Shown in pieces: positions 1 through 64,000 of a stretch of 64,000 bases of DNA. The first letter of the stretch is position 1; every line of letters starts with the position of its first letter. Below the pieces are notes generated by a model. It made no database searches, was not told where the DNA came from, and saw only the letters and a list, made by a program, of their open reading frames with translations. The position numbers and the translations under genes are program-made. The stretch is from Sphingobacteriaceae bacterium (GTDB lineage: Bacteria; Bacteroidota; Bacteroidia; Sphingobacteriales; Sphingobacteriaceae). The stretch is from positions 1-64,000 of the forward strand of contig JAGIAD010000011.1 of assembly GCA_017745075.1 (NCBI GenBank). The letters run 5' to 3'.

Positions 1-24
1 CAATTGTGGTAAACCTAGAATACG

Positions 25-100
25 ACTGGAACATAGTGAAATGGAGAGATCTATCTTGACAGACTTCTCGACTTCGTTGCACTCGCTCAGAATGATAGTA
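25..100. repeat. Interspersed repeat fragment (GGAGAGATCT family)
   Basis: The sequence contains GAAATGGAGAGATCTATC followed by CTTCTCGACTTCGTTGCACT. The same pair of blocks is found at 17044-17159, 27397-27502 and in the array at 2937-4030. It lies just downstream of glgC. Non-coding; likely a REP-like element that could form a hairpin at the 3' end of the glg transcript. Confidence 0.7.
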
Positions 101-103
101 TAT

Positions 104-1372
104 CTAAATTATTGTTCCACTTGGTACAACAGCCCCTTTTTTAATCACTACAATACCATCTTTAACGGCATAGAGATCAAAATCACCATCCTCTAAATGA
201 TCGCCGCCATTAATTTTTACGTCATTGCCAATGCGGCAGTTTTTATCTATTATGGCATTATTGATAAAACAACGGTCGCCTATACCGATCAGCGAATTTC
301 CTTTGTTTGTTTCATCCTGTATCTCTTCCAATGTCTGGTACCTGTCGCTACCCATAATATAAGCATTGGTAATTACCGTATCTTTACCAATCCTGGATCT
401 GATGCCCAAAACGGCATGTTCTACCCTGCTCGCCTGGATAATGCATCCTTCAGCAATAATGGTTTTATCCAAAGTGGTCCCCGAAATTTTTGATGGTGGT
501 AACATCCGCGCCCTGGTAAAAATGGCATGATTGCTATCAAACATATTAAATTTAGGGATCTCATCTGTTAAGCCTAAGTTGGCTTCAAAGAAAGATGAAA
601 TGTTACCAATATCAGTCCAATAACCTTCGTATTGGAAACTTAAAACCCTGCTTTGCGTAATGGCCCTTGGCAGAATTTCCTTACCAAAATCCTTTTCCTC
701 TTCGTTTTCGTTTAAGATGTTGATGAGATACTCGCGGTTAAAAACATAAATACCCATCGATGCCAGGAAGTTACGGCCTTCGGCCTGCATTTCTTCACCA
801 GTATCCGAAATCCAGTCTTCCAAACCCGTTTTAGGTTTCTCGATAAAAGAGGTGATCATGTTTTCATCATCAGCCTTTAAAATACCAAAATCAGTAGCAT
901 CTTTTGCGGTTACCGGAATAGTAGCAATGGTTATTTCTGCATTCGCTTCGATATGTTTTTCGATCATATCTTTAAAATCCATTTGGTAAAGCTGATCGCC
1001 GGATAAGATTAAAATATAGTCAAATTCGTGTGAAACAATGTGGTGCATACACTGACGAACGGCATCTGCTGTACCCTGAAACCAGCCGGTATTCTGCACA
1101 GTTTGTTCGGCCGCCAGAATATCAACAAAAGCAGTACTGAAATGGCTAAAGTGATAGGTGTTTTTAATGTGTTTGTTTAGGGACGCCGAATTAAACTGGG
1201 TTAACACAAACATGCGGTGGATACCCGAATTGAGGCAGTTCGAAATTGGAATATCTACCAAACGGTATTTACCTGCAATGGGAACTGCCGGTTTAGAACG
1301 TGTTTGTGTTAGTGGCGATAATCTAGAGCCCTGGCCACCGCCAAGGATAACGCCTAAAACTTTGTCAGTCAT
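104..1372 (-). CDS. glgC: Glucose-1-phosphate adenylyltransferase (ADP-glucose pyrophosphorylase)
   Basis: Makes ADP-glucose and pyrophosphate from glucose-1-phosphate and ATP, the committed step of bacterial glycogen synthesis, in the cytoplasm. The N-terminal nucleotidyltransferase domain shows the GGGQGSRLSPLT loop, the SKPAVPIAGKYRLVD block, GTADAVRQ and the ILSGDQLYQMD metal-site block. The C-terminal third is a left-handed beta-helix with many I/V-G-x-x repeats. The start was set at the ATG giving MTDKVLG (422 aa), the usual length for the family; a longer in-frame extension upstream would run into glgA. It follows glgA by 8 bp, so the two form an operon. No branching enzyme gene is seen here. 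Confidence 0.95.
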   Translation of the reverse strand: MTDKVLGVILGGGQGSRLSPLTQTRSKPAVPIAGKYRLVDIPISNCLNSGIHRMFVLTQFNSASLNKHIKNTYHFSHFSTAFVDILAAEQTVQNTGWFQGTADAVRQCMHHIVSHEFDYILILSGDQLYQMDFKDMIEKHIEANAEITIATIPVTAKDATDFGILKADDENMITSFIEKPKTGLEDWISDTGEEMQAEGRNFLASMGIYVFNREYLINILNENEEEKDFGKEILPRAITQSRVLSFQYEGYWTDIGNISSFFEANLGLTDEIPKFNMFDSNHAIFTRARMLPPSKISGTTLDKTIIAEGCIIQASRVEHAVLGIRSRIGKDTVITNAYIMGSDRYQTLEEIQDETNKGNSLIGIGDRCFINNAIIDKNCRIGNDVKINGGDHLEDGDFDLYAVKDGIVVIKKGAVVPSGTII

Positions 1373-1380
1373 GTTTAAGC

Positions 1381-2793
1381 TTATTTTAAATTTTGGTATA
1401 ATTCTATATAATTCAAGGCTGCCCTGTCCCACGAATGATCGATTTTCATCATGGTTTTTCTTACAGCTTTAAAAGCTTTTTTATCATTGTAAAATTCAAC
1501 TGCACGGTTAATTGAGTGCGTAACATCCCAGATACTCGTCTGATCATGGCAAATCCCGAAACCACCATCGCCAATATCGATCACCGTATCCCTCAAACCG
1601 CCAACCCTGCGTACAATCGGAACTGTTCCGTAACGTAAGGCATAAAGCTGGTTCAAGCCACATGGCTCCACCCTCGATGGCATAATCAGGAAATCTGCAC
1701 CCGCATACATTTCATGCGATACCTGTTCGTTATAACCGATATAAGCATTGTATCTTCCTCCAAAAACGTCTTTTAGCTGGTTTAGCCGGCCTTCAACCCA
1801 ATTATCACCTGATCCTAATACCAGGATATTGATGTTGTCGCCATGTTGTTCTAAAGCGGTATAAAAAATATCTGGCAGAATATCAGCTCCTTTTTCATCA
1901 ACCAATCTACCGATAAAAGTAAACAGGGGTTTGGAAGGATCCAGTTGAAAAACATTGCAGAGGGCTGTTTTGTTTGCCATCTTTCCGGCATCTACCGTTT
2001 TTATACTGTAATTTTTGCTCAGCATGATGTCTGTTTCAGGATTCCAGACCTCGTTATCGATGCCATTCAAAATCCCGACAGATTTCCAGCGTTCCTGCCT
2101 CAACAAACTTTCCAGTCCGCGGGCATTGCCCATCATTTCTTCCAGGTAGGTTGGCGAAACCGTAGTTACTTTCCAGGCACATTTAATGGCCGAAGCCAAA
2201 GGATTTATGGCGTTGTCCCAGCCCAGCAAGCCACCTTTCCATAAATCGAATGTAGGAAGATAGTATAATTTATCCCAGCCAAACTGTCCCTGGTATTGTG
2301 CATTATGGATGGTTAAAACAGTTGGAACACTACTGATTGGCCTGTATTTTATACAATTCGACACCATAAAAGGCACTAAACCGGTATGGTGATCGTGACA
2401 GTGAATAACATCCGGACGATGCTCCCATTGTACAATCCAATCGAGTGTAGCAACCTGGAAAGCGAAAAACCGTTCGGTATCATCGTTATAGCCATATACA
2501 TTAGGGCGATCTGTTAAACCCTGAATGTGGATTACATATAAATCGAATCCCAGTTTATTGGTCCTCTCTTTTAAAATGCGGTATTGAAAATGGTGGTTGC
2601 CGTAGTTTGCCCAGGCATCGTAAGTAACTTCGAAGTCGCTTTCGCGGATAAATTTTGTGTCGTATGCAGGCACAACCACTTTAGCAATATGGCCAAGCTT
2701 ATTCTGATATTTTGGTAAGGCTCCTACTACATCGGCTAAACCACCTACTTTTGCAACAGGGTAACACTCGGCGCTTATATGTATAATTTCCAT
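1381..2793 (-). CDS. glgA: Glycogen synthase (ADP-glucose alpha-1,4-glucosyltransferase, GT5)
   Basis: Transfers glucose from ADP-glucose onto growing alpha-1,4-glucan. The N-terminal half begins MEIIHISAECYP and holds KVGGLADVVGALP, the KxGGL ADP-glucose site. The C-terminal GT-B domain has GSGDNWVEGR, PSRVEPCGLNQLYALRYG (acid/base Glu region) and RRVGGLRDTV. 470 aa, normal for bacterial GT5. The ATG at 2793 is preferred over the TTG one codon earlier. First gene of the glgA-glgC operon. No clear promoter was identified in the 140 bp upstream. Confidence 0.95.
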   Translation of the reverse strand: MEIIHISAECYPVAKVGGLADVVGALPKYQNKLGHIAKVVVPAYDTKFIRESDFEVTYDAWANYGNHHFQYRILKERTNKLGFDLYVIHIQGLTDRPNVYGYNDDTERFFAFQVATLDWIVQWEHRPDVIHCHDHHTGLVPFMVSNCIKYRPISSVPTVLTIHNAQYQGQFGWDKLYYLPTFDLWKGGLLGWDNAINPLASAIKCAWKVTTVSPTYLEEMMGNARGLESLLRQERWKSVGILNGIDNEVWNPETDIMLSKNYSIKTVDAGKMANKTALCNVFQLDPSKPLFTFIGRLVDEKGADILPDIFYTALEQHGDNINILVLGSGDNWVEGRLNQLKDVFGGRYNAYIGYNEQVSHEMYAGADFLIMPSRVEPCGLNQLYALRYGTVPIVRRVGGLRDTVIDIGDGGFGICHDQTSIWDVTHSINRAVEFYNDKKAFKAVRKTMMKIDHSWDRAALNYIELYQNLK

Positions 2794-2936
2794 CAACTAT
2801 TTGGTGTAGATAACCCAAGTAAGTTACTAATTGTTTTGAGCTTTGCAAATAATGTAAATTATATTTTTAGTTGATTATTTCAGGTTTATACTAAAGCTTT
2901 TTATCAGTGGAAGTTAGCTTAAACAAGCACTGAGTT

Positions 2937-4030
2937 TTAAGAAAAAATCATCGTCTCGGATGTAGCAACGTGGAATGGAGAGATCTGATTTATAAATGTA
3001 AATTCATCTGCGGAAATCATCTTAAATCTGCGGGAATATGTCTTGCCTTTGGTTTCCCGCTGATTGCGCAAGAAAAAATCGTCATCTCGACTGAAGCAAA
3101 GCGAAATGGAGAGATCTAATTTTAATTCATAATTTAATTCGCTTTTTTTATTGAAAGTGTAAGTCAGCACTTCGTAGCGGCCGGTAGTCCTGCTTTCCGT
3201 TACAAGTCCTCGCTGCGCTCCGGGCTTTTCACTGCAATCAGGCTTAAAAACAAAGTGAGTGGGTTAAAGAAATATAATTCATCTGCCGTAGTCATCTTAA
3301 ATCTGCGCGAATATGTCTTGCCTTTAGTTTCCCGCTGATCGCAAAAAAAATCGTCATCTCGACTGAAGCAAAGCGAAATGGAGAGATCTAATTTTAATTC
3401 ATAATTTAATTCGCTTTTTTATTGAAAGTGTAAGTCAGCACTTCGTAGCGGTCTGCAGCCCTGCTTTCCGTTACAAGTCCTCGCTGCGCTCTGGGCTTTT
3501 CACTGCAATCAGGCTTAAAAACAAAGTGAGTGGGTTTAAAAAATATAAATTCATCTGCGGGAAAATGTCTTGCCTTTAGTTTCCTGCTTATGGCGCAAGA
3601 AAAAATCGTCATCTCGACTGAAGCGCAGCGAAATGGAGAGATCTAATTTATAAATGAAATTCACCTGCGGAAATCATCTTAAATCTGTGGGGAAATACCT
3701 TGCTTATGTTCTCCCGCTGATGGCGCAGATATACACAGAGATTTTTGCTATAAAGACCCTGAAACAAGTTCAGGGTGACGGACTGCGGATCTTAAACTGC
3801 AGGAAAATTCTTGTCAATGTTTGCCTGCTAATTGTGCAAGAAAAAATCGTCATCTCGACTGAAGCAAAGCGAAATGGAGAGATCTGATTTATAAATGTAA
3901 ATCATCTGCGGTGATCACCTTAAATCTGTGGGAATACGTCTTGCCTTTAGTTTCCCGCTGATTGCACAGATATACGCAGAGGTTTTTGCTATAGACCCTG
4001 AAACAAGTTCAGGTTGACGGGCCGTAATCT
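2937..4030. repeat. Tandem array of interspersed repeats
   Basis: This 1.1-kb gap carries five copies of a block reading GTCATCTCGACTGAAGC then GAAATGGAGAGATCT, at about 2950-2986 (degenerate), 3081-3117, 3353-3389, 3608-3644 and 3849-3885. Two copies extend into a ~185-bp near-identical segment (3081-3266 and 3353-3537) with CACTTCGTAGCGG and TCCTCGCTGCGCTC. Between copies is a second block, CTTGCCTTTAGTTTCCCGCTG. Two further sites (about 3757-3783 and 3991-4020) carry CCTGAAACAAGTTCAGG, a palindrome. Small open frames here repeat the same peptide in different copies and are artefacts. No gene is supported. Confidence 0.85.
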
Positions 4031-4051
4031 TAATGGACATCGATAGAAACG

Positions 4052-4083
4052 AAAAAACCGCTTAAATCCATAAGCGGTTTTTT
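4052..4083 (-). terminator. Rho-independent terminator of the CobA paralogue
   Basis: AAAAAACCGCTTA - AATCCA - TAAGCGGTTTTTT is a perfect inverted repeat with A and T runs on its two sides. It lies 37 bp beyond the stop codon of the gene at 4120-4914 and could work in both directions. Confidence 0.9.
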
Positions 4084-4119
4084 AACAACAAAACAAATAT
4101 ATTTTTGGTTTAAAAATAT

Positions 4120-4914
4120 CTAATACTCTTCAGCGATGATTTCGTAAAAATCGCGGATCGGTTGAAACTGAGGGTGGAGTGAAACCACATCGCCAAAAAC
4201 CAACAGCGCAGGCGCATCAATTTTCTTATCCTCAACAATTTCAGCTATGGTATCTACTATACCAACAGCAATTTTTTCTTGTGGAGTAGATCCATTTTGG
4301 ATTACAGCTACCGGCAACAGGTTTTTATTTTCAGCCTGGAAAATAGCGGCAATTTCTTTTACTTTTTCAATTCCGTTTAAAACCACGATTGTAGCCTTGG
4401 TTTTTGCAGCAATGTACAGATCCTCAGAAATTTCGCCTTTGCTGTTTGTCCCGGTTACTGCCCAGAAACTTTCACTAAGGTCTTTATAAATCATCGGAAT
4501 TTTTTGCAAACTTGGTGCACCGGTTGCACTCGAAATACCCGGAATGATCTCGGTTGGGATGCTGTATGATTCTGCAGCATCAATTTCCTCATAACCTTTT
4601 GCAAAGAAAAAAGGATCGCCACTTTTTAAACGTACCACATGACCGTAGTTTAAAGCATAATCAATAATCAGCTTGTTAACTGCTTCCTGCGAAAAAGACT
4701 CATCATCTGAGCGTTTTCCTACATAAACTTTCGGAATACCATCTGGAGCATGACACAATAAAGCTTCGTTCACATTTGCATCATATAAAACAACATCGGC
4801 TGTTTTTAATGCTTTAACACCTTTTAAACTAAATAAATCCGGGTCGCCAGGACCAGCACCTATTAAAGTAATTTTCGGTTCAATGTTCGCTTTTTCAACT
4901 TTATTCAAAATCAT
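4120..4914 (-). CDS. Divergent SUMT-like (CobA family) methyltransferase paralogue
   Basis: A tetrapyrrole methyltransferase-fold protein of 264 aa, closest in this window to the CobA at 11714-12484. It keeps the SAM-site loop GAGPGDPDLFSLKG, the YGHVVRLK strand and the PGISSATGAPSLQ block. However, several positions conserved in uroporphyrinogen-III C-methyltransferases differ: LKGGDPFVFGRG reads LKSGDPFFFAKG, IPVTHRG reads IPMIYKD, and YDALTNE reads YDANVNE. Known: these segments line the tetrapyrrole pocket. Inferred: altered substrate or reduced activity. It stands alone, but its promoter shares a 38-bp element with the sulfate reduction operon, so it is probably co-regulated with it. A second, degenerate SUMT is the alternative reading. 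Confidence 0.8.
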   Translation of the reverse strand: MILNKVEKANIEPKITLIGAGPGDPDLFSLKGVKALKTADVVLYDANVNEALLCHAPDGIPKVYVGKRSDDESFSQEAVNKLIIDYALNYGHVVRLKSGDPFFFAKGYEEIDAAESYSIPTEIIPGISSATGAPSLQKIPMIYKDLSESFWAVTGTNSKGEISEDLYIAAKTKATIVVLNGIEKVKEIAAIFQAENKNLLPVAVIQNGSTPQEKIAVGIVDTIAEIVEDKKIDAPALLVFGDVVSLHPQFQPIRDFYEIIAEEY

Positions 4915-4954
4915 AACAGAAAGTTTATGCTCGTTATACGTTTGTTTAATTATA

Positions 4955-4992
4955 CAAATATATAAAGTCTATGGAAATTGTAGTAATTTATT
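4955..4992 (-). promoter_or_regulatory. Promoter/operator element shared with the sulfate reduction operon
   Basis: A 38-bp stretch that matches 14832-14869 at 33 of 38 positions, without gaps, in the same orientation relative to the downstream gene. On the minus strand it ends in TATATTTG (4955-4962), a fit to the Bacteroidota -7 box TAnnTTTG. No TTTG-type -33 box is seen; the upstream half, with TTTCCATAGAC, may be a regulator site. The predicted 5' UTR to the CobA paralogue is about 35 nt. Confidence 0.7.
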
Positions 4993-5163
4993 TTAAAATA
5001 TTTTTTTCCTTCCTCAGGAACAACGTAATGGCCAGAAAAAACAGTGGTAAGTGACGACAAGTACCACGGCAGAAGAGGAAAAAATCCTTCGTACTTTCTA
5101 TGCCTCCTTGGCAAAAAAATATAAATGAGAGCTTAATGGCAGGCTAAGCCCCGTATCAGACGC

Positions 5164-5631
5164 TTATTTGCAATTCACCTCTGCAAAGGTAAATTTACCG
5201 GCTTCGTAATTAATGGGCTTTCCTTTAACAAAATACGATCTGCCCAGGGTGGTTTCAATCTGCCCAACACCCATAATGAGTTTACCGTCTTTTTTTAAAA
5301 AGGCCAATGGATTGGTAAATACCTTTGTGGTATCTTTACCTGTGTTAAACCGATAATCAACCAGTAAAGTATCACCATTAAACTTACCGTCAATTTTACC
5401 ATTATTTTGAGGCTTATCGGCATATTTAACCAATAATGAACCGGTTACCTTACCCGAAGCCAGGGTTTTGATAATCATGGCCGCACTGTCTTTTTCAAAT
5501 GCCGAGGCATAACAAGCTTCTTTAACTACCGAATCGGTTTTGGTTTTCGAATCTGTACCGCTTTTATTTTGGTTACAGGCATAGGCAAACGGAAGGGCCG
5601 CCAGAACGAGGTAAATGAGGTTTCGTTTCAT
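5164..5631 (-). CDS. Small lipoprotein of unknown function
   Basis: 155 aa with a type II signal peptide: MKRN, a hydrophobic stretch and the lipobox PFAYAC, giving Cys19 as the lipidated residue. The mature part is rich in Lys, Thr and Asp, and holds DGKLIMGVGQIETTLG and SYFVKGKPI segments that suggest a small beta-rich fold, with a single late Cys next to the C-terminus. The family is not recognised. It lies alone between the CobA paralogue and the bestrophin gene, all on the minus strand. Confidence 0.8.
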   Translation of the reverse strand: MKRNLIYLVLAALPFAYACNQNKSGTDSKTKTDSVVKEACYASAFEKDSAAMIIKTLASGKVTGSLLVKYADKPQNNGKIDGKFNGDTLLVDYRFNTGKDTTKVFTNPLAFLKKDGKLIMGVGQIETTLGRSYFVKGKPINYEAGKFTFAEVNCK

Positions 5632-5715
5632 ATCAGGAGTTTTAGCATTTCAATTTATAATACTAATATACCAATATGATGAATACTTTGGGGCATTTCC
5701 ATAACAGAAAAACCA

Positions 5716-6726
5716 TTACATCAGGATAAAATTCTCAGGAGTTAAGGCTGGCGGCAAATCAGTTTCATCGAGCATATCCCGCATGTCAATTTCTATCGTT
5801 CTGGAAATATTAGTAATCGGAACATCATTGGCACTTCCTTCAAAAGGGTTGGTAGAACTTTCACCAACGATATCCAGTGAGTTAAAAACCCAGGTTAACA
5901 AAATGGCAAATGGAATATTTAACCAAATAGAGTATCCCTCAATTAAAGTGCCGTTGCCCAGTTTATTAAATTCGTTAAGCAGTCCGTAGGGTACCAAAAA
6001 CACAAATAAATTCAGCATAATGGTAGCAATGGAAGAAAAATGACGTGGATAGGGAAAATTCTTAATGCGCTCTGCTTTACCCTGATTATCGTAAAAGCTG
6101 GTAATGGCATTTTGTAAAGATTGCAGTTGCAGTTCACTCAAAATTCCCTCAGCAACCAGCTTATTGATGTGGGCAGATTGCAGCGCCATTAATTGTGTTG
6201 CCTTATTCTTCTTACTCAAAATATATTTTAGCTCATTGGCAGAAAGATATCCGGCCAGAGTATCTTCCAAACTATCTATTTTTTCTGAAACCCTGTATAG
6301 CCTTGCATATTCGATATTACGCGGATCATTGGAGTTTTCCCAGGCCCTCGGCTCCCTTAATTGGAAGCGTAGGGCAGTTAACCAGGCAAAATGGCGGTAA
6401 AAAATGGTTTGAACATCTGTTTTTTTTTCATTAACGGTCAGATAATCGCGTACCATTACACCAAATGCCCTGCTCGCGTTAATAATGGCACCATAAATTT
6501 GCCGCGCTTCCCAGAGGCGGGCATAACTGGCGTTATTTTTAAAACTGATAATAAATGACACCGCTGTACCCAAAAGCGCTACCGGCACCCAGGAAATGGA
6601 AAGAAATGTAAAATTGCAATAATGATAAAGTACGGTAGGAATAATGGCCAGAATGGTTAAACGATAAATATCGCGCCTGGTCCAGAGAATAAATTCGAAA
6701 AAAGTATATTTTTTTCCTGCATGCAT
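5716..6726 (-). CDS. Bestrophin-like (UPF0187) membrane channel
   Basis: 336 aa with hydrophobic segments near residues 20-65 and 235-285, and an N-terminal block (FKNNASYARLWEARQIYGAI) typical of bacterial bestrophin homologues. The C-terminal motif NPFEGSANDVPI matches the DNPFGxxxxDLP signature of the family. Known bacterial members form pentameric ion channels in the inner membrane; the ion carried cannot be told from sequence. Starts at MHAGKKYTFFEF. No operon partner is evident. Confidence 0.85.
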   Translation of the reverse strand: MHAGKKYTFFEFILWTRRDIYRLTILAIIPTVLYHYCNFTFLSISWVPVALLGTAVSFIISFKNNASYARLWEARQIYGAIINASRAFGVMVRDYLTVNEKKTDVQTIFYRHFAWLTALRFQLREPRAWENSNDPRNIEYARLYRVSEKIDSLEDTLAGYLSANELKYILSKKNKATQLMALQSAHINKLVAEGILSELQLQSLQNAITSFYDNQGKAERIKNFPYPRHFSSIATIMLNLFVFLVPYGLLNEFNKLGNGTLIEGYSIWLNIPFAILLTWVFNSLDIVGESSTNPFEGSANDVPITNISRTIEIDMRDMLDETDLPPALTPENFILM

Positions 6727-6824
6727 AAGTTAAGCGGTTATTAAGCGATAGTAAGTTAAACTAAGATATAAAAATTATCAGAGCTACTAAATTCCACATA
6801 AATTAGCGGGGTGTAAAAGAAAAA

Positions 6825-6849
6825 CAGGGCTATTGTTGCCAATGCCCTG
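6825..6849. terminator. Hairpin between bestrophin and cysN genes
   Basis: CAGGGC and GCCCTG arms flank a 13-nt loop in the 240-bp gap after cysN. It lies ~120 bp past the cysN stop and has no strong T-run on the minus side, so it is a weak terminator candidate for the cys operon. Confidence 0.4.
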
Positions 6850-6966
6850 CTGAAATTGCTTTCACACTATGCCTTCCGGTACAGCGTTTTCATCTTATAT
6901 TTGGTTGTGGTTTTGCCGGATAATTATAACATTGATCCACCTCACATCTTTCCTTTTATATTTATT

Positions 6967-8217
6967 TTATTCTACTGCCGCCCTGAACATCAATGCACCA
7001 ACAGTTAAATTGGTACGGGTATCAACCAAAATGGCAGAGCCGTTTGCGCGGTTATCGTCGTATAAATCAAATGCCAAAGCATCTGCAGTTTTCACAATCA
7101 CACGGCCGATATCATTCAGTTTAAACTCGTCTGCAGCATGTTTGTCCAGCGTGTTGATGTCTACCCTATGCAGAATTTCGCTGATTTTACATTTAGTGAT
7201 TTTACTGTTATGCTGAATGTTGTACATCATTGAGGTATCTAATGCACGGGTATCCATCCAGCAAAGATCGGCCTCAATCAGTTTTGTTTCCTGTGGCAGA
7301 GCCGATGCGTTTACAATGGTATCGCCACGACTGATGTCTACATCATCTTTTAAGTGAATAATAACCGACTGACCAGCGTGTGCAGCATCGAGCGCTTCGT
7401 CGAAAAACTCGATCTTCTCAATAACAGAGCTTGCTCCTGAAGGCAGAACCGTAACTTTATCATTTAAATTAAAGGTTCCGCTAAGTACCCGACCGGCATA
7501 ACCACGGTAATCGTGCAGTTCTTCTGTTTGCGGACGAACCACCCATTGTACAGGCATACGCGCCAGCAGCGATTGGTCTAAGTGGTCGGTATCTACCTTT
7601 TCTAAGAAATGTAACAAACTTTCACCTTCATACCAATTCATGTTTTCAGATACCTGTACTACATTATCTCCTTTCAACGCACTCACCGGAATGTAGGTTA
7701 CATCGGCCAGTTTTAATTGCTGGGCAAGGATTTTATATTTCTCGATAATTGAATTGTAAACAGTTTCGCTGTAATCAACCATATCCATTTTGTTGATACA
7801 AACTACCACGTGTTTAATGCCCAACAAAGAAACGATATAAGAGTGACGGATGGTCTGTTCTACCACACCATTACGGGCATCGATTAAAATAATGGCCAAA
7901 TTGGCGGTAGATGCCCCTGTAACCATGTTCCTGGTATATTGAATATGGCCAGGTGTATCTGCAATGATAAATTTGCGTTTTTCTGTCTGAAAATATTTAT
8001 AGGCAACATCAATGGTAATGCCCTGCTCGCGCTCTGCCCTCAAACCATCGGTAAGGATAGCTAAATCTATTGTTCCGTCGTCATTTTTGCGGTTAGAGCG
8101 CTGTAAAGCTTCTAATTGATCGGCTAAAATAGAATCTGTATCGTATAACAAACGGCCAATTAAGGTACTTTTACCATCATCTACGCTGCCTGCTGTGAAA
8201 AATTTTAATATGTTCAT
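6967..8217 (-). CDS. cysN: Sulfate adenylyltransferase large subunit (GTPase)
   Basis: Regulatory GTPase subunit of ATP sulfurylase; couples GTP hydrolysis to formation of adenylylsulfate (APS) from sulfate and ATP, with CysD. The G1 loop GSVDDGKST is near residue 10, followed by the EQGITIDVAYKYF switch region, DTPGH and NKMD. EF-Tu-like beta-barrel domains follow from about residue 225. 416 aa; shorter than the E. coli protein, and there is no fused APS kinase (CysC) domain. Last gene of the sulfate reduction operon, 141 bp after cysD. The gap holds short inverted AGTATCAAG/CTTGATACT pairs. Confidence 0.95.
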   Translation of the reverse strand: MNILKFFTAGSVDDGKSTLIGRLLYDTDSILADQLEALQRSNRKNDDGTIDLAILTDGLRAEREQGITIDVAYKYFQTEKRKFIIADTPGHIQYTRNMVTGASTANLAIILIDARNGVVEQTIRHSYIVSLLGIKHVVVCINKMDMVDYSETVYNSIIEKYKILAQQLKLADVTYIPVSALKGDNVVQVSENMNWYEGESLLHFLEKVDTDHLDQSLLARMPVQWVVRPQTEELHDYRGYAGRVLSGTFNLNDKVTVLPSGASSVIEKIEFFDEALDAAHAGQSVIIHLKDDVDISRGDTIVNASALPQETKLIEADLCWMDTRALDTSMMYNIQHNSKITKCKISEILHRVDINTLDKHAADEFKLNDIGRVIVKTADALAFDLYDDNRANGSAILVDTRTNLTVGALMFRAAVE

Positions 8218-8358
8218 GTAATTTATAATATTAAGATAAAAGTATCAAGTATCAAGGCCTTAACAGGTTTGCTAATTAATACTATTTACTTGAATTATTT
8301 TAATGTTTATTAAAGTGGGCTCCAATCTTGTTACTTGATACTCACTAATTGATATTCC

Positions 8359-9264
8359 TTAAAAATATCCTCCCTTTTTCCTGTCTTCCATTGCCGCTTC
8401 AGAAACCTTATCGTCCATACGGGCGCCACGTTCTGAGATTTTTGATGCACTGATTTCAGCAATAATATCATCGATCAAAAATGCATCTGATTCTACTGCT
8501 GCCGTGCAAGACATATCGCCTACTGTACGGAAACGAACCTGCTTGCGCTCAACCACATCTTCATCGTCCATATTTAAAAAAGGCGAAGCAGCCATCAATT
8601 GTCCATTACGGGTAATGCAATCGCGTTCGTGCGAGAAATAAATACTTGGCAGTTCTATTTTCTCCCTGCGGATATAGTTCCAAACATCTAATTCTGTCCA
8701 GTTACTGATTGGGAATACCCGTATATTTTCACCTTTGTGGATCTTTCCGTTATAAATGTTCCAAAGTTCAGGGCGCTGACGTTTTGGATCCCACTGGCCA
8801 AATTCATCCCTTACGGAGAAAATACGTTCTTTGGCTCTCGCTTTTTCTTCATCTCTGCGTGCACCACCGATACAGGCATCAAAACCGTATTTCGCAATGG
8901 TATCGAGCAATGTTACCGTTTGCAGTGCATTTCTACTTGCATTTTTACCAGTCTGCTCTACTACTTTACCCTGATCGATAGATTCCTGCACAGAACCAAT
9001 AATTAATTTTTCGCCAATTCTTTCTACCATTTTGTCGCGGTAAATAATGGTTTCTTCAAAATTATGGCCTGTATCTATGTGTACCAGGGGAAAAGGAAAT
9101 TTCCCCGGGCGAAAAGCTTTTTCTGCCAAACGAACTAAAGTAATCGAATCCTTTCCACCCGAAAATAACAGTGCCGGTTTTTCAAACTGCCCCGCTACTT
9201 CACGTAAAATGTGAATGGCCTCGGCCTCCAGTTCATCTAAATAGTCAAAATTATATGTGCTCAT
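8359..9264 (-). CDS. cysD: Sulfate adenylyltransferase small subunit
   Basis: Catalytic subunit of the CysDN ATP sulfurylase. The PP-loop ATP site LLFSGGKDSI sits near residues 32-41, and the GGARRDEEKARAKER and HKGENIRVFPISNWTELD blocks are typical of CysD. 301 aa, the standard length. Begins MSTYNFDYLDELEAEA. Downstream of cysH; the 250-bp gap between them is mostly a palindromic repeat, so the gene may still be in the operon. Confidence 0.96.
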   Translation of the reverse strand: MSTYNFDYLDELEAEAIHILREVAGQFEKPALLFSGGKDSITLVRLAEKAFRPGKFPFPLVHIDTGHNFEETIIYRDKMVERIGEKLIIGSVQESIDQGKVVEQTGKNASRNALQTVTLLDTIAKYGFDACIGGARRDEEKARAKERIFSVRDEFGQWDPKRQRPELWNIYNGKIHKGENIRVFPISNWTELDVWNYIRREKIELPSIYFSHERDCITRNGQLMAASPFLNMDDEDVVERKQVRFRTVGDMSCTAAVESDAFLIDDIIAEISASKISERGARMDDKVSEAAMEDRKKGGYF

Positions 9265-9374
9265 TACAAAATGTTGGAATGTTTAATCGTTGAAATGTTG
9301 GAAGGTTGCCTGCCGGCGCTGTCCCTTTTTCAACTGCTTATATTTGTTTTTGTGTTGTTGTTAAATTCTTACTA

Positions 9375-9501
9375 TCGTCATTGCGAGGAGGCTTTTTCTG
9401 CCGACGCGGCAATCTATCCCGCTTTCGTAATGACATTCGTTTTTATTCTATTTCTCAAAAAGATTGCTTCGGCCCGCTCCTACCTAGCCTCGCAATGACG
9501 A
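9375..9501. repeat. Long imperfect palindromic repeat (CGTCATTGCGAG family)
   Basis: The outer arms TCGTCATTGCGAG and CTCGCAATGACGA bound a 127-bp element that includes GGCTTTTTCTGCCGACG. Related copies are at 28533-28653 and 32492-32594. This one sits between cysH and cysD inside a presumed operon, where its RNA hairpin could affect mRNA stability or readthrough. Confidence 0.8.
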
Positions 9502-9514
9502 CACTTGTGAGCCA

Positions 9515-10216
9515 TCACGAAGCGGCGTGTAAACCACATTCTTTTTTACTCTGGTCTTCCCACCACCATCTTCCTGCTCTGAAATCTTCGCCCGGTTGTA
9601 CTGCTCTTGTACATGGGGCGCATCCTATGCTCGGGAAACCCTTATCATGCAGCGTATTGTACACAATATTGTTTTCTTTGATATAGGTTTTCACATCATC
9701 CAGCGTCCAATGGAATATAGGATGAAATTTAACCAATTGGTTGCCTTCGTCCCATTCTAGATCGTGCATATCCTCACGGTTGGCACTCTGATCGGCCCTG
9801 ATGCCGGTTATCCAGATTTCGTTCCCTTTTAATGCTCTTTTTAAGGGTTCGATTTTACGGATGTAACAGCATTCTTTTCTATTTTCTACGGATTCGTAAA
9901 AGCTGTTAGGGCCTTTAGTATTTACCATATCCTGCAACAGCTCATTTTGCGGATAATAGGCATGAATGGGTTTGTTATAAATTTCGAGGGTTCGGTTCCA
10001 AACGTAATAGGTTTCGGGAAACAAGCGCCCGGTTTCTAAGGTAAAAACCTTGATGGGAATGTTATTGGCAAAAATCAAATGGGTAATCACCTGGTCTTCC
10101 CAGCCAAAGCTGGTCGAAAATATGATACGACCGGCATATTGTTCTGCCAAAAACTTCAATTTATCAATTGTACTCAAACCTGCCAGCGCTGCTTTTATCT
10201 CTTCTAGGTTATCCAT
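9515..10216 (-). CDS. cysH: Adenylylsulfate (APS/PAPS) reductase, iron-sulfur type
   Basis: Reduces activated sulfate to sulfite. The PP-loop-like block FSTSFGWEDQVI is near residue 35. Two Cys pairs, KECCYIRK and GCAPCTRA, match the [4Fe-4S] motif that marks plant-type/bacterial APS reductases, and the C-terminal KKECGLH holds the catalytic Cys. With no cysC in the operon, APS is the likely substrate. 233 aa from the ATG at 10216. A GTG one codon earlier overlaps the upstream stop (TAGTG), so translation is probably coupled to the fusion gene upstream. Confidence 0.93.
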   Translation of the reverse strand: MDNLEEIKAALAGLSTIDKLKFLAEQYAGRIIFSTSFGWEDQVITHLIFANNIPIKVFTLETGRLFPETYYVWNRTLEIYNKPIHAYYPQNELLQDMVNTKGPNSFYESVENRKECCYIRKIEPLKRALKGNEIWITGIRADQSANREDMHDLEWDEGNQLVKFHPIFHWTLDDVKTYIKENNIVYNTLHDKGFPSIGCAPCTRAVQPGEDFRAGRWWWEDQSKKECGLHAAS

Positions 10217-10218
10217 CA

Positions 10219-11730
10219 CTAAATTAATTTTAAAATAAACATAATTACACTGCGCAAACTCACAATCATTACAATAATGCCCACAGCTACCATAATGGTT
10301 TTTGCCGAAATTTTATTCGATACTTTTGCGGCAATCGGCGATGCAATTGCACTACCAAGAATCAAGCCTAAAACAGCTTCCCAGTGTTTGCCCCCCAGCA
10401 TGGTAAAAAAGGTTAGTGAACTTAAAGTGGCAATAAAAAAACGGCTGATTTTTACCGTACCCAGTGAAAACAAAGGGTGACGGCCGCCGGCAATTAAGCT
10501 CGATAAAACAATCGATCCCCAGCCACCACCAAAAGCGGCATCGATAAAACCGCCCATGAAGCCCAACAATCCAATTTTTTTGATTTTTTGATCGGCTTTT
10601 TTTCTTTTAATGTTAAAAGCTTTCATTAAAATAACTGCACCTAAAAACAAGGTATAAACCGCAACAACCGGCTTAACATAGCTGCTATAGTGCTCCAGCG
10701 AAGATAAAATATAAGCTCCCAATACCGCACCAACAATGGCAGGGAGGATCAGTATTTTAAAAAGTTTCCAGTTTACGTTGCCCATGCGGTAATGCATCCA
10801 GCCGGCAATACCATTGCTCATTACTTCAGAAATGTGTATGGCCATACTTGCCGAAGCAGGAGGTAAACCCATGGCAAGTGAAAAAGAAGCCGTTGTAACC
10901 CCGTACGACATGCCTATTGCGCCATCAATCAGGGCAAATAAAAAACCTGCACCTAAAAACCAGTAGAAAAATGGATCAACATTAATTAAAAATGTCTTAA
11001 ACTCAGGTTCGGTATTCCAAAGGGAAAGCCCGATTGCTCCGATCAATAAAACCGATGCCACCCAGATTAACCATTTGATGTTCCTTTCAGCAAAGCTTTT
11101 TTTAGGGTTGATCAGGCTTTGGGTAACCTTGTTCAGTTTTTTAACCTTTGCTGAAAAATCGCCGTTTAAGGTCTGGCGCAAAGTACTCATGTTCTGTAAG
11201 GTTTCATCCAGTTCGGCTGGTAAACCTTCGTTTAAAATCTGTTTTAAACGTTTGGCGATGGTTGGCGATTTACCATTGGTAGAGATGCCAATCTTTAAAT
11301 CACCTTTCTGTACGATGGATCCCAGATAAAAATCGCAAAGTTCGGGTTTATCGGCCACATTGATCAGTAGACCACGCTCTCGCGTTACCTTTCTGATCTC
11401 TTCATTTAAAATCTGGTTATTGGTTGCAGCAAAAACGATATCAATATCATTTAAATCATCTATATCAAAACTTTTCTGCTTAACCTTTATCAACGGATAA
11501 TCTTTAACAAGTGCATAAACCTCTGGCGATACCATTTCTGCCACTACAGTAATGGTGGCACTGTGGCTATTATTTACAATTGCCGTTAATTTCTCCAGTC
11601 CAATATTGCCTGCTCCAATTAATAATGTACGCAGCTTGTTCAGCTTTACAAAAACTGGAAAAAGCTGGTTACCTTTTTCTTCTTCAGAAAAAGATGTTGC
11701 ATTATCAGGTTGGCTAGGCAATACTTGCAT
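10219..11730 (-). CDS. Fusion: precorrin-2 dehydrogenase/ferrochelatase (Met8/CysG-N) + TauE/SafE (TSUP) transporter
   Basis: 503 aa with two distinct halves. Residues ~25-205 are a Met8/CysG-N module: NAD loop LLIGAGNIGLEKL, AATNNQILNEEI, NVADKPELCDF (with the expected catalytic Asp) and ISTNGKSPTIAKRLKQ. It would oxidise precorrin-2 to sirohydrochlorin and insert iron, giving siroheme. Residues ~220-503 are a polytopic membrane protein of the TauE/SafE family, with duplicated Gly-rich segments GAIGMSYGVTTASFSLAMG and GGFIDAAFGGGWGSIVLSS; known members move sulfite, sulfonates or sulfate. The fusion ties cofactor synthesis and an anion transporter to the Sir-CobA pathway; the transported ion is inferred to be sulfur-related. 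Overlaps cobA by 17 bp. Confidence 0.9.
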   Translation of the reverse strand: MQVLPSQPDNATSFSEEEKGNQLFPVFVKLNKLRTLLIGAGNIGLEKLTAIVNNSHSATITVVAEMVSPEVYALVKDYPLIKVKQKSFDIDDLNDIDIVFAATNNQILNEEIRKVTRERGLLINVADKPELCDFYLGSIVQKGDLKIGISTNGKSPTIAKRLKQILNEGLPAELDETLQNMSTLRQTLNGDFSAKVKKLNKVTQSLINPKKSFAERNIKWLIWVASVLLIGAIGLSLWNTEPEFKTFLINVDPFFYWFLGAGFLFALIDGAIGMSYGVTTASFSLAMGLPPASASMAIHISEVMSNGIAGWMHYRMGNVNWKLFKILILPAIVGAVLGAYILSSLEHYSSYVKPVVAVYTLFLGAVILMKAFNIKRKKADQKIKKIGLLGFMGGFIDAAFGGGWGSIVLSSLIAGGRHPLFSLGTVKISRFFIATLSSLTFFTMLGGKHWEAVLGLILGSAIASPIAAKVSNKISAKTIMVAVGIIVMIVSLRSVIMFILKLI

Positions 11731-12484
11731 ATTGTTTAATTAATTCTTTAAATGACGGATGTAATGACACAACTTCTCCAAAAATTAATAAAGCTGGCGC
11801 TTTAATATTTTCCTGGAGTACTAAATGTTCTATGGTTTCAACTACACCTACAACCAATCTTTCATCTTCTGCCGATCCGTTCTGCACCACTGCAGTTGGT
11901 AAATTGTGTTTGCCCGCAGCTTTAAAAATCTCTACAATTTTTGGCAGTTTTTTTAGGCCCATAAGCACTACCACTGTTGCATTGGATTGTGCTGCCTGGT
12001 AAATATCGGCAGATACTTCTCCGGATGTCGTAGTACCTGTAATTACCCAAAAGCTTTCACTCATGCCCCGGTGCGTAACCGGGATCTGCTGTAAACCCGG
12101 CACCCCGATCGAACTCGAAATACCCGGAATAACACTTACCGGGATGCTGTAAGATGCAGCATAATCCAGCTCCTCGTATCCCCTGCCAAAAACAAAAGGA
12201 TCGCCACCTTTTAAACGTACTACGTGGCCGTAGTTCAAGGCATAATCGATCATTAGTTTATTAATGGTATCCTGGGGATAAGAATGCTCTCCCGAACGTT
12301 TTCCTACATAAACTTTAATGGCTTCAGCAGGAGCATATTCTAATAAAGCCTCGTTGGTTAAAGCATCGTACAATACCACATCAGCAGTTTGCAACGCTTT
12401 AACGCCTTTTAATGTCAATAAATCAGGATCTCCGGGGCCAGCGCCTAATAGGGTAATTCTTGATTCTTTGTGTTGATTAACCAT
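11714..12484 (-). CDS. cobA: Uroporphyrinogen-III C-methyltransferase (SUMT)
   Basis: Methylates uroporphyrinogen III at C2 and C7 with SAM to give precorrin-2, the precursor of siroheme for sulfite reductase. All family motifs are intact: GAGPGDPDLLTLKG, VVRLKGGDPFVFGRGYEE, PGISSSIGVPGLQQIPVTHRG and VVLMGLKKL. 256 aa, a stand-alone CobA length. It lies between sir and the Met8/TSUP gene, so siroheme synthesis is embedded in the operon. The product feeds the Met8 domain encoded next. Confidence 0.95.
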   Translation of the reverse strand: MVNQHKESRITLLGAGPGDPDLLTLKGVKALQTADVVLYDALTNEALLEYAPAEAIKVYVGKRSGEHSYPQDTINKLMIDYALNYGHVVRLKGGDPFVFGRGYEELDYAASYSIPVSVIPGISSSIGVPGLQQIPVTHRGMSESFWVITGTTTSGEVSADIYQAAQSNATVVVLMGLKKLPKIVEIFKAAGKHNLPTAVVQNGSAEDERLVVGVVETIEHLVLQENIKAPALLIFGEVVSLHPSFKELIKQYASIA

Positions 12485-12578
12485 GTTTCTTTTAAATTAT
12501 TGAATTTTGAAATCTGGATGAAGACTATTTGGCACATGGCGTTTAGCATCTGCTGTCTCCAATCTATTATCTCAAATC

Positions 12579-14669
12579 TCATTTCACCAATACAGCTCTT
12601 TTCTCTTTAATCTGATTTAAAAACTGATTGGCTTCTTCAAAGTATTTCTGTGCAAATTCAGCAGTTGGCTCATTTTTATTGATCTGTAAAACCAGGTCAG
12701 AGAAATTAGTCGGCAAATTAAATTCACCGGTTTCTACATAATGGTTATCAAATTCACGGATCACGCCAAACTGTGTGCTGCTGTTTATCCCTTTATCCAA
12801 TAATAAAGACTTTGCAGCGCTTACAAAAGTGCTGTAGGTATGGTAAATGGCATCAGCATATGCACCTTTATCTAAGTTTTGTTTTGCCCAATCGAATTTC
12901 TCATCAGCTTCCAGCAATAAAGTGGCCACTAAATCGATCACCACTCCGGCACATTCGCCCACACCAATAGCTGTTACAAACTCTTCCACATGGCCCCAAT
13001 CTACAAATTCTTCTGTCTGCAGGTTCGTTAAATCAGCCAATGGTTTCAGTAACTGGTAAAAATAGTCTTTACCTTTTCTATCATAATATTGATGAAAGCT
13101 TTCATCTTGCAGGTTATTGGTCTTAAAATCGTTTAAAAGATAGTGAAGAACACTTGTTGCCCTTTTTGATGGTACTTTAATTACACGTTCAGCTACACGG
13201 CCAACACCGTTACCAACGGTACCACCTCCCAGCATTACCTGTACAGCGGGAACAACTTTTCCTTCAGCTTTTACCGAACTTCCGTGAAAACCGATCTCTG
13301 CCAAACCATGCTGACCGCAGGAGTTCATGCAACCACTTATTTTGATTTTGATGTTTTTCTCGTAAATAAACTCCGGGAAATCCGTATAAATTACCTCTTC
13401 CAGCACTTCAGCAAGTGTCATAGAGTTCGAAATACCCAAATTACAGGTATCAGTACCCGGGCAAGTGGTAATATCAGCTAAGCTATCAAAACCGGCTGTG
13501 GTAAACCCGATTTTATTCAGGGCCACATACAATGAAGGTAAAGCTTCCTTGCGCACAAACTTTAACAATAAACCCTGGTTTTGAGTAATTCTGATTTCAT
13601 CAGCTACATATAACCTGATGGCATCAACAAAAGCCCTTGCTTTATCGGTTTTAATATCGCCTACCTGAACTTTTACGTACACGCCATAAAACCCGGCCTG
13701 TTTTTGCTCAACTACATTGGTAGCTAACCAGTGTTTATAATGGGCTTCGTTTAATATTTCTACCGCCGGGTATTCCTGCTCCAGAGGTAAAGCAGGCTGT
13801 GGAACGGTATTCAGATCTATTTTAAAAGTTTTTACTTTATTGGCAATGCGCTCCTCAGCAACCAAACGCAGTACTTCTTCCAGCCCCAGTTTCTGAACCA
13901 GGTATTTTAAACGGGCTTTGTTACGGTTACTGCGTTCGCCATAACGATCGAAAACGCGGAGAACAGATTCGGTAAAAGGAATCAGCTGATCTTCTGGCAA
14001 AAATTCGTGAACGGCGTTTGCAAGAAAAGGCTGTGCACCTAAACCGCCTGCAAATAACACTTTGAATCCACGCTCGCCATTTTCATTGATTTTAGGAATA
14101 AAACCTAAATCGTGAATATAGCTGAATGCAGTATCCCTATCGCTCGAAGAAAATGAAATTTTAATTTTGCGTCCCATTTCCTGACAGATCGGGTTACGCA
14201 AGAAGTAGGCAAATACCGCCTGTGCGTAAGGAGAAACATCGAAAGGTTCTTCCGCATCGATGCCCGAATTTGGAGAAGCGGTTACATTACGTACCGTGTT
14301 TCCACAGGCTTCGCGAAGGGTAATATCATCCTGTTCCAGTTTTGCCCAAAGCTCTGGTGTACGGTCTAAACTCACATAATGGATCTGGATATCCTGACGG
14401 GTTGTTAAATGCAGGTTGCCACTACCGTACTCATCGGCAATATCGGCAATACGCAATAACTGTTTAAAAGTCACCTTACCAAAAGGCAGTTTAATCCGCA
14501 CCATTTGTACACCAGGTTGTCTCTGACCGTAAACACCGCGGGCCAAACGAAGGCTCCTAAACTTTTCGTCGTGGATGGTTCCATCTCTGAAAGCTTTAAT
14601 CTTATTCTCTAAATCGATGATGTCCTGCTCGACGATCGGATTTTCGAGTTCTGTTCTGAAACTTTGCAT
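12579..14669 (-). CDS. Assimilatory sulfite reductase (siroheme / 4Fe-4S) with C-terminal extension
   Basis: 696 aa. Two nitrite/sulfite reductase half-domains: the first has QPGVQMVRIKLPFG and GSGNLHLTTRQDIQIHYV. The siroheme/4Fe-4S motif is split as TTCPGTDTCNLG (Cys-x5-Cys, near residue 404) and SGCMNSCGQHG (Cys-x3-Cys, near 448). Sulfite rather than nitrite is inferred from the cys operon. The last ~140 residues are not part of the core enzyme and include YADAIYHTYSTFVSAAKSLL, which resembles HEPN-type helices; its role is unknown. No flavoprotein CysJ is present, so ferredoxin or another donor is likely. First structural gene after the cysteine leader and terminator. Confidence 0.93.
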   Translation of the reverse strand: MQSFRTELENPIVEQDIIDLENKIKAFRDGTIHDEKFRSLRLARGVYGQRQPGVQMVRIKLPFGKVTFKQLLRIADIADEYGSGNLHLTTRQDIQIHYVSLDRTPELWAKLEQDDITLREACGNTVRNVTASPNSGIDAEEPFDVSPYAQAVFAYFLRNPICQEMGRKIKISFSSSDRDTAFSYIHDLGFIPKINENGERGFKVLFAGGLGAQPFLANAVHEFLPEDQLIPFTESVLRVFDRYGERSNRNKARLKYLVQKLGLEEVLRLVAEERIANKVKTFKIDLNTVPQPALPLEQEYPAVEILNEAHYKHWLATNVVEQKQAGFYGVYVKVQVGDIKTDKARAFVDAIRLYVADEIRITQNQGLLLKFVRKEALPSLYVALNKIGFTTAGFDSLADITTCPGTDTCNLGISNSMTLAEVLEEVIYTDFPEFIYEKNIKIKISGCMNSCGQHGLAEIGFHGSSVKAEGKVVPAVQVMLGGGTVGNGVGRVAERVIKVPSKRATSVLHYLLNDFKTNNLQDESFHQYYDRKGKDYFYQLLKPLADLTNLQTEEFVDWGHVEEFVTAIGVGECAGVVIDLVATLLLEADEKFDWAKQNLDKGAYADAIYHTYSTFVSAAKSLLLDKGINSSTQFGVIREFDNHYVETGEFNLPTNFSDLVLQINKNEPTAEFAQKYFEEANQFLNQIKEKRAVLVK

Positions 14670-14693
14670 ATATGTTGTTAGCTTTATTCAAAA

Positions 14694-14719
14694 AATGCTT
14701 CCCTTTACCGAGAAGCATT
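14694..14719 (-). terminator. Attenuator terminator between Cys leader and sulfite reductase
   Basis: On the minus strand AATGCTTCTC-GGTAAA-GGGAAGCATT forms a 10-bp stem (one G-U) with a 6-nt loop, followed at once by a T-run (CATTTTTTG). It lies 37 nt after the leader stop and 24 nt before the sir ATG, the position expected for a transcription attenuator. Confidence 0.82.
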
Positions 14720-14755
14720 CCATATTTTATACTTAAAATTATCTGTAGGCTCCTG

Positions 14756-14827
14756 TTAATGCGTTATACAACAACAGCAAATCATTTGCTTAGCGATTAA
14801 TTGGTTAAGTGTAAAATTTAAGTTCAT
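14756..14827 (-). CDS. Leader peptide with four consecutive cysteine codons
   Basis: A 23-codon ORF (ATG at 14827, TAA at 14758-14756) that reads ...QMICCCCITH at its C-terminus: Cys17-Cys20 are encoded TGC TGT TGT TGT. Cysteine is the end product of the pathway encoded downstream. The ORF is followed by an intrinsic terminator and then by sir. A TAnnTTTG -7 box ends only 4 nt before the ATG, so the mRNA is predicted to be leaderless or nearly so. A short AGGAGC segment just past the stop (14749-14754) can pair with GCTTCT in the 5' arm of the terminator (14711-14716), a candidate antiterminator. Another hairpin, AGCAAATGATTTGCT (14776-14790), overlaps the first Cys codons. Function inferred by analogy to amino-acid attenuators; polycysteine leaderless ORFs of this kind are known from mycobacteria. 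Confidence 0.82.
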   Translation of the reverse strand: MNLNFTLNQLIAKQMICCCCITH

Positions 14828-14831
14828 GCGC

Positions 14832-14869
14832 CAAATATATAAAGTATATAGGAATAGTCGTAATTTATT
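14832..14869 (-). promoter_or_regulatory. Promoter/operator of the sulfate reduction operon
   Basis: A 38-bp element 33/38 identical to 4955-4992. On the minus strand TATATTTG (14832-14839) fits the Bacteroidota -7 consensus. The expected -33 TTTG is missing and its place is taken by CGACTATTCCTATATAC, which is probably a regulator site. The Rrf2 gene 260 bp upstream is the obvious candidate regulator. Confidence 0.72.
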
Positions 14870-14910
14870 GTGAAAAATTTTACGAAATCTTGTTAAATCC
14901 TTCCCCACAT

Positions 14911-14980
14911 CGTCATTTCGAGCGAAGTGCATCGCAGTCGAGAAATCTATAAATTAAATAGAAATCTATAAATTAAATCT
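14911..14980. repeat. Interspersed repeat fragment and short direct repeat
   Basis: CGTCATTTCGAGCGAAGTG is a half-copy of the palindromic repeat family. It is followed by two direct copies of GAAATCTATAAATTAAAT. It occupies the gap between the Rrf2 gene and the cys promoter; the rest of the gap holds the hairpin at 15073-15101. Confidence 0.65.
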
Positions 14981-15072
14981 TTTAAATAGTGTAGCTTAAC
15001 TGCCAACCGATAGCTGCCAAGTTGATTTGGGTATTTCCAAACCTATCAGGTTTTAAAAACCTAAAGTTCCAG

Positions 15073-15101
15073 ACCTCGCAGGTTTCGAAAACCTGCGAGG
15101 T
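15073..15101 (-). terminator. Strong hairpin downstream of the Rrf2 gene
   Basis: ACCTCGCAGGTTT-CGA-AAACCTGCGAGGT is a 13-bp perfect stem 29 bp beyond the Rrf2 stop. It probably ends the regulator transcript, keeping it separate from the cys operon. It has no long T-run, and it is similar to a common genomic repeat type, so the terminator role is inferred. Confidence 0.6.
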
Positions 15102-15129
15102 TTAAAGTAAACTATGGCGGAAATAAATA

Positions 15130-15576
15130 TTACAAATTAACGATACCGATTTTCAGGTTATCCTCACGGCCAATAACATCAGCGATGCTGGTTTCGGTTA
15201 AAACCTTAAGCGTAGCATCCCTAACATCAATAAAAGCACTTCTGATGCCACAAGTTTTCTCATCTACACACTCATCACATTTGTGGTAAAAGTTTAGACT
15301 TGCACATGGCACCATGGCGATAGGTCCATCGGTTACACGCATTACATGTACCAACAAAATCTCTTCAGGTTTTTTGTTTAAGCTGTAACCGCCTCCAGCC
15401 CCCTTTTTACTGTATAAAAAGCCTGCATTGCGGAGATCGAGCAGAATTTGCTCAAGGAATTTTTTCGGGATATGCTCCTCCTCTGCAATTTTCGAAATCT
15501 GCATTGGTGGTTTATCTAAATTTTTACCGAGCGCAACAAGCGCTTTAATGGCATATTTTGTTTTTTTGGACAGCAT
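15130..15576 (-). CDS. Rrf2-family transcriptional regulator (candidate regulator of the cys operon)
   Basis: 148 aa with the Rrf2 winged helix at residues 1-80: MLSKKTKYAIKALVALG, ISKIAEEEHIPKKFLEQIL and the wing SKKGAGGGYSL. Three cysteines in a CASLN - KCDECVDEKTCGIR segment (residues ~92-112) match the region that holds Fe-S ligands in IscR-type members. Known relatives include CymR, a cysteine-metabolism regulator of Firmicutes. Location just upstream of the sulfate reduction promoter, same strand, supports a role in that regulon; this is inference. A TTTAGGAATATGATAG segment on the minus strand (around 15648-15663) resembles part of the shared 38-bp element and could be an autoregulatory site. 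Confidence 0.9.
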   Translation of the reverse strand: MLSKKTKYAIKALVALGKNLDKPPMQISKIAEEEHIPKKFLEQILLDLRNAGFLYSKKGAGGGYSLNKKPEEILLVHVMRVTDGPIAMVPCASLNFYHKCDECVDEKTCGIRSAFIDVRDATLKVLTETSIADVIGREDNLKIGIVNL

Positions 15577-15791
15577 ATTTGCACAAAGCTAATAAAAGAA
15601 AGTAAATTATAAAATATGCAACAGGAAGTTGATTTTAATTCAACATACTATCATATTCCTAAATATAACGCATAATATCGTTAATTGCTTTAATCAAACC
15701 AACGTAAAAATAATCGTACACCGTAACAGTAGGTTATTATCGGCGTTTAAATTCTATTTTTACCATATATTCTGATTACAGATCCTTAACT

Positions 15792-17012
15792 ATGAGAAGA
15801 AAACTCAATCTATTACCACTCCTGGTAGTTGCAATTATATTTTTTGCCCTGAACGCCTATGTATTATCAGGCCTGGGTACCATCAATCAATCCGGTTTGC
15901 TCAGTCCTATTTTCTGGATTTTTATTGTCAGTTTAACTTTCTCGCTGTTATTCGCGATTCAGCAAATGCGTATTCAGGGCATTAACCGGTTTTTCCAGAT
16001 CGTTAGCCATGCTTTTCTGATTGTTTTCGTTGCTGAAGTTGTTTTCGCTTTTTTTCTGCTCCTTGGCGATGTTTACCGGTTATCGATTGCGCTGGCCACT
16101 AATTTTGAACCTGGCGGCTTCCACATTACAGGGCGCAGCAATTATTGGGTCGATTTTGCCTTTGTCATGTTTTGCTTAACCATTGCTTTATTTGCCTACG
16201 GTATAACCCAGGGAAAATATGCTTACCGCGTAATTAAACATACCTTGTACTTTAACGACCTGCCTGCGGCTTTTGACGGTTTTACCCTCACCCAGATTTC
16301 GGATGTACATGCCGGCAGTTTCACCAACCCCAAGGCAGTACAAAAAGGCATCGACATGATTAACGCCCAAAAAAGCGACCTGTTTGTTTTCACTGGTGAC
16401 CTGGTGAATAATGCCGCTTCAGAAATCGTGCCTTACATTGGTCATTTCGCCCAGATTAAAGCGCCCTTCGGACAATTTTCTGTTTTAGGCAACCACGATT
16501 ATGGCGATTATGTCAAATGGCCAACGGAAGAAAATAAAATACAGAATTTAAAACAGTTAAAAGCTTACCATAAAGAACTCGGCTTTAAACTTTTACTGGA
16601 TGAACATGTAGAACTGCATAAAAAAGGCGATAAAATTATCCTTGCAGGAATAGAAAACTGGGGAATTGGTTTTGGCGAACGCGGCGACCTGAACAAAGCG
16701 CTTCAACATACGGATGTGAATGATTTTAAAATTCTTTTATCACACGATCCATCACATTGGGATGCACAGGTAAAAAACTATCCATCTAAAATCCAGCTAT
16801 CTTTGGCCGGACATACTCACGGCATGCAGTTCGGTATCGAAGCTTTCGGAATTAAATGGAGCCCTGTAAAATACCGTTATAAACATTGGGCAGGCATCAA
16901 GACCGAAAACGGCAGGTACTTAAATGTAAACCGCGGTTTCGGTTTCCTTGGCTTTTCAGGCCGGATCGGTATCTGGCCGGAGATTACGGTAATTGAATTG
17001 AAGAGGAAATAA
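15792..17012 (+). CDS. Membrane-anchored metallophosphoesterase
   Basis: 406 aa. Four N-terminal hydrophobic segments (about residues 5-27, 37-56, 70-95 and 115-140) precede a calcineurin-like phosphoesterase domain with all five metal motifs: QISDVHAG, FTGDLVNN, GNHDYGD, LLSHDPSHW and AGHTHGMQFG. Members of this class face the cytoplasm or periplasm and hydrolyse phosphodiesters or phospholipid headgroups; the substrate here is not known. Monocistronic, divergent from the Rrf2 gene and convergent with the TonB receptor gene. Confidence 0.9.
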   Translation: MRRKLNLLPLLVVAIIFFALNAYVLSGLGTINQSGLLSPIFWIFIVSLTFSLLFAIQQMRIQGINRFFQIVSHAFLIVFVAEVVFAFFLLLGDVYRLSIALATNFEPGGFHITGRSNYWVDFAFVMFCLTIALFAYGITQGKYAYRVIKHTLYFNDLPAAFDGFTLTQISDVHAGSFTNPKAVQKGIDMINAQKSDLFVFTGDLVNNAASEIVPYIGHFAQIKAPFGQFSVLGNHDYGDYVKWPTEENKIQNLKQLKAYHKELGFKLLLDEHVELHKKGDKIILAGIENWGIGFGERGDLNKALQHTDVNDFKILLSHDPSHWDAQVKNYPSKIQLSLAGHTHGMQFGIEAFGIKWSPVKYRYKHWAGIKTENGRYLNVNRGFGFLGFSGRIGIWPEITVIELKRK

Positions 17013-17043
17013 AATCATTATTGCCATCTATTCTTTCTAAAAA

Positions 17044-17159
17044 AGGTCGTCATCTCGACTGGAGCGTAGCGGAATGGAGAGATCTATCTCTATAGATTTA
17101 GCTTCGCTGAGCACTTCGTGGTTCTCGACTTCGTTGCACTTCGCTCGAAATGACGACCT
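17044..17159. repeat. Palindromic repeat between convergent genes
   Basis: Arms AGGTCGTCATCTCGA and TCGAAATGACGACCT pair with one mismatch and bound a 116-bp element carrying GGAATGGAGAGATCTATC. Placed between two convergent stops, it could act as a bidirectional terminator. Confidence 0.8.
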
Positions 17160-17173
17160 GGGTAAAAGCAAAC

Positions 17174-19609
17174 CTAGTAATTAAGCGTATAGGTTAAATT
17201 ATACGTACGGCCGCGGCCAGCATAATAAAAGGTTGGTTTTTGCGCCAAAGCTGCATATAAATATTGTGAACGCTGGCTCCAAATGGTTTGATAATCTTTG
17301 TTCAGCAGGTTTTGTACGCCGATAGACAGGCTTCCCGTGAATATTTTAACCGATCCCAATAAATCAACAGTGGTATACCCCTTTAATTCATATTCAACTG
17401 GTTTATTTTGAACAATAGAAATACCTTTTGAATCGAATGAGTGGAAAACCTGTGCTTTTAAACCAAATACTTTACCATTATAACCTAAATAACCTGCCAG
17501 TTTAGATGGACTGGCTACGGTTACATCCTGTAAAGACCAGGTCCCATCAGTATTTTGTTTCTGTGTTTTGATGTATAAACCATTAGCGCCTGCTTCAAAA
17601 CCATTTTTCAGGTTCAATGATAACGAACCTTCAACACCGATATTTCTAACTTTTTCATCAAAAACTTCGATATTAAATGTGCTGTTGGTTTTTACATTTT
17701 TATCTGACAGGGCATAGAAACCAGCTACCTGTGCATTAAATATGCCTGTGCGGTAACGGTAGCCTGCTTCGTATTGTTCTGTTTTGATACCGGTTAAAGG
17801 AGAACTGGCTACATTGATTGAGTTGCCCAGGTTCCAGTTGGTACCGGCCAGAGTATAAGTACCCTGTCCATAATATTTAGCAGGATCGGCTAAATTAAAT
17901 CCTTGTGAAAAGTTAACCCAAACCTGTTGTGGTGCATTAATTTTTACCACGAGGCCGGCATTTAACAGGTTCACATCATAGTGGTTTTTGCCACCTGCAA
18001 TGGCCGTAGCAGTTCTACCCACGCCATAAGCCAAAGGTACAGCTGCACTGGTGCCTACAAAATCGCCAACTTTAACAAACATTCTTTGCTGACGAACGCC
18101 TCCCGATAAACTTAAAAAGTCAGTTACCTTAACCTGTGCCTGTAAAAAACCAGATAAACCATTTACCCTAAAGTTTGGATAACGCGCAATAGTAGCTACC
18201 GTAGCGTTGTTTAAACCACCAGATGCAAAGGCTTTTGCCCTATCAAATAAAGCCTGCTGCGCATTAAAGTTTTCATTGTCAGCATCGATACCATAGGTCA
18301 GGTTTAGCCGGTTCCAATCTTTGTTCAATACCAGCTTTAAAGCGCTATAATTGGTGTTTTGAATGGATGAACCACTGTAAAGCACACCCGGTATTGCAGC
18401 CTGACCAGGGAATGGATGGAAGCTAAACCGCTCATTTCTGGCAGCAGCCTGTATGTAAAGCGTTTGTCCGCCAAGGATTTCACTTGCCTGGTAATTGGCA
18501 TTGATATTGGCCCTGCTCGTTTTTGGATCTACATCTGAAGAATAACCATTCCTCATTTGCAATAAAGCGGGGTTAGACAACAGACCGGCATAGTTGGTGC
18601 CTAAGAACAAGTCTTTATCGCCACGGTAACCCGAATTGTAATATTGGGCGTTCACCGATAGTTTCTGATAATCGCTCAACTTAAATTCAGCGCTTCCGAA
18701 AAAATCGAATGATTGGTTATACTGCAAATCGGTTTGCGTGATATCAGTAAAAATCTGCTTTCCATCAGCGCCATAAGCGGCATTGTTTTTTTGAAAAGCC
18801 ATGCCAATACGTCCGTTCCAATCTTTGCTACCACCAGAAATGGCTTGTGCTACGCGTACATCATGATCACTTTTTTCCTTCAATCCGCTGCGAACGCCTA
18901 CCTGTGTAGTGAAACTTGGCTGGCTGTCCTGCCCTTTTTTAGTGATGATATTGATAATACCACCTGTTGCGCCGCCACCATAAACGGCACTTGCGCCAGA
19001 TAAAACTTCGATACGTTCGATGTTAAAAGGATCGATGGATTCGAACTGGCGGCTTACACCGCGCGTACTGTTTAACGATACCCCATCAATCATCACCAAT
19101 GCATCCCTGCCACGCTGGTTCTGTCCGTAGTTGGTGCGCCCTTCCGGACCAGCATCCAAGCTTGGGATCAATTGTGCCAATGTTTGCTTTAAAGGAATAC
19201 CCGCACGGGCCTGTTCCTGGATTTTTGCACCATCAACAACCCAAACTGTACCCGGTATTTCGCTGATTTTGGTTGGCTTACGCGATGAAACCACTACCAC
19301 TTCCTGCATATTAGCGGTTGGGCTCAGCTTAATAGTTAAGCTAACAGCCTGGTTGTTAACTAAATTAACTTTTTGCAGTACAGTGGTATAACCTACATAG
19401 CTTACCTGTAAAACGTAAGCACCTTCGGTTAATTTTAGTTCAAAAGTACCATCTGCATTTGTTGTAGCAGAGGTGCCCTTTCCTTCCACTTTAACATTTG
19501 CCCCGGCTAGCGGAGCAGTTTCTCCAAGCACTTTACCGGTTATGGTCTGTGCTTTGCCTGTAAGAATTAACCCACAGATCAGGATTACAATCAAGTATAG
19601 ATTCTTCAT
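17174..19609 (-). CDS. TonB-dependent outer-membrane receptor, probable ferric siderophore receptor
   Basis: 811 aa. A type I signal peptide (to about residue 20) is followed by a carboxypeptidase-regulatory-like beta domain (residues ~22-95, TITGKVLGETAPLAGANVKV). A plug domain holds SEIPGTVWVVDGAKIQEQ, the GRDALVMIDGVSLNSTRG block and GASAVYGGGATGGIINIITKKG. The remainder is a 22-stranded barrel ending in NLTYTLNY, with a terminal aromatic. The position, divergent from an NIS siderophore operon and sharing its promoter region, points to uptake of that siderophore. It ends in a repeat-bounded convergent gap. Confidence 0.9.
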   Translation of the reverse strand: MKNLYLIVILICGLILTGKAQTITGKVLGETAPLAGANVKVEGKGTSATTNADGTFELKLTEGAYVLQVSYVGYTTVLQKVNLVNNQAVSLTIKLSPTANMQEVVVVSSRKPTKISEIPGTVWVVDGAKIQEQARAGIPLKQTLAQLIPSLDAGPEGRTNYGQNQRGRDALVMIDGVSLNSTRGVSRQFESIDPFNIERIEVLSGASAVYGGGATGGIINIITKKGQDSQPSFTTQVGVRSGLKEKSDHDVRVAQAISGGSKDWNGRIGMAFQKNNAAYGADGKQIFTDITQTDLQYNQSFDFFGSAEFKLSDYQKLSVNAQYYNSGYRGDKDLFLGTNYAGLLSNPALLQMRNGYSSDVDPKTSRANINANYQASEILGGQTLYIQAAARNERFSFHPFPGQAAIPGVLYSGSSIQNTNYSALKLVLNKDWNRLNLTYGIDADNENFNAQQALFDRAKAFASGGLNNATVATIARYPNFRVNGLSGFLQAQVKVTDFLSLSGGVRQQRMFVKVGDFVGTSAAVPLAYGVGRTATAIAGGKNHYDVNLLNAGLVVKINAPQQVWVNFSQGFNLADPAKYYGQGTYTLAGTNWNLGNSINVASSPLTGIKTEQYEAGYRYRTGIFNAQVAGFYALSDKNVKTNSTFNIEVFDEKVRNIGVEGSLSLNLKNGFEAGANGLYIKTQKQNTDGTWSLQDVTVASPSKLAGYLGYNGKVFGLKAQVFHSFDSKGISIVQNKPVEYELKGYTTVDLLGSVKIFTGSLSIGVQNLLNKDYQTIWSQRSQYLYAALAQKPTFYYAGRGRTYNLTYTLNY

Positions 19610-19642
19610 TAATAATTATTTTTTTGCGCAAATCAATCATTA

Positions 19643-19661
19643 ATTTAGATTAAATCCAAAT
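19643..19661. promoter_or_regulatory. Candidate iron-regulator box 1
   Basis: ATTTAGATT-A-AATCCAAAT is a 9-1-9 inverted repeat matching at 8 of 9 pairs. It lies 34 bp upstream of the TonB receptor start. Its shape fits a Fur- or DtxR-type site; which one cannot be decided from sequence. Confidence 0.5.
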
Positions 19662-19757
19662 AAATTAGTTAACTACTTAATGAATAACACATAAAATGCA
19701 CCATAAAATCAACCATAACTGACTACAAAACAGAACTTTAAAAATATTTTAAATATT

Positions 19758-19776
19758 ATTTTTAATCAATCTAAAT
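19758..19776. promoter_or_regulatory. Candidate iron-regulator box 2
   Basis: ATTTTTAAT-C-AATCTAAAT has the same AATCTAAAT half-site as box 1 (reverse strand ATTTAGATT) with a weaker partner arm (6 of 9). It is 143 bp upstream of the siderophore decarboxylase start. The remainder of this 309-bp intergenic region is AT-rich with a small ACCGG/CCGGT hairpin at 19861-19877. Confidence 0.4.
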
Positions 19777-19918
19777 AAACACATACCTTAGCAACTGAAA
19801 TATTTCGCTAAAAACGGTTACTAAGTTCAACGCATCAGGTTAGCTAATTACTCATACAATACCGGTCTTACAGCCGGTTGTTTATTGCCCTTTAAACCTA
19901 AATTTTGAAAAATTAAAA

Positions 19919-21460
19919 ATGTTTGCATCAGATCTCGAAAAACATGAGCTTATAGATTTCCTCACGGAAAGTCCGACGAAGGAAATCTTTCACCACGAAA
20001 ATGAAGAGGAATACCTCCACGCAGTTGGTAAGGTTAGCCAGGCGGTAAAGAAATTCCTTAACCACAATCAAAAGCCATTCAGCGGGGCAACGCCTGCCCA
20101 GTTAAGGCCTTTGTTTGATGCCGTTGAATTTGAAAAAACGCACGACAACTACGATTCGTTGCTTAAAGAGGTAGAGCAGCTTTACACCAATCATGCCGTT
20201 GCTTTCCACCACCCTGCCTACATTGCACATTTAAACTGTCCGGTTGTGATCCCTGCAGTTGCGGCCGAGGTAATGATTTCATCAATCAATTCGTCTATTG
20301 ATACCTGGGATCAAAGTGCAGGCGGAACCTTGATTGAGCAGAAACTGATCGAATGGACCTGCGATCAGATCGGTTACAGCAAAAAAGCCGATGGTATATT
20401 TACCAGTGGCGGTACACAAAGCAATTTAATGGGACTTTTACTGGCACGCGATCATTATGCTGCTACCATTTTAAACCACAACATCAAACTACACGGCTTA
20501 CCTGCAGAAGCTTCCAAATTCAGGATTTTCGTTTCGGAGAAGGCACACTTCAGTATTCAGAAAAATGCTTCACTATTGGGTTTGGGCGAAAAATCGGTCA
20601 TCAAAATTAAAACCGACCGCAGTTTCAGGATGAATACGGTTTTATTGGAAGATGCTATTAAACGCGAAATTGCCCAGGGTAATATTCCTATTGCAGTGGT
20701 GGGCACTGCTGGCACTACTGATTTTGGAAATATAGATCCATTGAAAGAACTGGCTTCCATCGCTAAAAAACACAATACCTGGTTCCATATCGATGCAGCC
20801 TATGGCTGTGGCTTGTTATTAACCGATAAATACCGCAGCTTGCTTAGCGGCATTGAACAGGCCCATTCGGTTACGGTTGATTACCATAAATCGTTCTTTC
20901 AGCCGGTAAGCAGCAGTGGTTTTCTGGTAAACGATAAAAAATATTTCAACCTGATTACGCATCATGCCGATTATCTGAATCCAAAAGACCACGATGAGGA
21001 TGGACTGCCCAACCAGGTAAATAAATCGATACAGACTACCCGCAGGTTCGATGCATTGAAACTCTGGTTTACACTCAGGATGATGGGCAGAAACAAATTA
21101 GGAGGCTATTTCAACACTATTATCGAAACCGCAGCCCAAATTGCAGATCGTTTACAGGCAGACAGTGATTTTGAGCTGATGAACGAATCGGATATCAGCG
21201 CATTGGTTTTCCGTTATCGTCCTAAAAACTTGGTTTTAAATGTCTGCGCCATGAACCAGTACATCAAAAAGGCTATGTTCAACGAAGGAAAAGCCCTCAT
21301 TGCAGGTACCAAGATCAATCAGCAATTCTACCTCAAGTTTACCCTACTTAATCCGCTAACTACGCTTAGCGATATTGAAAACATTATTAAAATCATTAAA
21401 AAACACGGAAATGAATACGTTAGACTCAACATCGCTTCAGCAGATTTCAGAAGAAACTAA
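19919..21460 (+). CDS. PLP-dependent group II decarboxylase (siderophore diamine synthesis)
   Basis: 513 aa. Pyridoxal-phosphate fold type I with FTSGGTQSNLMGLLLARD, WFHIDAAYGCGLLL and the Schiff-base lysine in VDYHKSFFQPVSSSGF. Closest in type to the lysine, ornithine or 2,4-diaminobutyrate decarboxylases found in NIS siderophore operons, such as DesA. The lack of a diaminobutyrate aminotransferase gene favours lysine or ornithine as substrate, giving cadaverine or putrescine for later N-hydroxylation. First gene of the siderophore operon; its end overlaps the next gene by 50 bp. Confidence 0.88.
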   Translation: MFASDLEKHELIDFLTESPTKEIFHHENEEEYLHAVGKVSQAVKKFLNHNQKPFSGATPAQLRPLFDAVEFEKTHDNYDSLLKEVEQLYTNHAVAFHHPAYIAHLNCPVVIPAVAAEVMISSINSSIDTWDQSAGGTLIEQKLIEWTCDQIGYSKKADGIFTSGGTQSNLMGLLLARDHYAATILNHNIKLHGLPAEASKFRIFVSEKAHFSIQKNASLLGLGEKSVIKIKTDRSFRMNTVLLEDAIKREIAQGNIPIAVVGTAGTTDFGNIDPLKELASIAKKHNTWFHIDAAYGCGLLLTDKYRSLLSGIEQAHSVTVDYHKSFFQPVSSSGFLVNDKKYFNLITHHADYLNPKDHDEDGLPNQVNKSIQTTRRFDALKLWFTLRMMGRNKLGGYFNTIIETAAQIADRLQADSDFELMNESDISALVFRYRPKNLVLNVCAMNQYIKKAMFNEGKALIAGTKINQQFYLKFTLLNPLTTLSDIENIIKIIKKHGNEYVRLNIASADFRRN

Positions 21461-23864
21461 CTTTAATGCCCTTCTAAACAGTTACTGCCGGGAATTTAAC
21501 AACTGGAGCCGTTACGCGAGCGTTCCAAAGTACGATGTGCCGCTTGCTGCTTACCTGGTTACCACGACCGACAGGCTGCATATCAGGTTCGATTTCAGCA
21601 CCATTGGTTCGGAAGTATATGCGCCTTTAAAATTTTATGCAGACAGCGGACGTCATGTATTCAATTTCCCGGTAATCGAACGTAATATTGCTACAGATGC
21701 AATTAACCCGATCAGCATTTTCAGGTTTATGGAGCTGGCCATCGGGTTTAGCTCCAAAGAGTTCCCGGATGCTGATGCTGCCATTGTTAACGAACGTTTA
21801 ACCAACAGCGTAGAAAACCTGCAGCTGTTCCTGGCTTATTTTAAGCAGAATGGCAAACCGGTAAATTTTGCCAAAATGAGCTTTATAGAAGCTGAACAAT
21901 CACTGTTTTTAGGTCATAACGCCCATCCCCTGCCAAAAGGCCGGTCGGGTTTCAACAATAAGGAAGAACTGTTTAAATTTTCTCCGGAAACAAAAGGGCA
22001 ATTCCAACTGGCTTACTTTTTAATTGCTGCAGATAACATTAATGAGAAAAATGCAGAGGGCTTTGACATTACAGATCTTTTTAGGATTGAGCTTTTGGAT
22101 AGTGGAAACCAGGATCTTATTGCCTTATTGGATCGGCATCCAAATCATAAAGTGGTACCAATGCACCCCTGGGAAGCCGCACATCTGTTAACTCTGCCAG
22201 CCGTGCGGGCCATGGAGGAAGAAAAATTATTGATCTATCTTGGCTGTTTTGGCGATTCTTACACGCCAACGTCATCAGTAAGAACAGTTTACAATGCGAC
22301 GAGCGATTGGATGCTAAAGTTCTCTTTACATGTAAAAATAACCAACTCGGAGCGGGTAAATCTGGTAAGAGAGCTTCATCGTGGTTACGACGTGAGTAAG
22401 CTTTTAAAAACAGCATACGGGAAAGCCGCCAGGGCCGAATTCCCGGAGATTGAATTTATTACTGATCCGGCATTTATCACCGTAAACTACCAGGGCGAAA
22501 CAATTGATGGTTTTAACATCAGCATTAGGCAGAATCCCTTTAAGGAAGAAGATGCGGGGAAAAATGTAAGTTTATTGGCCGCGCTCTGCCAGGATGGCTT
22601 ATTAGGACAGAAACCCAGAATTGCGCATATCATCGAGGAAGCATCGATTAATAAAAACAAAACGCTTGCATACACTGCTGTAAACTGGTTTAAACAATAT
22701 CTGCACCTTTGCGTAGCACCAATTGTTGGCCTTTACAACAATTTCGGAATGGCTTTCGAGTTTCATCAGCAAAATGTGATGCTGGAGCTGGACAAGGATT
22801 TTTATCCTGCCAAATTATATTTCAGAGATAACCAAGGGTATTTCTTCAGCGATGCCAAAGCCGAAGCTTTAGCAGCCGTTTACCCGGGTATTGCTGCCGA
22901 AAGCGGATCCATCGTCCCCAATGAATACATTATTCCCAAACTCACCTACTACCTACTCATTAACAACATCTTAGGGGTAGTTAATGCCATTGCCAGCAAT
23001 GGTCTGGCTGACGAAAAAACCCTGATTGACCTGGTTTACCTCGAGTTTAAACAATTTGAGAACAGCGATAGCACCGGTTTGGTAGATTATATCATCAACC
23101 GCCGCAGCTGGGAAGTAAAGGGCAATTTACTGACCAACCTTTGCAATATCGACGAAGCGAGTGCACCAATTGATAATCCGGCCATTTACCGCGAATTCCC
23201 TAACCCATTGGCCAAATATTTCTTCTCCGAAAACCTGATCAAGCCAAAAACCATGGATGTATTGTACAGCAGGTTTTTTCCAAAAGAAAATGTAACCATC
23301 AATATCCGCCCGTTTAATATCGACAGCGATCTGGAGATGGTACACGATTGGTTTAACCAGGAACATGCCAAACCGATCTGGAAAATGGATGGCCCTATTA
23401 AAGACCTAGAGTTATTTTACAGAACCCTACTACCAAATGACGCTTCGCACAGCTTTATTGGGGAAATAAATGGCGAACCCACCTTTACAATAGAACCTTA
23501 CTGGCCTATGCGCGATGGCGTAGGTGCCTGTTACGAAGCACTTATGACTGATTATGGCGCACATTTATTGATTGCTCCAACGGATAAGGACAAAAAATTC
23601 AGTTTTGAAACCGGTCAGGCCCTAATGGATTTCATTTTCGAACAGCCGGAAGTAGGCAAATGTATCGGTGAAGCAGCTGTTGAAAGCCGGGCGATGCACA
23701 TTTTTGTTACCAGATTGGGGTTCAAATTAGAGAAAGTAATCCAAATGCCTTATAAAATGGCGAACCTGACTTTCTGCTACCGCGACTGGTATTGGGAGAA
23801 ATATCCCGAAGCCAAAGCATATGCCATGATGAAACTGGGACAATTTGAAGCGGAGGAAATTTAA
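21411..23864 (+). CDS. Fusion: IucA/IucC-type NIS synthetase + GNAT acyltransferase
   Basis: 817 aa from the ATG at 21411 (MNTLDSTSLQQ), inside the end of the decarboxylase gene. Residues ~20-610 form a complete NIS synthetase: GHNAHPLPKGRSGF, PMHPWEAAHLL, TSSVRTVYN, KFSLHVKITNSERVNL and the catalytic EFHQQNVML. Residues ~630-817 form an acyltransferase of the AlcB/IucB/DesC type, with NIRPFNIDSDLEMVHDWF, GEINGEPTFTIEPYW and MANLTFCYRDWYWEKYPEA. One protein would both acylate the hydroxydiamine and condense a carboxylate with it. The acyl group (acetyl, succinyl) is not determinable. Stop is 1 nt before the next ATG. Confidence 0.9.
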   Translation: MNTLDSTSLQQISEETNFNALLNSYCREFNNWSRYASVPKYDVPLAAYLVTTTDRLHIRFDFSTIGSEVYAPLKFYADSGRHVFNFPVIERNIATDAINPISIFRFMELAIGFSSKEFPDADAAIVNERLTNSVENLQLFLAYFKQNGKPVNFAKMSFIEAEQSLFLGHNAHPLPKGRSGFNNKEELFKFSPETKGQFQLAYFLIAADNINEKNAEGFDITDLFRIELLDSGNQDLIALLDRHPNHKVVPMHPWEAAHLLTLPAVRAMEEEKLLIYLGCFGDSYTPTSSVRTVYNATSDWMLKFSLHVKITNSERVNLVRELHRGYDVSKLLKTAYGKAARAEFPEIEFITDPAFITVNYQGETIDGFNISIRQNPFKEEDAGKNVSLLAALCQDGLLGQKPRIAHIIEEASINKNKTLAYTAVNWFKQYLHLCVAPIVGLYNNFGMAFEFHQQNVMLELDKDFYPAKLYFRDNQGYFFSDAKAEALAAVYPGIAAESGSIVPNEYIIPKLTYYLLINNILGVVNAIASNGLADEKTLIDLVYLEFKQFENSDSTGLVDYIINRRSWEVKGNLLTNLCNIDEASAPIDNPAIYREFPNPLAKYFFSENLIKPKTMDVLYSRFFPKENVTINIRPFNIDSDLEMVHDWFNQEHAKPIWKMDGPIKDLELFYRTLLPNDASHSFIGEINGEPTFTIEPYWPMRDGVGACYEALMTDYGAHLLIAPTDKDKKFSFETGQALMDFIFEQPEVGKCIGEAAVESRAMHIFVTRLGFKLEKVIQMPYKMANLTFCYRDWYWEKYPEAKAYAMMKLGQFEAEEI

Positions 23865-23865
23865 C

Positions 23866-25245
23866 ATGAAGGAACAGAAAATATACGACATTGTGGGCAT
23901 CGGTATAGGTCCGTTTAATCTGGGGCTGGCTGCTTTGTGTGCACCGATAGAAAGCCTATCAACACTATTTTTAGATCAGGCAGGCGAATTTAACTGGCAT
24001 CCGGGTATGATGCTGAGCGATGCCACGCTACAGGTCCCTTTTATGGCCGATCTCGTTACCATGGCTGATCCAACGAGCCCGTACAGTTTTTTAAATTATC
24101 TGAAACAGACCGACCGGATCTATAAATTCTACATCAGGGAAGATTTTTTCGTACTGCGTAAAGAATATAATGCTTATTGTAAATGGGTCATTACTCATTT
24201 AAAAAACTGCCATTTTGGGCAAAAAGTAAGTAATATAAGTTATGGTAAGGGCATTTATCAGATAGAAAAGGTGGATCAGGATACTGGCGCTACAGAAATT
24301 ATTTTTGCCAAAAAGATAGTTCTTGGAACAGGTACAACCCCCAAAGTACCCGCTTTTGTTGATCCAACTGTTCACCAACTTGCCATACATTCATCGGAGT
24401 ATTTAAAGTTTAAACAAACCTTACTGGAGCAAAAAACGGTCAGCATTATTGGTTCGGGACAAAGTGCCGCAGAAATTTTCTACGATCTGTTGCCTGAAAC
24501 AGAAAGCGGCTTAAAACTGAAATGGTTTACACGTCCGGACAGGTTCTTCCCGATGGAATATTCGAAATTAACCCTCGAGCTTACCTCGCCGGAATACGTA
24601 GATCATTTTTACAACTTAAGCGATACCAGGCGGAAACAGCTTTTAAGCAAACAGAATCCTTTATTTAAAGGGATCAATTTCGAGCTGATCAACCAGATTT
24701 TCGATAAACTCTACGAATTGAGTGTTGATGGTAAAAAAATCAATGCCGAATTGATGCCGAACTGCCAGTTGAACAACCTAAGTGTAAATCATGATGGCAG
24801 TTATCAACTCGATTTTTATCATACCGAAAGTGAAAAAGATTTTGCAGTTGCTACTGACGCAGTGGTGTTAGCTACAGGTTACAAATACAACGAACCTGGC
24901 TTTTTATCGGCGGTTAACGAACGTATTGCACGTAATACAGATGGACTTTTTCAGGTACAACGCAATTATGCCATCGACATCAATGGTAACGAGATCTTTG
25001 TTCAGAACGCCGAACTGCACACGCATGGGTTTGTGACGCCCGATCTGGGCATGGGTGCTTATCGCAATGCATCCATTATCAATGCCATTTTAGGCTTCGA
25101 AATCTACCCAGTAGAAAAACGGATTGCTTTCCAGCAGTTTAGTGTAAATGATGAACTACATGCACCTGAACAAGCTCAAGATGATCATTCGAAAATGGGG
25201 TATGAAGTCAGGGACAGCAAGGTTGAGCCCGTAGAAACGCCTTAA
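23866..25245 (+). CDS. L-lysine/ornithine or diamine N-monooxygenase (siderophore)
   Basis: 459 aa from the ATG at 23866, preceded by GGAGG 9 nt upstream. FAD- and NADPH-dependent N-hydroxylase of the IucD/AlcA/DesB class. FAD loop VGIGIGPFNLGLAAL is near residue 10, FNWHPGMML and QVPFMADLVTMADPTSPYSF follow, the NADPH loop SIIGSGQSAAEIF is near residue 195, and VVLATGYKY is near residue 335. It makes the hydroxylamine that the acyltransferase domain turns into a hydroxamate. The last ~30 residues are low-complexity and unlike the family. Confidence 0.92.
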   Translation: MKEQKIYDIVGIGIGPFNLGLAALCAPIESLSTLFLDQAGEFNWHPGMMLSDATLQVPFMADLVTMADPTSPYSFLNYLKQTDRIYKFYIREDFFVLRKEYNAYCKWVITHLKNCHFGQKVSNISYGKGIYQIEKVDQDTGATEIIFAKKIVLGTGTTPKVPAFVDPTVHQLAIHSSEYLKFKQTLLEQKTVSIIGSGQSAAEIFYDLLPETESGLKLKWFTRPDRFFPMEYSKLTLELTSPEYVDHFYNLSDTRRKQLLSKQNPLFKGINFELINQIFDKLYELSVDGKKINAELMPNCQLNNLSVNHDGSYQLDFYHTESEKDFAVATDAVVLATGYKYNEPGFLSAVNERIARNTDGLFQVQRNYAIDINGNEIFVQNAELHTHGFVTPDLGMGAYRNASIINAILGFEIYPVEKRIAFQQFSVNDELHAPEQAQDDHSKMGYEVRDSKVEPVETP

Positions 25246-25288
25246 AGGCAGGATTGATCCATCGACAAGCTCAAAGATCACATATAAT

Positions 25289-25446
25289 TGGTCGGGATTT
25301 GTAATCCCGGCCATAGCGGACCGGATTTAAAATCCGGAGTACCAAAAGTCCAGATTACAAATCTGAACTAACATAGTATTAATTAAACACTGCTGGTCGG
25401 GATTTGTAATCCCGACCATTGAAAACCGGATTTAAAATCCGGACTA
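25289..25446. repeat. Two-copy palindromic repeat inside the siderophore operon
   Basis: Two units (25289-25341 and 25394-25446) each read TGGTCGGGATTTGTAATCCC then CCGGATTTAAAATCCGGA, and each of these blocks is itself a palindrome. They fill the 225-bp gap between the monooxygenase and the second synthetase. As RNA each forms two stem-loops that could lower expression of the last gene. Confidence 0.85.
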
Positions 25447-25470
25447 ACAACTTAAAAAAAATTAAATACC

Positions 25471-27282
25471 ATGGGTTACAACAATTTCAGTCATATAAAA
25501 CCTTTAAAGAAAGAAGTTTGGGATAAGGTAAACCTAAACTATATCGCAAAATCGATTGCAGAACTGATGCACGAAAAACTGGCGGAGCCAAAGCTGGTTA
25601 ATACGAACAAAGACGGGGTTGAGGATTTCCATTTGGTTACCGATACGGAGGCCATTTATTACACCTTTTCTGGTCAGCAGCGTGCCTTGGATTACCTGCA
25701 CATTGATAAACAGAGTATTAAAAAATTTATTAATGGCGAAAGTGTAGCAGTAAACAATGCCCCTGCCTTTTATACCGAGCTGCAGCAAACTTTTGGCATT
25801 AAACCTTTTACCCTCGCCCATTTTATCGAAGAAACCTTAAATACTTTGTATGCCGATGCCTATATCCACGAAAAGGGCAGGTTAACAGCTGATGAACTGG
25901 CCGACGCAGATTACCAGACCATTGAACACCAGATGGATGGTCACCCTTGGGCAACTATTAACAAAGGACGTATTGGTTTTAACCATAGCGATCAGGGTAA
26001 ATATGCACCAGAAGCTGCACAAAGAACACAATTGGCCTGGCTGGCCGTAAATAAATCAAGGGCCCGGTTTAAAAGCATCGAAAGCATTTCTCCATTCTCT
26101 TTTTATAATGAGGAACTGGGTTTAAAACAGGTTCACGATTTTAACCAGGTTTTGATACAACAGGAATTGAACCCCCAGGATTATTTCTTTATCCCCGTTC
26201 ATGAATGGCAGTGGAACAATAAAATCGTATTGCAGCTAGCGCATGACATTGCCCATCAGTTGATTGTACCACTGGGTGTTGGCAACGATGAATACATGTG
26301 CCAGAACAGTATCCGTACTTTTTTTAATGTGAGCGAGCCTAAAAAACACTATGTAAAAACAGCTATCTCCATCTTAAACACCTCGATTTTCAGGGGATTA
26401 TCGCCTAAAAAACTGGCCATTGCTCCAAAAGTTACGCAATGGGCGAAAGATATGTTGCAGGGCGATGAATACCTGAAACAAACGCGGGTGGTACTTTTAG
26501 GTGAGGTAGCAACTGTGGCCTACACGCATCCCCAATACAGTGAAATTCCGGGGTCCCCTTATCAATATCAGGAATTTTTAGGGGCTATCTGGCGCGAAAG
26601 TGCAGAAAATTACCTGGTGGAAGGCGAAAACATCATGACCATGGCCAGCCTGCTTTATGTAGATGATAATGGCAAAAGTATGGTGCAGGCACTGATCGAA
26701 AAATCGGGATTAGATGCTTCGACCTGGCTAAATGCTTATTTATCGGCCTATTTAAAACCTGTGTTGAGGATCTTTTATAAACATGCATTTTTCTTTAGTC
26801 CACATGGTGAAAACACCATCCTGGTGATGAAAAATGGTATACCGCAGCGGATTATCATTAAAGATTTTGTTGAAGAAATAGTATTGACAGAAGAATCGAA
26901 AGCTAAGCTGCCAAATGACCTTGTTGATGTTTTAAGGGAAATTAACGACGAGCTGGCACCTTTATTTATCCTTTCGGGCATATTCGACGCTGTTTTCAGA
27001 TACCTTGGTAATATTTTCCATAGTTATGTCGGAATGGATGAAAAACAGTTCTGGCGCCAGGTTGCGGATGTAATTTTAGAATTCCAGCAAGAAAATCCGG
27101 AATTAGCATCAAAATTCGAAAAATTCGATCTTTTTGTACCCGAATTTATCAGGGTTTGCATCAACAGGGTAAGGTTGCTGACGCATGGTTACAGCGAAAG
27201 CACCGATGTTCCGGTTCCGGAGCTGATTGGTACTTTGATTAACCCTGCTGCAGAAGCTTTGAAAGAGGATATTTTGACATAA
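25471..27282 (+). CDS. IucA/IucC-family NIS siderophore synthetase
   Basis: 603 aa, the normal length for a free-standing NIS synthetase. Motifs: DGHPWATINKGRIGFN, FIPVHEWQWNNKI, NSIRTFFNVSEPKKHYVKTA, and SPHGENTILVMKNGIPQR with the IIKDF block. N- and C-terminal IucA/C and FhuF-like regions are both present. It likely performs the later condensation or macrocyclisation of acylated hydroxydiamines, as in DesD or AlcC. With the synthetase fused upstream, the operon encodes two condensing enzymes, hence a product that needs two different couplings. No exporter gene is seen nearby. Confidence 0.92.
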   Translation: MGYNNFSHIKPLKKEVWDKVNLNYIAKSIAELMHEKLAEPKLVNTNKDGVEDFHLVTDTEAIYYTFSGQQRALDYLHIDKQSIKKFINGESVAVNNAPAFYTELQQTFGIKPFTLAHFIEETLNTLYADAYIHEKGRLTADELADADYQTIEHQMDGHPWATINKGRIGFNHSDQGKYAPEAAQRTQLAWLAVNKSRARFKSIESISPFSFYNEELGLKQVHDFNQVLIQQELNPQDYFFIPVHEWQWNNKIVLQLAHDIAHQLIVPLGVGNDEYMCQNSIRTFFNVSEPKKHYVKTAISILNTSIFRGLSPKKLAIAPKVTQWAKDMLQGDEYLKQTRVVLLGEVATVAYTHPQYSEIPGSPYQYQEFLGAIWRESAENYLVEGENIMTMASLLYVDDNGKSMVQALIEKSGLDASTWLNAYLSAYLKPVLRIFYKHAFFFSPHGENTILVMKNGIPQRIIIKDFVEEIVLTEESKAKLPNDLVDVLREINDELAPLFILSGIFDAVFRYLGNIFHSYVGMDEKQFWRQVADVILEFQQENPELASKFEKFDLFVPEFIRVCINRVRLLTHGYSESTDVPVPELIGTLINPAAEALKEDILT

Positions 27283-27360
27283 TGTGGGGCCAGATATCAC
27301 CTTCTTGCTTTGGGTAAATCTGGATAATTCTTCAAAAAGCCAGATAAGAGATTCATTTCA

Positions 27361-27384
27361 GTGGCAGATGTTACCATCTGCCAC
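27361..27384 (+). terminator. Hairpin after the siderophore operon
   Basis: GTGGCAGATG-TTAC-CATCTGCCAC is a 10-bp perfect stem 79 bp after the synthetase stop. GGCAGATGTTACCATCTG recurs at 63021-63038, so it is also a repeat-family member. No T-run follows, so the terminator role is tentative. Confidence 0.55.
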
Positions 27385-27396
27385 CACTGTTAAAGA

Positions 27397-27502
27397 TCGT
27401 CATCTCGACAGAACCGCAGTTGAATGGAGAGATCTATTCTAGAGATAGATTTAGCTTCGGTAAGCAATACTTGGCTCCCAACTTCGCCCGAAATGACGAC
27501 CT
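27397..27502. repeat. Palindromic repeat (GGAGAGATCT family)
   Basis: Arms CGTCATCTCGAC and CGAAATGACG with internal GAATGGAGAGATCTATTC, the same design as the copy at 17044-17159. Lies between the siderophore operon and the M23 peptidase gene. Confidence 0.75.
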
Positions 27503-27572
27503 GATTATTTTAACTATGAAAATAGTTAATTTCTCCAAATAATGTTATCTTGCTCTGTAAATGATCCAAAGC

Positions 27573-28199
27573 ATGAAAATATTACTATTTCTCTTTTTAT
27601 CGACTCTATTATTCGAAACACCAACTATTGAAAAAGACCGCGACCGCTGGAAACCCTATTATACGGATGCTGCTCCGACGAAAACAGCCGATCAATGGTA
27701 TCTTCCGTTTGATGTAGCCAACCGTAAAAAGATCAGCAATATTAAAATTATCAGCATTTTTGGCGATCACCGTGATAGTTACGTTAAAGGACATATCCAT
27801 ACGGCCATAGACATTAACCCTGCCCTACCTAAGGCTAAACTGGTTGGTGTTTATGCCATGGCGAATGGAATAATTTGCTCTGTTCATTTGGGCGAAAACC
27901 AGCGTACGGTAGTGGTAAAACATCAATTGCCAAACGGACAAACCATGTTTACTTCTTATAAACACCTGAAAGAAGTTTATGTAAGCAATGGTCAGGTAGT
28001 TGATCAGAATACCAAATTAGCCAGGTTATTTACGCCACAGGAAAGCAAAAAATATGGTGGCGATTATCATCACCTTCATTTGGAGATCAGGAAGAAATTT
28101 GATGATTATGGCTGTGCCAGCTGGTTAACTTTTAACAATAAGCAACTGAATGAGAGGTTTTATAATCCACAGGCTTTTATTAAGGAACATATTAAATAA
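27573..28199 (+). CDS. M23 (LytM-type) peptidase, exported
   Basis: 208 aa from ATG 27573 (MKILLFLFLSTLLF, a signal peptide); an ATG four codons earlier is also possible. The peptidase domain covers residues ~60-200. Zinc-site motifs GHIHTAIDI (His-x3-Asp) and HHLHLEIR (His-x-His) are present; the usual His-x-Gly-x-x-Asp-style Gly is Thr here. Family members cut peptidoglycan cross-bridges or serve as scaffold proteins. Single gene, flanked by repeats on both sides. Confidence 0.85.
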   Translation: MKILLFLFLSTLLFETPTIEKDRDRWKPYYTDAAPTKTADQWYLPFDVANRKKISNIKIISIFGDHRDSYVKGHIHTAIDINPALPKAKLVGVYAMANGIICSVHLGENQRTVVVKHQLPNGQTMFTSYKHLKEVYVSNGQVVDQNTKLARLFTPQESKKYGGDYHHLHLEIRKKFDDYGCASWLTFNNKQLNERFYNPQAFIKEHIK

Positions 28200-28279
28200 A
28201 ATTTGGCTCTTAAGCCAGCAACCGGTAGAAAACCAAGTTTTAATGATCAAACAAGTTCAGCAAAATGATCGGTTTTAAT

Positions 28280-28369
28280 TCAATCTTCGTTCTGCATGGG
28301 TTCATCGCCATCTTTATGGCCCCAGGTTAAACTTACAATCAGTACAATGGAGGTTAATATATAGAGCAT
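28280..28369 (-). CDS. Small truncated duplicate of the lipoprotein at 28808-29200
   Basis: A 29-codon ORF starting MLYILTSIVLIVSL and ending in MQNED. It matches the first ~30 residues of the downstream lipoprotein (LFILTSIVLIISL ... MQNAD), but the lipobox LACKD is changed to TWGHKD, so it cannot be lipidated. The DNA upstream is also duplicated: ACGCTACAA with AACCTAAAA-like sequence precedes both. Either a decayed partial duplication or a small membrane protein; a remnant is the safer reading. Confidence 0.5.
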   Translation of the reverse strand: MLYILTSIVLIVSLTWGHKDGDEPMQNED

Positions 28370-28532
28370 GCGTTTAATTTATTTGGTTAATTTATCCTAA
28401 AACGGGTGTGAGGTTAAAAACGCTACAACGCAATAAAATCTAATTTGCCATATTGCACTTAGCCTGTAAGGTCTTTAAGCACTTAAAAGAGGTCTTTTCG
28501 ACAAACTACCATTTACAGATATCCAAAGAATC

Positions 28533-28653
28533 TCGTCATTGCGAGAAGGCTTTTTCAGCCGACGAAGCAATCTTTACAGCAAGAATTACTGGTATGAAGG
28601 ATTGCTTCCCCGAGAAACGGGGCAGGCTGTCGTTCCTTCTCGCAATGATGATT
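28533..28653. repeat. Long imperfect palindromic repeat (CGTCATTGCGAG family)
   Basis: Starts TCGTCATTGCGAGAAGG and ends CCTTCTCGCAATGATGA, with GGCTTTTTCAGCCGACG inside, as in the copy at 9375-9501. It fills most of the gap between the small duplicate and the lipoprotein gene; nothing else was seen at 28370-28807. Confidence 0.8.
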
Positions 28654-28807
28654 TTCAGGTAGATCAATACCTTCGGGCGATCTCCTGTCAGTGGATATTG
28701 ACTTTTATAAAGTAATTTTCCCACAAGATGATAACTTATACTATAATTCAGTATTCTAAAAGCTTAAATAAACGTGACTCCATGGCAGATGGAAGCACTA
28801 GCTATGG

Positions 28808-29200
28808 TTAGTAGGTAAATTTTGGCTTTCCGCTATCGCAGGTAACACCTTTTGGCTGTACTACCAATGCACAATCAGAAAATACACCATATTTTTTATT
28901 AAAATCGGCCTGCAGTTTAGTGTATTGTTCTACCTTTTTAAGAAAACTGCTTTCGTCGATTTTAACAGAGTAAGCAATATAACTAGCGGCACCACCACAA
29001 GCTTTAGAACCTATGGCAGAATATTTCCATTCGCTGGCATTTTCGCAAGTGAATTGTTTCGCTAATTTTTGAATTTCCTGATAAAGATTTTCCAGCTCAG
29101 CCTGATCTGCATTTTGCATCGTCTCATTGCGGTCTTTACAAGCCAGCATCAAACTTATAATCAGTACAATGGAAGTTAAAATAAATAGCGTCTGTTTCAT
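28808..29200 (-). CDS. Small lipoprotein of unknown function
   Basis: 130 aa. Type II signal peptide with lipobox SLMLAC (lipidated Cys21). The mature part has a helical start, then FTCENASEWKYSAIGSKACG, ASYIAYSVKID and FSDCALVVQPKGVTCDSG. Four mature-domain cysteines probably form two disulfides, consistent with a location outside the cytoplasm. Family not recognised. Its 5' end is duplicated at 28280-28369. Monocistronic; an inverted repeat lies upstream. Confidence 0.8.
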   Translation of the reverse strand: MKQTLFILTSIVLIISLMLACKDRNETMQNADQAELENLYQEIQKLAKQFTCENASEWKYSAIGSKACGGAASYIAYSVKIDESSFLKKVEQYTKLQADFNKKYGVFSDCALVVQPKGVTCDSGKPKFTY

Positions 29201-29262
29201 TGTTTGTTTACTTTAACCTAAAAACGAGGGTCAAAATAAAAACGCTACAAAAAAAAGACCTA

Positions 29263-29310
29263 AGACCTATGAGGTTTTAGAACAAAATGCTGATCAAACC
29301 TCATAGGTCT
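29263..29310 (-). terminator. Long hairpin, probable terminator of the GH2-GH27-M60 operon
   Basis: AGACCTATGAGGTTT and AAACCTCATAGGTCT form a 15-bp perfect stem, with an outer partial AGACCTA/TAGGTCT pair. It lies 50 bp past the stop of the gene at 29360-29677. Confidence 0.65.
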
Positions 29311-29359
29311 GTTTAGGTCTCGCAGAGTTGGCAAAGTTCGTATTAAGCCGTATACTCTA

Positions 29360-29677
29360 CTAAAATTTAATCTTTAAAATACATTTTTTACGGGTTTCGT
29401 CATTAGTCAGGCCATCGGGCAGCGTGATCCTTAAACCTTTGGTATTCTGTTTCCATTTGATACTAAATTCTTCGTCTTCCATAAAAAGCTGTTTTACTTT
29501 TAAAATGGCTGTAGACAGTGATTTAATGATCAATTCGCCGTGATTGAATTCTAAAAGTTCGATATTGAGTTCGTCTGCTTCGCCTGAGTAAAAGATAATT
29601 GGGCTTACTTCATAAATATAAAGCTGGTTACCGCTCTGCTCATTGGGTTTTAAAGCAACTTTTCTGCTTACTGTCAT
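29360..29677 (-). CDS. Free-standing small beta-sandwich domain, resembles the C-terminal domain of GH29 fucosidases
   Basis: 105 aa, no signal peptide. LNIELLEFNHGELIIKSL and FSIKWKQNTKGLRITLPDG follow the pattern of the Ig-like domain at the end of alpha-L-fucosidases (hydrophobic strand, then LKWKQ-type strand, then ITLP). No catalytic domain is present. It starts 33 bp after the M60 gene, so it is the last gene of the GH2 operon. It is either a leftover of a deleted fucosidase gene or a small protein in its own right. Without a signal peptide it should stay in the cytoplasm, which favours the remnant reading. Confidence 0.6.
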   Translation of the reverse strand: MTVSRKVALKPNEQSGNQLYIYEVSPIIFYSGEADELNIELLEFNHGELIIKSLSTAILKVKQLFMEDEEFSIKWKQNTKGLRITLPDGLTNDETRKKCILKIKF

Positions 29678-29710
29678 CTTTAATTGATTTGAGTTAATTT
29701 AGAATGAGGT

Positions 29711-31219
29711 TTAATTTACAGGTGGAAAATTATATGGTTTCCATGCTGGAAGTCCTGCAAGTTCTTTTTGCATTTTTTCACTGATTTGTACTCCCCAGGT
29801 GTTAAAAAATGGTGCGAGGTTACGTTTTACTACGTTAGAATAGGTTTTCACCCATAAATCGCGTTTTTCCTGATCATTTAAACGGCCAATGCCTGGTCCG
29901 ATTTTTTGGTATTCTTTAAAAAATGATTTAAAACTTTCCCAGCCAAAGCCCTCCTGCATCTGGCGGAACATGATAAGGCCCAGAAAAGGATCACTTTTCC
30001 ATTTTTCGTAGCTGGCGCCTTCTGCAAAATACTTTTTCATCATTTTTTGGGTGTTGGCACTTGATACGCCCGTGTGCGAATCGTCTCTTCCCCCCATCAG
30101 CCTGTCGAACATATATAGCGAAAAGAAATTATTGCTTACTTCGGTTGTACCACCAAAAACCCAGTTTAAATTCTGCATGTTGTGACCAATTTCGTGAAAG
30201 AAGCCCCAGTTTGCACCACCTTTGCTAGGTTTCATCAACAATTCCGGATTGGCCATAATTTCGTTAGAAAGCATATGCCTTGATGGCGAATGGTGGATCA
30301 TGATCGGATAACCACTATGCATGTATCCCCCACCAATATGCTCATCAGGTACCATACGTTGTGCCCTGTAAAATGGAGCAGGCATATTGGCAAGATCCAA
30401 CTCCCCAAGTACAACCAGGTCCCACAGTTTTAATACTTCTTCCGGTTTTTTAATGGTCTGTAATACACTGTCAGGTAATGTCAGTATTACATTTTCGGTA
30501 GCCATTTCGCCCCACGGTGCCTTATTGTTCTTCAATTGGTTTTCCCAGTCGGCCTCGGTGCTTTTCCCTAATACAAAGAGAGGTGCAGCTACCGCATGAC
30601 TGATTTTAAAATCAATTTTTCTACTCTCGGCCTTTGGTTTAATATCAATGTAAATTAAGCCACCAAAAGGAGACGTCAGCCTGTTTTTACCAACAGTTAA
30701 TTTTTGTTTTTTAGTGATAATAGGCATCCTGCGCCAATCTTCCTTACCTGCAACCCAGTAATTTAACCGATCGCTATGTGCACCGATCTGCACTTCAAGA
30801 TCATTTATATCGGCATTTTTAGGTACATCAACCTCAATGTATTCACCTGCCTTCGCATATAAACCTGTGCTATACATGGTGGCATTATCGTAGCCTGAAT
30901 AACCTAAGGTTGATACAATCGGCACCAGGCTATCAGCCATTTTTTTATGTTCGATACTTACAGTTTTATTGATAAACTGGAAGCCTGTTTTAACGGCACC
31001 AGGAAAAATATCAGAAGATGGCTGCACTTTAATGTTTTTATAATCAGCACTTTTCAGAACCTGATCGCTCCATTTGGCAATTGCTTTTCTGAAAACTGTG
31101 TCGTTTTTAGAAAGCGTATGTTGCGGGGAGATGATTACTGTTGCAGGATCTTTTGTTCCATCCTGAGCGAAGGTGGTTAAACCGGCAGCTATTAATACAA
31201 GGGATAATATTGATTTCAT
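29711..31219 (-). CDS. M60-family metallopeptidase (mucinase-like), exported
   Basis: 502 aa with a type I signal peptide ending LTTFAQ. The catalytic motif FFHEIGHNMQN (His-Glu-x2-His) is near residue 341, followed by the third ligand Glu in TTEVSNNFFS. The upstream segments GEYIEVDVP and VQIGAHSDRL form the N-terminal beta domain common to M60 proteins. Known members cut the peptide backbone of O-glycosylated proteins. Downstream of the GH27 gene by 30 bp. A lipoprotein relative is at 37813-39750. Confidence 0.9.
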   Translation of the reverse strand: MKSILSLVLIAAGLTTFAQDGTKDPATVIISPQHTLSKNDTVFRKAIAKWSDQVLKSADYKNIKVQPSSDIFPGAVKTGFQFINKTVSIEHKKMADSLVPIVSTLGYSGYDNATMYSTGLYAKAGEYIEVDVPKNADINDLEVQIGAHSDRLNYWVAGKEDWRRMPIITKKQKLTVGKNRLTSPFGGLIYIDIKPKAESRKIDFKISHAVAAPLFVLGKSTEADWENQLKNNKAPWGEMATENVILTLPDSVLQTIKKPEEVLKLWDLVVLGELDLANMPAPFYRAQRMVPDEHIGGGYMHSGYPIMIHHSPSRHMLSNEIMANPELLMKPSKGGANWGFFHEIGHNMQNLNWVFGGTTEVSNNFFSLYMFDRLMGGRDDSHTGVSSANTQKMMKKYFAEGASYEKWKSDPFLGLIMFRQMQEGFGWESFKSFFKEYQKIGPGIGRLNDQEKRDLWVKTYSNVVKRNLAPFFNTWGVQISEKMQKELAGLPAWKPYNFPPVN

Positions 31220-31249
31220 TTGTGTGTGTTTGTTTATGGTATTCGAAGT

Positions 31250-32452
31250 TTATATTTTTTTCAAACGGAAAACTTTGGTTTCGTGAGCAATTACCTCACC
31301 AGCCCATTTGTTGTTTTTACCAATTATTTTATGTTGCCATACATCTTTAATTTCGTATTTACCGGCTAAGCCCAGCGCTGCAAAATTTATTCTGGCATTT
31401 TGTTTAGAGGCTGATTTATTCAATACTGCAACGGCAAAATCGCCATTGGCTAACGGACGAACAAAAACATCCCAAATATCAGTTTTGATTTTTCTTTCGG
31501 CCTGTTTACCTAAGGCATCCTGATTTAATGCAATTACTTCAGTGTTGGTAAAAATGGTTCTTGTTTCATCGTCCATCTTACGGATATCGCAGCTGGCATA
31601 TAGCGGAGAGTTAAGCATACTATATAAACTCATTTGGCTCTGGTATTCGGCCTTTGTGCAGCCTATACCTTTAAATGCCGACGAAGGGCCTTTTGTACCA
31701 TGCAAACCGGCTACCAGCATATCACCATCATTCCATTTACCAGGGCCTGAGAAACTGGCCAATCCGGCCATTTTATCAACCACGTTGTAAATGCCTACGC
31801 CTCCTTTGCCTTCAATATCCAGCCATTTATCCCTGATATCGTAAGTGGTGCGCCAGCTTTGTCCGCCAACCTGTGCACCCCAGTTCCAGGGTTCGCGCGG
31901 CCCCCATTCGCAAATACCCAACACAATATCCCTGCCCGATTTGCGTAAGGCCTGGGCTATTTTTCCATATCTTTTTTTCGCCGTTTCTACATCCTCCGGT
32001 GCATTGCAATAATCGTATTTGAGGTAATCTATCCCCCAAGATGCAAAGGTTTTGGCATCCTGATCTTCGAAGTTTAAACTTGCCGTGTAACCGCCACAGG
32101 TTAAAGGAGCGGCATCAGAGTAAATACCCAGTTTCATGCCTTTACTGTGCAGGTAATCGGCCAGGGCTTTAATGCCCGACGGAAATTTCTTTGGATCGGC
32201 AACTATATTGTTTTTATTATCGCGGCCACCCTGCCAGCAATCGTCTAAAAAAATATACTGATAACCTGCTTTCACCATGCCGCTGTTAACCATGGCATCG
32301 GCCATTTCTTTAATATCCTTTTCGTTTGGATTTTCTGACATGATGTTCCAGCTCATCCAGCCCATAGGCGGTGTTGCTGCCAATTTAGTTTCCTGTGCTA
32401 ATGCAGCCTGAGTGAGTAACAACAGTGCGATGCATATTTTGATAAATCTCAT
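31250..32452 (-). CDS. GH27 alpha-galactosidase (or alpha-N-acetylgalactosaminidase), exported
   Basis: 400 aa with a signal peptide ending AALAQ. PPMGWMSWN, IFLDDCWQGG, GIYSDAAPLTCGG and YLKYDYCN (nucleophile Asp near residue 146) are classic GH27 blocks. The acid/base Asp is in RTTYDIRD near residue 205. A C-terminal beta-sandwich domain completes the enzyme. It would remove terminal alpha-galactosyl (or alpha-GalNAc) units from glycans in the periplasm. Operon partner of GH2 and M60. Confidence 0.93.
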   Translation of the reverse strand: MRFIKICIALLLLTQAALAQETKLAATPPMGWMSWNIMSENPNEKDIKEMADAMVNSGMVKAGYQYIFLDDCWQGGRDNKNNIVADPKKFPSGIKALADYLHSKGMKLGIYSDAAPLTCGGYTASLNFEDQDAKTFASWGIDYLKYDYCNAPEDVETAKKRYGKIAQALRKSGRDIVLGICEWGPREPWNWGAQVGGQSWRTTYDIRDKWLDIEGKGGVGIYNVVDKMAGLASFSGPGKWNDGDMLVAGLHGTKGPSSAFKGIGCTKAEYQSQMSLYSMLNSPLYASCDIRKMDDETRTIFTNTEVIALNQDALGKQAERKIKTDIWDVFVRPLANGDFAVAVLNKSASKQNARINFAALGLAGKYEIKDVWQHKIIGKNNKWAGEVIAHETKVFRLKKI

Positions 32453-32491
32453 TTTTGTTTTGGTTGGTTCTATTTCAAGATTGATAGAAAT

Positions 32492-32594
32492 TCGTCATTG
32501 CGAGGAGGAACGACAAAGCAATCTTATAAAAAGGATTATAGCGACTGCATTAGGATTGCTTCATCCAATGAAAAAATTGGCTTCGCAATGACGA
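32492..32594. repeat. Imperfect palindromic repeat (CGTCATTGCGAG family)
   Basis: Arms TCGTCATTGCGAG and CTTCGCAATGACGA; internal GCAATCTT / AGGATTGCTT. It occupies the 207-bp gap between GH2 and GH27, next to a terminator-like hairpin, so the GH27 gene may have its own promoter or lower expression. Confidence 0.75.
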
Positions 32595-32614
32595 TCGTCT
32601 TTAAACTTTAAAAA

Positions 32615-32651
32615 GTAAAACGGACGAGTGATTTACCCTCATCCGTTTTAC
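32615..32651 (-). terminator. Terminator downstream of the GH2 gene
   Basis: GTAAAACGGACGAG and CTCATCCGTTTTAC pair with one mismatch around a 9-nt loop, directly after the GH2 stop codon. Suggests that at least part of the transcription ends before GH27. Confidence 0.7.
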
Positions 32652-32659
32652 ATATCAAA

Positions 32660-35600
32660 TTATTTAATTGGTTTGATGTAATAGCTATACTGATAATCTT
32701 TAAAAGGGATTTGATACTGGATTAACGGCATTGAACCCCAGCTGTCTATTCCCTGTACCCCCAATTGCTGCAGATCCATGTGTACATAAATCTGGTTGCG
32801 TTTTACCAGTTCGCCAGAATGGTATTGTTTTTTCTCTGCTTCAGGGTCAAGATCTTCTACCGCATAAGGCAATGCATTAAAACTCAATAGCTGATCGGCA
32901 AATTCGAAGCGGAGACCTTTACCGGCTTTATTGGTAAAAGTTACCCAGCGTACTTCGGTTTTATTGCCACTTTCCTGCGGACGGGCGTAAGGGAAATACT
33001 GATCGGCTACTGTTGATCGGTAAGTGCCAACCAACGAAGCAGTTTTGCGGTCTATGTAATTCTCTCCGGGCCCGCGACCGTACCACTGGATGTTGCTGTA
33101 ATCGTTTTTCAGCTGCAAATCGTTTCCGATACGCATTAAACTTTTGTAGTTGCCGGTAACCGCTTTAAACTGATTGTCAACTTTAACCGTACCGTCGGCC
33201 AAAACAGTAAACTGCTGAGTGGTTTCGGCATCGCCTTTTAATAAAGTTGATTTAACGGTTAGGGTAAAGCCATCGGCAGTATTGTTTACTGTAGATTTTA
33301 TGTTAGCCACATCATTATCCTGATAAACATTACGCCACATTCTTAGCCTGGTGTTCAAACCTGCACCGATATCATTATCGGTGGGAGCCCGGTAAAAGCC
33401 AGGTTGTGGGCCCGAAGCCAATAATTCCTGCCCTTTGGAAACGTAGCTTGTTAACGTTCCTTTAGTTAAATCGAAAGTGATGGTAAAGTCGCTTCCTTTA
33501 ACCACAGCTTTATCTGCAGTCTGCTCCACTTTTAAGGCTTTTTTACCTGTGGTATAAACATTAGCTTTAGGGCCACCTGCCAAAGCAATCTGCTCGTAAG
33601 CAATTTCATAACCTTTTTCTAAAAATGGTTCAGGTGTTTTTAAGCGGTAATGTACATTTAAGAAATATTCTTTACCGGCACTATAATTAGTTTTAAAGGG
33701 TATTGTTAAAGTTTGCGATTGGCGTGGACCAATATTCAGATTGCTTACTACTCCCGTTTGAATTACTTTTCCATCTTCAATCAGCTCCCAGTTTAACTGC
33801 ACATTGCTGATATCTTTAAAGAAATAACTATTGTTTATATTGATCTGATTGGTGCCGTTGAAAGTAGTTTTGATGTACTGGTGCACTTTTTTAAGCTCAA
33901 CCGCCATTGGGGTCATCCCGCGGTATGCTGTTACTACACCTTTTACGCAGAAATCGTTATCACTAAAGTTCTCATCAACAGGACCGCCCAACGGGAAATC
34001 GCCACCATAGGCCATAATGCGTTTACCATTTTTAACGGTATCGATAGCCTGATCGATCCATTCCCATACAAAACCTCCCTGCAATTTTGGATTGTTCTCA
34101 ATCGCATCCCAATATTCTTTAAAATTGCCCAGGCTGTTGCCCATAATATGCGCATATTCGCTCATAATGAAAGGCCGGGTTTCTTTTTCCTGCTTTGAGT
34201 AACGCGGCAAATAGTTTGGCGAAGGATATTGAGGAACGATCATATCGGTATTAAAATCGTTCTCTGCCCTTTCGTACTGTACCGGACGAATATCTTTTGC
34301 TTTAAGCCATTGATAAGCTTCGTAAAAGTTAACACCATTACCGGCTTCGTTACCCAGCGACCAGGTAATTACCGAAGCATGGTTTTTATCGCGTTCGTAC
34401 ATCCGGGTAATACGCTCAAGGTGTGGGATACGCCATTGTTTATCGTTGGCAAAAGTGGTTTCCAGACTGTAATAGCGACCATGCGACTCGATATTGGCTT
34501 CGTCTACCACATATAAACCATATTCGTCGCAAAGTTCCATCCAATAAGGATCGGGAGGGTAATGAGAATGACGGACCGCATTTACGTTCAGCTTTTTCAT
34601 CATTTCCATATCTTTTTCCATATCGGCATGGGTTAAGGTATGGCCCTGGGTAGCATTATGCTCGTGCCTGTTTACTCCTTTTAAGAATACTCGTTTACCA
34701 TTAACCAATAAATCGCTTCCTTTAATTTCCACGGAGCGGAAACCTACACGTTGAGGAATTACTTCGATTATCTTATTGTTTTTGTCTTTTAAAGTAATGT
34801 ATAAGGTATATAGGTAAGGAATTTCTGCAGACCAGGTTTTTACATTGCTAACCTGTGTCTTAAAAGAAAGGCTGGTTTTGTAATTACCCAATACTTTTTG
34901 AAGTGTCGTTTCGTCTTTCCAAACCTTATTTCCCTTTGCATCAACCAGATCGAGCGCAACGTAAAAACTATCCGGCCGACTGTGGTTAGTGCGCTGGTCT
35001 ATTTTATAGTTTTCAACAGCCAGATCAACATTTAATAATCCGTTGGTATAAGAAGCATCGAGATTACCAAGCACCTTGAAATCGCGGATATCCAGTTTTG
35101 GGGTAGAATAGAGATAAACTTCGCGTTCTATACCCGAAATACGCCACATATCCTGGCATTCTAAATAACTGCCATCGCTCCACCTGTAAACCTGAAGTGC
35201 TATGGTATTTTCGCCTGGTTTAACATATTTGGTAATATCGAATTCGGCGGCAAGCTTGCTGTCTTCACTATAGCCTACTTTTTTACCATTAACCCATAGG
35301 TAAAATGCCGATTTAACAGCACCTAAGCTGATAAATACCTGCCTTCCGTCCCAATTGGCCGGAATGTTGATCTTTTTCCGGTACGACCCCACCGGATTAT
35401 TATCGGCCGGGATATCGAAAGGCGGATTCATTCTGGCTCCCGTTAGCTGTCGGCCGGCAAACTCATAAGGCTGGTTTACGTAAATAGGTAACCCGTAGCC
35501 ATTCACTTCCCAGTTGGCCGGAACTTTAAAATTATCCCAATTTTTATCGTCGAAATCTATTTTATAAAAATCTGTTGGGCGTTTGCGGGGATCTTTTACC

Positions 35601-35824
35601 CAGTTAAATTTCCATGTTCCGTTGAGGGATAAAAAGTATGCTGATTTTTCTTTGTTTCTCTTAGCGGCCAGTTCCTGGTTTTCGAAGGCAAAGGCCGATG
35701 CACGCATGGGCAAACGGTTAAGGGAAACCACTTCCGGTGTTTGCAGTTCGGAAGGCAGTTCCTGTGCGATCAACTGCCCTGCAACAAATAATAATGTAAA
35801 TAAAATAGTTAGTTTTCTCTTCAT
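32660..35824 (-). CDS. GH2 beta-galactosidase (LacZ-type), exported
   Basis: 1054 aa with a signal peptide ending LIAQE. N-terminal sugar-binding jelly roll (NWEVNGYGLPIYVNQPY, DGSYLECQDMWRISGIER), Ig-like domains, TIM barrel with acid/base Glu in SLGNEAGNG near residue 491 and nucleophile Glu in MSEYAHIMGNS near residue 555, and a C-terminal small-chain domain (APTDNDIGAG, YGRGPGENYIDR). All five GH2 domains are present. Removes beta-linked galactose in the periplasm. First gene of the downstream operon; a LacI-type operator lies 70 bp upstream of the start. Confidence 0.95.
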   Translation of the reverse strand: MKRKLTILFTLLFVAGQLIAQELPSELQTPEVVSLNRLPMRASAFAFENQELAAKRNKEKSAYFLSLNGTWKFNWVKDPRKRPTDFYKIDFDDKNWDNFKVPANWEVNGYGLPIYVNQPYEFAGRQLTGARMNPPFDIPADNNPVGSYRKKINIPANWDGRQVFISLGAVKSAFYLWVNGKKVGYSEDSKLAAEFDITKYVKPGENTIALQVYRWSDGSYLECQDMWRISGIEREVYLYSTPKLDIRDFKVLGNLDASYTNGLLNVDLAVENYKIDQRTNHSRPDSFYVALDLVDAKGNKVWKDETTLQKVLGNYKTSLSFKTQVSNVKTWSAEIPYLYTLYITLKDKNNKIIEVIPQRVGFRSVEIKGSDLLVNGKRVFLKGVNRHEHNATQGHTLTHADMEKDMEMMKKLNVNAVRHSHYPPDPYWMELCDEYGLYVVDEANIESHGRYYSLETTFANDKQWRIPHLERITRMYERDKNHASVITWSLGNEAGNGVNFYEAYQWLKAKDIRPVQYERAENDFNTDMIVPQYPSPNYLPRYSKQEKETRPFIMSEYAHIMGNSLGNFKEYWDAIENNPKLQGGFVWEWIDQAIDTVKNGKRIMAYGGDFPLGGPVDENFSDNDFCVKGVVTAYRGMTPMAVELKKVHQYIKTTFNGTNQININNSYFFKDISNVQLNWELIEDGKVIQTGVVSNLNIGPRQSQTLTIPFKTNYSAGKEYFLNVHYRLKTPEPFLEKGYEIAYEQIALAGGPKANVYTTGKKALKVEQTADKAVVKGSDFTITFDLTKGTLTSYVSKGQELLASGPQPGFYRAPTDNDIGAGLNTRLRMWRNVYQDNDVANIKSTVNNTADGFTLTVKSTLLKGDAETTQQFTVLADGTVKVDNQFKAVTGNYKSLMRIGNDLQLKNDYSNIQWYGRGPGENYIDRKTASLVGTYRSTVADQYFPYARPQESGNKTEVRWVTFTNKAGKGLRFEFADQLLSFNALPYAVEDLDPEAEKKQYHSGELVKRNQIYVHMDLQQLGVQGIDSWGSMPLIQYQIPFKDYQYSYYIKPIK

Positions 35825-35893
35825 TTTGTGTGTATAATTTTGGTTTGTTGCCCCAAATTAATGATGATTGGGTGATAATGGTAAAAATGTTTT

Positions 35894-35911
35894 AGCGCAA
35901 ACGTTTGAGCT
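35894..35911. promoter_or_regulatory. LacI-type operator upstream of GH2
   Basis: AGCGCAAACGTTTGAGCT is an 18-bp palindrome with one mismatched pair. The CAAACGTTTG core matches the operator style of LacI-family regulators, and copies occur at 55482-55493 and 55748-55759 ahead of the SusC operon. Nothing else notable was seen at 35825-36041. Confidence 0.7.
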
Positions 35912-36041
35912 TTAAAGATGTTACGATTGGTTGAGAAGTGATTTTTAACATTTGATGATTAAGAAATCAAGAACATTAAGTTTTGACATGGCATTAAAAT
36001 AGACGTCATTACAAGACACCTGTTGCCATCTATAAACAGAA

Positions 36042-36076
36042 AAAAGCCATTGCCACCTACTGGTGGCAAGGCTTTT
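36042..36076 (-). terminator. Terminator of the 11-gene Sus operon
   Basis: AAAAGCCATTGCCACC and GGTGGCAAGGCTTTT pair around TACT, with one bulged A. The stem lies 19 bp beyond the stop of the last gene (36095-37795). Confidence 0.9.
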
Positions 36077-36094
36077 ACTAACTAAAACTAACTA

Positions 36095-37795
36095 CTATTT
36101 TAAAAATTCTATTTCGAAGTTTTTAAGGTAAGGTTTACCGTCAAAACCAAAATCAGGCAGGATATTAATTTTCATCCAATATAAGGCTAAAGCAGAAACA
36201 TCGCTTACCGTTGACGGGATAGATAAGCTTGATGTAATGGGTTCAGGAGTTGTACCCGGAGGATATAAAGCCCCTAAATTTGCCCAGCTATATACCCCTG
36301 AAAGTGACATGTTGTACCCAACAGGTGCCTTATTAAAGAAAGTACCTTCAGTTCCTTCATCCATAGGCCAAAAGCCTATTAAATTATTATAATTAGGGTG
36401 CTGTGTAATATCTTTAAGACCAATGTTCGCTTTTATCACCGCATCGCTTAACGCTACATTAAAAAATGCCAGGTTGGCTCCGTAAAATGGTGTTGGCGTA
36501 TCAGTATCACCTGTTCTATGACCAATCCTAAGCAACTCACTTGTAGTTAAACTCTTTCTAGCCAATATATCACTTGTTGCCTCTAAATTTCCATCAACAT
36601 ACAATTTAAGTGTTCTTGCTGTAGCAACACCCTGCGTATTAACAGTTGTATTTATACTCATAGTCAAAGTGTGCCAATTGGTTCCCGGCGGAGTTGTAGA
36701 ATTTACCTGTAATTTTCCTGAGCCTCCATTTGCTGTTCCTCCTACAGTAACTGACCACTGATCGCCATAATGCCCCCATTGCCACCCTGTAATACTGGAA
36801 CCACTTAAATTGGTACTTTTCCCAAAAAATGTGGGATAATTTACATTGGTACTATTGAATTTAGTTTCCATTTGAACTGTGATACTTTTGGTATCACCTA
36901 CATCGTAAAGCCCTTTATCGTCAGGCGTAACAGCTCTGGAGGTATTTGTACTAAAGAGTACCGGGTTAAACCCTGATTTCTTTAATTCAAAAGATTTAAA
37001 TGCAGGATGGTAAACCAAAGTAAAACCATTAGTTGGGTTGGCACTGCTGCCTCCATGATTACTGGTTATTATCACTAACCAATCTTCACTCGGATAATTC
37101 TTTCTTGCTTTTAAAGCGGTTAAAATATTACCTACATACTCATCAGCTTTAACGATTGCATTTTTATAATTGGCATTAGATGCAAGATATCCTCCATTCG
37201 CTCCAGCCGCTTCAACCTCTCTAAAGTTTACAAATATGGCTCCTAAACCAGTTTGGCTATTTAAAATGCTCACCGTGCTATCTTTAACCGCTATATCGGT
37301 TGCTACCGCCGGGGCAAAATCTGCATTTTTCATGTAATTCCGCAAATTGGCCCATGGGGTAACTAAAGCTGTTTTTACCGATTTATACTGCGTAATATAA
37401 TCAAATACATTACGGTAAGATACTATAGGGGCATGCTCATCAACACCAGAACCTGCTGCACGTTCGAAATTGTCAGTGCTGATCTGGTGTTTCACAAAAC
37501 TGGTACCGGTTAACATAGACACCCATCCTGCTGCATCAGAAGCTGTTTTTAAAGTATTATAAGAATATTTAGAGTTTTTCTGAAGCGCTGCAATATTCGT
37601 TGGTGCAATAGTTTGCAACTCAGTCCCTGTTACGCCATCAATACTGATGACCAAAACTTTACGCTGACCGGCAGAGAGTGGTTTTAGGTCTTCGTAAATT
37701 GCTGGTGGATTAGCATATTTTTTGCATGCTGAGAAACAAAGTGGAATAAACAATGCAAAAGCAGTGTAATATTTATATTTACTTAAAATCTTCAT
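36095..37795 (-). CDS. Lipoprotein with alkaline-phosphatase-like fold and LamG domain (I)
   Basis: 566 aa. Lipobox LCFSAC, then CKKYA. Residues ~45-300 follow the alkaline phosphatase superfamily (VLVISIDGVTG, WVSMLTGTSFVKHQ), but the metal-site Asp-His-Gly of active enzymes reads ITSNHGGSS. Residues ~310-480 are a LamG/concanavalin-type domain (WQWGHYGDQWSV, LYVDGNLEATSD). The protein ends with a short helical tail. It is paralogous to 39768-41504. Inferred: a surface glycan-binding or processing lipoprotein, possibly without catalytic activity. Final gene of the operon, 17 bp after the M60 lipoprotein. Confidence 0.82.
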   Translation of the reverse strand: MKILSKYKYYTAFALFIPLCFSACKKYANPPAIYEDLKPLSAGQRKVLVISIDGVTGTELQTIAPTNIAALQKNSKYSYNTLKTASDAAGWVSMLTGTSFVKHQISTDNFERAAGSGVDEHAPIVSYRNVFDYITQYKSVKTALVTPWANLRNYMKNADFAPAVATDIAVKDSTVSILNSQTGLGAIFVNFREVEAAGANGGYLASNANYKNAIVKADEYVGNILTALKARKNYPSEDWLVIITSNHGGSSANPTNGFTLVYHPAFKSFELKKSGFNPVLFSTNTSRAVTPDDKGLYDVGDTKSITVQMETKFNSTNVNYPTFFGKSTNLSGSSITGWQWGHYGDQWSVTVGGTANGGSGKLQVNSTTPPGTNWHTLTMSINTTVNTQGVATARTLKLYVDGNLEATSDILARKSLTTSELLRIGHRTGDTDTPTPFYGANLAFFNVALSDAVIKANIGLKDITQHPNYNNLIGFWPMDEGTEGTFFNKAPVGYNMSLSGVYSWANLGALYPPGTTPEPITSSLSIPSTVSDVSALALYWMKINILPDFGFDGKPYLKNFEIEFLK

Positions 37796-37812
37796 TTTCG
37801 TTAAATTAGAGG

Positions 37813-39750
37813 TTATTTAATTACGCCCAACTCCGCCATGGCAGCATAAGGGAATGAGGCTACAGGTGTATTCCAACCATCTTTCAATATAACTTTAAAA
37901 AACTTATTGAATACCGGCCCGTTAGGGAATGTGAATTCATAACGTGCAAATGCATTTGGGATTTGTGTTGTGGCTATACTTGTAAAATTAACATTATCAC
38001 TGCTCACCAATATTTCTATATTTTTTACCCGTTGAGCTGTAGAATTTCGCGGAACGAAATACATTCCTTTAACAGACATTCTTTTGTTTTCGCTATATAC
38101 TATTGTATATGGGTAACCTTGTGCCGTGGTTGGTGCAGGGTTATACTGTGAATGCCAGTATGTCGCTGTATTATTATCAAGCATTGCTCCCGGACTACCT
38201 TCATTAGACTGATTGGAACTTACTGTTACATTTGGCGCGAAAGAAATTACTGAAGTACCACCTGTTTTATTTAAAGGATTATATGTCCAAACCTGACTCG
38301 CTAAAATTGGGTACTTAGCAGAAACTTTAGCCACAACAGCATCACTAATAGAAATTCCCCAGGCATCAAAAAATGGAGCGAAATCTACTTTGGCATAATC
38401 AGAAAGTTTTTCATATACAAAGTTATGCATCGTAATATCGCTGGTATTTAAACGTGGTGCATGACGGGCTTCCGTGTATAAATAAGTCATAGCGTCATAA
38501 CCATATTTTTCAAAAATCTGAACAAAAGGTGTCATTCGTTTAAATGGATCATTCATGGCAGCATCAGTATCGAAGTTTTTAGCCCCTGTACCACTGGCAT
38601 AAGTAATAGCTTGAGGGAAACCACTTGAAACTGACGGGTGCAGAATATTGTAATTAGCACCAATCCGGTTAGCCACTTTGAAACTGAAGAGGTTATTGGT
38701 TGTCTCGCCCAAAGTACTCCAGCTCCACACCTTACCTTGCTGGCAGTTATGACCAAATTCATGATAGGTACCCCATTGGCCGGAGCTGGTGGTAATGGAA
38801 TTTAAACTGGTAAAACTGGCAAACCAATAAGAATCGTTCAAGCCTACGAATGGGAAACCAGAGTGACCATATCCTAACGAAAGCTGAATATCTAATATCC
38901 CTCTCCATTGACTTTGCGGGCTCCGGTCTCTTATGTCAGCTGCATTATCTGATAAACCCATCCAGGCATTATAATCCAGATCAAATACATCATTCCACCT
39001 GCTAAATACAGCTGTTGGATTCGTAAATGGTTCGCTTGAATTAAAAGTTGCAATTACCTTATCTCTTGGAATGGTAAAAATAACACGTTTAGCTCTCAAC
39101 TCTAACCAAGGTACCTGAGAAGCTTTAACCTTAGCCACCCATTCTGCATCAGTAGTTTGGCCTAAAATAAAATCTGGAGAAACTACAGCACCAGTTATCG
39201 TAAAAGTAACGGGGTTTGGATAAGCAAAAGATGCCAGGATATAAATGTGTCCGCCATACAAGTTACGGATATAATTAACACCTGAAACCAATTGTTTTCT
39301 ATTGTAGATTACCGGGTCGCGTAAAAGTGGAGATTTACCGCCCAGGTCATCAGTATGCGCACCAATCTGTACAGTTAAACCATCTACACCTGCCGGAACA
39401 ACAATTTTAATCAGCTCACCCGGAGCCGCATAATAACCTGTGCTATATTGTGGCGATGGTGCTACCGAAATTCTTAAGTTTTGTGCAGTTTGATCCGTAA
39501 AGTTAAGATCGAGAGTAAACTGCGCATCCTTCACTCTTGGCTCTGACTGATCTACCAAACCCGGAAATACCCTTGCTTTAGCATACATCGACTTATCGAT
39601 TACCTTCATATTAGTATCGATTGTTCCTTCGGCCACATTCTGCGAATTGTCCGGATAACCGTCCGGAATTTCATAGCCATATTTTTTGCAGGCTGTAAAT
39701 GCCAGTAAAAACGACAGACCGTATATTTTGGTTAATTGATTAAATTTCAT
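37813..39750 (-). CDS. M60-family metallopeptidase lipoprotein with F5/8-type C-terminal domain
   Basis: 645 aa. Lipobox LLAFTAC, then CKKYG. An N-terminal beta domain includes VDGLTVQIGAHTDDL. The catalytic motif TYHEFGHNCQQ is near residue 330, with the Glu ligand in LGETTNNLFS. Residues ~500-645 form a discoidin-like (F5/8 type C, CBM32-type) domain: SNEGSPGAMLDNNTATYWHS ... FFKVILKDGW. Likely a cell-surface peptidase for glycoprotein substrates, anchored by its lipid, with the C-terminal domain holding sugar. Sits between the two LamG lipoproteins. Confidence 0.9.
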   Translation of the reverse strand: MKFNQLTKIYGLSFLLAFTACKKYGYEIPDGYPDNSQNVAEGTIDTNMKVIDKSMYAKARVFPGLVDQSEPRVKDAQFTLDLNFTDQTAQNLRISVAPSPQYSTGYYAAPGELIKIVVPAGVDGLTVQIGAHTDDLGGKSPLLRDPVIYNRKQLVSGVNYIRNLYGGHIYILASFAYPNPVTFTITGAVVSPDFILGQTTDAEWVAKVKASQVPWLELRAKRVIFTIPRDKVIATFNSSEPFTNPTAVFSRWNDVFDLDYNAWMGLSDNAADIRDRSPQSQWRGILDIQLSLGYGHSGFPFVGLNDSYWFASFTSLNSITTSSGQWGTYHEFGHNCQQGKVWSWSTLGETTNNLFSFKVANRIGANYNILHPSVSSGFPQAITYASGTGAKNFDTDAAMNDPFKRMTPFVQIFEKYGYDAMTYLYTEARHAPRLNTSDITMHNFVYEKLSDYAKVDFAPFFDAWGISISDAVVAKVSAKYPILASQVWTYNPLNKTGGTSVISFAPNVTVSSNQSNEGSPGAMLDNNTATYWHSQYNPAPTTAQGYPYTIVYSENKRMSVKGMYFVPRNSTAQRVKNIEILVSSDNVNFTSIATTQIPNAFARYEFTFPNGPVFNKFFKVILKDGWNTPVASFPYAAMAELGVIK

Positions 39751-39767
39751 TTTATCAATATTTAAGG

Positions 39768-41504
39768 TTAGTTAGTTGGTAATGATACTGTTGGATTATA
39801 CAACCTACCTGTTAAACCCCATTGAGGAGAAACAGCAATATTTAACCAGTTATAAATCAGCAATGGGATATCAACTCCGTTAGGTACTGAAAGATAAGCT
39901 GCCGGTGAGATATCTGGTGAGATATTGGGCGAAATTTCTTCAAAGTTCGCAAAAGCTACATTACTGCTGTAAGTAAAATTATTTCCTTTACCCGATTGAT
40001 CTAACATCGTGGTGCCACTGGTTTCATTGCCTGGCCAAAAACCTAACAGATTGCTATAAAACGGAGTGGTAGGCTTAATCTGCGTTCTCATAATATTCGC
40101 TACATCAGTTGCAGACATTGCTACGTTAAATAAGGCTACATCCCTGATTAAAAGATTGGATTGTGTATCCCCATTTGTTCCTATATCTCCTCCTAACCTT
40201 AATGGAGTTGTATTATCTATGTTTCTGCCATTAATTGAACCAGAATATCTGGTTAACCCATCCACGTATAGCGTAAGCGTTCTTACATTATTTAATAATC
40301 CTATGGTAAAGGCTACCGTATGCCAGCGTCCATCACGGATATCAATACCAAAGCCAGGACGAGGGCTACCTCCCCAATCTAACTGAGCTGAGTTAGCACC
40401 AAATAAAAACCCCCATCCGGTTGATGAAACCGAGTTGAACGCATTTCTTTTGGCAAGAAACATCGGATAGTAATTAGCTTGTCCGTAGTCATCTCTAAAC
40501 TTAAACATAAAAGTAAAATCGCCCGTACTGCCAAAATTACCAATGCTTGTATTGTTCTGAATAGCTGTAACATTAGAAGCCGTAGTAGCAATAAAGCGAG
40601 GCGCAGTACCAACAAAAGGATAACTGGAAGGATCAGGCTGGGTTATTTTTACCGATGAGAACCTCGGATTATAAAAGGCAATATAGGCATTGCGGGAAGC
40701 ATCGTTAAAAATATTTGAACCAGGAGCACCGCCAGATGCACCACCACTTCCTTTATTTGAAGCAATAATGACCAACCAGTTCTCACCAGAATAACCTTTA
40801 CGTGCTTTTAATGCTGTCATAATTTCGCCAATGTAACCATCAATGCTATTGATTGCTGCAGCATATGCAGGAGTAGTTGCAGTATAGCCATTTGCCGCAC
40901 CAGCAGTTTCTGCACTGTGAAACTGTGCCACTACCATTGAAGGATTATTTGTACTTAATTCGGCTATTACTCCTGTTTTTACTGCTGCATCATCCGAAAC
41001 GGTTTGTTTTACCACAGCATCACCTGCAAGCTTATCGGTAAACACGCTGGTTGATGCAATTGAAACCGTTCTGGCATTGTTAAGCGAACTTTTAATTCGT
41101 GTAAAAATTGTTGGTGTATTTTGCAGGTTCAAGCCAGCAAAATCTTCGGTTGTTACGTTATGTTTAGTATAATCGTAACCCGTTAACATGGTTGTCCATG
41201 CCGAAGCATGAGTAATTACATTATATTTATTATCTGCCAAGCCATCATAAGAATAAGTTGCCTTCGCATTAATCTGAGCTAAATTGGTTGGTGCGAGTGT
41301 TCTCACAGCTGCCCCCGTTACCCCATCTAAAATAATGTAAAGTACTTTTTTTCCAGCTCCCAAACCAGCAGTATCATTTTTAAAACCTTGTGGCAAGGTA
41401 TTTTGAAAATCCTTATTACAGCCGGTTGATACAAGGAATAACCCCGATACCAAGGCCAGGCTTAGGTATTTTAAGGTTGCCATAAATGTAAATCCTTTTT
41501 TCAT
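39768..41504 (-). CDS. Lipoprotein with alkaline-phosphatase-like fold and LamG domain (II)
   Basis: 578 aa; signal peptide and lipobox LFLVSTGC. Same build as 36095-37795: VLYIILDGVTG, AWTTMLTGYDYTKHN, then a LamG-type domain with LYVDGLTRYSG. The region where active alkaline phosphatases carry Asp-His-Gly reads IASNKGSGG, with neither Asp nor His, so this copy is even less likely to be catalytic. C-terminal segment SVPNGVDIPLLIYNWLNI resembles the end of paralogue I. Probable surface binding protein. Confidence 0.8.
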   Translation of the reverse strand: MKKGFTFMATLKYLSLALVSGLFLVSTGCNKDFQNTLPQGFKNDTAGLGAGKKVLYIILDGVTGAAVRTLAPTNLAQINAKATYSYDGLADNKYNVITHASAWTTMLTGYDYTKHNVTTEDFAGLNLQNTPTIFTRIKSSLNNARTVSIASTSVFTDKLAGDAVVKQTVSDDAAVKTGVIAELSTNNPSMVVAQFHSAETAGAANGYTATTPAYAAAINSIDGYIGEIMTALKARKGYSGENWLVIIASNKGSGGASGGAPGSNIFNDASRNAYIAFYNPRFSSVKITQPDPSSYPFVGTAPRFIATTASNVTAIQNNTSIGNFGSTGDFTFMFKFRDDYGQANYYPMFLAKRNAFNSVSSTGWGFLFGANSAQLDWGGSPRPGFGIDIRDGRWHTVAFTIGLLNNVRTLTLYVDGLTRYSGSINGRNIDNTTPLRLGGDIGTNGDTQSNLLIRDVALFNVAMSATDVANIMRTQIKPTTPFYSNLLGFWPGNETSGTTMLDQSGKGNNFTYSSNVAFANFEEISPNISPDISPAAYLSVPNGVDIPLLIYNWLNIAVSPQWGLTGRLYNPTVSLPTN

Positions 41505-41531
41505 CTGTTATTATATTTGAAATAATATTGA

Positions 41532-43205
41532 TTAATTCGCAAAATTTAAACGCAATAGATTGTGTGGTAAAGTACCATTGAAGCGTAAGATATCGCCCAC
41601 TAAAATTACCTGCGTACCTGTAGATGTTGTGGTTTCTACCATATCGTAAATTGCGCCCTGAAATCCACCGGTATTGTTGTAGCCAACTGCTAACTGTCCA
41701 TTCGCTTCTAAAACCATAAAACCCTGGCGCAGATAGTCTCCATATTTATTAAAGGAACCACCAACAATTATTTTCCCATTGTTTAGCTGTCCAACAAAAT
41801 TAGTTATCCCCCCAGATATGGTCTGTCCGTTAAAGGTGCTTACGTTAGAGCCATCGGCATTTAATAAGTTTATACCTGAAGCGTTTTTACCATTAAAACT
41901 GGTAAATGTCCCGCCAATAACAATTTTGTTGGTAGTGGCATTATAGCGGATTGAAATGATATCACTGTTGGCACCAGAACCTACATTAAAGCTATTGTCT
42001 ACAGTACCATCAAAGTTTATACGTACAATATGATTGGCTTGTACGCCGTTAAATGTAGTAAAAGTACCTACCAGGATCAGTTTACCATCTGTTTGCATCA
42101 TTGCGTCCAGGATTACACCATTAGCACCAATGGCACTCTGACGGGTCGATTTATTGTAATGGAAAGTGGAGTCCATTGTTCCATCCATATTCACCCTTAC
42201 CATCTGGCGCATGCGTGTTAAATCGTAAACCTTTTCATCATAGCTGGAATTTGGTAAGTACATCCGCTTGTAATTGGTAAAGTTTCCTACAAGGTAAACC
42301 TGCTCATTAAATACAAAAGTTTTTCTAACCATACCATCAACCCCAGCATTAAAAGCACTTACCGTATCACCATTCTTATAGGTTTCCTGAGGCTTAGGAT
42401 TAATTACATCTCTTAAAATCAAACTATCCAGTGATCCGTTGGTATTTAACCTGGCCACATTGTTTAATGTCTGGCGGTTCGGACGTGTAGAATTAAAACT
42501 GGTAAAACTCCCTCCAATAATAAATTTACCCGCCTGAGAACCCGTTGGTATTCTGGTAATTGAATAGATCAATTTCCCTGCACCTCCTGCTCCTTTACCA
42601 AAAGAAAAACCACTTGTAGTGTAGGTACCATCGCCTGCAATTTGTGCTATACCACCTATTGGCAGTTTTTCGGTTCCTTTTAGCTCAAAATCGTTAAAGG
42701 CTCCACCAACCAGAAAGTTACCACCAGGTAAAGCTTCAATGTCAAACACTGTACTTGAACCTGTTGTATTCGTGGCTCCGTTAATTACTTTCCAACCGGC
42801 ATCTACACTAAGTTTACCCCCAACTTTAATTGTAGGACCAAAAAAGCTCTGGCCTTGGGCAGTAATCCACATGCTACCCGTACTGGCTTTAGCCGGAACC
42901 TTAAAAGTCAATGTGGTATCGTTGGTAGAAGCTGTAACTACTTCTGCCTCAATTTCGTTTACATAAACTTTAAAGTCATTGATGTACTTATTCAATCCCT
43001 TTACTTTTACGGTCACCACATCTCCGGGATTAACCACATCAGGATCGATCGTTTTTGAAACAAAGCTGAGGTCGAGTGGCTTTTTACCACCAGCATACGG
43101 GTCTTCAGTAAGCCCCCGCTCTTTGGTGCAAGAAACAAAAAGGGTTGTTAAGCATACTGCCCCTAATAATAGCTGCTTAAATTTATATAGTATGTTTGTT
43201 AACAT
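41532..43205 (-). CDS. Lipoprotein with IPT/TIG domain and delta-60 repeats (DUF5008-like)
   Basis: 557 aa from ATG 43205; a TTG three codons earlier is possible. Lipobox TTLFVSC, then CTKERGLTEDPYAGG. Residues ~55-130 form an IPT/TIG Ig-like fold (VNPGDVVTVKVKGLNKYI). The rest is a beta-propeller-like series of delta-60 repeats, e.g. GKLILVGTFTTFNGVQAN then HIVRINFDGTVDNSFNVG. Similar proteins accompany SusCD pairs in Pedobacter-type genomes; the DUF5008 name is from memory. Likely a surface glycan-binding protein. Confidence 0.82.
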   Translation of the reverse strand: MLTNILYKFKQLLLGAVCLTTLFVSCTKERGLTEDPYAGGKKPLDLSFVSKTIDPDVVNPGDVVTVKVKGLNKYINDFKVYVNEIEAEVVTASTNDTTLTFKVPAKASTGSMWITAQGQSFFGPTIKVGGKLSVDAGWKVINGATNTTGSSTVFDIEALPGGNFLVGGAFNDFELKGTEKLPIGGIAQIAGDGTYTTSGFSFGKGAGGAGKLIYSITRIPTGSQAGKFIIGGSFTSFNSTRPNRQTLNNVARLNTNGSLDSLILRDVINPKPQETYKNGDTVSAFNAGVDGMVRKTFVFNEQVYLVGNFTNYKRMYLPNSSYDEKVYDLTRMRQMVRVNMDGTMDSTFHYNKSTRQSAIGANGVILDAMMQTDGKLILVGTFTTFNGVQANHIVRINFDGTVDNSFNVGSGANSDIISIRYNATTNKIVIGGTFTSFNGKNASGINLLNADGSNVSTFNGQTISGGITNFVGQLNNGKIIVGGSFNKYGDYLRQGFMVLEANGQLAVGYNNTGGFQGAIYDMVETTTSTGTQVILVGDILRFNGTLPHNLLRLNFAN

Positions 43206-43235
43206 TTTTTTCAATTTATGAATGATACAATAAAC

Positions 43236-43982
43236 TTAAGGTGTTGCCGGACTAATTCCGGCAGATATAGCCTGCTCAATAAACACATTGGTATTGAAAC
43301 CAAAATTATGCTTCACCTTATTTAATACATGCAAAACACCATTCGAAGGCTGTATATCGGAAGTGGCTACAGGAATATTGACCAATGCGACTTGAGGATT
43401 GGACATATCAGGAATATAAGCCAGGTACAACTGACGATAACCCGCATAAGCTACTCTTGAGATTTCAGCACCGGATGAATTGTAAACTACTGCATCATTA
43501 AAAATAACACCTACGTTCATAATTCGACCTCCATAAGAAGTATATCCTTGTCCGGGATATGCCAGATAAGATAAAGTATCGCGTTGCGGATAATCTTTTA
43601 AGCGGTTCGCTCCTTTAAAGATGTATTGTGAAAGAATATTTCTCCATACCTCCGGTTTGATTTGTGATAACTGGGAAACTGTATCTTTACCTGTTACCCT
43701 CAACTCAATATTCAATCTTTTTATAGATTTAAATATAGATCCGCTTGGTGGAGCAAAGAATGTAATATTCTCTTTGCTGATCACATCCGTAAGGCCTGCC
43801 AATTTGATAACCGTTAAGGTTGAATCAAAAAACGGTTTCTTCTCTTCCATGTATTGCATAATGTTCCCATTATATTGTGCATCATGAACCCCTGTTTCAA
43901 CATAATATTTTTTACAGCTGGTTAAAACTGATAATATTCCAATTATTGAAAACAACAGCGTTTTATAATTCTTCTTTATCAT
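43236..43982 (-). CDS. Fasciclin-domain lipoprotein (I)
   Basis: 248 aa from ATG 43982 (MIKKNYKTLLFSIIG); the upstream TTG would overlap the susD gene. Lipobox SVLTSC, then CKKYY. One fasciclin (FAS1) domain covers most of the mature part: FDSTLTVIKLAGLTDVI, ENITFFAPPSGSIF, VWRNILSQYIFKG and a C-terminal SNGVLHVLNKVKH block. FAS1 domains mediate adhesion or carbohydrate contact. The gene follows susD by 5 bp. A paralogue is at 49789-50466. Confidence 0.85.
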   Translation of the reverse strand: MIKKNYKTLLFSIIGILSVLTSCKKYYVETGVHDAQYNGNIMQYMEEKKPFFDSTLTVIKLAGLTDVISKENITFFAPPSGSIFKSIKRLNIELRVTGKDTVSQLSQIKPEVWRNILSQYIFKGANRLKDYPQRDTLSYLAYPGQGYTSYGGRIMNVGVIFNDAVVYNSSGAEISRVAYAGYRQLYLAYIPDMSNPQVALVNIPVATSDIQPSNGVLHVLNKVKHNFGFNTNVFIEQAISAGISPATP

Positions 43983-43987
43983 ATCTA

Positions 43988-45529
43988 TTAATTCCAAAAG
44001 TTATTACCGATTAAATTAGGGTTTGCGCTACGTTCAGCAGCCGTGATTGTGAGTGGCCATGTCCATGCGCCAGCATTCAGATTAGCTACAGACATTGGTG
44101 ATTTCGTGAAATCTGAATTTACAACTCTTTTTGTTCTTACCAGGTCAAAGAAATATTGACCTTCGCCAATAAGCTCGCGGCACCTTTCTCTATAAATCTC
44201 GTCCTTTAAATCCTGACCGCTTTGGGTAATCAGTGACGCATTTGCAGCTATAGTTACCCTGTTAGCGAAATCTCTTGCACCACTCTCATCTCCAAGTTCA
44301 GCAAGTGCCTCAGCGGTTAATAAATAGCAATCAGGTAATCTGAAAATAATGGCACTATCATCACTGGTTACTGATATTGAGCTACCAGAACCAGTAGAAT
44401 AAATATTTGCAAATTTTTTAAACTGGAAAGTTCCTGAACCTGAATCGTAATTCTCGAACCAGGTAGTGAGTCTGGCATCAGTTGAATTTGCCGGGTAAAG
44501 CTTTTTAATATAATCGCTCTGGTAGGCCATTGAACTCGCGGTTTTATTCACGTTGCCCTGATAAGGATAGTGCGAAAAATAGTAAGAAAAGCCTGCCGGC
44601 AAAGAAAATCCTTCTCCGTAGTTAAAATCCTGCAAAATACCAAAAAGGCTTTCACTGCTCCGTCCTTTAAAAATCTTAAGCGTATTAGCAGCCGTAACAG
44701 GTAATATTTTATAATTGGAATAAGTATCGAGCTCCGTGGCCAACGTTTTTACCGATTCGTAATATTTCGTTTTATTTCCTGAATCCCAGGCTGCTGCCCA
44801 CATATTCAGATGCATTAACAGCGCTATAGCTGAGGCCTTTGTAGGCCTGAAACCGTTTGCGTTAACATCACTATAAAAACTAGGTAAATCTGCTTTTGCA
44901 GCACTCATATCTGCTATACATTTATTCATTACGGTCACTTGCGAAGTCCTTGCAAGGGCAGCACTATGATAAGCTTCTGTGTAATAAACAGCATCGCCAA
45001 ATAATTTACAGATAAACATATAGCTTAAGTTGCGTAAAAATACGGCCTCAGCCTTATACCGTTTTCTATCTGTGTCTGATAAGCTTGATGTTGGCACTTT
45101 ATCTATTTCCTGGTACATGATATTGGACGCTGCGATTACATCATACCACTCTTTCCAGTTCATAATATTCTTCATCAACCTATCGTAGCGGTTATTACTG
45201 GCTACAATGTAGCCCATATTATTAGAAATAAGTGCGTTAAAGGTATTGGCACCGCTATTATCCAGACTAATTACCGAGACACTATTTCCTCTTACTTCTA
45301 ATGCGGGGAAAAATGCGCGGTCATCGCCATTAAAAAACTGTGGTGTACCTGCTACCTTTGATCTTAGCCGCGAATAGATGCCATTGGTAAATCCTTCCAC
45401 ATCTTCACGTGTTTTCCAAAAGTTATTGCCACTCTGTGCTTCGATAGGCGTTACATTTAGAAATTTTTTGCAGCTCACTGTGCTAAAAACCAGTGCAGCA
45501 AACAGAATTATGTATTTTGTATTTTTCAT
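43988..45529 (-). CDS. SusD/RagB-family glycan-binding lipoprotein (I)
   Basis: 513 aa. Lipobox FSTVSC, then CKKFLNVTP. SusD N-terminal block NNFWKTREDVEGFTNGIY and C-terminal block EIYRERCRELIGEGQYFFDLVR are typical, with TPR-like helices between. It forms the lid over the SusC transporter encoded just upstream (14 bp gap), binding glycans at the cell surface. Confidence 0.93.
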   Translation of the reverse strand: MKNTKYIILFAALVFSTVSCKKFLNVTPIEAQSGNNFWKTREDVEGFTNGIYSRLRSKVAGTPQFFNGDDRAFFPALEVRGNSVSVISLDNSGANTFNALISNNMGYIVASNNRYDRLMKNIMNWKEWYDVIAASNIMYQEIDKVPTSSLSDTDRKRYKAEAVFLRNLSYMFICKLFGDAVYYTEAYHSAALARTSQVTVMNKCIADMSAAKADLPSFYSDVNANGFRPTKASAIALLMHLNMWAAAWDSGNKTKYYESVKTLATELDTYSNYKILPVTAANTLKIFKGRSSESLFGILQDFNYGEGFSLPAGFSYYFSHYPYQGNVNKTASSMAYQSDYIKKLYPANSTDARLTTWFENYDSGSGTFQFKKFANIYSTGSGSSISVTSDDSAIIFRLPDCYLLTAEALAELGDESGARDFANRVTIAANASLITQSGQDLKDEIYRERCRELIGEGQYFFDLVRTKRVVNSDFTKSPMSVANLNAGAWTWPLTITAAERSANPNLIGNNFWN

Positions 45530-45543
45530 CTGTCTGATTTATT

Positions 45544-48500
45544 TTAAAACTCAACGTTTAAACCTAATGTAAACTGTTTTGGTGAAGGATAACCTCCTGA
45601 ATCATCTCTACCCAAACTGGTTACATTCTCCGGGTTGGGGCCAGAGTAACGCGTAATAAAGCCAAGATTTGCGGCAGTAGCATTGATACTTACCCTGTTC
45701 ATACCAAACCTACTGGTGAATTTTTTATTCAACAGGTAATACACTTTAATTGAATTCAATTTAAAGTACGAACCGTCCTCCTGAAAGGCTGTTTGGTTTA
45801 ACCTGAAAGGGTCAATAATCCTTGCACGTACAAAATCTAATGGATTAGCATAGGTTGCAATATCGCCTGGTGCTGCCCAATAGTTAAGCTGATCCAGAGG
45901 TACCAAAGCTCCCGAACCATTTGGCGAATAATAGTTGCGTAATTGGTTTGCCAATGGATTGTTAATGATATCGCGGATCAGGGTAAATGAAGTGTTAACT
46001 TCTAAACTCCAGTTTTTCCATTGCAAATAAGAGGTGATACCACCAGTTACCTGAGGCTGAGAATTACCGGCAATTACTCTGTCATTGCCATCAAGTACAT
46101 AATTTCCATCCAGGTCGGTAAAAATCGGGTCGCCGGCTTTAAAGTAATTTAAACGTCCATTGGCTCCTACACGATAAGGTAAACCAGTATTGGGGTCGAC
46201 AGGAACCTGTGCATTAGTTGAATACACACCCTTTGTATTGAATAAATAGTTAGATAGGGAGTTGGTACCTAAACGGTAATAAATATCCTGTCCCAGGCTT
46301 GTATCGTAATAAATTAAATCTCTCAGGCCATCAGGCAATTGGGCCAGTACCTCACGGTTAATCGCAAGGTTTGCAGATAGTGTCCATTTAAATGCACTGT
46401 TAGGGTTTAAAGGACGGGTTGTAGCCTGAAATTCCCATCCATAATTTACGTTACTGATCTCGTTAGAAGCGATTGATGCAAATGAATTTGTGCTCGAAAT
46501 ATCTTTATACCTGAAAATATTATCATTTTGTTTGTAATAGGTATCGAAAACAAATGAGAAACGATTCTGGAATAAACTAAAATCGAAACCTGCATTATAA
46601 GTTGTAGCCTTAGTAGGTTGTAAATCTAAATTTGGCAGGCGTCCAAGATCCAGGATCACGGAGTTAGCATTGTTGTAACGGTTTCCACCAAAGTATTTTC
46701 CATAAGCATCAAAAATACCACCCACAGGCTGGATATTTGAGCCATAACTTAAACGGATATCACCATAATCCAGCCATTTAATGTTTTCCATGAACTTTTC
46801 TTTATTAAAGTTCCATTTAACTGCAATAGATGGATTAGCAATATAGCGTGCGTTTTCGCCATTGGCAGAATTGGCATCTAAACGATAGTTAAGGTCTAAC
46901 ACATATTTTTGCTTGTAGTTATAAGAAAACGCACCTGCAAAAGCTACACTTCTTGCGTCAGTATAATCAATAGTTCCGCCCAGTGAAGTAAGGTAATCTG
47001 TCATATTGGTCAACGGTCCTCTTAACTGATCATTTACTCCTTTTTCGTTCAAAATCGCGTCTGCCTTAAAAAAGCTGGAGTTAATTTCGGTAAATGCGAA
47101 TAGGTTAAAGGTATGCGAATCTTCTCCGGCAGCATCTTTTAAACCGTATACATATGAAAACTGGTTACGGTTGTAGAGTTTGGTTGCCCGGTCGTTATAA
47201 GTATAATATTTAGACTGGTTACCGTTTAAAGCAGCTGGCGAGAAGTTATCTCTGGTATTGGAAGTATTGGTGTAGTTTAAATATGTTGCAATTCTAAAGT
47301 TTTTAAACACTTCATATTCGGCGTTAATTGTCGCAAATGTTTGTAATGATTTATTGTCGTTATCTGTTTTTAGCTGTGCAAGTAAGCCGCTCTGTGCCGA
47401 ATATAATGATGGCGAAGGCAACAAAGTTGATGCTGAGCCCGTAGCTGCCAATCCACTGTTTAACAAACCATTACCACTTCCAACCTGCTGTTTTTGGATT
47501 GAATTTTGCAACTGACCATACAACTTAAACTTAGGTGTTGGATTATATTGCATATTCATGTTCAGGTTGTATTTAGAAACACCGGTATTTTCCTGAATTC
47601 CGGTTTCGTCATAGGCACCTAATGCAACTTTATAGTTAAAAGCAACATCACCACCTGAAATGTTTACGTTATGCGTTTGGTTAAAAGTATTTCTGTAAAA
47701 ATAAGATTGCCAATCTGTTGAGTTATTGTAATAGGCATTTAAGCTATCTGCTAAAATTGGCGAAGAGTTGATCATATCAATCGCGTGGTTATAGGTGCTA
47801 TCATTTTGCAAAATTTGCCAGATACGCAATTGCCTCTCCCCTTTACCACCAATAACAGTACGTAACTGAGGTACCATTGAAAAGAATGCGGCGCCGTTGT
47901 AACGCACAATCGGCACTTTTGAGTTACCCCGTTTAGTGGTAACCAAAATTACCCCATAAGCGCCTCTTGATCCGTATAACGCAGTTGCAGCAGCATCTTT
48001 TAAGGTTGTAATATCTTCAATATCTTCCGGTGGGATTTGAGAAATAGGCGATATACCCGGGCCGGCTTGTTGAAAACCATAAGAATAATTGGTGTTATCA
48101 TCAACTGGCACTCCGTCGATTACAAAAAGTGGTGAAGTTGGTGTTAAGAAGCTTGAACTTCCTGCACCAGAAACATTGATATTTGAAATACCACGTAAGG
48201 TAATTGATCCTCTAAAACCAGGTGCTCCGGTGTTGTTTTGGATGTTAAGACCAGCAACCTTACCTTGTAAAAGCGACATTACATCACTCGCAGGCTGCCC
48301 TTGGATATCCTTACCCGAAATACTTACGGTAGAACCGGTAGATAAAGTCCGGGTTTTGGTTTGATAACCAGCTGTAACCGTTACTTCTTTAAGGGTTTTG
48401 TTATCGCCTTGTAAAGTTACATTAATGGTAGTTCTGCCATTAACTTTGATGGTTTGTGTTATATAACTTAAATATTTAAAGGTAATTTCTGCATTTGATG

Positions 48501-48738
48501 CTACAGTTATCCTATAACGTCCATCTCCATCAGTTTGGCCTAAAACCTTGCTCCCGCTTAAAATGCTTACGCCAGGCATGGTTTCTTTCTTCTGCGATTC
48601 ACCATCATAAACCGTACCCGTAACAGCAATTTGCTGCTGGGCAAAGGCAAGATTATGCAAACCAAAGATCAATAAAATTACTATGCTGTAAAAATACTTC
48701 ATTGGAAATATATTTTGTTTTGATTTAGTTTGTTTCAT
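45544..48738 (-). CDS. SusC/RagA-family TonB-linked outer-membrane transporter (I)
   Basis: 1064 aa; the ATG at 48738 overlaps the upstream stop as TGATG, while a start at 48702 would give a tighter signal peptide (MKYFYSIVILLIFG). Carboxypeptidase-regulatory-like domain (AVTGTVYDGESQKKETMPGV), then the plug with SDVMSLLQGKVAGLNIQ, SITLRGISNI, PLFVIDGVPVDD and GSRGAYGVILVTTKRG, then a large barrel ending in FTLGLNVEF. Takes up oligosaccharides with SusD I in a TonB-dependent way. Confidence 0.94.
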   Translation of the reverse strand: MKQTKSKQNIFPMKYFYSIVILLIFGLHNLAFAQQQIAVTGTVYDGESQKKETMPGVSILSGSKVLGQTDGDGRYRITVASNAEITFKYLSYITQTIKVNGRTTINVTLQGDNKTLKEVTVTAGYQTKTRTLSTGSTVSISGKDIQGQPASDVMSLLQGKVAGLNIQNNTGAPGFRGSITLRGISNINVSGAGSSSFLTPTSPLFVIDGVPVDDNTNYSYGFQQAGPGISPISQIPPEDIEDITTLKDAAATALYGSRGAYGVILVTTKRGNSKVPIVRYNGAAFFSMVPQLRTVIGGKGERQLRIWQILQNDSTYNHAIDMINSSPILADSLNAYYNNSTDWQSYFYRNTFNQTHNVNISGGDVAFNYKVALGAYDETGIQENTGVSKYNLNMNMQYNPTPKFKLYGQLQNSIQKQQVGSGNGLLNSGLAATGSASTLLPSPSLYSAQSGLLAQLKTDNDNKSLQTFATINAEYEVFKNFRIATYLNYTNTSNTRDNFSPAALNGNQSKYYTYNDRATKLYNRNQFSYVYGLKDAAGEDSHTFNLFAFTEINSSFFKADAILNEKGVNDQLRGPLTNMTDYLTSLGGTIDYTDARSVAFAGAFSYNYKQKYVLDLNYRLDANSANGENARYIANPSIAVKWNFNKEKFMENIKWLDYGDIRLSYGSNIQPVGGIFDAYGKYFGGNRYNNANSVILDLGRLPNLDLQPTKATTYNAGFDFSLFQNRFSFVFDTYYKQNDNIFRYKDISSTNSFASIASNEISNVNYGWEFQATTRPLNPNSAFKWTLSANLAINREVLAQLPDGLRDLIYYDTSLGQDIYYRLGTNSLSNYLFNTKGVYSTNAQVPVDPNTGLPYRVGANGRLNYFKAGDPIFTDLDGNYVLDGNDRVIAGNSQPQVTGGITSYLQWKNWSLEVNTSFTLIRDIINNPLANQLRNYYSPNGSGALVPLDQLNYWAAPGDIATYANPLDFVRARIIDPFRLNQTAFQEDGSYFKLNSIKVYYLLNKKFTSRFGMNRVSINATAANLGFITRYSGPNPENVTSLGRDDSGGYPSPKQFTLGLNVEF

Positions 48739-49784
48739 CAGTCGTTGTCAAATTTTGGTTTGTCATTCTTAAACTGGAATATTATCTCCCAATCTCCCTC
48801 TTCATAAATCCTGAAATCTAAAGCCACAAAACAGTGAAGTAAAACGGCTCCAAAAGCTTGCCTGTCGAATCTGAATACAACATGCGCAGCCCTGCCATCT
48901 GTAGTTGTATATTTTGTTGGATACGCAGTTAAAGGAACAGGATAGGCCACATCAAATTTTACTTTGGTAGCATCTTTTACCATATTGAAACCGTGTAGGA
49001 GATTTCCCCAATCAGTTAAGGCAAATTTGTTAGGATCGATAACCTGGGCAAGGGTATCTACAAACTTAAAACTAATACTATGGCCTGAATAGCCTGGTAA
49101 TCCCTTTGGCAATTTATTAAATACTACTCGTACATCACTTGAGGTTAAAGCCTGGCCAGTTCGTTGTCCGGTAATAAATAATCCAGAAGGACTTATTGAA
49201 GTACTTGTTCCCTGACCTGTTATCGGATCGAGCGGCGAAGGCTCGTAAGGACGCTCACGTAATGGTCTTAAGCGAAAGTTCTGAAAATATTTACGCCCAC
49301 CTGTGTTCGACATTTCTACGTCAAAAACATAGCCCGAATCTGGCTGTGCTTTAATCATATTGGAGTTTGCTTCGGCCCACATTAAAAATTCGCCCGAGTG
49401 CGGACGCACTTCAAATAAAGGATGATTTTCAACCACGCGTTTAGCCTCAATTTCAGCTAACGATTTCTCTGTACCATCATAAGCAGTTTTCCACACTTTT
49501 ACGGGATACAATTTGGTTAATTCAGGCGCAGGTTCTCCACCGAAAGTGCGCATGTTTACAATTTTAAAGTCCAAAGGTCTGCTCGAGTTACCATAGGTAA
49601 AATTATTGGTAAACAGCGTGTTTCTTCCCAATGTTGGCTGATATAGGAACTGAGTATATTGGCTATCATTAGCGATAGACAACCTGTTATCGGGTAAATT
49701 TTTCTTACACGACACCAATATGCTCATGATGCCCGCTAGCATTATTAATGTACTTAATAAGTATTTATTCGTTTTCATCTTCAT
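48738..49784 (-). CDS. Surface lipoprotein of unknown function (DUF5007-like)
   Basis: 348 aa. Lipobox SILVSC, then CKKNLPD. No motifs of known catalysis. Beta-rich segments such as KYFQNFRLRPLRERPYEPS, DVRVVFNKLPKGLPGYSGHS and AAHVVFRFDRQAFG. Comparable proteins sit between FAS1 and SusC genes in Pedobacter-type loci; the DUF5007 label is from memory and not checked. Translationally coupled to the next gene. Confidence 0.75.
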   Translation of the reverse strand: MKMKTNKYLLSTLIMLAGIMSILVSCKKNLPDNRLSIANDSQYTQFLYQPTLGRNTLFTNNFTYGNSSRPLDFKIVNMRTFGGEPAPELTKLYPVKVWKTAYDGTEKSLAEIEAKRVVENHPLFEVRPHSGEFLMWAEANSNMIKAQPDSGYVFDVEMSNTGGRKYFQNFRLRPLRERPYEPSPLDPITGQGTSTSISPSGLFITGQRTGQALTSSDVRVVFNKLPKGLPGYSGHSISFKFVDTLAQVIDPNKFALTDWGNLLHGFNMVKDATKVKFDVAYPVPLTAYPTKYTTTDGRAAHVVFRFDRQAFGAVLLHCFVALDFRIYEEGDWEIIFQFKNDKPKFDND

Positions 49785-49788
49785 AAGG

Positions 49789-50466
49789 CTATTGATCTAA
49801 TCTGTAGGTAAATTCATCAAATCCAAAATTGTGTAGGGGAGTTAAAATATTTATGGTTGCATTATTGGTTTTGATATTAATCGCGTTGGTATTGGTGGTT
49901 ACCCAATTCAGCTGAATACTTGAACCAAACATATCGCTATATTCAAGTGTCGTTGCACCACCACCAACAAATCCCGATGCATTTTCCCTGATAGCTTTTA
50001 TATGCATTGGATAGTTGGATACTACTGTATTTAATGATATACCGTCTACGCTACCGGCATAATTATCAGTTGTATTATTACCCCTGATGATATATTTTGA
50101 AAGCATAAACAATAATTCTGCTGGATCTGCAGTACTTAAATATATAGGGGCTTTTCCTTTAGCCTTTCTGGTTTGATTTAAATATTTAACCGATGCCGCA
50201 AAATTTTCGTTTACTGGTGCAAACAGGGTTACTGGTCTATTGGTTAAAGAATCTTTAATCTCGGGAAAACGATTTAATACCAATAAAAGGGAGTCGAAAG
50301 TATTGGGTTTCGATTTCAGGTAGTCTATCGCCGATCCCTTAAAGTTTTGCACGGTATTGGTATAGTTGTAATAAGGAGAATCGCTTTTTTTACAAGCACT
50401 TAAATAAACACCCAGTACGGCTGATAGCAATAACAGGTTAATTTTATATAATTTCTTTTTCATCAT
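49789..50466 (-). CDS. Fasciclin-domain lipoprotein (II)
   Basis: 225 aa. Lipobox GVYLSAC, then CKKSDSPYYN. FAS1 pattern: FDSLLLVLNRFPEIKDSL, PVTLFAPVNENFAAS, ELLFMLSKYIIRGNN and a late INILTPLHNFGFDEF. Paralogous to the FAS1 lipoprotein at 43236-43982; each follows one SusCD pair in the operon, so SusC-SusD-FAS1 was duplicated as a block. A 46-bp gap separates it from susD II. Confidence 0.85.
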   Translation of the reverse strand: MMKKKLYKINLLLLSAVLGVYLSACKKSDSPYYNYTNTVQNFKGSAIDYLKSKPNTFDSLLLVLNRFPEIKDSLTNRPVTLFAPVNENFAASVKYLNQTRKAKGKAPIYLSTADPAELLFMLSKYIIRGNNTTDNYAGSVDGISLNTVVSNYPMHIKAIRENASGFVGGGATTLEYSDMFGSSIQLNWVTTNTNAINIKTNNATINILTPLHNFGFDEFTYRLDQ

Positions 50467-50512
50467 TATATTTTTTTAATGGTTATAAATACCATTATGA
50501 TCTTCTTAATAA

Positions 50513-52111
50513 TTATTGCCAATATGGATTTTGAGTAACCAGCTGGTTGGCATTGATTACGTCTTGTGATACTGGCCAATATATACCACCAGCGCTCTCA
50601 AATTGTCTGAATGTAAGCGGAGTACCATTCTTTCTGATGAAAGTTCCGGACGAATTTTTAAGCCTGTTGTAACGTACGATATCGTACCATCTCCATCCTT
50701 CGCCCATTAACTCTCTTCTGCGTTCTTCAAAAATGGCATCTATTAAATTTTTTCCTGATGCAGGATCGTAGGTAATAGGGCCTCTTAAATTGGCGGCTTT
50801 GTTTAAGGCAGCAATCGCTTCATCACGCTGGCCAAGCACTGCACAAGCTTCAGCTCTTAATAAAGTGATCTCTTCTATACGGCTAAAAAGCATGGTAGAA
50901 CTAAATAAAGTTAAATCGCCGGAAGTTTGAGCGGTATAAATAACCTTAATCTTGTTAAAGATTGGCTGCTCAGAAGTGAAATTGTAAAAGTAATTTGTAC
51001 GATACAAACCCGTAGTTGGGTTAACACTAAACCTTAAATCGCGTGGATCGGTAAATATTTTAAGAATACTGTCTTTTGGTACAAACATTTCTGGCTGGGC
51101 TTTCGGAATAAATGGCGAAGCCAATGTCAATTGCTCAATGTGGCCATTTGCAGTTGAAAGACCGTTACCTGCTTCAAATGGGAAACCAACTAATACAGTT
51201 GCACGTTTAAAGGCAAATGGACTGTAATAATTTAGATTTTCAGTTAGTGCATCCATATCTAAATACACAATTCCGTTAGAACCACTTCCGTTAGATTTGG
51301 TATAGTTATCCAATACAAATTTTGAATAAGTTGCGGCATCCAGATAATTACCCTGCCAGGCTGCAATATGCGCTAAAATGATATAGGCAGATAAACGGGT
51401 AAAAATATTTCCATTCCAGCTTGCCCAGCCTGCACCATAATAAAGCCCAGGCAGAATTGGATCATCACCTCCATATTTAAAAGGAACCACCTGTGCTGCC
51501 GCTAAAAGCTCAGAAGTGGCAAACTGTAAAACTTTCTCTTTAGATGTTCTTGGCAACTGTACAAAATCGCCATCGTGTGATGAGGTTAACAAAGGCACAT
51601 CTCCCCAGATCCTTACCATATAGAAATAGGCAAATGCCCTTAATATCCTGGCCTGTGCCACGTCCACATTGTTGTTTATCTGGGTGTAACGTGAATCTAA
51701 TGGTAAAATCTGCTTAGAACGTTCAATAAATAAACTCGCAGCATTAACTACTGCATAGAACCTGCGCCAGTTGGTTATTCTGTTAATTACAGGATATTGT
51801 GCATTTAATTGTCCGGTAACTATCGCTTTAAGATCAGCGCGGTTTGTAATCTGAAAATCGCCCTGACGTAAATCGCCCATTAACCAGTGGGTATTATCAG
51901 AAACAGTAGCCGAACGCATCAGGCCATATATAGAAAGTAAGTTTGCACGGGCATCCTCTAATGTTTTCCAGTTGCTTTCTTCTGTGGCTAATCTTATCGA
52001 TTGTACATCTTCAATTTTCTTACAGGAGAAATTGCCCATACCAACCATGGCCAGTATTAGCACCAGGGTAACCGACCTGCAGATACTAATTTTATAATTA
52101 GAATATTTCAT
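50513..52111 (-). CDS. SusD/RagB-family glycan-binding lipoprotein (II)
   Basis: 532 aa. Signal peptide with lipobox GMGNFSC, then CKKIEDV. SusD hallmarks: ESNWKTLEDARANLLSIYG near the start, LRAFAYFYMVRIWGDVPLL, and IFEERRRELMGEGWRWYDIV near the end. Pairs with the SusC at 52129-55122. Sequence is only distantly like SusD I, so the two systems probably bind different ligands. Confidence 0.93.
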   Translation of the reverse strand: MKYSNYKISICRSVTLVLILAMVGMGNFSCKKIEDVQSIRLATEESNWKTLEDARANLLSIYGLMRSATVSDNTHWLMGDLRQGDFQITNRADLKAIVTGQLNAQYPVINRITNWRRFYAVVNAASLFIERSKQILPLDSRYTQINNNVDVAQARILRAFAYFYMVRIWGDVPLLTSSHDGDFVQLPRTSKEKVLQFATSELLAAAQVVPFKYGGDDPILPGLYYGAGWASWNGNIFTRLSAYIILAHIAAWQGNYLDAATYSKFVLDNYTKSNGSGSNGIVYLDMDALTENLNYYSPFAFKRATVLVGFPFEAGNGLSTANGHIEQLTLASPFIPKAQPEMFVPKDSILKIFTDPRDLRFSVNPTTGLYRTNYFYNFTSEQPIFNKIKVIYTAQTSGDLTLFSSTMLFSRIEEITLLRAEACAVLGQRDEAIAALNKAANLRGPITYDPASGKNLIDAIFEERRRELMGEGWRWYDIVRYNRLKNSSGTFIRKNGTPLTFRQFESAGGIYWPVSQDVINANQLVTQNPYWQ

Positions 52112-52128
52112 ATCAATAATGGTATATT

Positions 52129-55122
52129 TTATAAATCGAGTTTGAAACCTAAAACAAATGTTCGCGGAATGGTGATATTTGCACCGTCGTATATTCCATT
52201 GTAATTGATCAGTTCCGGATCAACTCCCGAAAAATCGGTCAGGGTGAATACGTTTAAGGCTGTAGCATATAAATAAGCTCTCCTGATTTTTCCACCGGCT
52301 CTTTTGAATAAACCTGTTTTACTAAAATCGTAACCCAGGGTAACCGATCTTAATTTCACGTAAGAAGCGCTTTCTAAAAACAGATCCTGATCGGTCCGGT
52401 AAGCATCTACAGGGCTCCATGGATTATATATTGGATAATTTTTCTCGTTGCTAAACGATTGCCATGAAGAAACTTCTTTAACAGAGTTAATATCATTTCC
52501 TGCCTCACGGTTCACAAAACCATAACGGGTTGCTTCGTATTGGTTAATGGCTTTTTGTCCTGCCGCAAAAATAAAATTGAAGTTTAAATCAAAGTTTTGG
52601 TAAGATAACGTATTGTTCCAACCACCGGTAAATTTTGGCAGTCTATCACCAGTTAATACTTTATCTTTACTGTCGATACGGTTGTCGTTGTTATAATCAA
52701 CCCATTTCGGATCGCCTGCTTTTAGCGGGATACCATTAAAGGTTCTTCCTGCCGGTACTTCAGCATCGCTGTTATAAATGCCTTCATTAGTATATAACCA
52801 ATAACTGCCAACGGATTTACCAACCTCTAATTTATTATCGTTTTGATAAATTAACTCATTTATACCTTGAGGTAGAGCCGATAACTTGTTCTTGTTATAG
52901 CTTAAATTTAAACCTGTACTCCAGTTTAAACCATTTCTTTGTTGTATGATTGACCCATTAACCAAAAGCTCAATGCCTTTGTTGTTAATATCCATACCAG
53001 ATTTATATTCAATTGAATAACCGGTTTCAACAGGTACTGGTAAACCAATTACACTGTTTTTATCGTTACGATTATACACAGTTAGAGCCGTGTTCAATCT
53101 ACTGTTTAAAAATGATGCATCTAAAGTTACACTGGTTCTGTCAGCAAATGGCAAGCTAATTTTGTAACCAATAAAACCACTGTTATATGGGCGATTAATA
53201 CCCAATAATCCGCCGTATCCAGGAATAGTTGGCTCTTCTTCCCAACCATTTTCAGAGCGATACTGTGGTCCGGCTGCAAAGCGGTCGTCCTGGAAAATCC
53301 TTAAGGTCCTGCCCCAGCTTGCATTTAAATGTAAAGCATCAATCGCTTTATTATCTTTTAAAAACTGTTCTTTTAAGTTCCAGTTTGCACTAAATGCAGG
53401 TGTGGTTACCCAACGGCTATCTGGCTGGCCATTAGATGCGCCATCTCTCCTAACCAGCGCACTCAGCGTTAACAAATTTTTATAAGAATACTTTGCCGAA
53501 CCATAGAACGACATTAAGTTGTTACGCTCTTTATCGATGTAGCGGAAAACATAAAAATCATTGTTGGCCAGTACGTTTAAATAGTCAGGGTTATCTGCAT
53601 TACCAATAGTTTGCCTACCGTCTACGAAGGAAAGTTTAACATAATCATTAGGGCCATTATAAGCTCTTGCATAATTATATTTATAGGTATCTCCCTGCAA
53701 ACTTTGACCAAGCTCAAAATCAACAACATGATCCTTGTTTATGTCGTATTTATAACTAATAGTATTGTTAAGTGAAACCCTTTGGCTATAACCGAAATAG
53801 TTAGAAATATAACTGATACCGGCCAATAAAGTAGATGGAATAAAATAATCTCTTACTCCTTCATTATAGTTAAACAAACCGGTAGTTGAAATCACAAATT
53901 TATTAACCTTAGCACTTAGTGTCAGACTTCCGTTCAAAACAGTAGAGCGGTTATTATCAACATTTCTATCATTTTGAGTTAGATAGCTGGCATAAGATTC
54001 GGCATTTGGAGAAAGTGGGCTACTTAAATCGGGGATATAACGTGTTTCTGCAAAACGGTCGCGTAAACTTTTATTTCTGGTACGATCTAAACGGGCCGTA
54101 TTCACAGTACTCGACACAGTAAGCCACTTAAACGGGGCCATATTTATACCGAAAAACAGGTTATAGCGGTTAATTCCCGTATCATCGGCATTACCGGCAT
54201 TTTTTGTTCCTGAACCAAAAAATCTGAAATTTGCTCTTTCAGTACCGCCTGTAATACCCAGGTCGGCAGAAAATGTCGGCGTATTTTGATAGTAAAGGTC
54301 AGTCCAGTTAGACGGGCCAAAATAAGCTACATTAGTAGAATCCCTTAAATAAGATGCCGGGCTGCCGGTTGGATTATATTTTTTATAAAACTGGCTTCTG
54401 AAATTATTCTCGTAAACACCATTAATGGTATTTACCTTCGGAGCTGTTACATAACCGAAATAACTATTTAAGCTAATATCCCGTAGTCCGCCTTTAGCAT
54501 TTTTAGTGGTAATATATATAGCACCATTAACTGCATTCGGACCAAGTTTAGCCAGTTCGAAAGGATCTTTGATAACAGTAATTGACTGGATGTTATTGAT
54601 ATCTATTTGCGACAGTAAATTAGTTGCAGGACCAATCCTGTTGTAATCATACTTTTGTACATCAAAGGCAAATGGATTATCTGCAACCAAAGGCACTCCA
54701 TTTAAATAAACTGCCGGCTGTAATGCATAAATATCTTTTTTATTAAACAATAAGCCAGATGTTCCCTGAACAATCATACTTTGTTCAGTCCCAGGTTCTC
54801 CATTTGGTTCCTGCACATAAACCCCAGCCAAATTGCCTTTAATAATCTGCTGTAACGACAAATTAGGAACCGGCGTGGCCGAACGGATGTTAATTGTATC
54901 GCGCACTGTTTTAAATTTCTGCAACGCCCTGATCATTTGCCCGATAGTATCTGTTTTTACAGAAAATGTTGCTGGCTCTTTTTTAACTTTTGTGGTATCC
55001 TGCTGAAAAGCAAAATACATACTGTTAGTCCCCTTTACCACTACCGCGTTGGCGTGCAAAGTGTGAGATCCAAAAACAGATAAAAACAAGGCAAAACAAA
55101 TGCTTGTGTAAATTTTAACCAT
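52129..55122 (-). CDS. SusC/RagA-family TonB-linked transporter (II), lacking the usual N-terminal domain
   Basis: 997 aa. After the signal peptide (to ~residue 25) the protein goes through a Lys-rich linker straight to the plug (LSLQQIIKGNLAGVYVQEPN, GLLFNKKDIY, PAVYLNGVPLV, VIKDPFELAKLGPNAVNGAI). The carboxypeptidase-regulatory-like domain that precedes the plug in SusC I is missing. The barrel ends in TFVLGFKLDL. First gene of the 11-gene operon; 759 bp of non-coding DNA with two LacI-type operators lies upstream. Confidence 0.9.
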   Translation of the reverse strand: MVKIYTSICFALFLSVFGSHTLHANAVVVKGTNSMYFAFQQDTTKVKKEPATFSVKTDTIGQMIRALQKFKTVRDTINIRSATPVPNLSLQQIIKGNLAGVYVQEPNGEPGTEQSMIVQGTSGLLFNKKDIYALQPAVYLNGVPLVADNPFAFDVQKYDYNRIGPATNLLSQIDINNIQSITVIKDPFELAKLGPNAVNGAIYITTKNAKGGLRDISLNSYFGYVTAPKVNTINGVYENNFRSQFYKKYNPTGSPASYLRDSTNVAYFGPSNWTDLYYQNTPTFSADLGITGGTERANFRFFGSGTKNAGNADDTGINRYNLFFGINMAPFKWLTVSSTVNTARLDRTRNKSLRDRFAETRYIPDLSSPLSPNAESYASYLTQNDRNVDNNRSTVLNGSLTLSAKVNKFVISTTGLFNYNEGVRDYFIPSTLLAGISYISNYFGYSQRVSLNNTISYKYDINKDHVVDFELGQSLQGDTYKYNYARAYNGPNDYVKLSFVDGRQTIGNADNPDYLNVLANNDFYVFRYIDKERNNLMSFYGSAKYSYKNLLTLSALVRRDGASNGQPDSRWVTTPAFSANWNLKEQFLKDNKAIDALHLNASWGRTLRIFQDDRFAAGPQYRSENGWEEEPTIPGYGGLLGINRPYNSGFIGYKISLPFADRTSVTLDASFLNSRLNTALTVYNRNDKNSVIGLPVPVETGYSIEYKSGMDINNKGIELLVNGSIIQQRNGLNWSTGLNLSYNKNKLSALPQGINELIYQNDNKLEVGKSVGSYWLYTNEGIYNSDAEVPAGRTFNGIPLKAGDPKWVDYNNDNRIDSKDKVLTGDRLPKFTGGWNNTLSYQNFDLNFNFIFAAGQKAINQYEATRYGFVNREAGNDINSVKEVSSWQSFSNEKNYPIYNPWSPVDAYRTDQDLFLESASYVKLRSVTLGYDFSKTGLFKRAGGKIRRAYLYATALNVFTLTDFSGVDPELINYNGIYDGANITIPRTFVLGFKLDL

Positions 55123-55881
55123 TTGATTAGTTTTTGTTTGATTTTTTAAAGAAGAAACTCGGTTGCTTAAAAAGTAATTGAGAAATTACCCTTGTTTGTT
55201 TTTTTTTGGCATAGCGATGCCCGGTGACAAAAAGTAAAATTTTTGAACATACGAATGAGTTTGGATTAGAATGGTTAATATTAATTCACAGTCCAAATAG
55301 TCAGGACCATGAACGGTTAGTTATTGTTTTGTTATACCCTGGTTAGTGGTTATTTTATTAATTAATTACTCCTGTGGTTAGCAGGTTTTTTTGCTCGTAC
55401 ACTAAAAATAAAATATCGGCTCGTTATGGTTTGTTAATGCAAGGTATAGATTAAGAAAGCTGAATTTTTATTTTTTTCAACGCAAACGTTTGCCTAAAAA
55501 AATGCTTTAATCCCTTAATTAAAGGCACATAAGTGATCTTAAAACCCATGAAGGTTACATATTTTTATGTTTTTTATAAAAGCGGCATCCTATTATTATG
55601 CATTGGGCTTAAAAAAACATTGAAATGACAATTGGAGTTATTGCAAAAATTAATACGTTGTAATCAGATTTTACTTAAGTATAGATTTTTAAATACAACC
55701 GGAATTTTTATATAGCGACACTAAAAATTATGGTACACAAACTAAGCGCAAACGTTTGTTTTTTTTGCATACACAAAAGAAATAAAAGTACAAACAGCTG
55801 ATTATAAATAAATTATAAAACAAAAAAAGTTATAAAACCATTCATGAATTTATTTAAAACAATAAACTTTATTTCCTTTTT
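55123..55881. promoter_or_regulatory. Regulatory region of the Sus operon with two LacI-type operators
   Basis: GCAAACGTTTGC (55482-55493, perfect 12-bp palindrome) and GCAAACGTTTGT (55748-55759) lie 360 and 626 bp upstream of the SusC II start. Both are preceded by CG or GC as in the GH2 copy. The rest of this 759-bp region is AT-rich and holds no ORF of note; no clear -7 box was identified. Two spaced operators would permit DNA looping. Confidence 0.7.
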
Positions 55882-57585
55882 TTAGCATAAAATCCTGTCA
55901 ATCACAGCTTTTGATGCCGCTTCGCAAAAGTCTATTCCGGAATAATCAGGATTGTAACCGCCAATGTAAGGAACAGCCATCATGTAAATCCTTTTGTTCG
56001 AAATACCATTTCTATCAACCACCTGAAAATGATCATTTATCGTAATTCCAGGTACTGTTAAAAAGTAGGTATTATCTTCCCGGCTCACCAGATCGTTATG
56101 CTTCATCTCGGCTTTTCCGTTTTCGGCCGATTTAAACCTCAATCTTGCAGGGCTCAGTGTTCCATTCCCGATGAGGCTTTTAAACGGAAAATCGTTAAAA
56201 GAAAGGTGGGGCTGACCAATACAATCGATAAATGTATTGAAGTGTTGAACCGTTTTTTTTCCGTTTATTTTGTAGTGATAATCTGCACCACCGGTTTTTA
56301 GCGGTTCTACTTTGGCATCATCTCCTACAGCAACAATACTTAGTATGCCGGCTTCGTGTAAGGCCAACAGCTCCCTGCACGAGCTTTGAGGCACAAATGC
56401 AATTACAATAGAAATTAAAGGCATTAATACTTTTTGCAGACGTTCCATATCTTCTGCCGAAAGGTATTTTGCAGGGTAGTTCATGGCAAAACTTAAAATG
56501 GCAAGGGCTTCTTTCCAATAAATGGATTTTCTCTTTTCGATGGATTTATCGGCCTCTTCGTATTCTTTTTTAAAAAGCTCAAAGGGGTCCATCTGTTCCC
56601 TATACCCCATCATGGCCTCTACAAAAGCTTCGAGGTTCATCTCTTTGATCTGTTCATAAAAAGCAGGATCTTTTTTAATGAATATTTCTTTGAAATTCTT
56701 TTCAAACACAAAATCCAACGGCAAAAAGCCCCCGTTCCTGGCTATGCTTTCATGGATTTCCGCCTTGCTCAACGTTTCATCCTTGCCCAGGTGCGAATCC
56801 TCTAAATGAAACCTGATGGCCGGTAGAAGCCCGCTTCTCGAATGCATTACAATCTTAAAACCATCGCTATCAGCATTATACGAGTAACTATTATCTTCAT
56901 TATGGGTAAATTTTCCATTTACTCTGGCCAGGGTTCTTAACGCATCAATTGCTGTTAACGATGACCCCATAATACCTACGGCATGATCTAACTTTAAAGC
57001 AAGTTTTTTGGGTGGGTAAGGCGAATCAAAATAATTGGGAATTTTACCTTCGTATTTCTTTGGCCAGTTATGGCCGATGCATATAATTACCTGATCGAAA
57101 TAGGCTTTATTTTTGTTTTTAACGCAAACAGTTACCTTATTCTTTTTTGGATAATCAATAATATCTTCTACTCTGCAGTTTAAGTATACTTTGGTTCTAA
57201 TGCCTTTTTTTAATGCAGCATTTTTCAATAAATTAAATTGGGCAGATAAATATTCACCAAAAAATAGCCTCGGAAGCACCTTATATTCGTTAAATTTCTC
57301 TTCGTTAATGTCGAATTTTTTTAAGATCGCTTTTGGCGCAATTTTTACCCAATCTTCTATAGAATTATAGATAATCGGAATTTCATTATCCGATACATTG
57401 GTAATATGCTCTACATTGGCTCCCTCGGCACTGTAGGGCATACCGGCCCCCAGGTAATCTTTCCTCTCGAATATGGTAATTTCATAATCTGCAGTAAGTG
57501 GTTCGGTTAATCTCTTATACATGAAAAGACCGCTTGGGCCACCACCAATAATTGCGATTTTCTTTTTTACTGTTTTCTTATCCAT
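55882..57585 (-). CDS. FAD/NAD(P)-binding oxidoreductase of unknown substrate
   Basis: 567 aa. The N-terminal Rossmann loop IAIIGGGPSGLFMYKRL (residues ~9-25) is followed by FERKDYLGAGMPYS, then FFGEYLSAQFNLL, and a second dinucleotide loop GIMGSSLTAIDALRTL near residue 205. Similar to the FAD-NAD(P)-binding proteins related to HpyO-type hydroxylases. It precedes the Sus operon on the same strand but is separated by 759 bp, so it is probably transcribed separately. Confidence 0.8.
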   Translation of the reverse strand: MDKKTVKKKIAIIGGGPSGLFMYKRLTEPLTADYEITIFERKDYLGAGMPYSAEGANVEHITNVSDNEIPIIYNSIEDWVKIAPKAILKKFDINEEKFNEYKVLPRLFFGEYLSAQFNLLKNAALKKGIRTKVYLNCRVEDIIDYPKKNKVTVCVKNKNKAYFDQVIICIGHNWPKKYEGKIPNYFDSPYPPKKLALKLDHAVGIMGSSLTAIDALRTLARVNGKFTHNEDNSYSYNADSDGFKIVMHSRSGLLPAIRFHLEDSHLGKDETLSKAEIHESIARNGGFLPLDFVFEKNFKEIFIKKDPAFYEQIKEMNLEAFVEAMMGYREQMDPFELFKKEYEEADKSIEKRKSIYWKEALAILSFAMNYPAKYLSAEDMERLQKVLMPLISIVIAFVPQSSCRELLALHEAGILSIVAVGDDAKVEPLKTGGADYHYKINGKKTVQHFNTFIDCIGQPHLSFNDFPFKSLIGNGTLSPARLRFKSAENGKAEMKHNDLVSREDNTYFLTVPGITINDHFQVVDRNGISNKRIYMMAVPYIGGYNPDYSGIDFCEAASKAVIDRILC

Positions 57586-58066
57586 TTATAGTTGATAAAA
57601 TCGTAAAAACGGAAAATTGTTTTGGTTGCAGTAGAATAAGTCAGAAAGTCGGGAGTCAGAGGATTATATTGCAACAATGTGGATGATGGAAAATGTAAGA
57701 GGGATGACGGAATTGAGTGAACGAGAGAATACTCTTTAAGTGTTACATCCTAGAGTAAACCTGTTTAAATAGATTTCTCCACTTCATATTGTTCCGGTCG
57801 GGATGACGACCATTCTGTTTGAGTTGTCATCCTGAGCGCAGTGAAGGATCTTTTTAAGACCAACATTCCGGAATAATACCAAAGATACTTCACCCTCTGT
57901 GCTTTCTTTGTGTTCTCCATGGTAAAAAAACAAAGAAAACCATAAAAGCCAAGAACCTATTTTGATTAATGCTGTTAAAAGATGAGGGAGTTTGCCATTT
58001 GGAGTTACCCAATGAACGATTAAACCAATCTAACAAATAACCAGTGAACTAATGACTAACGCATCA
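57586..58066. repeat. Intergenic region with a repeat fragment
   Basis: This 480-bp gap between divergent genes carries GTCATCCTGAGCGCAGTGAA at 57826-57845, followed by GGATCTTTTT, another family of Bacteroidota interspersed repeat, next to a reversed GGGATGACGACC block (57800-57811). No ORF of note; promoters for the genes on both sides must lie here but were not resolved. Confidence 0.6.
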
Positions 58067-58627
58067 ATGAACAATTTAAAACTATACATGATCCTGCTCG
58101 GCTCGAAAGCCCCGAAACGAAATGTAGAGCAGCACGATTATTTCTTCGGCATTGCACATTCACTTAAGGATCTTGTACCTGAAATTAAAGCATTTTGGCC
58201 AGGAACCGGTACAAGTTTGCATATTGATGGCTGGCGGGAAGTAAATAAGGTAGATGATTACGAAATCAGTATTAAGCCAAGGGAAGTGCATACACCGCTT
58301 TCCTTACATAAATTGTTCTTTATCAACCTTGGGGGCTATTTATCCAACAAATTGTACGAACAGCATCACATTGTACTGTCGGTTCATGATGAAAGGGCTA
58401 AAGCTATACAGGATGCCAAGAAAACTGTGTTTTTTAAAACCAATTCGGCAAAAGGGGCCAATTCCCATATCGACGAAAAATATGGCATCGACGTAGATGA
58501 TATTTATAAAATCGAGGATATTTTAAGCGAAGAGGCCAAACAGAAATACCATATCGAAATAAAACCATCTTCAGGATTACCTGAAGATGAGATTCATTTG
58601 GGTTATTTTAGGCTGGATAAATTATGA
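58067..58627 (+). CDS. DUF1543-family protein
   Basis: 186 aa from ATG 58067 (MNNLKLYMILLG, the usual start of this family); an in-frame ATG five codons earlier exists. Two related halves with the QHDYFFGIAHSLKDLVPEIK and HIDGWREVNKVDDYEI blocks in the first, and HLGYFRLDKL at the end. Cytoplasmic, function unknown. Monocistronic and convergent with the next gene, with stops 4 bp apart. Confidence 0.85.
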   Translation: MNNLKLYMILLGSKAPKRNVEQHDYFFGIAHSLKDLVPEIKAFWPGTGTSLHIDGWREVNKVDDYEISIKPREVHTPLSLHKLFFINLGGYLSNKLYEQHHIVLSVHDERAKAIQDAKKTVFFKTNSAKGANSHIDEKYGIDVDDIYKIEDILSEEAKQKYHIEIKPSSGLPEDEIHLGYFRLDKL

Positions 58628-58631
58628 GTAA

Positions 58632-59429
58632 TTACTTTTTAGCGAGGCTTTTTAACCAAGCTACCAGGTCGTAGGCTGCTTTATCATTTTCGAAGCCCAT
58701 TTCTTTTGGCAAACGACCATTTACATATTCATTGTACAACCATGGATCGGCAATGGCAACTACATTTCCTTTACCAAATTTGGTAGTAGCGATAACCGTT
58801 GCACCTGCTGCATTTTTCAATACTGGTTTTGCACTGTTTTTGGTATCGATTGAGCACACGTCCTTCATAAATATTTTTTTGGCTGTCTTAAATACCGTAT
58901 TATTTTTTATGGCAATACCGCCATCTTCAAAATGTGCATCATCAATTACATGGTTTTGCATCTCGTTGGTAAAATGCATACCAAATACATTGGCAAGTTT
59001 ATTAAAATGCGGTAATTCTACATTGGCGCTATCGTTGGCAAACATCACCAATACCCCACCCTGCTTTACCCAGGCTGAAATAGCAGCAATATGGCTGGCC
59101 TCAATGTAATTCGGTTTAGGGTTTTCTTTCGGACGATCGGGATCTACAATTAAGTAAACATCACTTCCTTTTAAATTGGCCAGTGTTGGTGCGGTTTCAA
59201 GCGAATCCAGTTTAAATCCCTGCTTTTTAAATACTTCACCAAGAATAGAAAAACCACTCATTGCCCGCTCACTCCACATGTAATGAAAACGGATTTCTTT
59301 ACCCTCTTTATCTTTACGGGTTTCGCGGTTAAAGAAATAATCTAAAGTAACGGTTTGTGCGCTCGCCAGAATAGATGAGCAGATTAAAGAAGAAAGAATG
59401 CAAACTCTAAAAAGCATTTTCATAAACAT
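58632..59429 (-). CDS. Exported DUF4350-like protein
   Basis: 265 aa; signal peptide ending ILASAQ. VTLDYFFNRETRKDKEGKEI and RFHYMWSERAMSGFSILGE resemble the C-terminal domain found attached to unsaturated rhamnogalacturonyl hydrolases (GH105) in Bacteroidota. The Rossmann-like core is GSDVYLIVDPDRP, AISAWVKQGGVLVMFAND and FGKGNVVAIADPWLYNEYV. No catalytic residues are recognised. Stand-alone version, no linked glycoside hydrolase gene here. Confidence 0.75.
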   Translation of the reverse strand: MFMKMLFRVCILSSLICSSILASAQTVTLDYFFNRETRKDKEGKEIRFHYMWSERAMSGFSILGEVFKKQGFKLDSLETAPTLANLKGSDVYLIVDPDRPKENPKPNYIEASHIAAISAWVKQGGVLVMFANDSANVELPHFNKLANVFGMHFTNEMQNHVIDDAHFEDGGIAIKNNTVFKTAKKIFMKDVCSIDTKNSAKPVLKNAAGATVIATTKFGKGNVVAIADPWLYNEYVNGRLPKEMGFENDKAAYDLVAWLKSLAKK

Positions 59430-59605
59430 ATATGGTTAAATTGTAACTCAAGTAGTATCTCCAAAAGTATAAAATTTAACCATAATCGGATTGTTGTAAT
59501 TAATTTAAAGTGGCATCATCAGCTATAAAACTTGTTTTAATATCAAACTAAATTGATTTAACATAATAAAAAAAATACGCTGGTGCTTAAAATCAATGAA
59601 ACAGG

Positions 59606-59752
59606 CTAGAGCCAATGCAGGTAATCATGCTCCCCATCATTTTTTTTCTTATTTACTTTAAGCCGCCTTCTATAGAGCGCCACTAAAAAGAAAGCAATGA
59701 TCAGAAGACTAGCCCCTATCTGCGCTATACTTTCTAAATCGAGTTCTGACAT
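59606..59752 (-). CDS. Small single-pass membrane protein (48 aa)
   Basis: Starts MSELDLESIAQIGASLL; one hydrophobic helix (residues ~12-28, ending ALYRRRLK) and a charged cytoplasmic tail KVNKKKNDGEHDYLHWL. The ATG is 19 bp after the DUF1015 stop, same strand, so it is likely the third gene of the serC operon. Too short for routine gene callers. Topology by the positive-inside rule puts the C-terminus in the cytoplasm. Function unknown. Confidence 0.6.
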   Translation of the reverse strand: MSELDLESIAQIGASLLIIAFFLVALYRRRLKVNKKKNDGEHDYLHWL

Positions 59753-59771
59753 ATTGTTTGATTTATTAGGT

Positions 59772-60896
59772 TTAACGATTAATACACATCTGTTCGCCTT
59801 TAGCCGTGATGGCTACCGGACTGCTTGCCATAAATCCCTGAGGCACCTTAGGGGCTATCCAGGTAGATTTGGGTGGCAAAAACTCAACCTTCTCTGCAGT
59901 GGTAATAAAGGCATCTACCGTCATTGGAAAAAGAGAAAAACCAATCGATGTTTCATTACTGTTCAGCGCTGCAAGAAATTCAGCCCACTTGCCATCCGGA
60001 AAACAGATCAGTCTTTCATCTTCCTTGGAGTTATTGATACCGAGTACTGCCGATAGGATTTTATCCTGTAAAATCACTGTATCAGGCAGTCCTGACAATG
60101 CCATAGAAGCTTTATTTAAATCCAGTTGATACCATTCACCCTTAAAACAAAGACCTAACCTGTTCTTCCTGTCAGGTTTATAAGCCTTGTTATTGGGTAT
60201 TTTTGAGATATAATAATACTGTTGCAGTTTTTCCATCAACAAGGCATCAGAAATATTTACACCGGCAACCACCCTATGAAAGGCACCTATTGAAATTACA
60301 TCTTCAGAAACAAATAGCGAACTGATGTGCTGGGGAATACTTTTCTGTAGTGAACAGGCTGCTTCCAACCGGTGATGGCCGTCGGCAAGGTAAACTGCCT
60401 CAAGTTTCATAAATTCGCCGACAAATTTTTCGACCACATCTTCTTCCAGCACCTGATAAAGAAAATGTCCCATCTGCGACCATTCGCTTGGCACAGGTTC
60501 GCGTGTACGCAGCACAAAATCAATCAGGGCATCTAAAGTTTTGTTCTTTTTATGAACCAATAAAATAGGCGATTTTTGCATTTTCTTATTTCTGCGGTCT
60601 ATTTTAAGCGATTCTACTTTCGACGATACCGTTTCTTCATGTCTTTTAATTGCATTTACAGCTGTTTGGGAAAGATCGATGTCTGCCCAGATTCCCCTCA
60701 TTATATCAAATTCACCATGAAATTCATAAACATAAATAGCCGGTCGATCTTCTAAAGGACATCCGAATAAATGGAGCAGGTCTTCAAAAGAAAGCTGCTC
60801 ATTTTTATGCACGCCGCCTTTTACCTGATCAGAAATCATCAGGTCGAATATGTCTTTGCCAGGCTGTAATGCCTTTAATGGTGAAATTTTTATCAT
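59772..60896 (-). CDS. DUF1015-family protein linked to serine biosynthesis
   Basis: 374 aa, cytoplasmic. The ADGHHRLEAA motif near residue 170 and AIYVYEFHG, KRHEETVSSKVESLK blocks are typical of DUF1015. Members are commonly next to serC or serA in Bacteroidota, which fits here (9 bp after serC). Biochemical role not established. No serA is found in this window. Confidence 0.88.
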   Translation of the reverse strand: MIKISPLKALQPGKDIFDLMISDQVKGGVHKNEQLSFEDLLHLFGCPLEDRPAIYVYEFHGEFDIMRGIWADIDLSQTAVNAIKRHEETVSSKVESLKIDRRNKKMQKSPILLVHKKNKTLDALIDFVLRTREPVPSEWSQMGHFLYQVLEEDVVEKFVGEFMKLEAVYLADGHHRLEAACSLQKSIPQHISSLFVSEDVISIGAFHRVVAGVNISDALLMEKLQQYYYISKIPNNKAYKPDRKNRLGLCFKGEWYQLDLNKASMALSGLPDTVILQDKILSAVLGINNSKEDERLICFPDGKWAEFLAALNSNETSIGFSLFPMTVDAFITTAEKVEFLPPKSTWIAPKVPQGFMASSPVAITAKGEQMCINR

Positions 60897-60905
60897 CTTG
60901 TGGGC

Positions 60906-62003
60906 TTATTCTAGTTCGAAAACGGTTTTATCGCTGTATATTTTTTCAAAACTGGCCATGGCATTTACCAGAACTTCAACACTCGATAATGGAAGTGCAT
61001 TGTAAAGTGAAGCCCTAAATCCGCCAACTGTTCTGTAACCTCTTATACCTACAATACCCTGATCTGCTGCGAACTTTAAGAATCCGGTTTCTACCTCCTT
61101 ATTAACAGCCAAAAAAGTAACGTTCATCCTCGAGCGGTGCTCAACGGTTGCCGTACCGTAAAAAAGAGGATTGCGGTCTATTTCAGCATATAATAATTTT
61201 GCTTTTTCTATATTTCTTTGCTCTATCCCGCTTACACCACCCTGATCTTTAAGCCATAATAAATTGAGCATAGCTACATAAATGGAAAAAACGGGCGGCG
61301 TATTGTACATGCTCATATTATCGCGGAATACGCGGTAGTCCATCATGGAGGGGATTTCTTTTTTTGCCCGGTCAAGAAATTCATTTTTAGCGATAACGAG
61401 GGTCATTCCGGCCGGTCCCATATTCTTTTGGGCACCCGCGTAAATAAGGTCAAAATCGTTAATGTCAATTTTTCTGGAAAAAATATCCGACGACATATCG
61501 CAGATCACCGGAACACCTGTAGCTGAAAAATCAAATATCTCTGTTCCTTCAATGGTATTGTTTGAAGTATAATGGATGTAAGCAGATTGGTTATCGATAT
61601 GAAACTGACCGGGTATATATGCATAATTTTTATCTTTCGATGAAGCCACCACCTCTACTTCACCAAATAACCTGGCTTCTTTAATGGCTTTCTGTGCAAA
61701 ATAGCCCGTATCAAGATATGAAGCTTTTTTTCCTGCAGTCAAAAAATTCATCGGAACCATGGCAAATTGCGTACTGGCCCCACCCTGTAAAAAAAGCACT
61801 GAATAGTGATCAGGAACAGACAACAATTCGCGCACCAAAAGCTGGGTTTTAAGCACCACATCTTCGAACTCTGGCGATCGGTGTGAAACTTCTAAAATAG
61901 ATAAACCCATTCCGTTCCAGTTGATTACCGACCGGGCAGCTTGTTCCATTACCGATGCTGGCAATATACATGGGCCAGCACCAAAGTTGTGTTTTTTATA
62001 CAT
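60906..62003 (-). CDS. serC: Phosphoserine aminotransferase
   Basis: PLP enzyme that converts 3-phosphohydroxypyruvate and glutamate to phosphoserine, the second step of serine synthesis. 365 aa. NFGAGPCILP at the start, LFLQGGASTQFAMVPMNFL, and the Schiff-base Lys in YAGAQKNMGPAGM near residue 195. RGYRTVGGFRASLYNA at the C-terminus is the family signature. Serine also feeds cysteine synthesis. Divergent from an Lrp regulator; first gene of serC - DUF1015 - small membrane protein. Confidence 0.95.
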   Translation of the reverse strand: MYKKHNFGAGPCILPASVMEQAARSVINWNGMGLSILEVSHRSPEFEDVVLKTQLLVRELLSVPDHYSVLFLQGGASTQFAMVPMNFLTAGKKASYLDTGYFAQKAIKEARLFGEVEVVASSKDKNYAYIPGQFHIDNQSAYIHYTSNNTIEGTEIFDFSATGVPVICDMSSDIFSRKIDINDFDLIYAGAQKNMGPAGMTLVIAKNEFLDRAKKEIPSMMDYRVFRDNMSMYNTPPVFSIYVAMLNLLWLKDQGGVSGIEQRNIEKAKLLYAEIDRNPLFYGTATVEHRSRMNVTFLAVNKEVETGFLKFAADQGIVGIRGYRTVGGFRASLYNALPLSSVEVLVNAMASFEKIYSDKTVFELE

Positions 62004-62081
62004 GATAAAATAATATTCGGTTAAACTAATTCCATGTAAAGATCAGTAGTTAAGCAGTTTATACCGAAACAACCTTTTTTT

Positions 62082-62104
62082 TTGATAAAAATTATTTTTA
62101 TCAA
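62082..62104. repeat. Perfect palindrome in the serC upstream region
   Basis: TTGATAAAAA-TTA-TTTTTATCAA is a 10-3-10 perfect inverted repeat 79 bp upstream of the serC start. It may be an operator or an RNA hairpin in the serC 5' UTR; it has no T-run on the minus strand. Confidence 0.5.
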
Positions 62105-62205
62105 GCCCTAAACTTTACAAAAATTTGGTTTAAAGAATCAAAAAAACAAGGCCACAGAATATAATTTTTATTGACCTCTTCCATTCCCCTCTATTATTGT
62201 AAAAA

Positions 62206-62320
62206 ATACACTAAGTATGTTTTTAAAAAACAATCATAAATAAACTTAATTACATCTTATTTTAATTATTTTTAGCCCTTACAAAAGCGAACAAAAAAGC
62301 GACAATTATACACTAAGTAT
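62206..62320. promoter_or_regulatory. Duplicated candidate Lrp sites between serC and lrp
   Basis: ATACACTAAGTAT occurs at 62206-62218 and again at 62308-62320, 102 bp apart. Each has ATAC/GTAT arms with a 5-nt spacer. The second copy ends 4 nt before the lrp start codon. The rest of this 321-bp gap is AT-rich. Confidence 0.5.
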
Positions 62321-62324
62321 TTAC

Positions 62325-62792
62325 ATGCAAACCCAAAAAATTGATCAGACCGACATCGAAATCCTCAATCTGTTACAACGTGATGGATTGCTAACCTATA
62401 AAGAAGTTTCGGGCAAGCTTAGAAAAAGCATGACCCATATTGTAGAGCGTATTAAAAAACTGCGCACAAATGGCTACATCAAATCAACGGTGGCCATTGT
62501 AGACATTGATAAACTAAGGTCGCATTTTATAGCTTTTCCACACATCCAGCTTACCATGCATTCAGAAGATATTGTGCGGGCATTTAAAAACGAAATGGAA
62601 AAATACCCGGAAGTAATGGAATGTTACCACCTCACCGGTCATTTCGATTTTATGCTTAAGGTAGCCATGCCCGATATGGTTTCTTATAACAATTTCCTCA
62701 GGGATAATATAGGTGCATTGGCCTACATAGGAAACATACAGAGTTTCTTGGTACTCAACCAATCAAAAGCTGAAACAGCATACGCATTATAG
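62325..62792 (+). CDS. Lrp/AsnC-family transcriptional regulator
   Basis: 155 aa. N-terminal AsnC-type helix-turn-helix (QTDIEILNLLQRDGLLTYKEV, MTHIVERIKKLRTNGYI) and C-terminal RAM effector domain (VMECYHLTGHFDFMLKVAMP). The divergent position next to serC suggests control of that operon and of itself in response to an amino acid. The ligand is not known. Confidence 0.9.
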   Translation: MQTQKIDQTDIEILNLLQRDGLLTYKEVSGKLRKSMTHIVERIKKLRTNGYIKSTVAIVDIDKLRSHFIAFPHIQLTMHSEDIVRAFKNEMEKYPEVMECYHLTGHFDFMLKVAMPDMVSYNNFLRDNIGALAYIGNIQSFLVLNQSKAETAYAL

Positions 62793-62800
62793 GTTGATTA

Positions 62801-63043
62801 GTTCATTAGCCATTGGTTCATTAGCCATTGGTTCATTAGTTCAATTGTCATTGGCTTATTGGTAATTGGTTAAGCGTGGTATTCATTTGTTGCTTCCAGA
62901 TCTCATTAGGGAATTCCCTAACGTTATCTGATAGTAGTTTCTGGCAGCGCAATAATCAGCACATCCCATTCCCCTCTCCCAGAGGGGTGTCCGCAGGACG
63001 GGGTGTTCTGAAAACGTGGCGGCAGATGTTACCATCTGCTGCT
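62801..63043. repeat. Short tandem repeat and interspersed repeats downstream of lrp
   Basis: GTTCATTAGCCATTG is repeated at 62801-62815 and 62816-62830, followed by diverged copies to about 62870. CCCCTCTCCCAGAGGGGTG (62971-62989) is a hairpin of a common Bacteroidota repeat, and GGCAGATGTTACCATCTG (63021-63038) repeats the block at 27363. No gene is supported in this 338-bp gap. Confidence 0.7.
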
Positions 63044-63130
63044 TCCCAGGTTTAATTAATGAATGATCTAAACCTGTAAGATGGTAACACCTGGCAGCAC
63101 GAAAAACAGCCAACTGAAAATTGCCGATTG

Positions 63131-63760
63131 CTAACTATTTATTCCCATGGCATACAAAATAATATTTACCCCGAACTTGGTATTATCCTCTGCCAAAAAA
63201 CGTTTGTTCCTGAAATCGTAATCCCATTCGCAGCCATAATCTTTATTGCTGTATAACACCCCGATACGGTTATTTATGGTAATGGCTTTCAGGTAATCGT
63301 GCACCAGGTCGTCTCCCCAGCCGTTTAATTCAAAAGAAGTGGTTGGCGGGCCTTTCTCAAACTTAAAAAAGGAATTATAAATGCCGTGGTTGTTCGGAAT
63401 CTTTTTTAATGCCTGTGGCCCAAACAGGTTGCTCATCTGTGTTTCGAAAGAACGTGCAAACAAACCGTCGATATCATGGTTGCAGTCGTCGACAAAAACA
63501 AAACCACCATTATGCACATAGGTTTTAAAATTTACGGCTTCCTGCTGGCTAAACTGTACCAATTTATGCCCGCTTAAATAACAAAAGGGATATTTAAATA
63601 AATCGCGACTTCCCAGTTCCACAATCTTCTCTTCTTCATCTAAAGGGATGGTGGTATACTCCAGAAGAGAATTTAAGAGATTGGAAGGCATGCGTTGATC
63701 GGTATCCCAGTCGCCCGAATTATACTTTATCCTCGCAAACGTAAATTTAGTTCTTTGCAT
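63131..63760 (-). CDS. DUF4159-family protein
   Basis: 209 aa from ATG 63760 (MQRTKFTFARIKYNSGDWDT), which matches the usual start of the DUF4159 domain. VNFKTYVHNGGFVFVDDCNH, YNSFFKFEKGPP and YSNKDYGCEWDYD are typical blocks. Rossmann-like glutamine-amidotransferase-type fold without obvious catalytic residues. Commonly linked to MoxR-ATPase / DUF58 gene clusters, as here with the divergent moxR-like gene. Confidence 0.85.
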   Translation of the reverse strand: MQRTKFTFARIKYNSGDWDTDQRMPSNLLNSLLEYTTIPLDEEEKIVELGSRDLFKYPFCYLSGHKLVQFSQQEAVNFKTYVHNGGFVFVDDCNHDIDGLFARSFETQMSNLFGPQALKKIPNNHGIYNSFFKFEKGPPTTSFELNGWGDDLVHDYLKAITINNRIGVLYSNKDYGCEWDYDFRNKRFLAEDNTKFGVNIILYAMGINS

Positions 63761-63863
63761 CACCCTAAAATTACCTTCATTTTTTATAAATCGGTCTTTT
63801 TACATCAATTATCTTGTAAATTTTTTGATATTCTTTACACAAGGCTAAAAACTATCTGTCAAT

Positions 63864-64000
63864 ATGCCCTATATTGAAGCACTATATCGTAAAACTAAAA
63901 AATCAACCGTTTTGGAGCATTCAGAAAGCAAGCTAAAAATATTGATCGATAAGATCTCCCTGTTAAAAAGCGAAATACAAAAGGTAATTGTGGGTCAGGA
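63864..64000 (+). CDS. MoxR-type AAA+ ATPase, N-terminal fragment
   Basis: The open frame starts MPYIEALYRKTKK and runs off the window end after 45 codons at KVIVGQ, the block that precedes the Walker A loop in MoxR proteins. Only the N-terminal helices are visible. The call rests on KSEIQKVIVGQ and on the divergent DUF4159 neighbour, a common pairing. The N-terminal extension is longer than in many MoxR proteins. Confidence 0.65.
   Translation, partial: MPYIEALYRKTKKSTVLEHSESKLKILIDKISLLKSEIQKVIVGQ

Follow-up and report, generated by a model that had tools for sequence, protein, structure and literature searches.

The sulfate-reduction operon in the analysed window (the whole stretch of 64,000 nt of DNA from a Sphingobacteriaceae bacterium) is very probably controlled by a ribosome-mediated transcription attenuator, which would sense the charging of tRNA-Cys and, as its codons suggest, of tRNA-Met. 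This prediction draws on sequence comparison, in which a short open reading frame (ORF), Cys and Met codons, a terminator, an alternative pairing with some covariation, and the spacing of these parts were found to recur. The original prediction had proposed an attenuator that responds to cysteine. The attenuator reading is supported as a prediction; the codons point to Met besides Cys.

The promoter box, the 23-codon ORF with four Cys codons and the terminator that had been described on the minus strand were all confirmed, and the terminator stem was found to be 11 bp long (Table 1). The leader ATG starts 4 nt past the box; with a box at -12 to -5, its A would be position +1. The terminator stem occupies 14720-14693 and the T-run 14695-14690. 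Segment 2, just past the leader stop, could form six base pairs with segment 3 in the 5' arm of the terminator, one of them G-U. When both strands of the 64-kb window were searched for Cys/Met clusters in ORFs no longer than 75 codons, the single match was the leader ORF, read from an earlier in-frame start. The leader ORF is more than a chance occurrence, because it is the sole match of this kind in 64 kb and because its anatomy recurs in 132 of 196 regions under a rule blind to Cys. An Rfam search of the whole window gave no match at the gathering level, and thus no member of a riboswitch or T-box family.

Table 1. Features of the leader locus and its neighbouring genes (positions in the window; Pfam matches are given under support)
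Feature	Position	Strand	Support
-7 promoter box TATATTTG (TAnnTTTG type)	14839-14832	minus	sequence
Leader ORF MNLNFTLNQLIAKQMICCCCITH, 23 codons plus stop, ATG at 14827	14827-14756	minus	equivalent ORF in 132/196 unique regions
Putative control codons, four consecutive Cys codons (TGC TGT TGT TGT)	14779-14768	minus	
In-frame Met codon, two codons ahead of the Cys run	14783..14785	minus	Met is the second enriched residue
Segment 2 (AGGAGC), just past the leader stop, proposed antiterminator 5' strand	14754-14749	minus	
Segment 3 (GCTTCT), terminator 5' arm, proposed alternative partner of segment 2	14716-14711	minus	
Intrinsic terminator, 11-bp stem, -14.2 kcal/mol, run of six T	14690..14720	minus	
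sir, nitrite/sulfite reductase, first regulated gene, ATG at 14669	12579..14669	minus	PF01077, PF03460
cobA-type tetrapyrrole methylase	11714..12484	minus	PF00590
Met8-like siroheme synthase fused to TauE/SafE permease, one ORF	10219..11730	minus	PF13241, PF14824, PF01925
cysH	9515..10219	minus	PF01507; told from cysD by order and earlier naming
cysD	8359..9264	minus	PF01507; told from cysH by order and earlier naming
cysN	6967..8217	minus	PF00009 (CysN-type GTPase); name from order and earlier naming
Rrf2-family regulator gene, upstream of the leader	15130..15576	minus	PF02082

Two further elements were observed upstream of the leader. A dispersed repeat of about 40 nt lies upstream of the promoter (14909-14950); a 351-nt query containing it matched the own genome at 41 places, almost all of them at the repeat. 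A motif like CTACTAnTTCnTATA is located just upstream of the -7 box (14844-14857 in the window, and equivalent positions elsewhere). By eye, it is seen again both in genomes that have the leader and in those that do not, and it could be an operator, perhaps for the Rrf2 regulator.

In the proposed mechanism, transcription would start at or next to the leader AUG, judging from the spacing of the box, and a ribosome would translate the leader. When Cys (or Met) is scarce, the ribosome would stall in the Cys/Met cluster, and segment 2, whose start lies some 8-14 nt beyond the final Cys codon, would stay free. It could then pair with the 5' arm of the terminator, and RNA polymerase would read into sir. 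When both Cys and Met are plentiful, the ribosome would reach the stop codon and cover segment 2; the terminator would form, and transcription would end near 14690.

Conservation was analysed in 231 regions upstream of sir, comprising 80 named loci, 150 regions from further genomes and the window, and including a few named loci outside the Sphingobacteriaceae (e.g., L084 and L085); 196 regions were unique. The Cys-blind rule took the first start codon (ATG or GTG) no more than 25 nt from a -7 box (TAnnTTTG, TAnnTTTA or TAGATATTTG) located 125-182 nt before sir, and accepted ORFs of 12-40 codons; its distances and boxes were chosen after inspection of the sequences. A conserved Cys ORF with a terminator had been expected upstream of sir orthologues in Pedobacter and relatives. 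This expectation was borne out: a leader ORF was found in 132 of the 196 unique regions. The leader is not universal, and 64 regions have none by this rule, including those of Sphingobacterium, Olivibacter and several Pedobacter. Among the named loci, carriers were found in Pedobacter, Mucilaginibacter, Parapedobacter and Albibacterium, among others; L011/L103 and L119 have lost the usual start or frame. Nearly all leaders contain a Cys codon (128/132), and 121 contain at least two; seven have one Cys and four have none. The leader peptides diverge, and greedy clustering at 65% nucleotide identity gave 34 representatives, 30 of which keep Cys. An intrinsic terminator, a hairpin followed by T residues, was detected after 125 of the 132 leaders (median -13.5 kcal/mol); the other seven lack one in that scan, and some of them show a hairpin in a separate look.

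Classical attenuators of the trpL, hisL and leuL type consist of a short leader ORF with codons for the end product, an intrinsic terminator and an alternative antiterminator. The first two parts were found here, namely a short ORF with end-product codons between the promoter and the first gene, and an intrinsic terminator between the leader and the first gene.

The codon content of the 132 leaders is highly biased. Relative to base composition, the enrichment is 4.8-fold for Cys and 4.6-fold for internal Met, the two highest values of all residues; these are also the only residues enriched more than twofold, and the remaining peptide diverges. Among the 34 representatives, which share less than 65% identity, the counts in the three frames are 82/44/14 for TGY and 51/5/2 for internal ATG, and a Met is found within three residues of a Cys in 25. 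The ATG counts by frame near the Cys run are 79/2/4 in 29 ORFs from other families, which were selected on Cys alone. TGT and TGC are used equally in the 34 representatives (40 and 42, respectively), and therefore the amino acid itself seems to be what is selected. The natural reading is that the leader would sense both sulfur amino acids, Cys and Met; the Met codons may alternatively have a role in RNA pairing or in restarts.

The pairing of AGGAGC with GCTTCT that had been predicted for the window is possible and has comparative support; in the window alone, it is no better than in shuffled sequences (p 0.615). A fold of the window forced to hold the antiterminator reaches -7.3 kcal/mol and is less stable than that with the terminator (-15.5 kcal/mol). 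It is the cross-species comparison that argues for the putative antiterminator of the window. When the duplex was compared with shuffles sequence by sequence, four of 27 family representatives reached p<0.05 (Fisher 4e-5), which is a modest signal. In the same 27 representatives, the mean pairing energy was -11.0 kcal/mol with the own terminator arm vs -9.3 kcal/mol with foreign arms; a median of 31% of the foreign arms paired as well as the own arm.

Covariation was examined in two alignments, from which the more divergent sequences had been left out beforehand: A2 with 39 of the 45 Mucilaginibacter-type sequences and A1 with 59 of the 74 Pedobacter-type sequences. Six additional leaders differ in their hairpin arms and belong to neither. 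In A2, five pairs between the leader end and the 5' side of the terminator are formed in 85.6% of the cells. The antiterminator covariation score (0.242) was reached by none of 500 shuffles, which ignore relatedness, and by no slid control. The score derives mainly from pair 95:138, with 12 two-sided changes; the other four pairs have none, and a count of one pair with two-sided changes was reached by 398 of the 500 shuffles. The terminator shares column 138 and covaries with its partner there, with a score above all but two of 500 shuffles. A middle segment shared by two helices should covary with both partners, as column 138 does. In A1, the partner GCTTC does not vary, and covariation is therefore hardly visible in the Pedobacter-type leaders.

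The position and pairing of segment 2 also point to an antiterminator in the Pedobacter-type leaders and in other families. The motif RGRRGY occurs past the stop codon in 43 of the 74 Pedobacter-type leaders (shuffle mean 11.7, maximum 19); it is absent in the other 31, several of which, by eye, use another register or the pairing GRCTG x CRGTC. Among 42 Pedobacter-type leaders with RGRRGY, the distance from the last Cys to the start of segment 2 is 13 nt in 32. In other families, the antiterminator helix has p<0.05 in 23 of 52 leaders (Fisher 3.5e-17, with the leaders treated as independent), and the distance from the last Cys to segment 2 has a median of 11 nt in these 23 cases and is 8-14 nt in 18 of them. 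The helix is not significant in the other 29 leaders, and the pairing starts are scattered (1-23 nt). A ribosome stalled on the last Cys would just free segment 2, and a ribosome at the stop codon would cover it. With this footprint, the spacing of segment 2 fits that of a classical attenuator. A mutually exclusive antiterminator, the third part of such a system, was found at the family level; in the window alone it is not significant.

In the own genome, the narrow covariance model R1 matched the sir leader locus (E 6e-18) and gave four weak matches. The best weak match (E 0.26) was rejected as a Cys leader; by eye, it is a branched-chain leader. Because of the narrowness of the model, further Cys leaders may be present in this genome. 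A branched-chain leader peptide, MTVQNNILTTGLATNVAGNVVLLPVILISLLLADILLGKKMGSF, with a terminator was observed at G000:C29:174001-174120 (L371), where it precedes a gene that by eye reads like a branched-chain aminotransferase. The own genome thus seems to use attenuation for other amino acids too. Upstream of homoserine dehydrogenase, no leader of the sir kind was found within 700 nt in 30 loci of the own genus; this search gave two weak hits (L384 and L400).

Leaders of this kind also occur in numerous families of the class outside the Sphingobacteriaceae. A sir query matched 109 of the 396 genomes of a class sample, weak matches included. Left out were 18 own-family genomes, 13 weak and probably non-orthologous matches, G657, G499 (broken) and G615; the remaining 75 genomes, with G567 and G569 added, gave a set of 77 genomes from 24 other families. 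A Cys/Met-cluster ORF was found within 700 nt upstream of sir in 27 of the 77 regions, by a criterion that was set after example peptides such as MKNTSKQNFSFHMCMCMCMCCCMRGDSGDLYSS and MNTIQNICGRFYRCCAMCCCTSA had been inspected. The identical rule gave two matches on the reverse strand of these regions and, over 20 shuffles, 0.65 matches on average (maximum 3). The other 50 regions have no leader by this rule; with a limit of 1800 nt, a Cys/Met-cluster ORF was found in 38 of the 77, some of them doubtful. Of the 56 leaders scanned for a terminator outside the family, 52 have a hairpin with a T-run behind them; some of the 56 are also doubtful (e.g., those of G682 and G516, and the first of G487).

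The next gene, where it is not sir, encodes an aldo/keto reductase or a peroxiredoxin. Some poly-Cys ORFs, for which no convincing terminator is seen, precede cysH or homoserine dehydrogenase, and one such cluster also holds a PLP enzyme of Cys/Met metabolism. This downstream gene set fits control by both Cys and Met. Three of the poly-Cys ORFs were left out of the mechanism, as they have no convincing terminator or lay out of range. The short ORFs of G706 (L352) and G692 (L344), ahead of cysH, have seven Cys codons directly before the stop, and the one scanned for a terminator, that of G706, lacks a convincing one; the two might represent another type of Cys leader. The ORF of G420 (L369), ahead of homoserine dehydrogenase and sir, ends in YMCCCCCMCMC, and no terminator was found within 200 nt of it.

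Two leaders in series, with a hairpin after each, were found in 16 genomes of six families; these genomes were selected for this arrangement, and members of the same family are not independent. Both hairpins are -12 kcal/mol or better in 14 of the 16, and the first is weak (-8.6 kcal/mol) in G567 and G568. A -7 box lies ahead of the first cluster in all 16 genomes, and none of them has a further box in the stretch from the first terminator to the second cluster. The simplest reading is that tandem leaders would form one transcript with two successive checkpoints. The original prediction had looked to Pedobacter and its relatives; the system extends well outside the family of Pedobacter, and is sometimes doubled. 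A class-wide attenuator of the Bacteroidota that responds jointly to the charging of Cys and Met tRNAs, with two complete serial units under one promoter in at least six families, is moderately favoured. If this is true, RNA polymerase would have to pass two successive sulfur amino acid checkpoints before it reaches the operon.

The start of the leader transcript may be inferred from the promoter spacing. Of the 74 Pedobacter-type leaders, 73 have their ATG exactly 4 nt past the box, and the TAnnTTTG box of F. psychrophilum spans -12 to -5 according to passages of PMC9723704; the A of the ATG would therefore be at +1. The Pedobacter-type leader transcript is probably leaderless. The same passages give leaderless mRNAs as only 5.5% in F. 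psychrophilum, and describe Flavobacteria as having no Shine-Dalgarno sequences. Among 45 Mucilaginibacter-type leaders, 8 have this 4-nt distance between box and ATG, and in most the distance is longer; leaderlessness would therefore not be essential.

The 4-nt spacing also bears on another possible mode of action. The leaderless contiguous-Cys ORFs of M. smegmatis act by translation attenuation, as stated in sections of PMC13236596 and PMC9031893; a leaderless poly-Cys ORF could likewise control the next gene here, with a hairpin that does not terminate transcription. Such a translational mode is very improbable for these leaders. A hairpin with a T-run follows most of them within and outside the family (125/132 and 52/56), and the first hairpin of the tandem arrangement precedes a second leader, not an adjoining structural gene. 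Moreover, Flavobacteria would offer no Shine-Dalgarno sequence for a hairpin to hide, going by the portion of PMC9723704 on this point. Transcription attenuation is the preferred reading.

The downstream genes were confirmed by Pfam as the predicted operon sir-cobA-met8/TSUP-cysH-cysD-cysN. The cysH and cysD products both match PF01507 (PAPS-reductase type), and these two genes were told apart, and cysN was named, by order. The gene just upstream of the leader encodes an Rrf2-family regulator, which is possibly a separate control of initiation; such a gene is also just upstream in 40 of the 80 named loci. The presence of the leader in the named loci does not follow that of a neighbouring Rrf2 gene, which was found in 25 of 48 loci with a leader vs 15 of 32 without. 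Outside the Sphingobacteriaceae, an Rrf2 match is rarer in the fetched regions with a leader (5/38) than in those without (12/39). Leader and Rrf2 control may coexist. It was also considered that the Rrf2 regulator controls the operon, and that the leader is a decaying or minor element. The frequent Rrf2 neighbour, its rarity beside leaders in other families and the many genomes without a leader would agree with this; however, the leader is found with and without Rrf2 in the named loci, and the codon, terminator and covariation evidence suggests that it is under present constraint. Control by Rrf2 with a decaying or minor leader is likewise very improbable. It is also very improbable that the Cys/Met-rich nascent chain arrests the ribosome by binding a metal (Cu-like) or by sensing thiol redox, and not through tRNA charging: Met/Cys motifs are known as metal-binding and patterns such as MCMCMCMCCCM resemble them; however, the peptide diverges apart from the enriched Cys and Met, the number of Cys codons varies widely, and the downstream genes of the window are those of sulfate reduction.

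The predicted attenuator resembles the classical trpL, hisL and leuL type in its leader ORF, its terminator and an antiterminator that begins just past the control codons. It differs in having Cys and Met control codons and a sulfate-reduction operon, in being probably leaderless (Pedobacter-type), and in the two serial units of 16 genomes from other families. Mycobacterial leaderless poly-Cys short ORFs were reportedly described by Canestrari in 2020. They are also covered in parts of PMC4633059 (Shell 2015), PMC13236596 and PMC9031893, the last two of which speak of translation attenuation. The present leaders resemble them in contiguous Cys codons ahead of sulfur genes and in an AUG ORF that, in the Pedobacter type, may be leaderless; the terminator, the alternative pairing and the Met enrichment are different. 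A system of the mycobacterial type would act at translation and have no intrinsic terminator, whereas 125 of 132 leaders here are followed by terminator hairpins.

Cys leader peptides were also predicted in Actinobacteria by Seliverstov 2005 (PMC1262725), where no conserved or obvious terminators were found. These have Cys runs near the stop of short ORFs before cys operons, as here; a terminator hairpin is found after 125 of 132 leaders in the present set. Within the phylum, leader-peptide attenuation has been noted in Flavobacterium psychrophilum, with cysteine not named in the passages concerned (PMC9723704), and leader-like short ORFs in long 5' UTRs are mentioned for Bacteroides thetaiotaomicron in part of PMC7366714. 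The words 'sulfate' and 'sulfite' do not occur in the main text of PMC9723704. These systems are similar in phylum and in having leader peptides or leader-like ORFs ahead of genes; unlike the present leader, no cysteine or sulfur operon is named for them in those passages. A literature search that covered few subscription papers found no Cys or Cys/Met attenuator of Bacteroidota, and no leader-peptide attenuators in tandem.

These leaders mix Cys and Met control codons with a terminator, whereas the earlier actinobacterial predictions were without one. The Pedobacter-type leader could serve as a simple reporter of leaderless translation, since it is probably leaderless itself and belongs to a phylum where Shine-Dalgarno sites are hardly used. 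In the tandem leaders, two ribosome-mediated attenuators would act one after the other, which would allow a direct test of response sharpening. For the Bacteroidota, a concrete and testable mechanism of RNA-level control is proposed, in which sulfate reduction as a whole would be switched by its end products.
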